DNA of 64,000 nucleotides from Chrysoperla carnea (taxonomy: Eukaryota > Arthropoda > Insecta > Neuroptera > Chrysopidae), in the NCBI RefSeq assembly GCF_905475395.1, contig NC_058342.1, forward strand, positions 28,616,640-28,680,639. The letters are read 5' to 3'. Made by a program: the position numbers and the translations under genes. Of this stretch, positions 1 through 64,000 are shown piece after piece. The first letter of the stretch is position 1, and each line of letters opens with the position of its first letter. The notes beneath the pieces are model-generated. The model was given only the letters and a program-made list of their open reading frames with translations, was not told the DNA's origin and did not search any database.

Positions 1-190
1 CGAACTCGATCTCACTTTTTACGTCCTCAGCACGCTATAAAAATTTCAGCTTGATATCTCTTTTTTTTTTAAGTTATCGTGATGACAGACGAACAGACGA
101 CAGACAGACAGACATACAATCGGAAATGGACTAATAAGATGAATAAATCAACACCTGTATCAAAATTTGAAAAATTAAAATACAAGCGAC
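1..190 (-). repeat. Fragment of the dispersed 'family A' element (cut by the window edge)
   Basis: The stretch contains the same ordered blocks as the full copy at 1716-2246: 'cgaactcgatctcac', 'tttcagcttgatatctc', a cluster of GACAGAC/CAGACAGA repeats, then 'ggaaatggacta'. It is the middle of the element in minus orientation. The element class is unknown and no coding capacity is seen. Confidence 0.75.
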
Positions 191-599
191 TAAAAATATA
201 GTCAAATTAGCAGAAAAATTTCATTTTCCACGACGAAAACCCCCGGAAATTTAAATTTTTAATTATAGAAAAGCTGAGGGTGCAAAGCGTGAAAAACCGT
301 ACAGTATTATGATTCCATGAGATAATTTTCACTATTTCGCGAGCGTTAAACTGAAGATCTAAAAGTACTTGGTTTCAGTACTGGTATCTATCATGGATAT
401 TTTTCATACCGTTCCCTTTAAGACCTTCACTATTTTTCTATGATCAATATTTCAAAGTGTTGAAATACCCCAATGGAAAAAACTTTGAAATACCCTAACA
501 CCCATAAGGTATAAAAGCTCTACAACAATACGTTAAACCAAGGAGGATTTTCTGAACAAAAAATTCTGGATTTAATTTTGCAAACAAGTTTCGACAACT

Positions 600-915
600 T
601 ATTTCCCAAAAATTATGAATTAATAAATTTTAACTTACAACGAATTGTACGAAATAATTTTAACAAGTCTCGCAATCGCCACAATGAAAATTTTTGACAT
701 CTGAAAAAAATAGGAAATTTTGTATAAAGTGTTATAATGTCTTTTGATTTTCATACAAAATTTTCATTTACCGAAATTAAAACTTGTAACTTATAATTTT
801 AAGAAGTCTCGCAATCGTCACAATAAAATTTTTTGACATCTAAAGAAAAAAGAAAATTTTTATAAAGTGTTATCTTTCGATTTTCATACAAAATTTTCAA
901 TTACCAAAATTTTAC
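600..915. repeat. Two-unit tandem duplication, period about 139 bp
   Basis: The block 'aagtctcgcaatcg' followed by '...tttttgacatct' and 'tttcatacaaaattttca' occurs at about 665 and again at about 804, with the same flanking order. No ORF is conserved. The surrounding 190-600 and 915-1240 stretches hold only AT-rich sequence in which I recognise nothing. Confidence 0.7.
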
Positions 916-1239
916 TTTTAGCTTATAACTTGTGCCCCCACTGAAGAAAAATATATGATTTCTATAATATATAAAATAAAATAATTTTTAAAATAAAAGT
1001 AACGATTCGCGATACATATATCCCCAAAAATATTGCGATTTTCTAAATATTCTAAAAAATGAGTAAACCGAAAATAAAATAACAAAAAATATACAAAATA
1101 AGTGCATAGCCACCTACTACATCTTTTCAATTGTTATAATTTTTATTAGGGTTCCGTTTCCAAATCAGGAAAAAAAAGAACCCAGTAAAATAAAAATTTT
1201 AATAAATTAGTTTGTTTTAGTTTTCGAACATTATTCGAA

Positions 1240-1560
1240 GACTCATTAGTTGAAGCTACCTACAAATTTTTAACTGCCTTTCTTTTAAATTTTTGGAAAA
1301 AATGCACACCAAAGTTTCATTCTAATTTGCGCCCTCGCAGGACATCAATGATATTTACAAAAAAATGTTTCAAATAAAAGTTGTTATTTTTTTTAAGAAA
1401 CAGATATTATATTTAAACTTTTGTTCTAAACGAAAATGGACTAATTATGTGATTTTATGAATACCTGTACCAAAATTTTATTATTATATTTCTTAGTGTT
1501 ACAAACTTAAGACTAAATTTAATATACCTTCTTATATATTTCATATATACAGGGTATAAG
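1240..1560 (-). repeat. Partial, rearranged copy of family A element
   Basis: It includes 'gttgaagctacctacaaatt', a 'gcgccctcgcag' block followed by the AAATGTTTCAAA motif, then 'aaatggactaattatgtgat' and the terminal 'tatatatttcatatatacag' segment. Compared with 1716-2246 it lacks the GACAGAC-rich centre, so it is an internally deleted copy in the same orientation. Confidence 0.7.
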
Positions 1561-1715
1561 AATAATCTTTAAATTTTTATGATCGAATGTTACTATTTTA
1601 GCGATTCCTCTGCTATTGAAATTTCAAATATTCACCAAAGAAGAAAAAAAACTATAATGTCATTTGAAACTTAATATTCAATTTCCAACAACCTTTTTAA
1701 CGATTGAAAAAAAAA

Positions 1716-2246
1716 ACAAGTGATAACAAACAATTGATTGAGTTAATTGTTGAAATATCATGTATAGACCGTGTTGATTACTCTGTCACATTACACATAC
1801 ATACATGTTACACATATGTAACTGATATACCCATATAAGAATACAATTTGCGCACAATATGCGCTCTTACGGGTAGACAGTAATGTTTACGAGAAAATGT
1901 TTCAAACAAAAATTGTTTAATTTTTTATAAGGAACATTTTTTACACTTAATTTTTAGTTCCTTCTCTAACTACGGACCCAAGACCCAATTGACCTTGTTG
2001 CTCATTTACGAACTCGACCTCACTTTTTACGTTTTCAGTGCGCTATAAAATTTTCAGCTTGATATCTCTTTGATGACAGACGGACAGACAGACGACAGAC
2101 GATAGAAGACAGACGGAAATGGACTAATTAGGTGATTCTATGAACACCTATACCAAAAGTTTTTTCGTAGCATCAATATTTTTAAGCGTTGCAAACATGG
2201 GACTTAACTTAATTTACTATGCATATTTCATACACATGGTATAAAA
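1716..2246 (-). repeat. Most complete copy of family A interspersed element (about 530 bp)
   Basis: Read on the minus strand, the element starts with TATACCATGT and a 'tatgaaatat'-type segment. It then has a 'aacgcttaaaaatattgatg'-like block, a run of GTCTGTC/CCGT repeats, 'gatatcaagctgaaa', 'acgtaaaaagtgaggtcgag', 'ggtcttgggtccgt', and ends near 'caattgtttgttatcacttg'. Fragments recur at 1-190, 1240-1560, 11380-11790, 28700-28745, 32895-33010, 35085-35420, 46530-46735, 52910-52980, 53640-53905, 56955-57225 and 62225-62370. It has no ORF and no terminal inverted repeats that I can define, so its class is unassigned. Confidence 0.75.
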
Positions 2247-2249
2247 ATA

Positions 2250-3470
2250 ATTTATCCGTCAGTTTTACAATTTTATCGTAATTAAATTTTCTATCTTTCG
2301 CTATTTAATACATGCAATGGAACCCTTTTCAATGCATATATGATTACACACTTGTCTTATTTTTATTCTGATGTTTACAGTAGCGACATCTATTAGAGTT
2401 TGCACGAACTACAATATTCAAATCTATAAATTCTTTTTTATTTTCAAGTGTATACAAATAAAACTTATTTATTAATAATGAATTTATATGTAATAATAAT
2501 TAAATAAATGGCTTGTATCCATGATAATGAATACACTTATAGAAACAAATAATAAATAAATGACACGGCATTGCCAACCAATTAAATAATATGGAAAAAT
2601 AACTATTTTGCCTTGACCACAATTTTTTAATTTTTTACCTTGAACATAAATCATATTGTAATTAAAATATTATTTAATAAAAAAACATTATTAAATAAAA
2701 ATTGATACGAAGGGATAAACATTTGCTGTTATTAATCTCTTGACCAATTTGAACCTGATACAATTAGGTATTCATTTATAAAAAATTTGAAGGGTTAATT
2801 TTTTAAGAGTTAAGAGCCGAAACCTTCGAACATAGACCTCTATTTGTACAACCACCAATTTCACAAATAGCGGGAAAACATTATTATTTCAAAGCTAATT
2901 TTATGAATACCAGTTTTACTTCAAATAGATAATTTTTGCTCTTCCCATAAAATGTACTAACTTTTAATTTATTCTAAACCAAAATTATTTCTAGACAAAT
3001 TTTAGCCCTACTTTTTAAGAAGCGATGAATGGAGTATTTTTCATATATTTATTGGCTCATTATTATCAGAAATGTTTCCACTGTATATTTCGAAGTTAAT
3101 CAGCGGAAAATGTTTTGCAGTTGCCAATCGATTTTTTGTAGACCTTCAGCTTAGCTCAAATCCTAGCCAGTTGTCTCATCGAATTAAGATCATTAATAAA
3201 TCCCACTTACTTTTCCTAACTAATACTTACTTTTTGCCCTATTTCATAAAACTCATTCTTATTAAAATGCCAAAAAATGTTCCCTTCGGGGTACGCGTCC
3301 CTCCAATTTTAAAATTGGTTTCACCTATTATTCACCATATTTCCTTTTTCAGAAAAAAATTCCATACCATCGAAAATAACAAGGCGTAAATTATTGGAAA
3401 ATTACCTAAACCGAATTTAAGTTATGTCTTAGAAAAAAATACACCATGATGTAATCTATCCTCCCATGAA
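2250..3470. other. Gene-poor AT-rich stretch, nothing recognised
   Basis: The stretch holds one 105-codon open frame on the plus strand (3072-3389), which I do not accept as a gene: it has no recognisable domain, low-complexity composition and no homologous copy in the window. No RNA gene or repeat family was identified here. Confidence 0.5.
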
Positions 3471-3474
3471 TCTC

Positions 3475-3700
3475 TCAAAAAAAGCCTTCAGGACCTTGAA
3501 GCATAATTTCAGCTTGATCACTTTGAAATTTGCATTTCCTTAATTTTTCTTTTAAATAAAACAAAAATGTAAATAAATGTGTAAAATTTGTGTCGAAAAT
3601 ATTTATTAAATATAATTTAACATACATATTGTTACACCTAAAAAAATAGCGACCATATTGGTCCCAAATATCTTCAAACAAAAATTTTACTTTTAATAGA
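3475..3700. repeat. Dispersed repeat, also present at about 8180-8545
   Basis: The segment shares, in order, 'aaaagcc' followed by a CCTTGAA block, 'atatttattaaatataatt', 'aacatacatat' and an 'atagcg' block with the segment at 8180-8545. The two copies flank the ZF1/pseudogene region, so the repeat may be part of the duplicated zinc-finger unit or an unrelated element. Confidence 0.55.
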
Positions 3701-3809
3701 ACAATTCGAAGACAAAAAATGTTTCAAAAACAAGTAATTTCCGTTCCAACGGTTTTAAGATAAACTTTGTAAATCAAAATGCAGTCAAAATTTTAACAAA
3801 TCGATTCTT

Positions 3810-3910
3810 ACAACGAATTGGCAAGGTCCTGACTCAATACAACATCGGATAAAGCGACATATCGGTTATAGCCACTAACCATAATTAGAATTAGTCATCT
3901 AAAACGACAA
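3810..3910 (+). repeat. Relic of TA-flanked mariner/pogo-like element
   Basis: The segment resembles the interior of the complete element at 19713-20354: 'caacatcggataaagcgaca' followed by 'tatcggttatag' and 'actaacca' here, against 'caacatcggttaaaacaaca' followed by 'tatcgcttatag' and 'gaccaacca' there. Ends are missing. Confidence 0.5.
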
Positions 3911-4178
3911 AATCAGAATCCATAGTTTGAAAAATGGTTTTTCCATATTAAAATTGAAGATTCCCTTCCTGTCAAGATAAACAAAACCGTTGCGTTACAG
4001 TAATAAAAAGAAGAGACGAGTTCAGTGACAGTGATAGTTCCGAGTTCAGTGATAATTCCTATAGATCTCCACATCGGAACTTAATAAGTTTCATAGTAGG
4101 CGGCAAAAACTTATTTTTTGTTTGCACTGTTGTATAAATTTACTTTGCTATGAAATCGTTTTTACGCTTATTCTCTAA

Positions 4179-4657
4179 GGGGGCGTCCATAAATTACGTG
4201 AGATGATTAAGGGGGGGAGGGGGGTCGAGTCATATATCATCTAATCTCACGTTGGGGAGAGGGGGGTCTCGACAAATATCACGCAATTTTTTTTTCTGAT
4301 TGAAACAAAAAAATATTATACTATTTTGTTGAATTTAATCCAAATTGTATGTACATGTTTAAAATTTAATCTTAAGCGTTAACGTAATATGATTAACTTT
4401 TTATTACATTTATAACTCTCAGCAATATTGATTGGTAGTCTTAACTAGTCGTAAATAAAAGCACAAACCAAATTGTTTTTTTCTTTTTACAATAAACAAT
4501 CTAACGCGTTTACGTAATAAACCCACATTCTGAAAAATCTCACGTGAGATTGGGGGACGGGGGAGGGGGTTGACTAAAACCTCACGACATCTCACCAAGG
4601 GGAGAGGGAGGGACAGAAAATTTAAAAAAACACCTCACGTAATTTATGGACGCCCCC
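4179..4657. mobile_element. PIF/Harbinger-like MITE (479 bp) with TAA target-site duplication
   Basis: Near-perfect terminal inverted repeats begin GGGGGCGTCCATAAATTACG at 4179 and end with the reverse complement at 4657. The flanks are TAA at 4176-4178 and TAA at 4658-4660, a 3-bp duplication typical of PIF/Harbinger elements (TWA targets). Sub-terminal runs of G/GA with CTCACG blocks are also mirrored. There is no ORF, so it is non-autonomous. It is inserted in the last codons of the neighbouring zinc-finger gene, whose stop codon (4644-4646) lies inside the right inverted repeat. The superfamily assignment is inferred from target size and end sequence. Confidence 0.85.
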
Positions 4658-5777
4658 TAACGTGAATCCGTTTGTGCTGACTTAATTTATTACGTCTATT
4701 AAATTTTTTATTACAGATATCACACGAAAATGGTTTTTCTTCAGTATGAATCCGTTTGTGTTGAACTAAATTACTTTTAATATTAAATCTTTTATTACAA
4801 ATATCACATGAAAATGGTTTTTCTCCCGTATGAATGAACTTGTGTCGGATTGAAGTGCTTCTATCGGTAAACATTTTATTACAAATATTACAAGAAAATG
4901 GTTTCTCTCCAGTATGAATACGTTTGTGTTGAACCAGTGTGCTTCTATCGGTAAATGTTTTGTTACAAACATCACATGAAAATGGTTTTTCTTCAGTATG
5001 AATCCATTTGTGTCGCACTAAATTACTTTTGATATTAAAAGTTTTATTACAAATATCACAAGAAAATGGTTTTTCTCCAGAATGAATCCGTTCGTGTCGA
5101 ATTAAATTGCTTCTATCGGTAAATGTTTTATTACAAATATCACATGGAAATGCTTTTTCTCCAGAATGAATCCGTTTATGTTGAGCTAAAGTGCTTTTAT
5201 CGGCAAATTTTTTATTACAAATGTCGCATGAGAATGGTTTTTCTCCAGAATGAACCCGTTTGTGTCGAACTAACGTGCCTTTATGTGTAAATTTCTTATT
5301 ACAAATATCACATGAAAATTGTTTATCTTTAGTGGAAATTATTTGCGATTCTAATAAAACACTTTCATCTAATATTTCTTCTTTGATTATTATTTCTGTA
5401 CTTAATTGTTTTTCCAGTTTAATATTTTCATAATTCGCTTTGTATAAATATTCTTCATTTTCATTAATTCGTTCATGTTTCACTCTAGCACTGCCGTTTT
5501 CTTCCATTGTGACATTATCGCCTAATATTTCATTTTCCATTGAAACGTTGTTTTCAAATTTTTCATTTTTAATATTTCCATCTTCGATTTTAACATTAAC
5601 CTCCAATATTTCATTTATAATTCGCTCATCTTCCATTATAAAATGCTCGTCTATTTCACTTTTAATTAATATTAATTCAGTATTTGATTGTTTCTCGAGT
5701 TCCATATTTTCTTCCTTGATTAATAAATTATTATTTGAATAATTAAATAAATTGTTTTCCATTTCGAATAGGGTCAA
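4644..5777 (-). CDS. C2H2 zinc-finger protein, 8 fingers (ZF1)
   Basis: This is a single-exon frame of 377 codons. Residues 1-153 form an acidic, Glu/Asn/Ile-rich region with no recognised domain. Residues 154-377 are eight 28-residue C2H2 fingers of the form C-x2-C-x3-F-x5-L-x2-H-x3-H, joined by SGEKP, TGEKP or TEEKP linkers, which points to nuclear sequence-specific DNA binding (inference from family). Finger 6 has Ser where the helix Leu is expected (RSTSIRH). The start may be Met-6 (codon ending 5762), because the paralogue at 9480-10802 aligns from there (MENNLFNYSNN against MSNNSFDNSN). The last residues after 'RIHV' and the stop codon are encoded by the MITE at 4179-4657; the ancestral end was probably two codons later, as in the paralogue. 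No KRAB or ZAD domain is visible. It resembles lineage-specific insect zinc-finger arrays; target and function are unknown. Confidence 0.88.
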   Translation of the reverse strand: MTLFEMENNLFNYSNNNLLIKEENMELEKQSNTELILIKSEIDEHFIMEDERIINEILEVNVKIEDGNIKNEKFENNVSMENEILGDNVTMEENGSARVKHERINENEEYLYKANYENIKLEKQLSTEIIIKEEILDESVLLESQIISTKDKQFSCDICNKKFTHKGTLVRHKRVHSGEKPFSCDICNKKFADKSTLAQHKRIHSGEKAFPCDICNKTFTDRSNLIRHERIHSGEKPFSCDICNKTFNIKSNLVRHKWIHTEEKPFSCDVCNKTFTDRSTLVQHKRIHTGEKPFSCNICNKMFTDRSTSIRHKFIHTGEKPFSCDICNKRFNIKSNLVQHKRIHTEEKPFSCDICNKKFNRRNKLSQHKRIHVRGRP

Positions 5778-6090
5778 GGCGGCAACAGTGGTTCACTTTT
5801 TTTTCAAGCACCCCTCACTTGACTTAGAAGATTGCTAGGAAGATGCAAATAGCAGTAGTGTATAGTGTAACTAATATATATTGAGTATTTAAATCGATTT
5901 AGTTCAACAGAGTAACATGTTGGGAGATAGGCAGTGTTTAAAAAAAAAAACTGTTTTGAGCCACTTTGTACTGGGGGTCGGATACAGTGAATAGGCCCTC
6001 AGTTTACAGTGAATCAGGCAAGTTCACAGTGAATCACCAATAATATAAGTCAAATAATAATGCTGTTTTTTTAATCTAAGCAGTCTTTAT
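5778..6090. other. Upstream region of ZF1, no feature recognised
   Basis: This stretch lies 5' of ZF1 on the minus strand. It includes a small run, 'cagtgaataggccctcag', and a second 'cagtgaatca' repeated within 30 bp. I see no clear TATA box or initiator that could be defended. Confidence 0.3.
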
Positions 6091-6430
6091 TTATTCATTT
6101 TCTGGAATTGTATTAGTTTGCTTAAATAAAGTGACTACTTCTGGAAAAATTTGGCAGTTCATCAACCCTATTGGAGTTACAAGCCCAAGAGTACACGGAA
6201 GTGTATTCTTTATCATGAAATCCTTATCGTTTTTTCTAGGGAATACCATAACTGGGGTAACGCTACTCCACTCGCACTGATAATTCAACAAGTGGTAACA
6301 AGTGTGCCTCTTTCACAACTTGTTACTTTGCCTATATTTTTACGACCTTTTGGTGCGATTACTTTCTGCGGTTTTTGGACCGTGATTGTAGAAGTTTCGT
6401 CCAGAATAAATATTCTTGTTCCCTCTGCAA
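6085..6430 (-). pseudogene. Decayed Tigger/pogo-type (DDE_1) transposase fragment
   Basis: Reading the minus strand from about 6430 gives 'RIFILDETSTITVQKPQKVI' followed by APKGRKN and GKVTSCERGTLVTTC. Next comes an in-frame TGA, 'IISASG', a frameshift, then TPVMVFPRKNDKDF and a segment ending SQIFPEV-like (NCQIFPEVVTLF). This order (LDET with the catalytic Asp, 'P.K..A.KG....G..TS.ERG.LVT', then '.PP...FPR.', then the '..G.....F..' region) is that of the DDE_1 endonuclease domain of pogo/Tigger/jerky-like transposases. One nonsense codon, one frameshift and missing N- and C-terminal parts show it is dead. Confidence 0.8.
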
Positions 6431-6489
6431 ATGCCGAACTTCGTTTCATTTGGTTTTATAAGTTGTTTCCTCAGGTTTTGTTAAAGTAA

Positions 6490-7170
6490 GTACTGGATTT
6501 CAACTTTTAAAATTTTAAAGACAGTTCTTTCCTGCCATTTCGTTTTTTTTCCATGAATCTGGCATTTTTAAATTATTGAAAAGAACCTTCGGCATTCCTT
6601 CGTACTTAATCCGTAAAAGAGTAACGCACAGTATTTAAAATAATCTCAACATTTTTTCTGGCTCTTCACTGAAAACTTTATTAACGCTATAGTTTGGCGT
6701 TAAACGAGCATAAAAATATAGCATTTTTTTAATTTTCTAATAGTAAAGTAATGTTATTATTAGTAGACATAATGAGTACACAGTGGAGCATAAACCACTG
6801 TGACCTCAAGTGATTTGAGCCACTGAGTACAAAACCGCCATTTTGGAATTAAGCTACACCACGCGCCGCAATTTTGCGTGAGTGGAAGTTCAGTATTTAC
6901 CAAAATAATGTCAATTATACTTATTTTCCAGTAAAACTAATAATACCTTGATATAGCGAAATTGTGATATCTACGCATAGAAAGGCCGCCTAGAGCATGA
7001 AAAAGTTAGAACGATATCTCTTATAGTTTCTAAGCAATGCCTACTGCGCCAGTGTTCCCGCTATAGCCACTGTTGCCGCCTTAACCCTACACACTAATGA
7101 GTAAAATACTAACTCTGATACTAATGTGCTGCGACTGCCAAACTTTTTTATCCTGACTAAACAAGTTTAT
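6490..7170. other. Intergenic stretch, nothing recognised
   Basis: No ORF of interest is present. A short imperfect palindromic pair is visible ('cagtggagcataaaccactg' near 6780-6800), but no element boundaries can be fixed. Confidence 0.3.
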
Positions 7171-7174
7171 CCTA

Positions 7175-7540
7175 ATTCAAATAAAACCCTTCACCTAATA
7201 TTTTATCTTTGATTATTTCTGTATTTAATTCATGTTTCATTTTAGCACTGCTGTTGTTGACGTATTGCTTCTTCCATTGTAACATTGTCTTCTAATATTT
7301 CATTTTTAAATGTTCTGCTTTCCACCGTAACTTGTTCCATTTTCTATCGTAACGTTGCTTTTATAAATATTTCATTTTTAAAGGTAATATAAGGGTTATA
7401 ATATTTCAATTATAATTCGCTCATTTTTTGTTAATATAAAATAATTTTCTACTTCACTTTTAATTATTAATTACGTGTTTAATTGTTCATTGACGAACAA
7501 ATGATTATTTGAATTATGAAAATAATTATTTACCAATTTT
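7175..7540 (-). pseudogene. Pseudogene of a third zinc-finger paralogue (N-terminal region only)
   Basis: Read on the minus strand from about 7535, fragments align with the N-terminal part of ZF2: 'SNNHLFVNEQLNT', a stop, 'LIIKSEVENYFILTKNERII', a stop, then 'VESRTFKNEILEDNVTMEEA', a further stop and frameshifts, and 'LNTEIIK...ILGEG'. The order matches NSNIHLF, QLNTELIIKSEMEEHFIL, VESETFKNELLENNV and LNTEIIIKEEILDES of ZF2. The start codon is lost and all zinc fingers are absent after about 7175. It lies between the two intact paralogues in the same orientation, as expected for a degenerated member of a tandem cluster. Confidence 0.85.
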
Positions 7541-7769
7541 ACATTTGTTACTTCCTTGTTCCTAACCTCAAATCAAATTACTCAGGCGTTGTTAAACTTT
7601 TTTAGCAGAAAAATTTCTGTGGATTAGTATTAGGCTCTATACGTATGGGTATGATCGTCCGCCATTTTGGATAATATCAAAAAGACTGTAAAGACATGAC
7701 ATGACTTCACATTACTTTTCTAATGTGAAGTTTTTTTAATGAATTTTATATTTATTTTACCCCTGGTAA

Positions 7770-8060
7770 CCGACGTTAATACAATTTCATAGAATAAAAT
7801 GGATATTTTTTTTCGAAATCAATTCATCTGAGAGAGGCTTTCGCCATTCACACAGAATGTGTATTACAGCTTCCCCCTCTTCATGACAAAATCTGCGGAG
7901 ATCATTCTCTGAGAAACTGATTTTATGTATATACTTTTTGAGTTTATATTGGCCAATAATTTTCGGATAATTTTGCCCTAGTTGCACACGCTCTGAGCCC
8001 TTTTTCCATAAACAGCTTTTTCGAATGAATCTAAAAGCCATGAAATAAAATTGCACCCGA
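7770..8060 (-). pseudogene. Relic of non-LTR retrotransposon ORF2 C-terminus (jockey/R1 type)
   Basis: The minus-strand frame includes 'GQYKLKKYIHKISFSENDLR' directly followed by RFCHEEGEAVIHILCEW. This fits the zinc-knuckle-like tail after the RNase H region of jockey/R1-type elements (G..xLN.HL...G....CR.C.EEEET..HILC.C). The first expected Cys is Arg here, and no reverse-transcriptase domain remains. A better preserved example of the same tail lies at 24880-25060. Confidence 0.6.
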
Positions 8061-8179
8061 GCGAAGACAACAATAAATTGTTGGAAAATTTTGTGAATCG
8101 AAAATTCGATCACATTTCAAAATTATCTGTCGGAAACCAATACCATGACGAGAACTCTCAACGTACCTGCTCCCTTCAG

Positions 8180-8545
8180 TCCCCAAAAAAGCCTCCGGAA
8201 CCTTGAAACACAATTTAAGTTTGATACCTTTATCACCTCCACTTCCTTGACTAAAGTGAATAAACTCTAAGAAACGTTATTTAATTTTCTTTTAGTTTTT
8301 CTATTTTGCTAACTACAATGTTTACGATAAACTTCAAAGTTTTCTATCTTGTAACACATCTTTACTAAAAAGTGTAATAGCATTGTGATGCAACTCTGTC
8401 AAATCTAAAATTACTTAAAGAATTATTTTAGAAAATAAAATTTGTTGGATAACCAAAAATAATGAAAATTTATGTGAAAAATATTTATTAAATATAATTA
8501 AATTGAACATACATATTTTTACATCTAAGATAGCGGCTCTTTTAA
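8180..8545. repeat. Dispersed repeat, second copy of the 3475-3700 segment
   Basis: It has 'aaaagcctccggaaccttga' near 8188 and 'aaaaatatttattaaatata' near 8477, followed by 'aacatacatat', against the equivalent blocks at 3478-3640. The spacing differs because of an insertion of about 130 bp. Confidence 0.55.
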
Positions 8546-8559
8546 AACTAGGGCTGGAT

Positions 8560-9475
8560 TAGGTAAACATTTAACAAAGTAGGCAATTAGATATTTGCAT
8601 GAAATTTATTTTTCGAATTTCTTAACAAAATTTGAAATAAATCGTAAGCGAGATGATAAAAAGTGAAATTAAAATTAAAAAAGGCTATGAAATACGAATG
8701 ATATAAGCATTTTAAAGACAGATACTAAAAAGAGAAATTCGATAAGAACAATGAAGTCAGTGTTTCATAACTACGCCTTGTTAAATTGTGTTTTGCTAGA
8801 ATGAGCAAATTGCTATTCAAAACAAATTTTTTCTCGGCTGTTTGTTACATGAATATCTTTTTAGTAAAAAAAAATCATGCAAATACCCAATTGTCTATGG
8901 GCCCCACAATGTCCAAAATGACTTAGGAATACGATTATCAATCAGTGCCAAAAAAATAATAATTCGTAAAGCACAAATAAAAAAAGTTAGATGGAAAAGA
9001 ATTATTTGTGTGAAAATATACATTAAACAAATTTTGTCAATCAATTTTAAGAATAAAAAGCTAAACTATGTTTATCTTTTGAAAATACTTAATCTAAAAA
9101 ATAAAATTCAAGTTCAAAGGTGCTAAATTTGTATGAAAAAAAAAAAAAAAATTATATGAGGACACAAACTGCAAAGTTTACAAAATTATAAAAGACTAGA
9201 GGATCAATATCTTTTGTCTTTTCATTCAATGAAAAAATCAGACGAGTGTAACAGGTATAGTTTACATTTTTTCATACTCGTGGCGCTGACATCTATCTTA
9301 GCGTTAAAATCGAATAAACACATACGTAAACATGCCATTTATAACAACATCGGGTCCCCATAGGACACGATCCAGAAGGGGGCGAGCCGTGCAACCACTC
9401 GGAACGGCAAAAATGTGGGATTGGGTTTCGTTGGGTTGAGAACCATGAAATTTATTTTGCTATGAAATCGATTTT
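8560..9475. other. Intergenic stretch downstream of ZF2, nothing recognised
   Basis: A 94-codon open frame on the plus strand (8842-9126) is Lys/Ile-rich and has no domain; I do not call it. The last 40 bases before 9480 ('ttgctatgaaatcgatttta') match the sequence just left of the MITE at 4148-4170. This shows that the 3' ends of ZF1 and ZF2 were duplicated together with the coding region. Confidence 0.4.
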
Positions 9476-9479
9476 ATGC

Positions 9480-10802
9480 TTATTTTCCAATGTGAATCGC
9501 CTTGTGCCTAAGTACAGAGCTTCTATATGTTAATTTTTTATTACAAATATCACAAGAAAATGGTTTTTCTCTTGTATGAACTCGTATATGTTGAGCTAAA
9601 CTGCTTCTATCAGCAAATTTTGTATTGCAAATGTCACAAGAAAACGGTTTTTCGCCAGTATGTAACCGTATGTGTCGAGCTAAATTGGGTTTTTGTGTAA
9701 AACTTTTATTACAAATATGACATGAAAATGGTTTTTTCTCCATATGAACTCGTTTGTGTTGAGATAAATTGCCTCCTTCAGCAAATCTTTTATTGCAAAT
9801 GTCACATAAAAACGGTTTTTCGCCAGTATGTAACCGTATGTGTCCAGCTAAATTGGTTTTTTGTGTAAAATTTTTATTACAAATATGACATGAAAATGGT
9901 TTTTCACCCGTGTGAATGCGATTGTGTTGAATTAAAGTTCTTTTTTGTGCAAATGTTTTATTACAAATATCACAAGAAAATGGTTTTTCTCTTGTATGAA
10001 CTCGTTCATGTTGAGCTAAACTGCTTCTATCAGCAAATTTTGTATTGCAAATGTCACAAAAAAACGGTTTTTCGCCAGTATGCAACCGTATGTGTCGAGC
10101 TAAATTGCTTTTTTGTGTAAAATTTTTATTACAAATATGACATGGAAATAGTTTTTCACCCGTGTGAATGCGATTGTGTTGAATTAAAGTTCCTTTTTGT
10201 GTAAATGTTTTATTACAGATATCACATGAAAATTGTTTAACTTTAGTGGAAATTATTTGTGATTCTAATAAAACACTTTCATCTAATATTTCTTCTTTGA
10301 TTATTATTTCTGTATTTAATTCTTTTTCGAGTTTAATATTTTCATAATTCACTTTGTTTAAATGTTCTTCATTTTCATTAATTCGTTCATGTTTCACTCT
10401 AGCACTGCCGTTTTCTTCCATTGTTCCAATTCGTTCACGTTTTCCTTTAGCACTGTTGTTTAGTATGAGTATTGCTTCTTCCGTTGTAACTGACACATTG
10501 TTTTCTAATAATTCATTTTTAAATGTTTCACTTTCCACTGTAACACTTTCTTCGAATATTTCATTTTTAATTGTTCTGCTTTCCACCATAACGTTGTCTT
10601 CAAATATTTCATTTTTAATGGTTCCATCTTCCATTCTAACATTATCCTCCAATATTTCAATTTTAATTCCCTCATTTTCCATTAATATAAAATGCTCTTC
10701 CATTTCACTTTTAATTATTAATTCCGTATTCAATTGTTTTTCGATATTTTCGTCATTGATGAATAAATGAATATTTGAATTATCAAATGAATTATTTGAC
10801 AT
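9480..10802 (-). CDS. C2H2 zinc-finger protein, 9 fingers (ZF2)
   Basis: This is a single-exon frame of 440 codons. Residues 1-190 are acidic and contain about three imperfect 16-residue repeats of the type TIKNEIFEDNVMVES. Residues 191-440 are nine C2H2 fingers with TGEKP, TREKP and MEKKP linkers. The fingers form a repeating three-finger module: helix starts QKGTLIQ/QKRTLIQ, then QKSNLAR/QKTNLAG/QKPNLAR, then DRSSLAQ. That indicates duplication of a three-finger block. The last finger is atypical, with Leu for the conserved Phe (NKKLTYRSSVLRH) and Val for the helix Leu. It is a paralogue of ZF1 (4644-5777); both share the segment from ENGSARVKHERINENEE to LLESQIISTK. A nuclear DNA-binding regulator is inferred; its target is unknown. 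Confidence 0.88.
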   Translation of the reverse strand: MSNNSFDNSNIHLFINDENIEKQLNTELIIKSEMEEHFILMENEGIKIEILEDNVRMEDGTIKNEIFEDNVMVESRTIKNEIFEESVTVESETFKNELLENNVSVTTEEAILILNNSAKGKRERIGTMEENGSARVKHERINENEEHLNKVNYENIKLEKELNTEIIIKEEILDESVLLESQIISTKVKQFSCDICNKTFTQKGTLIQHNRIHTGEKLFPCHICNKNFTQKSNLARHIRLHTGEKPFFCDICNTKFADRSSLAQHERVHTREKPFSCDICNKTFAQKRTLIQHNRIHTGEKPFSCHICNKNFTQKTNLAGHIRLHTGEKPFLCDICNKRFAEGGNLSQHKRVHMEKKPFSCHICNKSFTQKPNLARHIRLHTGEKPFSCDICNTKFADRSSLAQHIRVHTREKPFSCDICNKKLTYRSSVLRHKAIHIGK

Positions 10803-10843
10803 TTTTATGTTTTATTTCTGTTTATGCAAACTAAACTACTTAG

Positions 10844-11164
10844 CATGAAGGTTATAAAGAAGGAGAACGATCGCTACGTGTTAAAGAATTAGCGCGTCTG
10901 TCCCTGAAAATTTGTATAATTTATAGTTCATTTTTCAGCCACCAGCCGCACTGTCATCAAGAAGTAGCATCTGCGAAGTTAGCTGTTTATGAGTACAAGT
11001 AGATGAAGTTAGTTGCATAATGTACAAATTGATATATCATTTCAAATTAGCGCACAACAGCCCGCTTTTATACTGCTTAGCGGTCGCAGCGCCTCACTTA
11101 TTTTATCCATATTTCGGGGACAATATTTTCTATAGCGATCGTTCTCCTTCTTATAACTTTCATG
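10844..11164. mobile_element. hAT-like MITE, copy 1 (321 bp) with 8-bp target duplication
   Basis: The inverted ends start CATGAAGGTTATA followed by AAGGAGAACGATCGCT; the right end is the imperfect reverse complement. It is flanked by CTACTTAG at 10836-10843 and again at 11165-11172, an 8-bp target duplication that fits the nTnnnnAn preference of hAT transposases. There is no ORF. A second copy sits at 20915-21216 with the same interior ('cagccaccagccgc', 'gcatctgcgaagttagctgt', 'cgcagcgcctcacttatttt'). It lies just upstream of ZF2. Confidence 0.85.
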
Positions 11165-11379
11165 CTACTTAGTAAACCCCCCCCCCCTTCCCCTAGCCAG
11201 ATGTATGAAACGCAGTTTTTGTATTATAAAGTAGACATTTTTTATTTTCTGAAACACGTCCCCTCTGTCGTAGCTCGACTGAAAGCTTTTGAATTAATCC
11301 CCTCCGACCCCTGACCGTGTTACGGGGTTAAAATGAATGCTCTCTAAAAAAACCGGTCAAATGCGAGTTTAGGGTTTCG

Positions 11380-11790
11380 TACTTTTCATTTCTTTCATAA
11401 AAGTATTTAGTACAATGTTATATCTTGTTTGATGGTACGGAATCTTTCGTATGCAAGTCCGAGTCGTGTAATATAAGTTTAATTCTAAGTCTGTAACGCT
11501 GAGAAATATTAATGACAAAGAAAACTTTGATGTAGGTGTTCAGAAATTCACTTGATTACTTAGTTCTTCTCCGTTTGTCCTTCTGTCCGTCTGTAAAACC
11601 ACGATAATACAAAAACGAAAAGAAATATCGAACTGAATTTTTTATCAAGGCATAAAAAGTGAGTTTGAGTTCGTAAACGTAGCTTTTGCAACATAGGTCA
11701 ATTGAGTCCTATTTGGTTCGCAAATCTTGTAAACTGTAAAAAAGATAAAAAATAAACAACTTTTGTTTGAATGTTTAAAAAAAAATAAAT
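11380..11790 (+). repeat. Diverged family A copy between ZF2 and RpL19
   Basis: It contains 'aagtctgtaacgctgagaaa', 'gatgtaggtgttcagaaatt', a TTTGTCCTTCTGTCCGTCTG run, 'aaaaagtgagtttgagttcg' and 'gcaacataggtcaattgagt'. This is the plus-strand order of the 1716-2246 element. It occupies part of the RpL19 upstream region. Confidence 0.7.
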
Positions 11791-12175
11791 TTTAGTATTT
11801 TTCCAAAGGGTGAAATTAAGGCAAAACTTTAGTTTCTCCATTTTCTCCAAACCTATAGCTGAAGGTTTCAAATATGTATTGATCCCTTTTGTTTCATAAA
11901 TTTTATATTTAATATTCAGTTTTTCAGTTTATTTTTTAAAATAAACACCATGATGGTTGTATCGATTATAATTTTTGTCGGAATTATTATAAATTAAATT
12001 GTTTTTTTTTTTTTGTATGTATCTAAAAACAAAATTATTTTTTTCGCGCTTCAATTTTCGAATAATTTGAAATTGAATTTGTTTATTGTTTAAAATCAAC
12101 TCCGCTAGATGGTAGCATCATAGGACGCAATCGCATACAGGAAAGATTATTTGTACATAAAAGTTTTATCAAGTT

Positions 12176-12208
12176 CCTTTCTATTTCAAGTTGGGTGAAT
12201 TGCACGTG
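12176..12208 (+). promoter_or_regulatory. RpL19: Probable RpL19 transcription start with TOP tract and 5' non-coding exon
   Basis: The pyrimidine tract 'ttcctttctattt' (12174-12186) resembles the 5' terminal oligopyrimidine start of ribosomal-protein mRNAs. About 30 bases later a donor GTGAGT at 12209 ends the short exon. A matching acceptor (pyrimidine tract, then TATAG) lies at 12386, and the next exon, 12387-12427, carries the start codon. TOP starts confer mTOR-dependent translational control in known ribosomal-protein mRNAs. The exact start base is inferred. Confidence 0.55.
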
Positions 12209-12422
12209 GTGAGTAGATTTGGGTTATAAAGTGTTTTTAAAAAAAAATTTATTCAGTGTATTAACAAAATAAAAATTTATTTTCTATTTATTTATAATCA
12301 AAATAGTGTCTAAATAAAAATATTAAATTCGTGTTTTAATTATTATTTTTTTAATTACTAAAATACTTGTGTTTTTTTCTTTATAGGTTCGGTCGCCATT
12401 GTATTGAGACAACACCGCAATC

Positions 12423-15366
12423 ATGAGGTAATTTTATTTCATTTTCATTTAATATAATTTAAAAGAAAATATTAATTTTGTTTAAAAAATGTTCATCAAT
12501 ATTGTATCGAAAATATATGTTGCACAATGTGATGAAAATTTAAAAATTTTATGTGTGTGTGTGATAAAAATTGCATATGGAATTTTTTTCTAATGCATGG
12601 TTTTTCTTTTTTGCAGTTCGTTGAAATTACAAAAGAGGCTTGCAGCCTCAGTAATGCAATGTGGTCGCAAGAAGGTTTGGTTAGATCCAAATGAAATTAA
12701 TGAAATTGCTAACACAAATTCAAGTAAGTTGGAAAATTACAATTTTTTGTTTGTTTGTCAGCGTGGTAATCCATGAAATTTTTTACTTTACGTGAAAGCT
12801 CCAATATTAACGGGTAATGTTTGTTGGGGTCATCATAATTAATTTGTATGTTTTAAAATTCGTTTGAAACGATAGATTTTAATAATTGACTCAAAATTTG
12901 AAACATTGAACAAATTTTTTTTCACATTTGCAGTACTTTCTTAAATTTAATATAATTAATATAAATGTAATCACGTTTTCTACAAGTTTGAGAAAAAATT
13001 GGCCCATTTTTGTAAGTTTTCAATATTTCACAACATTGTGAAATATTGTTGTATATGTTGAATGTTGGGTAGGACTACAATTTATTATGTGAAAATTGTT
13101 TTTCACAAAAATTGACTTTTTCATATTGTTTTATGGGCAACGAAAATCATGTGTTACCATTTCAAGTAAGGATATACGAACTTTATCTAATGGCTAACGT
13201 TCGTGACTTCAAAAAGGCCCCAGAAAATTGTTTTTCTCTGTCATTGTTTTCATTCACTGATCCACAGGTTAGTCATACCTTTAATGGGTCGGGTTGGCGC
13301 GAGCCTGTGATTTGTTTTTCGGTTTTTTGATTAACATTGTGAAAACGTCCTCCATTCGCTGATCCTGAGAAAATCTGAGAAAAATTTCAAAAAGGATAAT
13401 CTATCAAATCCAAATTATGTTAACGTAAGACTCACGCTAAACACGTGATAGTGTCCAAATAACCACACTCGTTTTTTTTTCCGGAAGGGTTTAAGTTGAG
13501 GTTTAGAAGCTAAAAGTTTTACTTCGTGAGGTCACAATAAATCGAAGAAACAATATTTTTCTCAGATATTTACCTCTAAATTAATTCATTTAAGGCCCCT
13601 TAAGGGTCGATAATTGTAAGAATGGGAATTATCATATAAAAATATATAAAAACTACATCTGGCCCCCTGTTTAAAAATTTATCTTGCACATGTCATATTT
13701 TATTACATTTGAAATTTTTCGAAATATTCAGACGCAAAAATTGATTAATAATCTACTTAGGTAACGACAGTCAAAATCGGTTGCAATGACCCAATTGAAA
13801 AATTCCGACAGTCCCTATACAGGGAGTCCCTCGTTTTAAACTTGACATTTGCAAAAAAAAATATTTAAAAAAAAAACCAAATAATTTTGAGCATTTGAAA
13901 GCATCGCTCAATTTCAAATCATTTGTTTATAATAGAGCCATCTGCTTTTGAAAGGTTTAAGTATGAAGTTTCGTATTTTAAGTAAAAGGGAAGATTTATT
14001 TTATCGAGGTTTTACTATAGCCGAAGTTGCTATAGAAAAATGCTAAATGTATTCTATTTCTTTAATTCTAGGACAAAATATTCGTAAATTGATTAAAGAT
14101 GGTTTAATCATCAAGAAACCAGTAGCTGTACACAGTCGCGCACGTGTTCGTAAAAATACTGAAGCCAGACGTAAAGGACGTCATTGTGGTTTTGGTAAAA
14201 GGAAGGGTACAGCAAATGCTCGTATGCCCCAAAAGGTAATTTCAATTGTTTTTGTGAAATTGGGATATTTTGTTTGTTTTAAGTCTTAAACTAAAATTGT
14301 TTGAAATCGATCCGACAAATCGTTCTTCATTTGAGAATATTGACAATACCTCAGAAATCGAGTTTTGGGTACTTTTGAGTCAAATTTAAATTATTCACCG
14401 AATTTGATGAAATTTTGGTACATAAAGTAATTTAGGCCCAGAAAATGAATAAAGTTGAGTTCATTTGATAATTGGATACATAGTTGCTTGGATGTCCTCC
14501 AAAAACCGATAAGAAGAACGATTTTTCGGATGATTTTCAGGGAATTTCTTAGAAAATATTTGCTCAATATTCAATTAAACTGCGGCTTTAATCTCTAATT
14601 TAATAAAATCAGAAATTTACTTGAAAATTGAGAATTGCTAGGGAATTTTAAATGTTGATTATTGTGGCCACCCTTTTGGTGCCTATCGTAAACAAAAATG
14701 TGAAATCGTTTGTATGGGCCAAGTAAGCAAGGGTTTTGGTGGTTTTTGGCACTTTTTTTGGAAGATAAATTTATAATTTTGAAGGGTTTTACATGATAGT
14801 CACATTATTGGAAAACCAAGAAATGTCAGAGAATTCAAATTCTACTAGAAAATCAGAGCATTCTTTAAAAAATAGAAATATCAGAGAGTTTTTAAATTTA
14901 TCAAACTTTTCAAATTTCTATATTTTTCGAAAATAATTTCCAAAACAGTCGAGTTTTTGCTATTGCCATAGAAAAGTCGCGAGCATATTTTTAACATATT
15001 TTTTATTTAAATCGATAATCTATTGTTTTTTATTTTTGCTAGGACTTATGGGTACAACGTATGCGTGTTTTAAGAAGATTATTAAAGAAATATCGTGAAG
15101 CAAAGAAAATTGACCGACACTTATACCATGCTTTGTACATGAAAGCAAAGGGTAATGTATTCAAAAACAAGCGTGTCTTAATGGAATACATTCACAAAAA
15201 GAAGGCAGAAAAAGCCAGAAGTAAAATGTTAAGTGATCAAGCTGAAGCACGTCGATTGAAAGTCAAAGAAGCACGTAAACGACGTGAAGAACGTATTGCC
15301 ACGAAAAAACAAGAACAATTACAAACATATGCGCGTGAAGATGAAGCAGCCATTGCAAAAAAATAA
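12423..15366 (+). CDS. RpL19: Ribosomal protein L19 (eL19), four coding exons
   Basis: Coding exons are 12423-12427, 12617-12723, 14072-14235 and 15043-15366. All junctions are GT/AG and the total is 600 nt (199 residues plus stop), matching the family's roughly 195-205 residues. The protein begins [14 protein letters not shown] and contains [67 protein letters not shown] and [20 protein letters not shown], all hallmarks of eL19, with a long basic C-terminal helix ([10 protein letters not shown]). It is a structural protein of the 60S subunit that contacts rRNA and forms an intersubunit bridge with the small subunit (family knowledge). The start codon is followed by only two bases before intron 1 (ATGAG|GTAATT), a common split in insect L19 genes. 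The RpL19 introns hold repeat-like sequence, and I found no convincing snoRNA. Confidence 0.98.
12724..14071 (+). other. RpL19 intron 2 of the coding region (1348 bp)
   Basis: The intron has clean ends (GTAAGT at 12724, CTAG at 14068-14071). Box C (RUGAUGA) and box D (CUGA) pairs with suitable spacing and terminal stems were looked for and not convincingly found. An open frame at 13112-13330 is not supported as coding. Confidence 0.5.
14236..15042 (+). repeat. RpL19 intron 3 with a degenerate monomer of the ~310-bp repeat family
   Basis: Bases 14395-14530 carry 'gatgaaattttggtacataa', 'ggcccagaaaatg', 'gagttcatttgataattgga' and 'tacatagttgcttgg'. This is the same order as 'gataaaactcagtacataag', 'gacccaaaaaattc', 'ggttcattggacgattag' in the array at 17050-17890. 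The palindromic core is missing, so this is an isolated eroded unit. Confidence 0.45.
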
Positions 15367-15419
15367 ACTTTTAAACTGTAATTATAAACACACATGAAAT
15401 TTATAATTTATAGAACATA

Positions 15420-15425
15420 AATAAA
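15420..15425 (+). terminator. RpL19: Poly(A) signal AATAAA of RpL19
   Basis: AATAAA lies 54 bases after the stop codon, followed by a T-rich stretch. The short 3' UTR is typical of ribosomal-protein genes. Confidence 0.8.
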
Positions 15426-15429
15426 TTTT

Positions 15430-16040
15430 TTATTATTTACAGTTTAATTTTGGGTTTTTTTTATGTTCACCCCCTGTAATTTTACGGAATGTTTGAACCT
15501 CTGTAGAAGTCATTAATCGAAATGCTTCCAAAAAATTAAAATTTTGTAAAGGGCTACAAAATATTCGTTTAACAGAAAGTTTTTGAAAAAAATAATTATA
15601 ATTTTCGAAGTGCGAAATGTTTCTGTACAAATTTTCTGAAATAACACGCCTTTGAGAGTTTCTGACGTGACAATTTGTTTCCTGAGGAGGAAGGTCTTTG
15701 TATAAGATAAAATGGTAAAGACCTAATGAGTATCAGTATGAAAAGGTTTTCGAAAAAAAAGCTTTTTTCGCAGGAAAGCATCGATTTCGATAATTATTAA
15801 TCGTTCACTAATTTGAAATGAATCTCACACTCACTAGAGTTACGAATTCGATTTCTGCCTTTACAACGAAAGAGGAAGGGGCTTCACAATACAGGTGTAT
15901 GAAGTAAGGTGCATCCAGGCTATTAAAATAAATGAGCTAAAATATAGTCAGCGAAAAGTAGGTATCACAATGGGCGTAGGTATCATGTGGAAAATCATAG
16001 GCGTAGGTATCGTGAAAATTTTTGGGCTGCTAGTATGGGT
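15430..16040. other. Intergenic stretch downstream of RpL19, nothing recognised
   Basis: Short minus-strand open frames here (15433-15630, 15596-15781) have no recognisable domain and are not called. Confidence 0.3.
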
Positions 16041-16048
16041 CATATCTT

Positions 16049-16757
16049 GGACGTGCCCAAAATATTGTGTCGTGTGCCATTGGTTCGCCACTCCTGGTCT
16101 ACATGAACAACACAATTTATTACTATAACAAGTGTGTTAGTTTTAACGCTTGCATGTCTTATTCGATAACTTCTATGATTTTTTGTCCGATTTGGTTTTT
16201 TACGATGTTTAAACAAAAATTTATGAAATAAGAATTAGATAAAACTTAATTATCAGCTTCTTAATTAATCCGTGGATACAGATCAAAACTAGTCAGCACA
16301 TTCTCCAAACGATATTTTTATTTTGGAAATTTGTTGAGCTGGTTAAAATTAAGATCCAAATCGTATCCGTATATTATGCAGATTTGAATGCCGATGATCC
16401 GTAGTTGCCGCATCACTAATATTATATATCGAATTCGAGGGTAGCGTAATTGAATTATTTACTTACCTTGAATTTAATACTTCAAATATAATCACATGCT
16501 TAAGTCTTACCTGAAGTTAGTTAATTATCAGCAATCCATTCAATATTTTCGAAAGTAATTTATTTATTACTATCGAAATGAAATGCTTCTGAAATGAAAA
16601 AATAATTGTGATTTGTTTCAAAATGGCAATTGTAGTCCACAATGTAACTTTGTGATCGGTGACGTGCCCAAAACATTGCATCGTGTGCCATTGGTTCGCC
16701 ATTTCTGGTCTATATGAACAACACAATTTATTAGTACCAAGTGTGTTATTTTTCTTC
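16049..16757 (+). repeat. Pair of ~100-bp direct repeats about 610 bp apart
   Basis: The first copy (16049-16140) and second copy (16660-16750) share 'gacgtgcccaaaa', 'tcgtgtgccattggttcgcc', 'tctggtctacatgaacaaca'-type sequence and 'caatttatta', ending in 'caagtgtgtta'. The spacing and direct orientation could reflect small terminal repeats of one element or two independent insertions. I see no primer-binding site or coding sequence between them. Confidence 0.6.
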
Positions 16758-17049
16758 AAATAGAATTAGTGATTCAGAAAATTAAATTGAGTTATCAGTT
16801 AATAAAAGCTATTCACAACTGAGAAATTGTACTTTTTAAAAAGTTATGACTTACCATCATTACCAATAAAACTAATTTTGTACATTTTAAAATTTGAAAG
16901 AAAAGGCCTCTTTTATTCGATTGTTTCAGAGAGATTTTCATTTTCACGTACATTTTCATGAGTACTTAGAATCAATAACTTAGTCTGGAGTGATATTTTA
17001 ATCCAGCACATACTTTTTTTACTCTTAGTAAATCAACTTCGCGCCACCT

Positions 17050-17890
17050 GGTAACGCCCTTCTTAGATTTGTCTTCTAACCATTGCGGGACTCCTCAGGA
17101 TATCAATTTTTTCAGTAGTTTTTGTCAAATTCGAGAATTTTAATTGGTTTCCAATTTCGATAAAACTCAGTACATAAGGTAATTTTGATCCAAAAAATTC
17201 AAAAATCGGGTTCATTGGACGATTAGAGGCGCAGTTTCTGAGAAAGTGGCACTTCATAGTGAATTTTTGGCAATATCTCCGAAACTATGCATCTAATAAT
17301 CAAATTAACCCGATTTTTGAATTTTTTGGGTCGAAATTACCTTTTATACTGAGTTTTGTCGAAATTGGAGACAATAAAATTTTTTCGATTTTTTGCGATT
17401 TTTCTAAGGGGTACCCCTTAGAAAAAAATCGAAAAATTCGAGAATTGTTTTTGGTTTCCAAAATCGATAAAACTCAGTACATAAGGTAATTTTGACCCAA
17501 AAAATTCAAAAATCGGGTTCATTGGACGATTAGAGGCGCAGTTTCTGAGAAAGTGGCACTTCATAGTGAATTTTTGGCAATATCTCCGAAACTATGCATC
17601 TAATAATCAAATTAACCCGATTTTTGAATTTTTTGGGTCGAAATTACCTTTTATACTGAGTTTTGTCGAAATTGGAGACAATAAAATTTTTTCGATTTTT
17701 TGCGATTTTTCTAAGGGGTACCCCTTAGAAAAAAATCGAAAAATTCGAGAATTGTTTTTGGTTTCCAAAATCGATAAAACTCAGTACATAAGGTAATTTT
17801 GACCCAAAAAATTCAAAAATCGTGTTCATTAGACGATTAGAGGCGCAGTTTCTGAGAAAGTAGTACTTCACAGGGAGATATCCGAAACTA
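17050..17890. repeat. Tandem array of the ~307-bp palindromic-core repeat
   Basis: Two almost identical full monomers (the shift between 17259 and 17566 is 307 bp) are flanked by partial units. Each has the perfect palindrome TCTAAGGGGTACCCCTTAGA, extended by A/T runs to 28 bp (17399-17426 and 17706-17733). Around it are 'gattttttgcga', 'aaaaaaatcgaaaaattcga', 'gataaaactcagtacataag' and 'ggttcattggacgattagag'. The internal open frames (17259-17489, 17566-17796) are by-products. Near identity of the two monomers implies recent duplication or conversion. Confidence 0.9.
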
Positions 17891-17899
17891 TGCATCCAG

Positions 17900-19700
17900 T
17901 CCAGTCATACTATTGTTTATTGTTTGAAGATAGAGGTAAAAAAAACAGTTTTTTTTTGTTGTTGTCTGTTTTTAAAATACTGTTTTTTTATATTGTTTAT
18001 ATTTTTCGTACGAGATTTTCATAAACCGTAATTATAAACCGAGAATTGTAAATTTAGTGAGCCAGTAGTTCTACTGATTGATCATCTCTCTAATGGAATC
18101 GAGTTAGTACGGGTCTACGGGTTTTTTCCCCCTTGCGTTAACTATTTGATTGAAATATCTACGCATTCTACTAGCTGGACTATGGGTTTTTTGGCTCCTA
18201 TGATTGAAATACTTAAACATTTTACGAATAATGAAAATTTTCCTTTTTCGAAGAGTTTCTGAGGATACGTTACTTAAGAAAAAGGCTATTGAATGATTAA
18301 TTTCCAAGGATAAAATGACCGAGGGATGAATTTTAGAGAACAAAATGAAAAAATCTTAAGGTTACGACTACTCTTCGCTAGATAAAACCTAATTTAAGAA
18401 CCAATTTCTATCTCAAATGCATCAAAGGTCTATCTTATCGAACGAACTTTTGCTTAACCTGAAATTGAAATAACCTTTAAAAAAGAAAATGAAAAAAAGA
18501 AAAAAAAAATAGAATATCCTATGTATCGAATTTTAACATTTAATAAAAAATATTTTCTCTTAATTTTTATACTGTGGTTATATTTTCGGTGAAAATAATG
18601 TTTAAAATTTTCAAAAATATGTTTATATTACAAAATAAAAAGAAGAAAAACCATTAATAATTAATAGCATTGTGTAATTCGTTAATTAATTAATTGAATT
18701 TTAAACAATATTTTCTCTAAAAATAGTTCATTTTCAGAGGGTGGCCAAATTAATTTCTTGCAATAATTAATAATATTTACAAAATTAAAAATAGAATCAA
18801 TAATTAAAACTACCATTTTTTTTTCTTAAAAATTTTCATAAAATAGTATTTCAGTCTGAAATTTAGATCGAACAATTTATAACGAAAAATTATCGAAGAA
18901 TAAAGCCTAATTATAAAGCTATTTAATTTATTCGATTAGTCTTAATAGCTGTCAGGTTTAAAATCCTTAATTTGAGAATTGATCCCCAATGAATTTTCAT
19001 ATTTCAGAGGGTGATGATTAACTTGTTTAAAATTCCTGACTGGTTTTGGAGAATTTTAAATTCTTCTATTCGAAAATTACAGAAATCTTTATTATTATAA
19101 TATTCTGATAAAAAAAACATTCGCTAAGGTAAATCGAACTCAGAAGATTTTGTGGTTAAAGATAATAAAGATAATCAAGTCTGTTAAGTTAGATTTTAGT
19201 ATTTTACTATTCCAAAATCTCAAAATCATGTGACTTTTCCAAATTTTCCAGATTGATCGCCATCAAGTCAGGTGATCGAATCAGATAAAACCAAAAATAG
19301 GTTCGTCTAATGAAAACGCAGATGAAAGCCATATAATTTTATAAAGGTATATTCATCAGCGTTGTTTAGTAAATTTTTTGATTTTGACTTTGTGACTAAA
19401 CTTGATTTACCTGACTTTTTACCCACTAAACACTGACAAATTCGAAACAATTTTTAACTAAAAGAAAATTAGATTTCCGACTAGAAATATGTCGGTTTCC
19501 AATTTGAAAGATTCATAAAAAATTATCATAATCATATTCCTTCATGATTTCTCCATCTAGTTCCAGGGTTGGGAACGTAATTTATCGAATTTCCTATCTA
19601 ACAGAACCATCTATTGCATTTATATACAACTAAGTAAAATGTCCGTTATATTTAAAAATAAAACTCCAAATAATCAGAGTTAAATAAGTTACACTGACCA
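17900..19700. other. Long AT-rich intergenic stretch, nothing recognised
   Basis: I found no ORF, RNA gene, terminal inverted repeats or recurring family. A 79-codon minus frame (18104-18343) has no domain. Confidence 0.4.
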
Positions 19701-19712
19701 ACAATATAAATA

Positions 19713-20354
19713 CAATCAAAATCGGTTATAACGACACTGCTTATAACGATAAATTGATAACATCTTAACTGAATCTAAATGTAAATAAATCAGTAAATAT
19801 CAATAACAACATCGGTTAAAACAACATATCGCTTATAGTGACCAACCAATATAATAATTAATCGTTTATAACGACCAAAATAATTTTTATGAACATTATT
19901 CAGTTAATTTTATACCGTATTCGCTTTATTTTGAATCTTTTAAACTATAATAGGGTCTTAATTTCAGGGATAACTGTTGTAAAAGACAGTTTTCTTTTAT
20001 AGGAAATAACTTCACTAGAAATCATCCTTTCCCAAGGAAAAAATGAAAGCTCGATCTTCAAAACACAACCTGGATTGTCAAAGGCTCGGGGTCTTAAATC
20101 ATTTCAGATAAAGTTTTGAAAATATGTTTCTCTAGAAGATAACTTCAGATCTTTGTTATTCTAGCTTGTTTTTTGACAGCCACGCTTTCATTTGTCCTCG
20201 GAGAAAGATGATTTTCAATTACAGATCCGCCAAAATAACTTCTAGTGACATTTTTCTCAGAAGATAATTATTCTAGAGAGATAAAATGTACAAATAGCTT
20301 ATAACGACCATAATTGTAGGATTCCTTCAATGTCGATATAACCAATTTTGATTG
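19713..20354. mobile_element. Non-autonomous TA-flanked element (mariner/pogo-like), 642 bp
   Basis: Terminal inverted repeats of about 25 bp: the left begins CAATCAAAATCGGTTATAAC and the right is the complement of CAATCAAAATTGGTTATATC. It is flanked by TA on both sides (19711-19712, 20355-20356), the Tc1/mariner/pogo target. Internal copies of 'cggttataacgac'-type sequence recur several times as subterminal repeats ('gcttataacgac', 'cgtttataacgacca'). No transposase frame is present. A relic is at 3810-3910. Confidence 0.8.
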
Positions 20355-20914
20355 TATTCAAAAACTAATAATAAATTATACATAATAAAGTAATAAATAC
20401 AACCGTAAGATGGCATTTATATTAAATTCAAATTTACTTGAAATAGTTTTTTGACGTTCTTAAAATTTCCCAACCCTCCATGTAAAAAACAAATTTAAAT
20501 TGTTAATAATAAACATAATATGGCCACTCTTTGAGTCAATAAAATAATAAATTAAAAAAATTTTTCAAAATTAAAAATGAGGACGATTGTTTTAATATAA
20601 ATGAAAAATGAATTTTCCAAAAAAAGAAAAAAAAAACAAAAAAATGATGAAAAGTTAAATTAAATTTTAAAATGGGCTTCAAAAATAAAAGAAAAAATCA
20701 ATAAAATGCATAAAAAGTATGAGTTTAATTTTGTAGCCAGTGGACGATCAAAAGCGTATTCTGCTTTTGGTCCAAGTGTTGCAATCAGATATTATTGACC
20801 CAAAAATAATATTTTTGGATAAATTCCTTTAAAAAACACAGAACTCTCAAGATTAGAAAAATTTCAGTCAGTGATTACACTACCCTCCCCTCAATCTCTG
20901 TGAACACTTGAGAC

Positions 20915-21216
20915 CATGGAGGTTAGAGAGAAGGAGAACGATCGCTACGCGCTAAAGCATTAGTTCGTCTGTACCTGAAAATTTGTAGAATTTATAGTTC
21001 ATTTTTCAGCCACCAGCCGCGCTGTCCTCGGTAAGTAGTATCTGCGAAGTTAGCTGTTTATGTGTATAAGTATATAAAGTTATTTGCATAATGTACAAAT
21101 TTAACAACAGCCCGCTTTTATTGAAACAACTTAGCGATCGCAGCGCCTCACTTATTTTGACCGTATTTCTGGGACACTATTTCCTACAGCGATCGTTCTC
21201 CTCTCTAACCTCCATG
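20915..21216. mobile_element. hAT-like MITE, copy 2 (about 302 bp)
   Basis: The ends CATGGAGGTTAGAGAG and the near-exact inverse at 21201-21216 enclose the same interior as copy 1 (10844-11164), including 'gaaggagaacgatcgctac', 'gccaccagccgc' and 'cgcagcgcctcactt'. No 8-bp target duplication is evident here, so flanks may have mutated or recombined. It lies about 0.7 kb downstream of lgs. Confidence 0.8.
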
Positions 21217-21591
21217 GATAATATATAAAAAAAAATGGCGAAAGATTATGTTTTACTGATACTGGTGATAATAATCGAAGGGATAAAACCGAAAAATGAT
21301 CAAAATGATTTTCTGCAAAGAGCATTTGGCTCAAGAATTCAAAGTTGGACCTTTTAACGGAAAATATTAAAATCTGTACCCAACTTTTTATGCGTCTGAT
21401 TTTTTGAGTAAAAAGAAACAAAAAATAGGTTAAACAATGAAGGAAAATCAGGGGTGGGAAGCAGTTAATGATAGGGACGTACTAGTAGTTATTTAGCGCC
21501 GAAAATTTTTATATCGATTTTCTTTGTTTTTCTCAAATTTTCATTTGTTTTACATTTAAAAGTAAATATTTTTTTGTTTTTCTTTTTTTTT

Positions 21592-21597
21592 TTTATT
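21592..21597 (-). terminator. lgs: Candidate poly(A) signal for lgs
   Basis: TTTATT on the plus strand (AATAAA on the minus strand) lies about 350 bases beyond the lgs stop, within a long T-rich (minus-strand A-rich) 3' UTR-like region, 21530-21800. Other imperfect candidates exist, so this is a weak call. Confidence 0.35.
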
Positions 21598-21945
21598 AAC
21601 ATTATTTATAAACTACTCAATTTTCTCTTGTTTTTTGATTAATTAGAAAATTTTACAAGTTAATCCATCTGATTTTTTTGTTGTATGTTCAAGTTTTTTG
21701 TGTTTTGTGTGTCCTGTTTTTTGTTTTTTTCGTTTTTTTTAATTTTTTTTTTGTTTTTCCGATTTTCTTTTGTTTTTTTTTTTTTTTTGTAGAGCTTAAA
21801 TAATTGCTTGAGTATGTATAATATTTATATAACACTTAAATTCACAAATTTTAAAACATATAGAAATTTGTTGATCATAATTATTGCGAGATTTTTGAAT
21901 CGTAGTGTATTGTCTATGAGTTCGCGTTGATGATGTCACAATGAG

Positions 21946-23191
21946 TCATTTTGACATAAAATACATACCCGGTGGACCACCTTGTGGAGGACCTTGAGGT
22001 GGTCCAGGTCCTTGACTATTCAACTGGCTTCTAGTACTTGTCGCATACAATTGTTGTTGAAAATTATGAAATTGTTGTGCATAATTTGGATCAGCTGTTG
22101 TTGCCCCCGCCCCGAACGGTGAACTCTTGTACGCGTTGGTTTGTCCAACGGATGGTGGTAACGGTTGACTGGCATCTGGTGCACACATACCGCGTCCCAT
22201 TGGTCCTTTAGGACCACCCATTCCGGGACCAAACATTTGTGGACCCCCCGGACCTGATGGTGGATACATACCATCGCCACCTAAACCAGTCGGATCAAAG
22301 CCCCCCATTCCACCATGCATTCGTATTGAAGGGTTCATACCAGGTCGTAAACCTCCCGGACCTCCAGGATTTCTCATGTTAGGACCCCCTCCCATTCCCA
22401 TAGGCATCATACCTTGGGGTACCATTCCTCCAGACATGGGTCCCATTTTACCCATCATCGGTGGTCCGTTCATTAAACTTGCCATAATTCCATCGTTATG
22501 CATAGGTCCACCGCCTCCATCCATATGACCCATATTATTATTGGGTCCACAACCTGGGAAATATTGCATATTTTGAGCACCTATATTTTTACCATCCATG
22601 TTTGGATTGGCGAAACGTAAAAATTCTAAACTTGGTGGTCCACGCGGATTTTGTGGACCCATTTGTGGTCGTGCAGGTAAATACTGTATGGTGTTCGGGG
22701 CACTTGCTTTCACTTGTACATTTGTACCATTATACGGTGGCATTTGTCCCATATTCGGTCGCATTATTCTTTGTGGTGACATGAATGGCATATTTTTTGG
22801 GGATCCAATACCACCAGAATTATATACATGTGGTCCACCGGGGCCCATTCCCATCATACCACCATCCAAATCTGGTACACAACCCATATCTGGACGACCC
22901 ATATCCATTGGTGATGCATTTACACCCCCATATGGCATCATACTTGGACCTGAACCAGGGGGTTGACCATTTAGAGAGCTTGTACTGGTCAATAATTGAC
23001 TCATTTGTGCTAGTGATGAAATTGGATCGAAATGTGATCCTTTTGGATTTCCTGGCAAACCATTGTTACTATTTGGATTTAAAGGTACATTGTCTGCGCG
23101 TTGTCCAGATGTGGATATTGGAATATCGTTCGGTTTTCCAGATGGTGAAACAGCCATCATATTTCCACCACCTGGTTTCGCACCGGGTGGT

Positions 23192-23226
<35 letters not shown>

Positions 23227-26200
23227 TTGCTGCTGCTGCTGTTGTTGTTGTTGTTGTTGTTGTTGTTGCTGTTGTTGTTGCTGAGCGAACGCATTTGGAG
23301 ATCCACCAACACCCATAATTGGATATCGATTATGACCATCGAGAGGACTTGCATTTGAGAATCTGACATTATTCGCATCAGGATTGTTTGACTTCATGTT
23401 GTTTGGATCATTAGGCGGTCGTGGGTTACCGGGAGCTTGGGGACTTGGTCGTGGATTCTTTGAGTCAATTGAATTTGGACTGGGTGCTGGAAGTCGATAA
23501 CAATCAGATTGTGGGTTTGATGAGTTGATTGGAAAACGTGGACCCATGTCCACTGATGATGGCGTTAATGGTGTATTTGGAGCAGACACTCTGGTACCAT
23601 TATTTCCACCTCCAGAACACATTTCCCCCGGAAATCCGCTTTCTAATGACCTGTAAATAAATTTTGTTTAAATTTTGTTTTTAAAACATTTTAGAAATTT
23701 CATAAATTAAATTCTTTGATCGATTGCTTGCGCTAAAATATCCATCAAATTTATTTATCGAAAAAAGATTTTTAGAAAGTAAATCAAGCTTTCGATTTTA
23801 AAGATTTTTAATTTCATAGCTGCGCGGATTGATATCTTAAGAGACACAAATCAAATCGAATTTAATCTGGTGGCATCGTTTTCGCCAGGTCGTAATATCC
23901 GGTTCTCGATTCTTACGATTTTCAATTTCATCAATGTGAGGACCGATATCTTAAGAACCACAAATGAAATCAAATTTATACCGATGCCACTGTTTTCACC
24001 AGGTCTCAACTGGTATAACACTATGTTTTTTATCCAAATTGAAGAACAATTAAATTCCCCGAATTCTTCCAATTTTTTTAAGGGATAGCCTTTAATAAAT
24101 TGCGAAAAAGGAAAAAAATTTTGATTTCGATTATGGTGAAAATCATCTTCCAACGTAATTTTGACCCATAAACAACAAATATCAGTTTTTTTTTAACGTC
24201 CAACTTTCCCGAACCGAATATCAAGCCCTCGATCCTTGCGATTTTCAATTTCATCGCTATTATCTTTGAAGCACAAATTAAATTGAATTTTAACTGGCGG
24301 CACTGTTTTCGCCAGATTAGTCTAAAACGATTCGTTCGTCCAAATTAGAGAAAAATTAATTTCATCGAATTTTTACGATTTTTTTAAGCGTAGTACCCCT
24401 TTGAAAAATTACGAAAAATATAAAAAAGTATTACTGTCAATTATACTGAAAATCATCTTCCAAGGTAATTTTGATCCAAAAATAACGATAATCAGGTTTG
24501 TTTTGAACGGCCGATGTTCGCTTGTCAAGATATGACACAAAATTTGGTACAAATTAGTTAAAATTTAGTCACAAAAGATTAATAATTTTCCAAAACGCTT
24601 AGGTCCAAAGTTTCGGACCCAGACATACGTCGGATCATCAATATGATCGATACCATAATTCTAAATTGGACCTTAATTAATCTTAACTAAGCACATTCTA
24701 GGACTAATAATGAAAATAATAAATGAAATAAACACTAAGTACATGCATTTGAGATCGGAAGTAAATATCACTACTAACGACAGACTAGGCTTAGTAGATT
24801 TTAGTTTCCAAAAAGTGATATCTATTACCTATATCAGAGCTGTATAACTACAGCAGGGACTGTGGACTTCGCTCGCCTGAAAACACACTAGAGCACAGTT
24901 AAAAAGAGTGGTGGAACTCTTGACAGGACCTATCGATTGAACTACCACCTTAATAACATGGGGATCCCTGTTTATACCACTTGTAGGGCCTGCATAGAGG
25001 ACGATGAAACCTCCATACATGTTATTTGTATCTGCAGAAACTTACAGGGCATCAAATTTAAAATCAGAGTCGTCAGAGTCGGAAATTTTGAATCCAGGGA
25101 GAAATCCCAGCGGAAAAGCTGTGGGTTTCCTGCATGGCGTCTGGCCTTGATAGAATCCTATAGCTTCATTTGCTTAAAATAGCATCTCTTACCCGGAGAC
25201 GTCTTTCCTTCGGGTGGCTGGTTGTTTTCAAGCAGGGCAAAGAGGAGTACCTATTTGCGGAACCCCTCTTATGAATTATTATTATTATAGAAATATAGGA
25301 TAAAATAGATGAAAGGCTGATGCAGCAAACAAAGTCTTTTTGGGCAATACGAAACTCGGCGATCATTCCTATTGTCGCGGAAAAAAAATCCATAAACAAT
25401 AAAAAGACCAGTTGTGACACACTTTTTCATCTCTATTTATTTGTTAAACTACATCCGGTTATACAAATAATTTTATGATGTGGGTGAAATCTGTTACTTC
25501 TTTCTTATCCAAGCGACGACAGTGTAATTAATTTACCGCCTCATTTACGAAAGTAGCGTTTCGGGGGGTTATTAAACGGATTTATAACACAACCATATTC
25601 GTTGTGTGCGTAGTCATGGTAGGGATAATAAAATCGATGCCAGCGCTTTAAGTGAAAAATTTTGGAGATAAAGTGGGCTGTTATGACTAATTTGCAATTA
25701 TTTACATGTTAATGATATAGAAACTGTCAAATTAAAATGATTGAAAAACACTAATTAATTAAACTTAATGCATTAAAAATTGTGAAAATAAGAAATCAAA
25801 TTGTACAAATATTATTTTTCAAATGTTAATTATCGTAATTATTTATTTAAATTTGTGAAACAAGAATATTAAATTTTAAATGTAAGTTTTCAATGCAATC
25901 CACACAATTATATATGCATCCATTAATTCTATAATTAAAGTAGTGTATCGTTGTCATGGAAACGAAATTCACGCTCGGAGCGAATAGTGCATAAGTCTAA
26001 AAATTAAGACAAATATACGGGTTTTAACTAGACATGTATTCAAAACTCGAAAAATAAGTGTTATCGAGAAAGATGCTTCAAGCTAAAAATTTGGGGTTCA
26101 TTAATGCACATTTCACGTAATCATTTTATTCGACTTGAGCTTTTAGGTTCAATCCTTTACGAAGCTCACCATGTTCCATAACTGATAAGATTTACAAGAA

Positions 26201-29200
26201 TATCTACATTTTAAAGAAATAAATAATATTAGCTTACGGTGGTGATGTGATGTTTCTATCTTTCAGGCTTGTATTTGGCTGCTTCTGAATTGTGAGTTCT
26301 TGACCCTCGAATGTGTTGCAGTACTGTATCTGCTGTGGGGACGGCACAGGCATTAAATTAGGTTCCTTATTAGGACTTCCTGAGATGTCGGTAGAACCAG
26401 GAGGTAATCCACTTACCATATGTTGTTTTTGAGCCATGGACTGAAGTGTGCGGCAGAACATACCATCCACTAAAAAAAAGACATTTATTTGCAAAATTTG
26501 ATATTTATTTTTCTACTTATAAAGTTATTCTTATTTTATATAAGAAATAACCCCGGCAAAAGTTTACGAACATTAGTTTAAAGGGAGCTATTCAGAAGTC
26601 CCCAAATCACTAATTTTTTGTAAAATTTTAGAAGAGCTTATAAAAACGAAATAATATTTAAAACTTACCTCCATGATGTGTCGATGTAACGACTCCAGGG
26701 CCACCAGCTCCAGTAAATTCACTGGACGTACCACCATTCCCGGACGATGCTTGGGCTGTCAATGAATCGGTTGCAGGTGTTGTTGCACTGGGTGAAAAAT
26801 GTGAGGATATTGGTGTCCCTGGATTACTAATTGTGTTTGTGCCTCGAGGACCACCACTAGGACCCGATGGTGAACTTTGTGATGTTGGACTTTGCGTTGC
26901 ACTGAAATGTCTATTTAATCCCGAAAATTGTTGCCGATTATTTGAATCGGCTGGTGAATTTAAAGCAGATGATGTACGTGGCGAGGGTAAGGATAAATTT
27001 GATGTAGGATTATTTGGAGATGCTGGGCTAGGACTTTGTAATGCAATTGGTACACTTGCAGAACGAGGCGTTTGATGATAGGGTGGCGGTGGTCCTTGTA
27101 ACCTAGGACCTTGTCCGCTTCCAGGCACTTGTGGTGATAGAACCGATCCAGACCCGGGTGGTAGTCCTGGTGGCATAGGTACCATTCCACGTAATCCTGG
27201 ACCCATTGGTCCTTCTTGTTTGATTTTATTATCAAAGAATTGATTTTGTAATTTTTGCCATTCCATATGGCCAGGCATTGATGTCGCAGGCATCATTCCT
27301 GGACAATTACCAGGTGGACCACCACCTGGCGTGTCCGTTGCATTTCCACCCATGTCATGTTCATCTGTTGAAATATTTATGAAATTTCACAGTTTTAAAT
27401 TGTTACAAGTTATTTTCAAAACCTTGTATTTGATTAGTTTCAATAAATGTTTTAAAATCAAAATAGTTTTTTATTTAAAAAAATTACAGAACCAAAAAGA
27501 ACTGTCTTTTCCTTTCGAGAGATTGTATTAGTTTTCATTTTTTGAATTGTGTAAATCGAATCATAATTTACAATATCAACCGTCGAATGGAAATAGTCTT
27601 TAACAAAAGGTAGAGACACGTAATAAAAGTTACAAGATATAAAGCAATGGCTCGTGCGCCATGTGAGAGCAAGTTTATGACCCTATCAAATACTTTGACT
27701 AAAAATGGCGAACAACGGTAGAGACTTGAGAAGTTGCCACCCAAAAAGGTACTTTCTTTATCCTAACTCAACACACATATAAATTGTCTACCCTCTTACT
27801 TAATACAGAAGTTTTTTTGAAAATAAAATCACCAATTGCTTAAATTCGATTTTAAAAATGTGTAAAAGAGTCCTGTTTCAATCAATCAAAATTCGATGAT
27901 AAAACTATTTTGATTTTAAATGATAATCTATTCGAAATACTACCTCCAATATTCATTGCACCGGGATTTTCTTCAGGAAATAACATTTGTTGCATTTTTC
28001 GTAATGTGGCTAATTGTTCTTCACGATGCTGTCGCTGTTGGGGCGTTAAATCTTCATCAGGAACTTTAACACCTTGTAGTGATGGCTCTAAACCAGCCAA
28101 TGAAGGACTGGTCGGTGCTGTACTTGTTATACAAGGGCTATGGCCTAACATTAATGCAGTGTTTGCATTGCCAGGAGCACCAGGTGCAGATGAAGTGCCT
28201 GCAAGACATGCATCATCTAGACTAGGATCAGATAACGGTCCAGTACCATCGGGGCCGGCATTTGGTGGAACAGGCATGCCCATTTGATGATTTGGGCGCT
28301 GTAAAATATTACAAAAGATATTAAACAAATTGTCGATGAAAAATTTGTCAAAAAATATTGTCCTGGGACACAAACTTAACATAATAAAAACAAAAAAAAA
28401 TTCAACTTTTGATTTTTCTTTTATTTCCATAAATATTTTTTCCAGAATTCCATAATAGTTCCCGATTTTATCGGTTGACGTCCACTCTAATAATATCTTT
28501 AATTACATTTTCAAAAATAACAAGGTTTTTTGACGGGATCATCAAACGACGCCAAAAAACTTGTATGACAAAAGCTTTACTCATTTTTAAGTTGCCAAAC
28601 ATTCCACAAAATTTTGTAATATGAGCGTATAGCCAATTAGGACATTTAATCCACAAATTCGTTGTAAAATCCAAAAAAATTGTTTCTATTTCTCAAAATA
28701 CTAAAATTAGTATACCTTGATATATATTTCATATATACAGGGTATAATAAAGTTTTTTTATTATGGTGACATTGGGATCTCCTTTAACTTCAACTTTTTG
28801 GTTATCCAAAATTTGTTTGAGTACCAAGTTAAAGTGTTCTATAGGGCCCCCCTTCCTTCTATTAAAATTTCGTTTCGGATTTCGATTTGTCGTAAACCTA
28901 GCCCTATTTTTTCGTATTAATTTACTATTTACTCACAAAAATTATCTCTTAAAATAAAATCATTCAAATAACACTTTCTTATCCCTCTACCCTGATAACC
29001 AAAATAAAAATAGTGAATATACCTGTTCCCATGGCACATCTGATTCTTGCAACGACGCAATATCGTCAACAATTCCATCGTGTCCTGGAAAACTATCCAC
29101 CATACCCATCGGTCCACCGCCTGGTTTTGGTGGAAAATTAGGCATACCAGGCATACCACCGGGTGGTCCTTGTTGTGGTCCACCACCGCCCATGTTACCT

Positions 29201-31763
29201 CCACCACGAGCACATCCTTTATTCTTCATCATTGCAAGACCATTTAACCATTGTGCGGGATTTTGTCGATGAAATTGTGTCAACTTAAGCGGATGTTTCT
29301 CAAAATATTTCTTCGTACCAGGTTGAGCACAATGATACGCTATAATGGACTGAAAGTGTCCTTGGAAGACTGCATCGGCACTCTTATTGGCAAGCATCGT
29401 CGAGAATACAAAAATTTGACTCTGTTGTTGCATATATTGTACCTCCATATTATTACCGCCGGTGGCTTGTTGAGTCTTGTTTATAACATTACTGACTAGG
29501 GGTTGAATACCGTTTGGAGATGGTCGAATATTATGCGATTGTTGCGGCTGAATCATTCCTGGTTGCCGCATATTTGGTGGCATATTTGATGGGCCTAACT
29601 CATTAAATGTATCCGTTTGTAAGTCTGGCGGTAATGGGGTTCGATCATTTATAACAGTCTCGTCGGGTATACCTCCAGGTCCACCTGGAGGTACTACAAC
29701 ATCAGGTGCACTATCTAATATGCTTGTCACGTCGGCTGGATCAGTTACTGGTGGTAATGATCCTGGATGTCCAACTCCCATCGGAGGTGGAGCACTCGTT
29801 GTGGGACATACTGGATTTGTGTTGTTTCCATTCGTTGTTGGACCAGCTGTTAATTTAAAATAATTCATTATATTTCCTTGGTACACGGTGTTTTGAGCTA
29901 CACTCACTGGGACAAAATTTCATCAAGATAGAATTATCAAAAAAAATTTACGTAATTTCAAAAACCTGCATCTTCACAAAAAATGATCCATTCTTGACCA
30001 AATACAGCTTATTCGACAGATCATAATCTTAAAAAGTGATCGCCGAGTGTAAAATTTATTTTGCATAAAAATCGATATTTCTATTGAACAAGATTGTTCT
30101 TTTCTATAAGAAAAAAAAAGAAGCGCTATGGAGCGTTTTCGAACGACCCTTTTTGGGCGGTTATAAACTGACAAAGCAAAAATGCGTTTCCCCTCCCCTA
30201 ATGTGGCGCCCGCCCTACGTTATAAATTTGTCCTTTTCCTTGGGGCACCATATTGATTGACAGGTCATTCATGCAATTTCGGACATCAAATTTTCGACAA
30301 TGTTTCTTTTAGAAAAATATTTGGACATATTTAGATGCGGGTTTTTTAATTCTATCAAAAATCAATTTAAACGAATCCTTGGTAGATTCTTGAGATGAAG
30401 TACTTAAACGGCACCATCTCGTTTATAAACTCGAGTTCAAAGTCCTCGGGACATACTAGGTGCTTCTGTTCTGTAAGTATAAGATATTTCATCAACTGAC
30501 AGCAAGCGGGCCCCTAGACAGTTGTTTACTCTTTCTAATGGTTAATCCGATTCTGGTCACAGAAGACTCATTCAATTTTTGAATGATGCCCGGATAAATA
30601 TAAGATATAGTAATTTAAAGTTAAAAGTGGAATTTTTTTAGCAATTCAATTCTGACGAAATTCTGTGCCGGTGAGTGCATGTGAGACTTACCATTTGTAT
30701 TTGCGCTACTATTTGGTCTATTACTAACGGTACCAGTACCTCTACTTCCTGGTGATTCTTTAACGTTTGCCGTTGAGGATGTGCTACTCGATGGCGCATC
30801 TTCTTCCTTTTTAGGAATAACAGGTTCATTTCCACCTAAATAAATTACATATTTTCAGCTCTAGATTTTAGGACACGATTTAAGTAAAAATACTCTAGAA
30901 ATTGAAAAATAATCTCTAAAAATTTCCCATCCGATTCCAACTTGTTCTCACGCTCTTTTCCAATATTCAAAACCACGTATGGACTTTTTTCTTTACACTA
31001 AGTGGCTTTTAAAGTTCCGTATATCTCGATTTTGGGTTTTTAATACGGGCATAAAGAGCCCTAGAAGAACCCTAACTATTCCCGTAATTCCAAGACCCTG
31101 AGCACTTTAAATATTGCCAGGCTTTGATGTAAATTTCCGATATATATAAAGTTAATTTTCCCAGAAAAATTTATTAGCGAATCACTTTTCTGGATACTCG
31201 AATAGCTACTTTTGTCTAAGAAAATACTGAACTTTTCCATGACAGCTCTATTGATAAATCAAATTTAAAGACTAGCCCAATAAAAAAATTTTCGGTAAAT
31301 CATGAACGTTTGGTGCTTTTCCAGAAAAAATATATTCCAAGAAACTTAATCGAACTGTACCCAATTTAATTTTTAATATAATATCATAGGAATTGTAACC
31401 TCCTGCCATTTTCATGGTGATTTAGCAAAATTAAATCGCGCGATTATTTTAAAATATTGTATGTCTAAAAATTCTAGCTAGTCATGTGGATTTAACAGAC
31501 GTAACAGCAAGATGTAAACATACAAATTTCCCGGTTTTTAAAGAAATTTCCATTAATTTCAGAATTTGTAAACTACATAACCTTTAACAGCTATTTTGAA
31601 CATACAAACAAATTCAAGATTAAACACAAGAAAAATTTTTGACATCAAAAAAATTTAACAAACCTGTTTCCTTGCTGGTTGAATCACAGGATGCAGTAGG
31701 CTCTTCTTTAATTTGAATATTATTCGAGGTATCTGCACATTTCTCTAACTTATCCTTAATCAT
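21946..31763 (-). CDS. lgs: BCL9/Legless orthologue, Wnt/Wingless transcriptional co-activator
   Basis: Coding exons in transcript order are 31763-31664, 30835-30692, 29846-29023, 28298-27944, 27364-26669, 26469-26238 and 23650-21946. All introns are GT/AG and phases agree across every junction (4056 nt, 1351 residues plus stop). HD1, the Pygopus PHD-binding motif, is at about residues 226-254 (IFVFSTMLANKSADAV followed by IIAYHC). HD2, the Armadillo/beta-catenin-binding helix, is at about 440-467 (LTPQQRQHREEQLATLRKMQ, then MLFPEEN). A conserved EWQKLQNQFFD segment near 509 may be HD3. The rest is low-complexity Pro/Gly/Met/Asn/Ser sequence, with 31 consecutive Gln at about 907-937. In known biology Lgs bridges Armadillo and Pygopus in the nucleus at Wg target genes. 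Length is comparable to Drosophila Lgs. The start is the first Met in the 31.7-kb exon (MIKDKLEKC). A donor-like GGTATGT sits six codons before the stop, so an alternative C-terminus is possible. Confidence 0.95.
23191..23283 (-). repeat. lgs: CAG/CAA tract encoding 31 glutamines in lgs
   Basis: There are 31 uninterrupted Gln codons, with CAA and CAG interleaved (plus strand TTG/CTG). Interruption of CAG runs by CAA is expected to make the DNA tract more stable than pure CAG. The tract is flanked by NAFA and PPGAKPGGG. Confidence 0.95.
23860..24500. repeat. Degenerate two-unit array of the ~310-bp repeat family
   Basis: The block 'cgattcttacgattttcaat', 'tcatcaatgtgaggaccgat', '...caaattgaagaacaatta', 'aagggatagcctttaa', 'gaaaatcatcttccaacgta', 'attttgacccataaacaac' recurs about 305-310 bp later. 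The later unit has 'aagcgtagtacccctttg', 'gaaaatcatcttccaaggta' and 'attttgatccaaaaataac'. The palindromic core is decayed in both units (compare 17399-17426). Confidence 0.65.
24830..25290 (+). pseudogene. Non-LTR retrotransposon 3' end relic (jockey/R1 type) in lgs intron
   Basis: In one frame 'QLKRVVELLTGP', then after a frameshift 'YRLNYHLNNMGIPVYTTCRA' followed by CIEDDETSIHVICICRNLQG. This matches the C-terminal tail of jockey/R1-like ORF2 (LLTGHCRLNYHL..MG....CR.C.E.DET..HV.C.C). About 100 bases after the frame ends, a 3' UTR with 'tcttacccggagacgtcttt' and 'aacccctcttatgaattatt' ends in a TTATTATTATTA run, consistent with a retrotransposon 3' terminus. It is antisense to lgs. Confidence 0.8.
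25594..25978 (-). repeat. Interspersed repeat B, copy 1 (in lgs intron)
   Basis: It is the reverse complement of the segment at 61477-61866: 'cgttgtgtgcgtagtcatgg', 'gccagcgct', 'atgactaatttgcaatt', 'attaattaaacttaatgcat', 'tatatatgcatccat' and 'tctataattaaagtagt'. About 385 bp. No coding sequence or terminal inverted repeats were found. Confidence 0.85.
28700..28745 (-). repeat. Terminal fragment of family A in lgs intron
   Basis: 'taccttgatatatatttcat' followed by 'atatacagggtataa' is the end segment of the 1716-2246 element. It lies in the 28299-29022 intron of lgs. Confidence 0.7.
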
Positions 31764-32890
31764 TTTGGCGTGTCCATAAACACAACGACTTCAACGGAAT
31801 TGTATTCACATTTCAAAACAACAGACAAATCAAAACAAAAACACAAAATATTTGATAAAATTTTTAACCTAATCCTGCAAAAAAACACAAAATTCAATGC
31901 TTTTGGTGAAACTTAAAAAAAAAACGGATAGAAGTCACATTATTTTTGTGAAAAAATTTTTACCTGTAAATAAAAACATATAAAATAGAAAAACCGACCT
32001 CAAACCCAAAATAGGTTGAATTGGATTTGATAAAACCACATTTTCCCAAAAAAAAATATTTCAATAAAATCCTTTGTGACTCCGAAATTAAAATATTTAA
32101 AAAAAAAAAAAAATTGTACTTTGCTTATGGACACTATCTCAAACTCGCATATGTCAAAAACACTAAAATTTATACATCACATTCAAACTCAAACATAATT
32201 AAAATTTTATTGTTATTTATTAATTGATAATTAATAAATATTTTCATTGAATTTATTCATTTAATATACATTTTTTGTTGATTTGAAAAAGTTTTCGTTT
32301 ATTATAGTCTTTTTTTTTGATATACAGTAATTTTACTAATATAGAAGTGCCTTATGGAAATTTGTTTGGAGTAAGCAAATGCAACCTATTGGTCACGTGA
32401 CTAATAAACTGTATACCGCTGTGCTATGTTCATAAAATCTGACCTGAACATACCATGACATCTATATACATACTAAAATGCCATGAAAACTAAAAATAAA
32501 TCCGTAAAAATAAAAACGCGGCATGTTTTTTTTTCGTTAAAAATAAACAATATTTGAACTTGAATAGGGGTTATTTATTCCAATTTACTTTAAGATTCAA
32601 AAGGATGTCATGGCGATCAGAAATTTCAATAAAAGGAAAAAGTTTGGCCCCAAACCCGACGCGTGTCACATTCCTTCTATGAAAACCATTATGATTGTTA
32701 GATTCCCATTTTTCCTCCAATTTGATGTACGTTTCATAGCCGTATAATTTTTCATTCTCGAGATATAAGCATATTTGTAAATGAAAACCTTAAAATTTTA
32801 GTTTCATCGTATACATTCAATAACATATACAACTCTTCAATGCCATTTTACTCAATTCCTGTCAAAAATGCGACATATTTTGTAGGAATC
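31764..32890. other. lgs upstream region
   Basis: This should contain the lgs 5' UTR and promoter (minus strand). The 100 bases above the start codon are A/C-rich on the plus strand. A donor-like site occurs near 31964 (minus strand CAG|GTAAAA), so a non-coding first exon is possible. I could not fix a TATA box, initiator or start site. No ORF is supported. Confidence 0.35.
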
Positions 32891-32894
32891 ATTT

Positions 32895-33120
32895 TTATAC
32901 CATGTATATATGAAATATATAAGGTATACTAAGTTTAGTCCGACTAAATTAGTACATTTTCGGTTATCTGTTTATTTGCCCGTCTGTAAACACAATAACT
33001 CAAAAACGATAAAGGAAAGGAAAGGAAACATTCTTTTCAATTCTGGATTTTAAGTTCATTTGTGTCTGCTTTAATTTAGTAATGAGTTTCATCAAGTTTA
33101 TGGTTTAAAGTTATCTTCGA
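32895..33120 (+). repeat. Partial family A copy
   Basis: It starts 'tataccatgtatatatgaaa' with 'tataaggtatactaagttta', then 'ttagtacattttcggttatc', 'gtctgtaaacacaataactc' and 'aaaaacgataaagg'. The central part is missing. Confidence 0.75.
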
Positions 33121-33597
33121 ATTTTTCTAGATATTCAATCACTTGAAATGAGTCTACATTAATTATCGTCGGTGATTCTTGGAAAATGATTTTTTTCTCG
33201 AATTTTGTGCAACTATGGATTCTGGTCTGATTACTAATGTTTTTAATCAGTACATCTACATGTAAGTTCATAAGCTACGTCACGCTAAATTTCTCCATTT
33301 ACGACTCCCTCCTCCCTTTCATGATACTTCGTCACACTCTTTACTATCCAATATGAAGATTACGTCACGAAAGCTAGACAAATATAAAATATTTATTATT
33401 TCAATAAAGCAATAAATATCTAAAATAACAAGCAAATCGTTTTATCGAATGTCGCGTGTCCTTAGACTACCACTCCCACCCCCTTACCACGCCTTGATAC
33501 ACTAAGCGATATCCCTCCCCCTAGTATGCGAACGTATTTTATGAACATTCCCTAATCAAATTTTAAGCAATTCATTTATTCAGGAGCGTCTTCGCAC

Positions 33598-33936
33598 CGT
33601 GTGTGAGTTTTATTGGAGGCGTTTCTATGGTTACGATACACTACTTTAATTATAGAATTGTATGGATGCATATATAATTGTTTGGATTGCATTTATGACT
33701 CACATTGAAAATTTAATATTATTGTCTCACAAATTTAAATAAATAATTATAATAATTTAAATTTGAAAAATAATAATTTGTGCAATTTGATTTCTTATTT
33801 TCACAATTTTTAATGCATTAAGTTTAATTAATTAGTATTTTTCAATAATTTTAATTTGACATTCACTATAACATTAACATGTAAAGAATTGCAAATTAGT
33901 CATAACAGCCTCCTTTAACACACACAACGAATATCT
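33598..33936 (+). repeat. Interspersed repeat B, copy 2 (internally deleted)
   Basis: It carries 'gtgagttttattgg', 'gaattgtatggatgcatata', 'aatttaatattattgtctca', 'ttaatgcattaagtttaatt' and 'aacattaacatgtaaagaat'. It then jumps from 'cctcctttaa' to 'cacacaacgaatat', skipping the roughly 60 bp with GCGCTGGCAT present in copies 1 and 3. Confidence 0.85.
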
Positions 33937-33939
33937 GTA

Positions 33940-35080
33940 AACCTAAATTATTAGAGTTTTGCGCGTTTGGAGACTTTGGTCATCTATAGTATTGTAAATT
34001 TACACCGAAGACCGATGCAAGAGCCTTTGGATGTTCATCATTCATACGCACAGAATTGCTACCAAAAATGATATTTTTGGTATCATGGGATAAGTAAGAT
34101 TCAATTATTTTATGAATCGAACAAAAAGGTTCTACATTCCAAGTTTTAACCTATATACAGAGGTAAAAATATGCTCCAAATAACAAAAATCTTTCCTTAT
34201 CTAACACACATACAGTATTCATCCGTTATCCTTCATCCAATATCAAAGTATGTATACACGAAAGTTATTTTATAAATTTGAACTTAGTATGCTTACATAC
34301 CTATAAAATAAAATATTTTTTTACTGATATAGATAGACCTCTCTCAACAGTAGCATGCACACATAATAAAGAGTGATGCAGACTCCACAACCTTTTTTAA
34401 TTTGAATAAAAACTGTATATATAACTAAAAAAAAATTCTTTTTTATCTTATTTTAGTTTTGAGATAAAATTATGTTTTAACACTGGTCTGAACTGACGAC
34501 TCTCGATCAAAATATATCGAGTTTTGGATCTTATTCAAATTTATATTTTTATAAATTTCAATTTTATTGGTGGATTATTTTGTGAAATAATATTAAAAGT
34601 GTATTTTTTGTTTGTTTGAAAACCGATATAAATAAATAAATAAATATTTGTGTGAAATATTCACACGACCTGGATGTGCAAGTGTAATAAAGATTAGTTG
34701 TTCGAAAATCGAGTTTTTTTTTAGATCCTTAATATAATAAAACCAACACACGTCCTCTATAAATAAATAATTAGTTTAATTAATACCTTATAGTCTCAAG
34801 TTTATCAAAAATAGGAGATTACATATATTTAGAAATGGTTAATAAAAAAAAAAAACATAGATTAAAGAGGGTAAAGAAACAATTCATGGATTTAAATGTA
34901 TTTTTATCGAGTATATTGTTTTTCGACAAATGGATATCTATCATAAAAATATTAGCTGTAATTCTTGGCTTTGAATTGCATAAAATTTTGAATAGAAGTA
35001 TTTTTTTTACGGATATATAAAGGAAGTTTTCATCCAGGAACAAGATGGCCAGGACCTTCCAATGAAATTTCAGTTTTGTG
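33940..35080. other. Intergenic stretch, nothing recognised
   Basis: AT-rich with small open frames only (34819-35112 minus, 34835-35020 plus), which overlap each other and have no domain. Confidence 0.3.
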
Positions 35081-35084
35081 TTTT

Positions 35085-35420
35085 TATACCATGTATATAT
35101 GAAATATATCAAGGTATACTAAGCTTAGTCCCAAGTTTTTTATACCATGTATATATGAAATATATCAAGGTATACTAAGTTTAGCCCAAAGTTTTTATAC
35201 CATGTGTATATGAAATATATCAAGGCATACTAAGTTTAGTCAAAAGTTTGTAACGCTTAAAAATATTGATGCTACGAATAAAATTTTGGTGTAGGTAAAA
35301 TTTTATTAAATTAGAAAATCACTAGTTGAAGCTACCTACAAATTGTACGCCTTTACTTACAAGACGTAAAAAAAACAAACGATTACGAAATCAACACTGT
35401 CTATACATGGTATTTATACA
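35085..35420 (+). repeat. Family A fragment with its 5' end repeated three times
   Basis: The end segment 'tataccatgtatatatgaaa' plus 'tatatcaaggtatactaag' occurs at 35085, 35141 and 35196 (period 55-56 bp). The third unit continues into 'agtttgtaacgcttaaaaat' and 'gatgctacgaataaaatttt'. An internal gap leads to 'gttgaagctacctacaaatt' and the distal part (35313-35420). Confidence 0.8.
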
Positions 35421-35689
35421 ATTGACTCAGGTAATTTTTTTTCATTTGTTTTTATTTGAAATTTGTTTGAACTTGAGTAAACATTACAGTTTGTAAAATT
35501 TGAATGTGGTGATAATCTGAAAATTCACTTATCCATTTGTAAGATATGCAATTTGTATAACATATCTCTAAATGTACTTGCATGTGTAGAAGAAATACTA
35601 AAAATTTATTCTTTCTGATATGCAACAAACATTACTGTTATGCCATATACCAATTATTTAGACTAGTTATTATTATTATTATTTTATTA

Positions 35690-36895
35690 AAACTGGCAGC
35701 CTAATTGGATAAAATTTAAAAGCGACATAGCCAAATTAATTTTTTACGTCATAAAGTTAAAAAATTATATTTTTTTGATAACACAGGCAAATTTGATTCG
35801 ATTTTATTGGAATTTTTTTTGAAACCCACTAATTTTGGGTCATTTTTTTCAGCTGTGATGTTAGTTTTTCGCTACCTATCACTTATGTGCTCTATTCCGA
35901 GACCATGACTCCACATTATTGAAATCTATTAAAGCTAGGTCAATTTTGATCACAAATTTGAAAAGTATGACCCAAATTTAGTAGGATTACATATTTGATT
36001 TATCAAAATTGGATAAAATTTGGATGTGATAGAGCAAAATTAATTTTTTTGGATTTTGATGACGTCATAGAGTTCAAAATTTCGATTTTTTGATAGCACA
36101 GGCAATTTTGATCCGATTTAAGTGGAATTTTTTTTGAAACCTACTAATTTTGGGTCATTCTTTTCAGCTGTGATGTCAATTTTTCGCTAGCTACCACTTT
36201 TGTGCGTAATACCGAAACCAGGACTCCACATTCTTGAAATCTAATAAAGCTAGGTCAATTTTGATTACAAATTTGAAAAGTATGACCCAAATTTAGTAGG
36301 ATTACATACTTGATTTATCAAAATTGGATAAAATTTGGATGTGATAGAGCAAAATTGAATTTTTTGGATTTTGATGACGTCATAGGGTTAAAAATTTTGA
36401 TTTTTTCGATAACATAGGTAAACTTGATCCGATAGTATTGGAATTTTTTTTGAAACCCACTAATTTTGAGTCATTCTTTTCACCTGTGATGTCAGTTTTT
36501 TGCTAGCTATCACTCATGTGCTATATTCCGGAACCATGACTCCACATTCTTTAAACCTATTAAAGCTAGGTTAATTTTGATTACAAATTTGAAAAGTATG
36601 ACCCAAATTTAGTAGGATTACATACTTGATTTATCAAAATTGGATAAAATTTGGATGTGATAGAGCAAAATTAATTTTTTTGGATTTTGATGACGTCATA
36701 GAGTTCAAAATTTCGATTTTTTGATAGCACAGGCAATTTTGATCCGATTTAAGTGGAATTTTTTTTGAAACCTACTAATTGTGGGTCATTCTTTTCAGCT
36801 GTGATATCAATTTTTCGATAGCTACCACTTATGTGCTTAATTCCGAGATCAGGACTCGACATTTTTGAAACCTGTTAAGGCTAGGTTAATTTTTC
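35690..36895. repeat. Tandem array, period about 315 bp, with TGACGTCA in each conserved unit
   Basis: About 3.8 units. The anchor GACGTCATAG occurs at 36061, 36375 and 36692 (spacing 314 and 317), with a degenerate ACGTCATAAAG at 35746. Shared blocks are 'ggataaaatttggatgtgat', 'agagcaaaattaatttttt', 'agcacaggcaattttgatcc', 'tttgaaacctactaattttg', 'ttcagctgtgatgtc', 'ccacattcttgaaatcta' and 'gtatgacccaaatttagtag'. The octamer TGACGTCA is the CRE/ATF consensus; its function here is not shown. No ORF. Confidence 0.9.
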
Positions 36896-39520
36896 AAATG
36901 CTAAAATTTTGCTCTAGAAAAAGAGTTTCTGTTTCCAGAAATTTTAAAAAAGTTTACATAATTTTTTAAACCCAGAACTTATTTATTTTTTCAAAAACGA
37001 ATTGGTAGTAGTTGGTTTCATCCAAATCGAATCATAGTAACCGGAGTTCGTGGTAAAATGTTTCATTTAGAATAATACTACCTACAAATAATTATTATTC
37101 TAAAAATTTATAAAAAAGAGCACTATTATTTTTTTAATAATATATACTTTAAAACGACCTAATTCCTCGAACGTGATTTTATGTCATATTTTATGTAATT
37201 CCTATAATACCTAATCCAAACAATTCCATTGGATCAACAGGTTTACTATTTGTTTAGTTTGTTTCAAAGAGAACAGCATCGAGGAAAATTATTGTGAAAA
37301 CCATAATTATATTTGTATTTGTAAAAGCATTTTTTCATAATGCTCTATTTACTTTTTTTAGACGTAAAGAAATACCAACAAGGTAGTAACTTTCAGTAGA
37401 AGGCATGATTTTCTTTATACAGAGTATCCTAAGAGTATGGAAACTACCAGTTAATTTGTCCATGATAACTCCTTGCCTTTATTGGATAGGATTGTCCCTC
37501 TATTTAAATCTGAAATAAAAAGTTGGAGGTCCCATTTGAACAATCAATTTTTGGTTCGCTGTAGCCTAGAAGTTATGTTCAAGATCAAATTTGCCGTCAA
37601 AAAATACGTCGGATATGGTATTTTTTATTTCTTTTGTCCGCTGATTCTGTGAGATCTCCAGGAATTTCCATAGTTTTGGTACACGATGTATGTAATTTAA
37701 AGACGTTTAAATGAGTTCATTACCATGGCACAAACTGGATCTGGAACCTTCACCAGACTTGGGGGGAGGGGATACTATACTATGATATTTTAAATTATTC
37801 ATAAAGTTTTCATGCCACTTGTCAAATTCAGATTTATCTCTCTGGCTTCTCACTTTGTCCTCCTTGTGCTATGAATCTTCGGCCAAATATCAATTTTAGG
37901 TAATCTTTTAAAAATTTGATTTATCGAAGTTTGATTGCTTTCGGTTTTTTAAAATTAACTAGCAATTGTATTTATTGTATTATTAACTTAGCAATTTCTA
38001 TGTATAGGCAATTTCATTGCAGTTATGATCTACAAATTGCGTAATGAATAAAATTAAATGTTAAAATTATTTTTTCCCAACCCGGCGGCCGGCTTAGAAA
38101 ATTAAAGACAAATCATGGAATTTGGTAAAGAGAAAGATATTGCATGGACAGGAAAATACAGACTTGAGATTTAATAAATAAGATGAATTTTTAATTTAAA
38201 AAACTCAACACTAATAGAAGATTTTTTCTTGGAATATAAATATTTAAAATGGATTTATTTTGTTGAAAAAGCAGTTTTGCCTAGTAGTACAAAGATTTTA
38301 GTTTGTTTAGTCTATTTATATACAGTGTGTTTTACTTTGAGTGCAACCACCCTCAAATTTGAAAAAGAGAGAATGATATAAGATAGTGTAACATAATCAG
38401 TCATCAAATCATTTTTGAATTGTTTTCTTAAAACAAATAATACAGGAAAATTTTATAATTATAGATTTATTTTATAATATAAACAATAATTAAAAATCAT
38501 AAAAACAGTTTATTAAATCTGAGTTAACTAATTAATTGTCAATTTCAAGAATCAACTGTGGTTTAAATTCATAAACATTACCTCAAAAATTTCCATTTTT
38601 TTATAAAAGGTAACGTAAGTTTAGTTAATATGATTTTGATTATAAATAAAATTTACATTTATTAATATTTGATTATTAAACTATTCATAAATGCGTTATA
38701 TATAATCTAAGGAATTTTTTGCAATTAAAATTTATGCGTGCAACGTTTCTTAATGTTTTTATGATAATAAAATTAAATAAAATCAAAACTATACGCCTAG
38801 AATTTTTTCTCGATGCTGTAAAAATATCTTTTTTATTCTCTTAACTAATGAAACTATCATCTTTTGAACGAATTTAAAAAAAAAAAAGTAATAATTTATT
38901 GTCGCAAAACCTACTACTCTAGAAGACGTATTAGAGGTCTAAGAGTTGATTTGGAGCTATGAATTCTTGCGTCCTGTAATTCAAACTACATCGCACAAAT
39001 CAGGTAATTATCTCAGGCATTGTTTTATTTCGAAAACTGAGTGCATTACCTTTTTTTTCATGCCTCAAATACTGAAACAAGAAGTTTCATACAAGCTGTT
39101 TAGAGAACTGTCGCTGTTAAGAGAACTCTGAAGCATTTATGTTGATGGTATCGTGAGTCGGGAAAAATTACACGATTTCTGAAGTCTACCTTTCACAGTG
39201 ACGGATTTATCATTAGGCGGATTAGGCAACTGTCTAGGGGTTTCGAATTGGCTAGGAGACTTGGAGAAAAATCAAAAGAGAAAAAGACGAATTTATACGA
39301 GAAGGGTGCCTAGTTGATATACGAAGACTAAAAAAAAATTTTATGAGAAGAGTGCATACAATAGGGCGCCAAAGTGATTTACGGAGGCTAAAAAAGTAAG
39401 TTGCCGTCTGTTTTCCACATCTAGTGGCCCCAGAGAATTGCATTGTTTAGGGGCCCCGACATGGTTTAATTCGATACTGACCTTTTAAATTTAGAGAAGT
39501 GGTTACCCTTACCCTAGTTT
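36896..39520. other. Long intergenic stretch, one small dispersed repeat
   Basis: Bases 37998-38085 ('tataggcaatttcattgcag', 'atgatctacaaattgcgtaa', 'tgaataaaattaaat') are related to the tandem duplication at 48606-48795. Otherwise I see no ORF with a domain, RNA gene or element ends. Confidence 0.5.
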
Positions 39521-39785
39521 AGGTTAGGTTATATTGGCTGTCCAGGAAGGACACACATAGGCTGTAGAGCCCATTGTGATACCATATATGTATGTGTTTT
39601 CCACCTTTCCGCTGATAATTTCATTTATCAGCTCCTAAATTTCCTAGGCTGAGTGCACCTCCTTCATGCATATACCATGCACTACACCAGCCCATCACAA
39701 CTATTACTTAAATTAATTTTGTTGGGCGGCGGGAATCGAGCCCGCTACCCTAAGCATACCGCGGACGGAATTAATTACGCCTTAC
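39520..39785 (-). mobile_element. tRNA-derived SINE, copy 1 (minus strand)
   Basis: It is the reverse complement of the copy at 52245-52545. On the minus strand it reads a B-box-like 'gggctcgattcccgcc', then 'caacaaaattaatttaagta', 'atagttgtgatgggctggtg', 'atgcactcagc'-type sequence and 'ctgataaatgaaattatcag'. It then has 'gtatcacaatgggctctaca', 'gtgtgtccttcctgg', and ends 'taacctaaccta'. The A-box half is degraded, so this is a 5'-damaged copy. Confidence 0.85.
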
Positions 39786-39789
39786 CCTT

Positions 39790-40550
39790 ACTCTAAAAAT
39801 TTCAATCTTTTCATGATCTTTTCGAGAGGTTTTCAAAGAACTTATACAATTTTTAGTCTCTAGATTATTCGTCGAAAATTTAAATCATATTTGGTAGTTT
39901 GAAATACGTGCCATTTCCAAAAAGAACTTTATTGATTTAACCCTTAAAAGTTACCGTATAAAATTCATATCATATAGAAGTCCATTTATTAAGAGTAATA
40001 TAAATAATTATTGAATTAAAAAGTCATTTAAACTCTAAATTAATTAAATGAAAAAAATTCCAAACTCTTGTTTGTTTTTTTGTTTTAAGTTAATTAATTA
40101 TATTTAATGAATAATTGTTCAGCCAAAAAATATTTTGTAAATTCAATTAAGGGATGTGATTTTTTCCCAACCAAAAAAACATATTTATAAATATTGTACC
40201 GAATAAATGTATATTTGAGTTTCAGTGTAAAATGGGTATAAATTTTGAATGCGCTCGCGCATCACACCATAACACGTTTTGCATTCACAATATTCCTACG
40301 TATACTTTTATTATTATACATAACACACTACCTGTATATTTTATATGTCTGTCATTGTTTAATAAATATATAAACTATGTATTGTTTGTATAATGTTGTC
40401 TTTGTCGTTAAACATCATATGATTTTTGTATGGGAATTCTAGTTGTAATACGTTAGCATGAGCGTGCCAGTTAGAGAGTTGTTGATTTCAGATTTCAAAT
40501 GTAAGTACCCGATTTTACCAGCTGTTGTCTATTTTTACTAAAAATAATAT
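39790..40550. other. Intergenic stretch, nothing recognised
   Basis: AT-rich with no ORF, no defined repeat and no RNA gene that I can support. Confidence 0.3.
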
Positions 40551-40554
40551 AATT

Positions 40555-40660
40555 ACTAGCTCGACCCGTACAGAATTCCGCTCCCGTAGTTACTGTAACC
40601 CGTGGCTACCCTGTACCCGTGGCTAAAAACAAGAAACAACAAATTTCATAGAAAAAATCA
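40555..40660 (+). repeat. About 100-bp repeat, inverted copy at 57541-57640
   Basis: Reads 'actagctcgacccgtacaga', 'attccgctcccgtagttact', 'gtaacccgtggctacc' and 'aacaacaaatttcatagaaa'. The other copy is the reverse complement with 'tctatgaaatttgttgttca', 'ggttacggtaactacgaaag' and 'cgtacggatcgagctagtt'. A related trace ('gcggaattctgtggctaaaa') is at about 48550. Confidence 0.7.
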
Positions 40661-41042
40661 AAAGTTCTTAAATTAATATTAGAAGAACATGTATTAAAAA
40701 TAATAATTACATGTCTAGAGTATTGGGAGAGCTTCTGTAAAAACTAACATGTTTGACTAATAATGTTTTGAGTATTACATCCCTAGAGTATTAGGAGAGC
40801 ATTTGTAAAAACTAACATGTTTCCTTAATAAACTTATTTAAATTTATGATATTTTTTCGTTCAAATTATTTGTCTAACATGGTTTATCTTAAGCGGTTTT
40901 TTTTTAAACCGTGAATATATTATTCGTCAAACCTAGACATAATAAGACTGAAAATGAGGGGTGAATGATGGAAATTGATAAAGGAAGAAGGAAGATAAGG
41001 GTAGGACAGATAAAAACTTGCACAAAACACATTAATTTTAAT

Positions 41043-41320
41043 ACAGTAGAGTCTCGATAATCGGAAAAGTTCAATAATCGGAACACTGTTTGTTCGTCCA
41101 TATTTTCTCGCTCAATCACTCAAAAATGATATTGTTTGTTTGTATATACACCTAATAAGATTCATTGTTATTATTCTAAACACACAATAATCATAATAAA
41201 ACATGTTTAATGCTGTGTGTACAGTCTCGTTTAAATACATACACTCCAATGCTGTTATTGCAATACTTGATTTTATTTGTAATAAATTTTTATTGTGTCT
41301 CGATTATTGAGACTATCTTA
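41043..41320 (+). repeat. Relic with pogo/Tigger-type terminal sequence
   Basis: A TA-preceded end CAGTAGAGTCTCGATAATCG continues 'gaaaagttcaataatcggaa', a style of terminus common in pogo/Tigger elements. An inverse-oriented 'gtctcgattattgagac' lies at about 41297. Only one end is well preserved and no transposase remains. Confidence 0.5.
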
Positions 41321-41329
41321 TGAAATTTT

Positions 41330-44079
41330 GAGGTTTGTTTTAATTACAAAAAATATGTGTTGTCTATCGTCTGCCTCAAACTTTAAGATCGGTTACTCTC
41401 AGCTTTCTTTAACTTTCAGGTAACAATACTAGCGTTAAATGACATCAGACGATGCCATATTTGCTTACTATAGTGCCAGAAACGATAACTAGCATGGATT
41501 CTAATTGATTACAATCTCCACAATCGCGTGTCAATGGAATGAAATCATTAATTATGATAATTTGAAATTAGCTTAAAATTTTGGGCACTAAAAAATGTAA
41601 TTTTATTGATATGGCAAAAAACACCCACTAATCAAGAGTCATGTTAGTTGCCTTCTATGTCACTATGTTGAAATTTGTCAGCCATTAATAAGAAACCATA
41701 ACAGTTTAACACATTAGTATATATAATCTGACGGGCCATTAATAATAGCATTTTTACACAAAAACTGTTTTTTTTGGAATAATAATTATAACTGAGTGTT
41801 TTTTTATAAATAATTATCAAAGGAAATTTAGTGATTTTAATCAATAATTTTCAAAGACAATTAAAATACAACGTTTTAAAACTTGGTATTATTTATATGA
41901 GTGCAATGTTTATTAACACACTGAAAACAAATAGTCAGTCAGTTATGTAGACGGAAGTAAAAACTTTAAACTTTGAAATAACTGGCCTTCGGCCTGGCTG
42001 GAGTCTTCGGCAGCAGAGCTAATAAATACCTATTCTCAATACTTCCCTGATTAATAATAAAAAATACGTCAATACTATTCAAATAACTGTTCACAATTGA
42101 TAAATATGGTGGGAGCGCATATAAATACATTTGTTTCGGAAAATGCAATGTTATATATTATTTATATGCGTTTCCACCATTTATTTCATAAACTTTAATT
42201 TGCTCAACGTACCAAAATTTAAGTGCTCAAAATTTATCCAAATAATATTGTTATGAAGTTTGGGTTTTGAGAAATAATATTTTGACACATGCAGAAAAAA
42301 ATACTTCTAAACATACGTAACACAACGGGAAAACATAGCTTTAGTAAACTTTTAATTTTAAACATTCCCATTGATTGTGATTAGCATTCAATTCAGTAAG
42401 GTTTTACAAGGTCAAACCCACAATATTTTATCGGCTTTTAAAAATGACCCAAAAAAATTTATAAAAAGGTTGATAATGTTTTAGGATTACTAAAAGTAAT
42501 TAACACTTAACAACCAAATTCATTTAACGATTGGATGATGAGTTTTTATGATATCAGTTGAAATCCTTCCAGAATTATACTCTTTGTAGAGGAATTAATG
42601 TAATGTCCCAGAAATTATACATATGTATAATGATAGGGTTCATTTGGCTTTGCATAGTCAATCATCAGTTTGAAGCAGGCTTTATTAGAAGTAAAAGAAC
42701 AATATTAAAACTTATTACTAATGACACGTTCTTCAAGAAAATGTGCTGATTATACAATTATCAGCATGTTTTCAATCTAAATTTATAACTGAGAAATAAA
42801 GTAGCACGTATTCCTTCATATTAATAAACATCGATGTCTATTAACCTCCTGATATGTTTACACCAATCTAGGACACATCTCTCTAATCTAATTTCAATGG
42901 GATTTTCAGGCTTTATTTAGTTTTATAATAAAGGCCTTTTTTTTATTTGGGATTTGGGTGATGGGCTTTGTTTCTTTTTGGATTTACTTGGAATTTTCCA
43001 CACGAAATATCCATGAAATTTTTCACTCGAGATTTCAATAGAACTATCATGCCAGATATTAGTATTTCCGTCAGCAGAGCCATATTTGTTTCTTAATTTG
43101 ATAATCCAAAAGGGGAATTGGTTGTGAGAAGGAAATTGCCCCGCACTAATCTTATGGCAATTGGATCTCGGACTTGTTCATTTTTAAAGATCTTCCTGAT
43201 TAAAAGTATCAATGGACACAATGACCCAAATGCAAACGTTTTTGCATTGGAATGCTAAAACGTTGGAATGCTAAAATTTCATATTGAAAACTATACGCGT
43301 TTTTCGAAATTATTGATGAAAATTTTGTTTGATGCTGGAGTGTGGGGTTCTTTTAAATATTTCTTTCGTGTGAATGGACAATTTATGTAATTTAAGTACT
43401 GTTTTTATGTTCTTTATATTAACAGTCATGTCCAGAAGATACGCTCCTGGTATAAACCTACAAATTCCAATATGTATATCATATGATTTTCAAATGATTC
43501 CGGCCTTGTTCGTTAGCTCTCTCTTTCTCGCACACTATTTACACAGTTCCAAAGTTATTACTATTTGATGACGTTGTATCGTCATCCTTCTTCGTGATAC
43601 GATATCAAATGACCCCCTAAAAGCAAGAAAGATAAATCGAATCCATATGTTATTTCATATTTCGTTCTCTGTTTTTAATCCGCTTTCGATGTAGTATATT
43701 CTCAGTGCGTTTACATTTGGCGTGGGAATACATAGTACATCGAATGATTTGGGAACTGAGAACAGTTACTAAAACATCGGGGTAGAACGACAACGCTGAC
43801 AATACTTGTGTTAAATATATCGTGTACACAAGGTAGATAAAACCGAGCGGAGTTACTATTTTTTCTTAAGGTGGAGCTATAAGCATTTTTTCTATATTAA
43901 AAAAGATCACATAGAAAAAACTGTAACTAAATTTTCGAAAATGTATTTTTTACTAAGTTGAGTTTGTGTTTACAAAATTTTTTTTAAAATTTCTTTGCAG
44001 TGCAGTGTTTTAAAAAAAAAATAATTGAAACGTCTCAAAAGAAAAAAAAACTAATTCTATGTTTTGTTGTGTTTTCTAA
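41330..44079. other. Upstream region of the LDLR-like gene
   Basis: No coding exon was recognised. The promoter of the receptor gene should lie near its 3' end (43700-44079), which is slightly less AT-rich (for example 'tctcagtgcgtttacatttg' near 43700), but I cannot fix a core element. A 63-codon frame at 42558-42749 is not supported. Confidence 0.35.
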
Positions 44080-44100
44080 ATGATATCGAATTTAAGTACC

Positions 44101-47100
44101 ATGAAGTGGACTAAATTTTTAGGTGGCCTGTTAGTTATTTGTTTGTATAGTATTTCAACAGTAAACGCTTCAGAATTATTTCGAGGTAAATTATATTCAA
44201 TTAATTGTCCTTACTGAGTCAATTGCGATCAATTTGACTTATTAATGTTTAATTATTTTGTTTACATAATGTAAGCTTTTAAAAACAATTTAGAGAGGCA
44301 TAAATTTGGGTTTGGTTTTAATTAATCAATTTAAATATCTCGAGAAAAATCTCGTATTTGAATAGGCGAAAAAAAAAAGCATTTTGTTTGAGATAGAAAC
44401 ATTTGGAAATACAAATAAACAGAGTATTATTGAAAAATATGTTTTTTTTTTTACATAATTTTGAATTAAAAACTTGTTTCATTGAATAATTAATATAAAT
44501 TAATTCAAAATTTTATATAAATATTGAATTTATTTAAAGTGTTTTTTTGAATTTGAATAAATCGGCTAATTTTAGTTTTGTGTCCGTGGTCTGACATTAA
44601 ATAATACATCTCGTATATTGGCGTGACACTCCCGTTCTTTTTGATATTTTGACATTTCGTATATTATTTTAGTTTTGATATTGAAATTGAAAGTTTCAAT
44701 TTGAAATTTTGTTAATTTCATGACAGAAATTATGCAAAAAATATTGTTTATCAGTAAATTTCATTACCATTTAATTAAAAACAAAATTTGTTTATTATTT
44801 TTAAATATATATTTCCGTTTCTCGTAAGGAAATATTTGCAATTGTGTGAAATTGTAGGTTTCAGATTGAAATTTCGAAAATTTCATGACAGAAATTATTC
44901 CAAAAACATTGTTTATCAGTAAATTTCATTACCATTTAATATAAACAAAAATTGTGTATTATTTTTAAATATATTTCCTTTTTCGTAAAGAAATATATGC
45001 TATTGTTTGAAATTGTAGGTTTCAGATTGAAATTTCGGAAATTTCATGACAGAAATTATGCAAAAAATATTGTTTATCAGTAAATTTCATTACCATTTAA
45101 TATAAACAAAAATTGTTTATTATTTTTTAATACATTTCCTTTTTTCGTAGAGAAATATATGCAATTGTTTGAAATTGTAGGTTTCAGATTGAAATTTCGA
45201 AAATTTCATGACTGAAATTATGCAAAAAATATTGTTTTAGTAGTCAATTTCATTATCATTTAATAAAAACAAAAATTGTTTATTTTTTAATATATATTTC
45301 CTTTTCTTCTAAGGAAATATTTGTTATGGTGTGAAATTGTAGGTTTCAGATTGAAATTTCGAACATTTCTTGACAGAAATTATGCAAAAAATATTGTTCT
45401 ATTAGTTAATTTCATTACCATTTAATATTTTAACTATTTTTAAATATATATTTCCTTTTTTCGTAAAGAAATATATGCAATTGTTTGAAATTGTAGGTTT
45501 CAGATTGAAATTTCGAAAATTTTATGGCTGAAATTTTGCAAAAAATATGGTTTATAAGTAAATTTCATTACTTATTACTTATTATTATTATTTTTTACTG
45601 AATATTTCCTTTTTTGTAAAGAAATATTTGCAATTCTTTGAAATTGTAAGGTTTCAGATTGAAATTTTGCAAATTTCATGACAGAAATTTTTCAAAATAA
45701 TATTTAGTAAAAATGACTGTAATGTAAATAACAAAAACTTTTTATTGCTTGTAAAACACATTTTTTTGGTAATGAAATATATCAATGATTGAAATTGTAG
45801 GTTTCAAATTGAAATTTCGGAAATTTTCTTACAGAAATATAACAATTTCTTAAAAATTTCAAATTGCGTTCAATAAACCATGAAATTTGTATATATATTT
45901 GAGGCCATTTTCCTTTATCTTAGGAAAATTGTAGATTTCAGTTTGAAATTTTAAAAATTACATTTCGAAACTTAATAATTTGAAAATTAAAAAAATTTTT
46001 AACAGTTAAAAATGAATACAAAATTTTGTTTATTATTTTTGTTATTTTGTACTTGTTTTGAAAATATGTCAGTTTAAAATTTTGCATATTTTTAAGGTTG
46101 AAATTTTGTGTATTTTTAAACAGAATTATATATTTTTTTCTAAAAACAATTTTGCTAATTAGCAAATTTTAAAATTTCCTAATTTATTTCGGGAAATATT
46201 TTCTTAATTTATGGGAAAATGCTTTACATATGTAAAATTTCATTTTGACAGTATAAACGGTTAAATAGTGATTGAAACATGTCACAATTATTAAAATACT
46301 TTGTAAGATTACATTTAAAGTTTTTATATACTTTCGATAATCATATTTCCTTTCTCACCAGGAACTATCATTTAAATTAAGGAAATTGGATTTGTATCTT
46401 ATAACATTCCGGAATGGGGATAAAACTCACATCCCATTTACTATCAATATTACTTCTTTTTTTAAATAAATATTATTTTGATAAACGAAGAAATTAGGAG
46501 ATATACTAAATTTATTTATAAATAAGTGAAAATAAGCAATTGATTGAGTTAATTGTATAAATACCTTGGATAGACAATGTTGAATTGCTTTATTTTTAAT
46601 AAATTAGAAAAGATTAAAACAACACACATTTATGTCGGCACGGTTTTGCTGAAATTTGCACCCTCACGGTTATACAATGATGTCTACGAAAAAATGCCTC
46701 AAACAAAAATGTTTTTTTTTTTTTGAAATATCATAAGTTCACAAATCGTTTATCGATGATGAAAATCGTTCCAAACTTGTTAAACGGGAGTTTTTGAGAA
46801 TCGGACTCGTGAGGTACCCGGTGCCGAGGGTAAACGGTATATCCCTAAACGGGATATTTTCGGAAAATTCGTTATATAATCGTTCCGAACTTGTTACGCG
46901 GAGGTTTTTGGGATCGCTGAGGACGAATATCGTGACAGAATTGATCCCTCTGGGTACTCCGGGCTTCGTGCCCGATTCTGTAACTAGTTTGGATCGATTT
47001 ACCGTGGACCGATAACGAATTTCCTGAAAATATCCCGGGATGGTGTTTACCCTGGTCACCACGTACTTCAGAGACCAATTTTGGCGCGATATTATCGACA

Positions 47101-49013
47101 ACTTAAAAAATTTATAGCAACTAACAGAAACGGTCAATGGGCCTAAAATTTTTTTTACAGCTTGATGTCATTGAAAACCACATATTTGGAATTTTTCGTG
47201 CATAAATACTTTTGGTCGCTTGTCGATAGAAGTACCTTAAATTCTTTATACTTTGTATAAAAATAAAACTGTGCTTTAATTGTATGGTAAATTGATTGGT
47301 ACGTAAATGACAGTTGGACGAACAGACGCGCGAAGCGTCCTTGCGATTTTATTGGAGACAATTGATAAGATTATATTTATAATTATTATATTATAAATAA
47401 TAAAAATAGATATATGAAAATTTTCAACAAAGGAATTTTTTTTTTATGTTTATTAAAGTAATATGAAAAATTTACATAATTTTTCTTATTTCAATATTTG
47501 AGTTTTTCACAATTATCACCAATCATAAAATAATATAACTGTATTGACATTTCCAACAATGTTTCTCTGATAAAAAGTAAAAATTTTTCATTGCATTTCC
47601 TCTGTTGTTATCTGAAAAGAGATAATTTTCCTGATGGATTTACTTTACATAATCGATCGATTTTCACTTAGAATTTACTCCATAATGTTAAATTGTTATT
47701 ATTAGGGTTGCCAACTCCAGGAAGTAGCGAGATAAATCAGAAAGTCGGGAGCTGATGAAATTAATTTATTTTTGGTTAGGTTAGATTAGAGTGGCTGCTC
47801 TGAGGTGGGACACACTTAGACTATACGGTAGCGATATTGACCTAAATACGGTTACGTCGGATACCCTCACACGAATCATTAACAGAGACAGAATTCGCTG
47901 AAAAAAAAGAGAGGTGCATAGGGGCAGCCATACTTCCGCGGCTCCGCCAAATACATGTCGAGATCTTCAATAAAAATTAAATAGTTTTATTTTTCTTCAA
48001 TATTATTGTTTCAATATACTTTTCAGACTGTCAATATTATTGATCAATATTGACTCAATAATGTAAAATGATTGTCTTATTATTCTCAGTATTCTTTTTA
48101 TAAATATTATTGTTTTAATACATTCCTCTGACGAACGATATCTTGTTCAATATCGTGGTTCAATAATATTGACGTTTTTGAGGCTAGTCTCGGACTGTAT
48201 TAAATTCTAGTTTTTGAAAAAGTTCTTATCGAAAATATTTTTGAGCCGATATAGGACTTTTCAAACGAATAATATTCGGCCCAGTTGGTCGTAATTTCGA
48301 GAGCTTAATCTGTTTTTGCTCTATGGTAAAAAAATTAAAAAAAATAAGATTTCAAAAAAAAAAAAATTCAAAATAAAAGAGAAATTTTTGGAAAAGTTCA
48401 TATCGAAAATATTTTTGAGTTGATAGAACTTTCCAAACTTACAAACCTAAAACAATTAGGAAGTCTCAAAAAAAACAATTTTTTTATATTTATACGTTTT
48501 TGGAAGTTTCATTCCCTTAACTAAATCGTGCCTTGCGGAAATCCGCAGTGTGCGGAATTCTGTGGCTAAAAAGAGATTAGAGATAACGAAAACAAATATC
48601 AAGAGTATTTTAATTTTTTTGTTTTTATAGGCAATTTTATTACAGATATGATATACAAATTACATAATGAGCAAAACTAAATTTTAATATTTTTTCTTAG
48701 TATTTTAATTTTTTTGTATTTATAGGCAATTTTATTACAGATATGATATACAAATTACATAATGAGCAAAACTAAATTTTAATATTTTTTCTAGTCCGGT
48801 CATTTTTAGAGCGTGGGCGAAATTTTACCCCTTATTTAAATAAAAATTTTATTAATACAAGATGTACTAATTTTTTTATTTCTTTTACAGGGACAGTATG
48901 TTCAATAATCCAATTCCGATGTAACAACGGAAAATGTATACCCAACAAATGGGTTTGTGACAAAGAAAACGATTGTGACGATTTTTCTGACGAAAGTCCT
49001 GAAATTTGTTCGA
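44101..49013 (+). CDS. 5' part of an LDL-receptor-family gene (signal peptide plus first class A repeat)
   Basis: Exon 1 (44101-44185; an in-frame upstream ATG lies at 44080) encodes [20 protein letters not shown] followed by VNASELFR, a typical signal peptide with likely cleavage after VNA. Exon 2 (48891-49013; acceptor TTTTACAG, donor GTAAGT, 123 nt, phase 1 at both ends) encodes one complete LDL-receptor class A repeat. It has six cysteines and the calcium-binding DCDDFSDE segment: [20 protein letters not shown], then [18 protein letters not shown] phase-1 exon carrying one LA repeat, directly after the signal peptide, is the layout of LDLR/VLDLR-type receptors, including insect lipophorin receptors. 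Other LA-repeat proteins are possible. No further exon was found up to 64000, so the gene is partial and its next intron is at least 15 kb. Confidence 0.85.
44685..45990. repeat. Minisatellite array, about 9 units of 134-165 bp, in intron 1 of the LDLR-like gene
   Basis: The anchor TTTCAGATTGAAATTTCG (or variants) recurs near 44696, 44861, 45022, 45184, 45346, 45500, 45654, 45804 and 45938. Spacings are 165, 161, 162, 162, 154, 154, 150 and 134. Each unit also has 'catgacagaaattatgcaaa', 'atattgtttatcagtaaatt' and 'tcattaccatttaat'. The central units are most alike and the outer ones most diverged. Confidence 0.9.
46530..46735 (-). repeat. Distal fragment of family A
   Basis: Includes 'caattgattgagttaattgt', 'ataccttggatagacaatgt', a 'gcaccctcacgg' block and 'gatgtctacgaaaaaatgcc' with 'tcaaacaaaaatgtttt'. 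It directly abuts the GC-richer block at 46755-47130. Confidence 0.7.
46755..47130. repeat. GC-richer block with an internal 115-bp duplication
   Basis: Base composition is clearly less AT-rich than all neighbouring sequence. 'aatcgttccaaacttgttaa' with 'gggagtttttgagaatcg' (46764) recurs as 'aatcgttccgaacttgttac' with 'ggaggtttttgggatcgc' (46879). Open frames exist on both strands (132 codons on the minus, 46739-47137), but there is no recognisable domain. I interpret it as an interspersed or satellite repeat of unknown class. Confidence 0.6.
47771..47955 (-). repeat. SINE-like 3' tail fragment
   Basis: 'ggttaggttagattagagtg' with 'gctgctctgaggtgggacac' and 'acttagactata' resembles the 3' tails of the SINE copies at 39520 and 52545 ('...gtgtgtcc...ggacag...taacctaacc'). 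The upstream body differs and no tRNA-like head is visible, so it is probably a related but distinct family. Confidence 0.5.
48606..48795 (+). repeat. 95-bp tandem duplication just upstream of the LDL-A exon
   Basis: 'tataggcaattttattacag', 'atatgatatacaaattacat', 'aatgagcaaaactaaatttt' and 'aatattttttct' occur twice (anchors at 48631 and 48726), nearly identical. A diverged single copy is at 37998-38085. The array ends about 95 bp before the exon acceptor. Confidence 0.9.
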
Positions 49014-51240
49014 GTAAGTTTTTTTTATACAAATTTTCATACGCATAGAAGTGATTAATTTAGAGCTATTTACATATTAAATAGTTGCGTCAATCTATAT
49101 AAGTAATTAAAAAGAATTTTGATGAAATAATTAAATTATTAATTAGAAATCATAATTAAAAGATTAATTTATTAATCTAGGATAAAAAATTACTGATTGA
49201 CTGATTATATTCATTTAATATAAGAATACACTCATACATGAATCTGATAAATTTATTAAGTGGTCTAAAAATAATATTAAACTTATACCGGGTGTCCCAG
49301 ACCACCCGTACCACACTATTATTTCAAAGAATTTTAAATAAATAAAAATTAAAAAAAAACGCCCATCTCATATATTTTTCGAAAATGTATCCAACAATAC
49401 TAAAAATGCCACCTACTCCTTAAACCCTGTTAGGGGTAGGGGGTGTAACTTTAAAAATTTACATGGAAACCTCTATTTATTTATTTTATTTTAAGTGGAA
49501 ACCGTTAAATTAAAGACACGCCTTTTATGACGTAATTTGTTTTTTTTACTAACCATCTAATGTTTTCTTGCAAAAATATAATAAAAATATGAAAAGTAGG
49601 GATTTGACAAAAACCAATGAAATAATTTTTTTAAATGTTTTTCAAAATAATATAATCGAATGAAATCAGTTGATATCCCTTCTTTAGTTGAATAATATTA
49701 AATGAAGTTTACTAATATCTCATAATTATCATTGGCTGCTGATTATCGAATAATATTCAGTGAATGAACAAATTTATCAATTTTTGTCATACCTGTAGTG
49801 CCTAAATTAGGGCTCAGATCCAAAATTGGTAAATAACTTTTTCCATCGTCTTTATGAGCTTATTCTGTAGGCCGACGATCTGCAGTCAATAACAGAACAC
49901 CGTGTATATTGATACGTAGAAAAAGTTTTTAGTTTTATTTAAATTTTAAAAAGTATCATTTTTATTGAAAGACCCTTCCCTCCTACTGTTTTTTCATTCA
50001 TTGTTATTATTTTTTTTTTTTATATTTGAATAACTCAGATTAAACTACTCCACTTGAAAGATATTTTTGTAGACAATAAAATTGGTATCGACTATCTTGC
50101 AATCACATGTAAGATTTTAAAGATAAATTCGGTTTCTAAGTGATTTACGTTTTTTCACGAAGTGATGCAAAATTTCTTCTTGGCGTAAAAAGAAAGCAAG
50201 TAGGGTCAAACTAATCGTTGGTAGTTTTTGATCTTAAATTTGGTCATAATTGATGGTTTTCATAAAGTTTGGAAAACTGTTGTAAAAAACAACCCTGGAA
50301 TGTCCCTGTGTCCCGGTACCCATACCAGGTTTACATTCATTTGTTACGCCAGCACATTTAAGGACGTACGGCAGTACTGTGCTATCTTTAACATATTTGT
50401 GCCAAATATAACCAGAAATGAAATTCAAATTTAGAATATTTTGTCTCAAGCAGAATTGATTGGAATTTCAAAATTTTCCAACCATTTTCTTATCAAAAAT
50501 CTTATGCAATTGTTAAATAATTAATTGACCTTGCATTGACATCAGACTCGATATAAATTATGTAATTTATATGAAAATATTTTTGTAATGTAATTGACAA
50601 CGAGAGAATATTATGCATGAAGAAAATTGTTTAATCATTGTTTAATTCCATTCATTAACCTTGCAATTATTATTTCCCTTTTACTCCCCTTTATAAATGA
50701 AATGTTGAAATCTAATATATTATCTTCAAGCATGAAAAATATTGCTGTGAAAACTCGTGTGACTATCATACAAGTCTCCGAAAAAAGTGATTGTAAAACA
50801 AGTGAAAGCAAACAATTGACGGAGTTACAGAAAGAGTATCATTCTTTAAATTTTAAAGGAAGGAAGTTAGATTGTGTTTAAAAATTTTGATTTTTGTATA
50901 CAAATTATGTAAAAATTTTAGAATGACCTTAGAGAAAAATTCTATTCAAAGAACCTCGCACATAACTACACGCAAGTTAGTCGTGCGACGGTGAAATATT
51001 TGTTAATGTTAATTAAGATTAATTCTTATACCTCTTTATCCCACTTCAGATCAGTTGTCGATATACTTAAAATATTATTAATAATTTCACTGCCATATTT
51101 TTTATATGTGAGGTTTTACAGTAATTACTAGCAGCTTTCGTTTTTAAGGATTTTATTTCGCGATTAAATATAAAAAATAAAAGTGCACAAAAAATCAGAT
51201 AAAGTTTTAATATTTTAACGAATAATGCCTACATTTTTAT
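49014..51240 (+). other. Intron of the LDLR-like gene, no exon recognised
   Basis: No further LDL-A or EGF-like exon is visible. 'taccgggtgtcccagaccac' near 49289 resembles mariner-type ends, but no partner can be assigned. Small frames (50228-50434, 50234-50449, 50627-50881) have no domain. Confidence 0.4.
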
Positions 51241-51244
51241 AAAA

Positions 51245-51745
51245 CTACTAGCTGTGAACTACCCGCTTTACTGGGCAACATCCCCACTTGCACCCCTCCC
51301 TCTACATTTCCTTGCGTGGGATAACAGTTTTGTAATGTACACGTCATGCTCTTTTATTTGATACCCCACTTAGGTATATTTGTAAATAATCGATAATTCC
51401 TTCCCACTTTCTCGCTACACCTTTCTACCCTCCGAAGGTTAAAAGTAGATGAAAACAATAGATCTTTGAAGCTGGTTGTATATCGTGTCAATATTTGAGC
51501 TTAATCGATGCACAACTTTTTTAGTTTTTGAAGCATATCTCTTTCAACCCCTATTTCAACCCCTTACTCTACTATAATATGGATGTATTATACATAAATA
51601 CCTTCCTCTTGAATCACTCTATCTATTAAAAAAAACCGCATCAAAATCCGTTGCGTAGTTTCAAAGATTTAAGCGTACAAGGGGACATAGGGACATAGGG
51701 ACAGAAAAGGCGACTTTGTTTTATAATATGTAGTGATCATAATTA
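51245..51745 (+). repeat. Interspersed element of about 500 bp
   Basis: Begins 'actactagctgtgaactacc', runs through 'cgctttactgggcaacatcc', and ends 'ccgcatcaaaatccgttgcg', 'tagtttcaaagatttaagcg', 'gggacatagggacatagg', 'cgactttgttttataatatg', 'tagtgat'. This type of sequence ('ctagctgt...' start, 'aaaatccgttg' and tandem GGGACATA near the end) is a common insect interspersed-repeat pattern. It has no ORF and I leave the class open. Confidence 0.55.
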
Positions 51746-52244
51746 AAAATTTGATAAAATCAATTTCATACAATATTTTTAAATTATGATAAAAAATATC
51801 ATGATCTTTTAAAAATTGGACCATGTTTCCTTACCTTTTAGGAAAGAATCAAGATATAAATAAACAATTGGGACCAATACAGATTTGCACAATGTTTTTG
51901 ATTGGCTGTCTATTTTCATTAATACCTAACTATCCGTGCATCGGATCAAAAAATGAAAGAGGACTTTTCGGCTTAGAATTTTATTTTCTACCTGATACAA
52001 ACAAAAGCGTGCGGTACTTATGTGACACCCTGTATATCTAATAGAATTTATGGCTAAATAGGTATATCTCCGAAATTTTTAATGCCTTCAAGTCAAATAA
52101 ATAATGAAAATGTGCAGAATTACGTCATATACAACTTTCGTATGAAACTTTTTTAGTTAAAGCAAGCTTATTAATTGATTTTTTGTTTGTTAGTTTTTCA
52201 TTTTTCAATTTTTCTTGACACTTCATGAAAAAGGATCATTTAAA

Positions 52245-52545
52245 GTCGCCCTATTAGCTCATTTGGTCAAGGCGTAACGAATTCCGTGCACGGTATGCTT
52301 TGGGTAGCGGGTTCGATTCTCGCCGTCGCAACAAAATTAATTTAATTAATAGTTGTGATGGGCTTGTGTAGTGCATGGTATATGCATGAAGCAGATGCAT
52401 TGAGCCTTTGAAATTGAGGAGCTGATAAATGAAATTTTCAGCGGAATAGTGGTAAAACACATATATGGTATCACAATGGGCTCTATAGATTTAAGTGTGT
52501 CCTTCGTGGACAGTCAATATAACCTCACCCATTCCTAACCTAAGT
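52245..52545 (+). mobile_element. tRNA-derived SINE, copy 2 (full length)
   Basis: The head is tRNA-like: an A-box-like TTAGCTCATTTGG (about 52254-52266) and a B box GGTTCGATTCT (about 52310-52320), spaced about as in a tRNA gene. The body then has 'caacaaaattaatttaatta', 'atagttgtgatgggcttgtg', 'gtatcacaatgggctctata', 'gtgtgtccttcgtgg' and an end 'cctaacctaagtacc'. The expected Pol III promoter layout and the second copy at 39520-39785 support a SINE. Confidence 0.88.
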
Positions 52546-52904
52546 ACCTAAAACAAAATTTTCATTTTTGTCACATAATTTTTGAAATCAAATTCTCTAT
52601 TGTCTGTACTAATAATTTGTCTATCTAAAATCTCAAGTTACTTATTATGTGAAACTAAATATAAATATTTTGAAATTTGATATCGAGTATGAAGGTTACG
52701 CGATTCTCTTCCGTCTCAAGTTTTATTATTAATTTAATAGTATTTAATTATTAATTACAGAAAATATTAGATACAATTAATACTTTTTTTTTATTTATTA
52801 ATATTGATAAAGAGATTTTGTTTTTATCTCGTAAACAATACACATACCTTCACGAATTTTTTAAATAAGTGCAGATGATTCACAAACGCTCAAATCATTT
52901 TATT

Positions 52905-52985
52905 TGCATAAACAAGGAAAAACAAATAATTGACTGAGTTAATTGTTAAAATACCCCGTATAAAAAGTGTTGAATATAGGTGTTT
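52905..52985 (-). repeat. Distal end fragment of family A
   Basis: 'aaacaaataattgactgagt' with 'taattgttaaaatacc' matches the end segment at 1716-1760 of the full copy. Confidence 0.6.
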
Positions 52986-53004
52986 ATGTCTATTATTGTG
53001 TATC

Positions 53005-53640
53005 AATAAGTCCGGATCCGTGGTTATAAATTTTTCCTATCAATTAGATCGAATATTTTGAAAATTAGGGCTCTAATCACTTTTTTAGCGAGATTTTCGA
53101 TTTTTTTGGAGGTAAACTTAACATGGAAATGGATTTTCACCTAAATCCGATATACAAAATACCCCTTAGGTATACTTAGAAAAAAATCGAAAATTCGAAA
53201 AAAATTTCTTGTTTCTGATTTTGATAAAAATCATTTTCCAGACTAATTTTGACCTGAGAAAACCGAAAATATCGTTAAAATTAATGACAAACTTTTAGTT
53301 TTAATGATATGGTCTTAATAATGAGTCCGGATCCGTGGTTATAAATTTTCCTATCAATTAGACCTAATATTTTGAAAATTAGGGCTCTAATCAGTTTTTT
53401 AGCGATATTTTCGATTTTTTAAGGGTAAACTTGACTTAGAAATGGATTTTTACTTAAATCTGAAATACTAAATTTTTTTCGAAATTTTGGGATTTTTTTA
53501 AGGTATACCCCTTAGAAAAAATCGAAAAATTCGAAAACAATTTTTTGTTTCTGATTTTGATGAAAATCATTTTCCAGACTAATTTTGGCCTAAGAAAACC
53601 GAAAAGACGGTCAAAATTATATACTACATAAACAAAAGTT
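53005..53640. repeat. Two-unit tandem array, period 315 bp, related to the ~310-bp palindromic-core family
   Basis: 'tccggatccgtggttataaa', 'cctatcaattaga', 'gggctctaatca', 'tagcgagattttcgattttt', 'tttctgattttgataaaaat' and 'cattttccagactaattttg' recur with a 315-bp shift (53011 and 53326). The core is degenerate here: 'taccccttaggtatacttag' in unit 1 and 'aaggtataccccttagaa' in unit 2. Confidence 0.85.
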
Positions 53641-53905
53641 GTTTATTTTTTTATAACGAATTTTTTTATCCTTACGGACCCAAGATCAAATTAACCTGAG
53701 TTGCTCATTTACGAACTCAAATTCACGCACGTCCTGAACACGCTAGGATTTCAGCTTGATATCTTTTTTCGTTTTTGAGTTATCGTATTTACGGACGGTA
53801 ATATGTATTACCAAAATTTTGTTCGTATCATCAATATTTCTAAGCGTTACAAACTTGGGTCTAAAATTAGTATACCTTGATATATATTTCATATACATAG
53901 TATGA
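53640..53905 (-). repeat. Family A copy
   Basis: Contains 'ttgctcatttacgaactcaa', 'atttcagcttgatatctttt', 'tttgagttatcgtatttacg', 'atcatcaatatttctaagcg', and ends 'taccttgatatatatttcat'. The GACAGAC-rich centre is largely missing. Confidence 0.75.
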
Positions 53906-54514
53906 AAATAAATATTGTTGATTAAGAACGCGTCTAAAAAATATTTATGATTGAAAGGTATTTTAATATTGTACTTGAAAAGTTTTATTCAAGGTGATTA
54001 GTTTTATATTTTATTGAATTTTCTAAGAGAAAACTCGACTTATCCTTAAAGGACCCCGAACTAATCTTATGAGGTTGGGATTTTGCGAGATTTAATTGAT
54101 CTTCATGAAAAATCTTAAACAAATTTATAAACAAATTTTTACAATTTTTTGATATTTCCGATTTTTCTATCTAGCATTTTATAAAAGCTTATTTTTATGA
54201 TACGGATTTTCCAACTTTTTAATTTTTTACACTAAATTAATCCATTTGATGATCGACAAGGTTCTAATCTCATTTTGAAGATAATTATAATCTCTTCAAA
54301 TTATGTCGTAAAAATTGTTCAAAATTTATGATACAATTTCAAGTTTTACGCATTTAAAAATTTATCAAATCCACTTTAAAAACTTATCACGAATTTTGAA
54401 TGCCTGATAAATTTTGTTGTTGATATTTATTTTTCTCAAGTGAAAAACGTATGTCCATGCATGTGGACTCATTCATAAGACCAAAATATTTTAACTTAAA
54501 CTTGAAGCAATTAA

Positions 54515-54845
54515 GGTAGTACGACCGCCAAGGCAAGTTTAGACTTGTGCTTGAAATAATTTGTACCTTATTTTTAACTTTGATGAGGAATTTTGTTATA
54601 ACTTCATGAATGTAGACGAAAAATAAGAATAAAATTTTTCGATATCTGCCTTGGTTTTCGAAATATCGAAAGCTAAATAATTACACAAAATTTTCAATTT
54701 TCAATATTTTGCAAATTACTCTAGATATCGAAAAATTTTATTCTTTCTTTTCGTCTTTTATTGTCAAATTATAACATAATTCACAATTAAAATTGAAAAT
54801 ATATATTTTTTAAATTTGTGTCTCTACTACCGTGCTCATACATCC
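54515..54845. mobile_element. TTAA-flanked (piggyBac-type) foldback element, copy 1 (331 bp)
   Basis: TTAA is present on both sides (54511-54514, 54846-54849). The right end is complementary to GGATGTATGAGCACGG; the left end (GGTAGTACGACCG) is a diverged version. The interior is a long inverted repeat: 'gaaaaataagaataaaattt' plus 'ttcgatat' pairs with 'gatatcgaaaaattttattc'. The same interior occurs in 58128-58767. There is no ORF. TTAA targeting is characteristic of piggyBac transposases. Confidence 0.7.
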
Positions 54846-54849
54846 TTAA

Positions 54850-56010
54850 TTAGTCGGGCACAACGGGTTTTTTTTTGATAACTTTTTTTTGTTTTTTTAA
54901 ATTTCCACCGACTAGTTTTGGAGAAATCTATGAAAACATATCATCCATCTACCGTTTTCTCATGAGACTAATGTTAAATACGCCTACTTTTTAAGTCATT
55001 AATTATTTAAATAAGTTGACAAGCCCCTCTAAAAAAAAAGTCCAACTTCATATATAAAAAAAAATCAAGTCTTTTATCAAAAATTGCCTTGGCTTCTTTC
55101 CAAAATGAAGCTTTTTACGTTATCATGATTCATAAAAAGAGTTTAAGGTCTCATTTATATATAATACGCCATTAAGGTATTTGTCTTTGTACAATATTAT
55201 AAAAATAGTGTACTACATCATACAGCAGTGGTATGTACGTATAGATATGCTTAGCACACTCAAATAAGTATTAATTTTAACATGCTTTTAACTCAACTGT
55301 TCATTTATCACGTATTCTGTATGATAATAGCATAATAATAAACATCTGTAATTCTGTATATAATAGACATCTCTCTTACACTACTGATACTCTAAATATA
55401 ATTGTTTCTGTTATACAAAAAATTTAAATAACTTTGAGTAACTATATCTCAAGAATGAATCGGTCAATAATTTAATTAAAGTCACATGCACAAATTTATG
55501 AATGTTAGTTTTTTGAAAATATCTTAAATCTAGTTTTTTTCTTGAATTAAAAAACTTGTTAAAAACACAACAAAACGCAACTTTTCCTATGCTCTCCATG
55601 TTAATTATCCGAACATTAATTGTATTTAACTCGTGTTAGAGACGATCAATCGACTTCAAATGTTTTTGGTTAATGTATTATTATATTCCTAATAAGTATA
55701 CACAAATTTAGAATTTTCTGTCAATATGCCCATAGCAAGACAACTACCTTAAGTCCTTATTTGTTTTACAAAAGTTAATAAAATCGGAGCCCCATTTATA
55801 CATGCATTCAAATTCAACATTTATAGAAAAATGTTTACATAAAAAGTTTATAAGATATTGAACCCAAAACACACGGATAAGCCTTCATACAATTCGGATT
55901 AAGAAATATTTCTATAGAGAACCGTCGAAATTACAAAATACTTTCAATACATTTATATACAATTTTATTGAATATCCTCTGTACACTGTCTAATTAAAAA
56001 AAAAAAAATT
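54850..56010. other. Intronic or intergenic AT-rich stretch, nothing recognised
   Basis: No ORF with a domain, no element ends and no RNA gene recognised. Confidence 0.3.
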
Positions 56011-56012
56011 TG

Positions 56013-56270
56013 AATAAAAAATACTTTTTAAGCGACAAGCTTTTATTGTACTAAAAAGTAGAAACAAATTTATATCTATGAGTCATTGATACCCGACTAT
56101 TTGTAAAAGCTTGAGGCGTTCAATTTAAAATATCAAAAATGAATCGGAAGGCCTCATCTACTCAACATGCCTAGAGTACAAGTAGTCGAGAGTATGAGCA
56201 ACTCACAGCTAAATTTATTTTTTACTTTTTAGTACAATAAATGCTTGTCCCTTATAAAGTATTTTTTATT
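56013..56270. mobile_element. Foldback/MITE-like element with 48-bp inverted ends
   Basis: Bases 56013-56060 and 56223-56270 are reverse complements with 3 mismatches in 48 (left core 'gacaagcttttattgtacta', right core 'tagtacaataaatgcttgtc'). A third copy of the arm and the adjacent interior ('tgtaaaagcttgaggcg', 'tcaatttaaaatatcaaaaa', 'tgaat') is at about 61335-61470. No target duplication is clear and there is no ORF. Confidence 0.75.
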
Positions 56271-56954
56271 AATATTTTTAATTTTAAGATTAAAAAAAAT
56301 GTATGTATATCAAATATGGTGGAAGCGATGAGAAAATCAGGACGCCACAACCTTTCCATGAATTGTCATCCAAACTTAATGTGCAAGCAAAATTTCAGCT
56401 CGATCGGAAACCGAGAAGTTGATCAAATTTGATTACAGACACACAACGGGACAGGTGAAACTAAATAAAAGCTTGCCAAAATTTAAATTATTATCAAACT
56501 TATATAAATGATCTTTCCATTTATGCTAAAAAAAATTGTTTTGTTGATTTTTCAACAGGTTTATCATGTCTCGTCTTTAGATATTCTTGTGCACAATAAC
56601 CATAAAAACAAACAGATATGTTTTTTAATATGAAATTCGTCGATCGTTGGTTGATTTGATGCGTTGCGTTTCGTATTCAGTACAGAATTATTTATTCGAA
56701 TATTTACGTCTGTCAGTCTGTCTGTGTGTCAGTATTGTTAGAGTGTGTGGGTCTTTTTAGAGGTGTGTATTTTTTAAGTACATCAACGTTCAGATACTTT
56801 ATGATGTCAAATATTGTAAGTTATTTACACTTACAAAAAAATATAAATATATATTCTGGTACACACCACTTCTGACAGTGTTCTAAAGCTCAAGGCTTTT
56901 TTATTTTGAAAATAGTCTTTTTATAATATTATCTATCGTTTGAAACGCAAAAAT

Positions 56955-57225
56955 ATTACGAAACAAGTGAAGATAAATAATTGACTAAGTTAATTGTTAA
57001 AAGACCCACACTGAAAGTTTAGTCCCAAGTTTGTAACGCTTAAAAATATTGATGCTACGCATAAAATTTGGCTATAGGTGTTCATAGAATCACCTAATTA
57101 GTCTATTTCCGGTTTTCCGTCCGTCCGTCTGTGGACACGATAACTCAAAAACGAAAAAAGATATCGAGACGAAATTTTTACAGCGTACTCAAGACGTAAA
57201 AAGTGAGATCGAGGGTCTTGGGTCT
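56955..57225 (+). repeat. Rearranged family A copy
   Basis: A distal-end segment ('aaataattgactaagttaat', 'tgttaaaagaccc') is joined directly to the proximal body: 'agtttgtaacgcttaaaaat', 'gatgctacgcataaaatttg', 'ataggtgttcatagaatcac', a CCGTCCGTCCGTCTG run, 'cacgataactcaaaaacgaa' and 'aagacgtaaaaagtgagatc'. Confidence 0.8.
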
Positions 57226-57540
57226 TTTTTCAAATTTTACATATTCTGCTAAAAAATGGCTAACAGCTTCATTCAAATGTTGTGTTGTACTAAACAGGTT
57301 TTACTGTAAAGTTATTTATCGATAAATCGACATTGTATAAGGTTACGTCGGATTTGACAGTTAACGCAATTGTATGACGTCACTTTTTAATATTTTCAAT
57401 TTTAACGGCGTTGGTGTAATAAATAAAATTATTCTGATGCAACGGTTAAGTTAATATTTTTTCGATAATGAGGTAGTAGTGATTTTTTACAAGGACATTG
57501 AATCATGATTGAATTCATTTCCACTTTTGTTCATCAGTTT

Positions 57541-57640
57541 TCTATGAAATTTGTTGTTCATTGTTTTTACTCACGGCTACATGGTATCCACAGGTTACGG
57601 TAACTACGAAAGCGAAATTCCGTACGGATCGAGCTAGTTA
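57541..57640 (-). repeat. Inverted copy of the 40555-40660 repeat
   Basis: It carries 'tctatgaaatttgttgttca', 'actcacggctacatggtatc', 'ggttacggtaactacgaaag' and 'cgtacggatcgagctagtta'. Confidence 0.7.
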
Positions 57641-58127
57641 AATATTATTTATCTAGCCTGTTTTTTTTGTCACTTGGTGATATCTTCCTTATTATTTCAT
57701 GAAATCCCATGATTTATCCCTCATTTTAAAGCTTATCGTGCTGGTTAATGATGAAAAACGGATTATCAACCTAAAAAATGTACCGATTCCCTTGGATTTG
57801 AGATTTTTATTATAGTACCATATAAATATAAGGTTGATATATAAGGATCTTCATCGAAGATCCATCATTTGATGAACAGAGACGACTATAGTAAGTTTAT
57901 TGATGATTGAAGAGCGATATCTATATTATCAAATTTATAAGCATCACTTGCACACAATATATTATATATTTTTCTAGTTGTGTGGTATTGTAAAACCAAA
58001 AAATAACTCATTACTTCACTACAAAAGATGCATTTTGTTTATATGTATGTACCCTGTAATAAACCAAAACTTTCTTACAATACTGTAGGTTTACAATCAC
58101 CTTAACAAAATCAAGCTTATTCTTTAA

Positions 58128-58767
58128 GGATGTATGAGCATGACAACAATGTTTGATTTAAAGGCTCAAAATTTGTTTGTAGGTAGTCTTTTACTCAAAG
58201 AATATGTGGCTAAAATTTCAGCTTAGGTATCCGTGCAAATTTTTAAGAAAAAAGTCATTAAAAATCGATATAAAATACATTGGCTCTTATGGAGGAATCT
58301 CAAAAAACGACATATTTTGGAAGTTTTTGATAATTTTCATTTGGAATGAATGAAAACAAATTTAAAAAAAAACTTTTTAATAGAAAGTAAACATATTAGC
58401 AATGAATTAGAAAAGAAAAAAACTAAGTGTCACCGTCCATATAAGGGATGTAAGAGCAGGGTAGATTAAGGGTTGAAATTATTTCTATCTTATTTTCAAC
58501 TTTGATGATGAATTTTGATATAACTTCATGAATGTAGACGAAAAATAAGAATAAAATTTTTCGATATGTGTCTTGCTTTTCGAAATATCGAAAGCTAAAT
58601 AATTAAACAAAATTTTCAATTTTCGATATTTCGAAAATTAAGCCAGATATCGAAAAATTTTATTCTTACTTTTCGTCTTATATCGTCAAGTTATAATATA
58701 AATTTATCATCAAAATTGAAAATATCTATTTTTAAATTTGTACCCCCACTACCATGCTCATACATCC
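58128..58767. mobile_element. TTAA-flanked (piggyBac-type) element, copy 2 (640 bp)
   Basis: TTAA lies at 58124-58127 and at 58768-58771. Ends are exact inverted repeats GGATGTATGAGCATG / CATGCTCATACATCC. The right half (58440-58767) is homologous to the copy at 54515-54845, including the internal inverted repeat around 'atatcgaaaaattttattct'. The left half is extra sequence. No transposase. Confidence 0.8.
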
Positions 58768-58774
58768 TTAAGTT

Positions 58775-60700
58775 TTTCTTCTGATCAAACCATTTTAATG
58801 TTTGTTTTTCGGTACAAACTCCTTACAAAAAAAAAAAAAAAACACCTACTTAACAGTCGATCAATTATATTTGTTGATGAACGTATGTATCGATTCATTG
58901 ATTTTGATTATTATTGTTTGAATAATACTCAATTCATACAAGATATATTATTAATAAATACATATTTTACTCTACCATCATATATTTTATATATAAAAAA
59001 TAAAAAAAAGTTTTTTCATGTGAATTATTGGAAACGATCCATCAAAATGTGTTGTTTACATCAAAATTGATTTACGTAATAAGTTTTATTTACAATATGT
59101 TCGATGTACCTACATTGTAGTGTAGTGCTGTAGTCTTGAATTGAAAAACACTTCTCTTTTTATTTTTAAAAATCAATTCGTATTTTATAGGAGACTAGGG
59201 CCAGGCGGGTTATTCCTGTGTCTACCACACTGAAAGAAAATTCTTAATACCAACCGATATGAGGTTATCGGAACCTCATCGCGAGATCAAATATGGCAAA
59301 TGGTGGATTGAGTGGTGAAGTTGACACAAACGCATGAGTAATATACTGTCTAACATATTTCAAATATTGTTGTTTTGAAATGCAACATAGTTTTAAACAA
59401 TCTTTTTTTGATTGGTTCTAACACTTATAAATATTATAACAAAATAGTGATGTGATTGACACAACCACATGAGCAGGTTTATTAGGTTTATATAAAAAAA
59501 ACTAGATATCTTCGAGTCGGACATAAACCAGTGACCTATGGAGTACTAATGTTTTAGTGTCTTAAGTCTATCGCTGTCCCAACTGGGCAACCGATGATTG
59601 TTACATATGTATAAAAAAATGTTATGTATTATAAAAATGATCAATAAGTTAATTTCAAACTCTCTGTAAATTGGTAACAACAATTTTCATGTAGTTGACT
59701 CAACCGCACATGAACTAGACATGACATGTATGTGTTCTTAGTAACCAAATTCTATGTTTAAAGCAAACGTATAGAAATTTTCTTTTTATTCGTTTTATTT
59801 ACACGATTATATCTTCCAACTAAGTACAATTTTATTTTCCATCAATAAAATGCATGACTTTAAACTAAAATCAATCTCTTTCATAGAAGTAATGATTTTG
59901 TTTATTTAACTTCAGTGATTTTGTATCAATGAATTCATATTTTAAATTGTAAATACAAATATTTATCTGTATTTATTCCCTCCTGTACAACTGTACTGTA
60001 GTTGTCCTGATTTGCTCCCTCTTAGTGATGTACATGGAAACCGCCTTAGTGATGCCCATGGAAAACTTCCCATTACTACCTCCCTTCATTTCACCGGGAA
60101 AATTTAAAAAACATCTCTAATAAAATCTTTTTTACTTTTTTGTTATCTAGAATTAACCCCATGTAATGTTCTTTTATGTAGAGCCTCCGGGCTCCGGTTA
60201 TCGAAGAATAATTTCTGAATTTTTGCTATTTTTATTAGAAAATTAATTACTTATAAATAAAAATTAAAAATTTCCTACCGTTCTGAAACTACTAACAAAT
60301 ACCACATCTGACCCTACCCAATAATATTATTATTCACCTATTTTAGTTCATCTGAATAATATTTCAATTGTTCTAAATATTTATTATAGTGTGATACTAT
60401 TTTGTTTGATTTAGGCAATGTTTAGTACAGTTTAGTGATTGTTATTGCATTGTTTAAACTTTAAAGTGATTGTTTTATTCTTTAAATACTGCAATTATTA
60501 CTACTGAAGTATAATACATATTGCCTGAACTGAAAAGATATATACAAAATATTGAAAAATGAATACATTATTTATATTTATTAATTTTTTTAAGGAAGTA
60601 CGAACAGAGTAGCAACTTTTAGTAAAATGCTTGATTTTTTTATATGTAGTTTAAATACGTTTAAATATAATTCTAAAAATTTGAGGGAAGGGTTATCGGA
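58775..60700. other. Intronic or intergenic stretch, nothing recognised
   Basis: It holds a poly-A run near 58827 and a 110-codon frame (58738-59070) without a domain. The area around 59170-59600 is slightly less AT-rich but gave no recognisable gene or repeat. Confidence 0.35.
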
Positions 60701-60704
60701 TTAT

Positions 60705-60753
60705 TGAGATAATTCGTAGCGCAGGAGCTGCGTTAGCTAAGCGAATTATCTCA
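60705..60753. other. Strong stem-loop (49 nt)
   Basis: TGAGATAATTCG pairs exactly with CGAATTATCTCA (12 bp). Inside, TAGC pairs with GCTA and GCAG with CTGC around a GAG loop, leaving small bulges. It is the only compact hairpin of this quality that I noticed outside identifiable elements. A structured RNA or an eroded element end are both possible. Confidence 0.5.
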
Positions 60754-60919
60754 GGGATTGAAAAAAATAACTCATTTTTCTTAAAATTGAATATTGCATT
60801 TTTTTTATTACGAAAGCTAAGCGTCTACAGAAAAATTCATAAGATTACTTTGTTGCTTAATATTGATCAAAAATATTCAAAAATTTTGTAATTTTCCTTT
60901 TTAGAAATAATTAGTCAAA

Positions 60920-61155
60920 TCACTTGTTTTTTAACATCCGATCTAAAAAAAGATGTGTTATAAATTTGACCGGTATGTGTGTGTGTCTGTCTGTGTATCT
61001 CTGCTTCTCTGTCTGTGGCATCGTAGCGCCTAAACGGATGAACCGATTTTGATTTTTTTGGTTTCGTTTGAAAGGTAATTTAATGAAGAGTGTTTTTAGC
61101 TCGACGGGCCTGATGTTTTCCCTTCTCTTGTCAGACCTGGGTACAGCTAGTAACA
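60920..61155 (-). repeat. Interspersed repeat ending 'ctagctgtaccc'
   Basis: On the minus strand it starts 'actagctgtacccaggtctg', contains 'atcaaaatcggttcatccgt' followed by 'ttaggcgctacga', and a run of CAGACAGACACACACACA. The start resembles that of the 51245-51745 element ('actactagctgtg'). Confidence 0.55.
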
Positions 61156-61326
61156 AATAAATCCAATTTCATATAGAGTTTGAACTTAAACAGACTTTTC
61201 GCAATACAATTGATTGGCAAATTAACAAAAACATATTGAGAATGTCAGCTATGTCGTTCGTGAAAATTCTTGTACTTTTCCGGTAATTTTATAAATCTTT
61301 CCATACTTTTACAATACTGATTTAAG

Positions 61327-61470
61327 AATACTTGTTAAGGGACAAGCTTTTATTGTACCAAAAAGTATAAAATAATTTTATGTATAAGTCGCCCATACCT
61401 GACTGTTTGTAAAAGCTTGAGGCGCTCAATTTAAAATATCAAAAATGAATAGGAACGTCTCATCTACTCC
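61327..61470 (+). repeat. Single arm and interior of the foldback element at 56013-56270
   Basis: 'gggacaagcttttattgtac', 'tgtttgtaaaagcttgaggc', 'gctcaatttaaaatatcaaa' and 'aatgaat' match 56030-56150. Repeat B follows immediately, so it has probably truncated this copy. Confidence 0.7.
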
Positions 61471-61476
61471 ACAAGT

Positions 61477-61866
61477 GCGTGAGTTTTATTGGTGGCGTTT
61501 ACATGGTAACGATAAACTACTTTAATTATAGAATTGTATGGATGCATATATAATTGTATGGATTACATTTATGACTTACATTGAAAATTTAATATTATTG
61601 TCTCACAAATTTAAATAAATAATTAAATATAATTTACATTTGAAAAATAATATTTGTGCAATTTGATTTCTTATTTTTATAATTTTTAATGCATTAAGTT
61701 TAATTAATTAGTGTTTTTCAATAATTTTAATTTGATATTTTCTATAACATTAACATGTAAAGAATTGCAAATTAGACATAACATCCTCCTTATCGCCAAA
61801 ATTTTTTACTGGAAGCGCTGGCATTGATTTTATTGTCCCAACCATGACTACGCACACAACGAATAC
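61477..61866 (+). repeat. Interspersed repeat B, copy 3 (about 390 bp)
   Basis: Starts 'gcgtgagttttattggtggc', then 'gaattgtatggatgcatata', 'ttaatgcattaagtttaatt' and 'aacattaacatgtaaagaat', and ends 'gcgctggcattgattttatt', 'catgactacgcacacaacga'. It matches 25594-25978 (inverted) over its whole length. Confidence 0.85.
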
Positions 61867-62224
61867 ATTGTTTTGGAATACACTGTCTTTTACATGGATA
61901 TGAAAACCATTAAAACTAATTACTATTTTATGTATGTTTAGATAATATAAATCACATTAATGTACATAACGTTGCCTAAACTGTTGAAAATAAACATTAG
62001 TTTCATAAAATTAAATCAGTTAATTAAAAATTTTTGATATTATTGAATACCAGTAAACAAAGTGGGCGGTAGAACAGGGATATAAAATTTAATTTTAGTA
62101 TTATATTGAACTTTTTAAATACATGGGTGTTCATATATTATATTCAGTTAATTATTAAAATACTCATTGAACCATGTTGCCTTATATGCGGTTAGCAATT
62201 TTAAATAAGCGGCCTTTTTTAACA

Positions 62225-62370
62225 ATATATCAAGGTATACTAAGTTTAGTCCTTGTATACTAATCTGTCTGTCAACACGATAATTCAAAAACGAAAATAG
62301 ATATAAAGCTGAAATTTTCATAGCGTGCTTAAGACGTAAAAACAGAGGTCAAGCAACATAGGTCAGCTGG
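62225..62370 (+). repeat. Partial family A copy
   Basis: 'atatcaaggtatactaagtt' is joined to 'aatctgtctgtcaacacgat', 'aattcaaaaacgaaaataga' and 'gcgtgcttaagacgtaaaaa'. It runs straight into the tandem array that follows. Confidence 0.75.
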
Positions 62371-63275
62371 GTCTCGATTTTCGATTGAATTTGATTTCGA
62401 TAAAACTCAATAAAAATAATTTTGAGACTACAAATACAAAAATCGGATTTATGTACCCGATTATTATATAATCAATTTAATCGGAATCGAAGGCAAAAAA
62501 AATTTTTTTGCGTTTTTCTTAAGGGGTACCCCTTAGAAAAAATCAATAAAATCGGGAAAAAGTTTTTGTTTCCGATTTCGATAAAACTCGGTATTAGAGG
62601 TAATTTTGAGCCAAAAAGAACAAAAATCGGGTTTCTGTATCGATTGGATGCATAGTTTCTGAGAAAATCGCTTTTTGTGTCCAATTTTGGATTATATCTC
62701 AAAAGCCACGCATCCATTCATTAAATAAACCCAATTTTTTGATTTTTTGGGTCAAAATTATCGTATATATTGAATTTTATCGATATCGAAGGCAAAAATT
62801 TTTTTCGATTTTTTGCATTTTTCTTAAGGGGTACCCCTTAGAAAAAATCGAAAAAATCGGGAAAAAGTTTTTGTTTCCGATTTCGATAAAACTCGGTATT
62901 AGAGGTAATTTTGAGCCAAAAAGAACAAAAATCGGGTTTCTGTATCGATTGGATGCATAGTTTCTGAGAAAATCGCTTTTTGTATCCAATTTTGGATTAT
63001 ATCTCAAAAGCCGCGCATCCATTCATTAAATAAACCCAATTTTTGGATTTTTTGGGTCAAAATTATCTTATATAATAAATTTTATCGATATCAAAGGCAA
63101 AAAAATTTTTTTGATTTTTTGGATTTTTCTTAAGGGGTACCCCTTAGAAAAAATCGAAAAAAATCGGGACAAAGTTTTTGTTTCCGATTTCGATAAAAAT
63201 CTGTATAAATAGTAATTCTAAGCCAAAAAATACAAAAATTGGGTCTATGTATCGATTAGATGCATAGTTTCTGAA
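62370..63275. repeat. Tandem array of the ~306-bp palindromic-core repeat (three units)
   Basis: The core TAAGGGGTACCCCTTA is at 62519-62534, 62825-62840 and 63131-63146 (306-bp spacing). Each is framed by 'tcgaaggcaaaaa', 'aaaaatcg', 'tttgtttccgatttcgataa', 'aactcggtattagaggtaat', 'ttgagccaaaaagaacaaaa', 'gggtttctgtatcgattgga' and 'tgcatagtttctgagaaaat'. The open frames in the array are by-products of repetition. Confidence 0.92.
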
Positions 63276-63299
63276 AAGTCTTCAGCAGATGATTTAATA

Positions 63300-63920
63300 A
63301 ATTAATTTGCCGAAAAAAGGCAAGAAAAGTGTATATTTAATTTGAATTGTTTGACTTGTTCAATTTCTAGGAGGAAGTGATAACTGATATATTTATTTCA
63401 ATTTAATGCAAGCATTTTGGTTGCTTTTGTGAGAAATTTTTACGCATCATTTGGGCCCCACAACTAATTTTAATACAGAGCCCCTCCAAGACGAGTTACG
63501 CCACTGGTTTTTATACACTTTTTTTTTTTTTTAAATTTCAACATCTTTTTTGGGTTAGAATACTACTTAAAAAAAAAAAAACTTTTTCATGCATTTCAAA
63601 TTGAATCATTTAAATTGAATTAAAGTGTACCGTTATGGTCGTTTTTATGTTTCGATTATAAAACTTTTAAAATTGTATTTAAATAACTCATCCATACACA
63701 TTCAGGTTTAATAGTTACTTGTAAATATTTAATATTTTATTCGAATTCAAACTATGTTGTAATATTTATATCATTTACTTCGATTGTACCATGCAATTTA
63801 CTTACATTCGTGTATATATAGTTGCATAACTATTTAAAACTATTTCATATTAAAATATTTAACAATTGTAAAAAGTTAATTTATTGTTATATCTGTATAA
63901 TTTAACCTCTATGGTATGCG
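63300..63920. other. AT-rich stretch, nothing recognised
   Basis: Poly-T and poly-A runs occur near 63520 and 63570. No ORF or repeat boundary. Confidence 0.3.
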
Positions 63921-63934
63921 GGCAAACTGAAAAT

Positions 63935-64000
63935 CATGGAATATCTAAACCGAAGATTTTTTGCCTTCGATATCGATAAAATTCATTATATAAGATAATT
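63935..64000. repeat. Start of another ~306-bp repeat unit, cut by the window edge
   Basis: 'ccttcgatatcgataaaatt' and 'cattatataagataatt' match the unit segment 'tttatcgatatcaaaggc' / 'aaaattatcttatataataa' of the preceding array, in opposite orientation. Confidence 0.6.

Follow-up and report, generated by a model that had tools for sequence, protein, structure and literature searches.

A young MITE-like transposon appears to supply the stop codon of a zinc-finger gene in Chrysoperla carnea

The window, by which we mean the whole stretch of 64,000 nucleotides analyzed here (G000:C6:28616640-28680639), contains two neighboring genes, ZF1 and ZF2, coding for C2H2 zinc-finger proteins. Their eight and nine tandem fingers, respectively, follow the pattern C-X2-C-X12-H-X3-H, are joined by H/C links and are matched by the Pfam families PF00096 and PF13465. 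The 372-codon frame of ZF1 is open, and the C2H2 residues are kept in 8/8 of its fingers. Between the two genes, dS is 0.15 across the whole N-terminal part and 0.06 in the N-terminal block where they are most alike; dN/dS, at 0.72 for the N-terminal part and 0.40 for the full alignment, in which the alignment of the fingers is uncertain, lies weakly below 1. The genome searched was a single assembly of 559 Mb in 337 contigs. A motif common to both gene ends, searched there with up to three mismatches, was found in ZF1 and ZF2 only, with no second allele and no third paralogue, and no further C2H2 cluster was found in the 100 kb left of the window. The coordinates of the features discussed below are collected in Table 1.

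Table 1. Features at the ZF1 and ZF2 locus, in positions of the window.
Feature	Position	Strand	Description and basis
AGTAAA	4139..4144	-	former native poly(A)-signal position of ZF1; aligns with the AATAAA of ZF2
Former stop codon of ZF1, TAA	4168..4170	-	displaced, now past the element; flank join, aligns with the ZF2 stop at 9480-9482
Target site duplication TAA, left copy	4176..4178	.	flank sequence
MITE-like element, non-autonomous	4179..4657	.	479 bp, interrupts the ZF1 end; ends, target site duplication, genome-wide family
Left terminal inverted repeat	4179..4208	+	GGGGGCGTCCATAAATTACGTGAG...; 28/30 complementary to the right end
AATAAA brought by the element	4400..4405	-	candidate poly(A) signal, 238 nt past the new stop; sequence
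Right terminal inverted repeat	4628..4657	-	contains the new stop codon of ZF1; inverted match to the left end
New stop codon of ZF1, TAA	4644..4646	-	within the element; frame reading
ZF1 reading frame	4644..5762	-	372 aa, eight C2H2 fingers, end ...RIHVRGRP-stop
Target site duplication TAA, right copy	4658..4660	.	flank sequence
Second, older DNA transposon	5771-7087		1317 bp; terminal inverted repeat GGGTCAAGGCGGCAACAGTGG, target site duplication TA, decayed coding region
Decayed N-terminal relict of a ZF gene	7175-7541		without fingers; 69% identical to ZF2 over 378 aligned columns
AATAAA of ZF2	9451..9456	-	23 nt past the stop; sequence
ZF2 reading frame	9480..10802	-	440 aa, nine C2H2 fingers, uninterrupted end ...AIHIGK-stop

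The end of ZF1 is interrupted by a 479-bp element whose outermost 30 bp on the two sides form inverted repeats with 28 matching positions. Terminal inverted repeats and a TAA target site duplication around an element of this length, inserted in the last codons of ZF1, were the core of the original prediction; exact alignment of the site recovered both the repeats and a TAA on each side, and a dispersed family of related copies supports the same reading. Among 63,514 other 479-bp segments taken as a chance control, the best inverted end match was 27/30, as compared to 28/30 for the element, and the segment reaching this score lies inside a tandem array, at position 17174. Since a control match of 27/30 also occurs, the ends alone are suggestive and not decisive, and it is the family that decides. 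The element contains no transposase gene; its longest stop-to-stop frame spans 71 amino acids and is not ATG-bound.

Searching the genome for the exact 24-base terminus preceded by TWA retrieved 118 matches, while the reversed control pattern retrieved none. The family amounts to at least 66 matched pieces, a lower bound obtained with 40 of 113 candidates scored. We collected 33 complete copies, including the one in ZF1, from 29 of 30 search loci, from a full view of the thirtieth (L031) and from three of four further places, leaving out the truncated copy L045. Thirty-one of these 33 have a 3-bp target site duplication (TAA or TTA in 29/33, the rest AAA and TTT), and two complete copies, L014 and L043, are without one. 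The short form, of 479-525 bp, is represented by 12 copies; the other copies have both ends in common with it and contain an extra middle. In the longest copy, L031 (1904 bp), we found ORF fragments of 164 and 118 amino acids, one of them with a C2H2-like motif, for which searches gave no Pfam family and no informative PDB match. A reverse transcriptase reading frame adjoins this copy (L031:6271-7620) and is presumably of the Ty3 type, judging from its motif. Among the matches listed (100 of the 118), exact ends pair into 42 elements of 302-992 bp, which represent several deletion forms and not one length. By this comparison, the 479-bp copy arose by deletion from a longer element. The label MITE, as first proposed, fits its shortness, its inverted repeats and its 3-bp duplication, and MITE-like is a fair term for such a deleted form, although the family is not uniform in length. 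At G000:C2:87955343-87957226, two family elements of similar length, each with both exact ends, lie about 300 bp apart.

We did not identify an intact transposase tied to these ends using Pfam, PDB, and the PF07592 and PF13359 profiles. Following unpaired ends 5 kb inward at four places retrieved no autonomous partner; these places hold short elements, of about 430, 400 and 800 bp and one truncated. The exact terminal inverted repeat pattern had no match in viral_contigs or in genome_contigs, and a scan of viral_contigs for an autonomous partner gave five pattern matches and no relatives. Among open-licence papers we found no report of the element: a text match to its terminus in PMC4954755 was a primer coincidence, and the remaining matches to parts of the terminus letters were unrelated, as judged by their titles.

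The 3-bp TWA target site duplication by which PIF/Harbinger elements are recognized is present in the family. Tourist-like MITEs of that group, such as mPing, share with it the TTA/TAA duplication, short inverted repeats, the lack of a working gene and a high copy number; for mPing, a TTA/TAA duplication and precise excision are described (PMC4561436). The TWA duplications fit a Tourist/PIF-Harbinger assignment, but we do not file the element there, because no such transposase is linked to its ends: the profile DDE_Tnp_4 (PF13359) has 73 matches in the genome, none of them closer than 81,630 bp to an element end in a comparison that covered 113 places, 100 of the 118 exact-end places among them. 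The DDE_Tnp_4 (Harbinger-type) matches themselves include several groups with identical scores, with open frames of 408-518 amino acids and none linked to the element. A 3-bp duplication is also ascribed to the Zator superfamily in another paper (PMC10045372), a likeness that the family again shares. The corresponding profile, PF07592 (ISAzo13-type transposase, Zator), had no match in the genome, but it also matched 0/14 controls.

At its present end, ZF1 reads CAC GTT AGG GGG CGT CCA TAA, or RIHV-RGRP-stop, the stop codon being located in the right inverted repeat. The first reading, according to which the frame passes RIHV and gains four residues, was right about RGRP and about the stop inside the element; the R, though, comes from a hybrid codon (AGA to AGG), and the net change in ZF1 is from E to GRP. 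When the flanks are joined with one TAA kept, the sequence becomes CAC GTT AGA GAA TAA (HKRIHVRE-stop), which ends two codons past RIHV as anticipated, and as does ZF2 (HKAIHIGK-stop). The joined flanks align with ZF2 without a gap across the junction and are identical to it at 50 of 59 bases, over a block that begins at the GCACAA of the last finger and extends some 30 nt beyond the stop. The 23 bases before this block, inside the last finger, match poorly (3/10 and 2/10 in the first two tens) because the finger arrays of the two genes have diverged. The left flank of ZF1 does match the natural end of ZF2, placed earlier at 9461-9488, with the block beginning at 9458.

At the target itself, ZF2 reads ATTGGA where the empty form of ZF1 reads GTTAGA, and has TTG in place of the TTA target. 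ZF2 therefore presents the uninterrupted homologous sequence and not the literal pre-insertion site, so that the proposed preservation of the empty site by the paralogue is correct for the uninterrupted end but not for the target. The wider proposal had been a transposon-driven change of the C-terminus with the ancestral state visible 5 kb away; the insertion and its stop codon stand, but the change is tiny, and the ancestral state of the ZF1 end is one that we infer from ZF2. The predicted effect on the protein is slight, with E replaced by GRP after the last finger and all eight fingers intact. The six combinations of orientation and phase of the element would add 3, 3, 8, 11, 21 or 24 whole codons; the actual one adds only 3, which is part of the reason why the insertion could be tolerated.

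Relative to the family majority, the copy in ZF1 carries one substitution in 478 positions (BLAST alignments with 28 other complete copies), a figure that comprises substitutions and leaves indel columns aside. When the 12 short copies are aligned with MAFFT, it departs from the majority in 39 columns, of which 35 are single-base gap columns, most of them at the internal deletion junction; 4 to 5 columns are substitution-like, and 4 of these lie at the same junction. Its distances to the other 11 short copies range from 0.010 to 0.125. From the BLAST figure, the insertion looks recent and the element young, and the family has apparently been mobile in this genome in recent times. By either dS value, ZF1 and ZF2 are more diverged from each other than the element is from its majority, which places the insertion after the gene duplication.

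Our main reading, to which we assign a probability of about 0.9, is that a young MITE-like insertion at a TTA in the end of ZF1 created a new stop codon and put RGRP in the place of RE, with the fingers untouched. A non-autonomous cut-and-paste DNA transposon with a preference for 3-bp TWA targets would have entered the TTA spanning the second-last sense codon, the insertion itself probably being the work of a transposase acting in trans. In the actual phase and orientation, translation would pass through one hybrid codon and three codons of the element before meeting a stop in the inverted repeat, and what used to be the last codon, the stop and the 3' flank of ZF1 would have moved 482 bp downstream. 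With the eight fingers untouched, DNA binding by ZF1 would presumably be unchanged and the effect near neutral. The opposite view, in which the GGGGGCG...CGCCCCC segment is ancestral to this site and was deleted from ZF2, requires the precise loss from ZF2 of the element together with one TAA; the target site duplication, the inverted repeats and the dispersed, near-identical family also argue against it, and we consider it extremely improbable and in practice refuted. Under the reading of a young insertion, the 3' UTR of the ZF1 mRNA is probably longer than before and begins in the element, as the reading frame implies, and this mRNA may end at the AATAAA of the element, a hexamer that 28 of 29 complete copies have at the corresponding place. 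Whether the element provides the working 3' end, with cleavage after this AATAAA in place of the weak native AGTAAA, is a point on which we lean slightly to the negative. The hexamer does lie on the strand of the gene, and ZF1 reads AGTAAA, 23 nt past its former stop, where ZF2 reads AATAAA at the same distance; but a hexamer says little in a sequence of 70% A+T, and ATTAAA and other sites are also present. The polarity of the AGTAAA/AATAAA difference is not set by two sequences, this gene end being confined to ZF1 and ZF2. Decay from AATAAA to AGTAAA after the insertion is unlikely given the single substitution in the element, so that AGTAAA more likely predates an element this young.

The 5' side of ZF1 bears on whether it is a living gene. 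The second, older DNA transposon, unrelated to the 479-bp element, ends 8 bp before the ATG of ZF1; it recurs at 11 other genomic places, the three longest of these being 86-88% identical, and it had no Pfam match. Beyond it lies the relict of an N-terminal region, which, judging from its similarity to ZF2, represents a third member of the cluster that is now dead. These two neighbors, and an N-terminal dN/dS that is only mildly below 1, would agree with ZF1 being already dead or dying and the insertion being debris in a pseudogene, but the open frame and intact fingers of ZF1 suggest function, and we find such an end of the gene unlikely. In substitution-only neutral simulations the ZF1 frame was still open in 5.7% of cases at 0.05 substitutions per site and in 1.4% at 0.075; the argument from the open frame depends on the age assumed, because 56% of simulated frames stay open at 0.01 per site, and it is silent on the time since insertion. 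ZF1 may therefore be on its way out, or may be a gene with both of its untranslated ends made by transposons. As the young inserted copy is close to identical with the rest of its family, and as precise excision is possible for elements of the TWA type, one could also imagine two forms of ZF1, each with its own 3' end and C-terminus, segregating in the species, or the gene reverting from one form to the other, which would amount to a natural switch; we hold this to be unlikely.

Miniature elements that create stop codons and transposons that supply 3' ends are already known, and the ZF1 case is ordinary in kind. In wheat, the miniature mobile element Mariam lies in a coding exon and makes an early stop (PMC6824096); as described there, it has no terminal inverted repeats and interrupts exon 6, shortening the frame, whereas in ZF1 only the last codon is altered. 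In CSB-PGBD3, a DNA transposon provides the 3' end of a host gene product, with a poly(A) signal (PMC2268245), and the ZF1 element likewise carries a candidate signal, AATAAA; that case involves an intronic transposase gene that is used through splicing, unlike the direct coding insertion, with no transposase, in ZF1. The biological effect of the ZF1 insertion is probably small. Its interest is that of a clean, young case, with the uninterrupted sister gene 5 kb away, in which a DNA transposon has rewritten how a host coding sequence ends; on it one can test how often insertions after the last functional domain are tolerated and whether an inverted repeat gives a usable 3' end. The element family should also be useful as a marker.

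Elsewhere in the window, Rfam and tRNA scans gave no match. An intact BCL9 domain (PF11502) is encoded at 27882-28502 on the minus strand, and the minus strand between 22 and 30 kb contains exons of a BCL9-domain gene with a long glutamine run, which we take to be legless-like. Four tandem arrays, at 17127-17870, 35746-36893, 44681-45838 and 62504-63274, have periods of 307, 315, 162 and 305 bp, respectively, and those at 17 kb and 62 kb look related by sequence.
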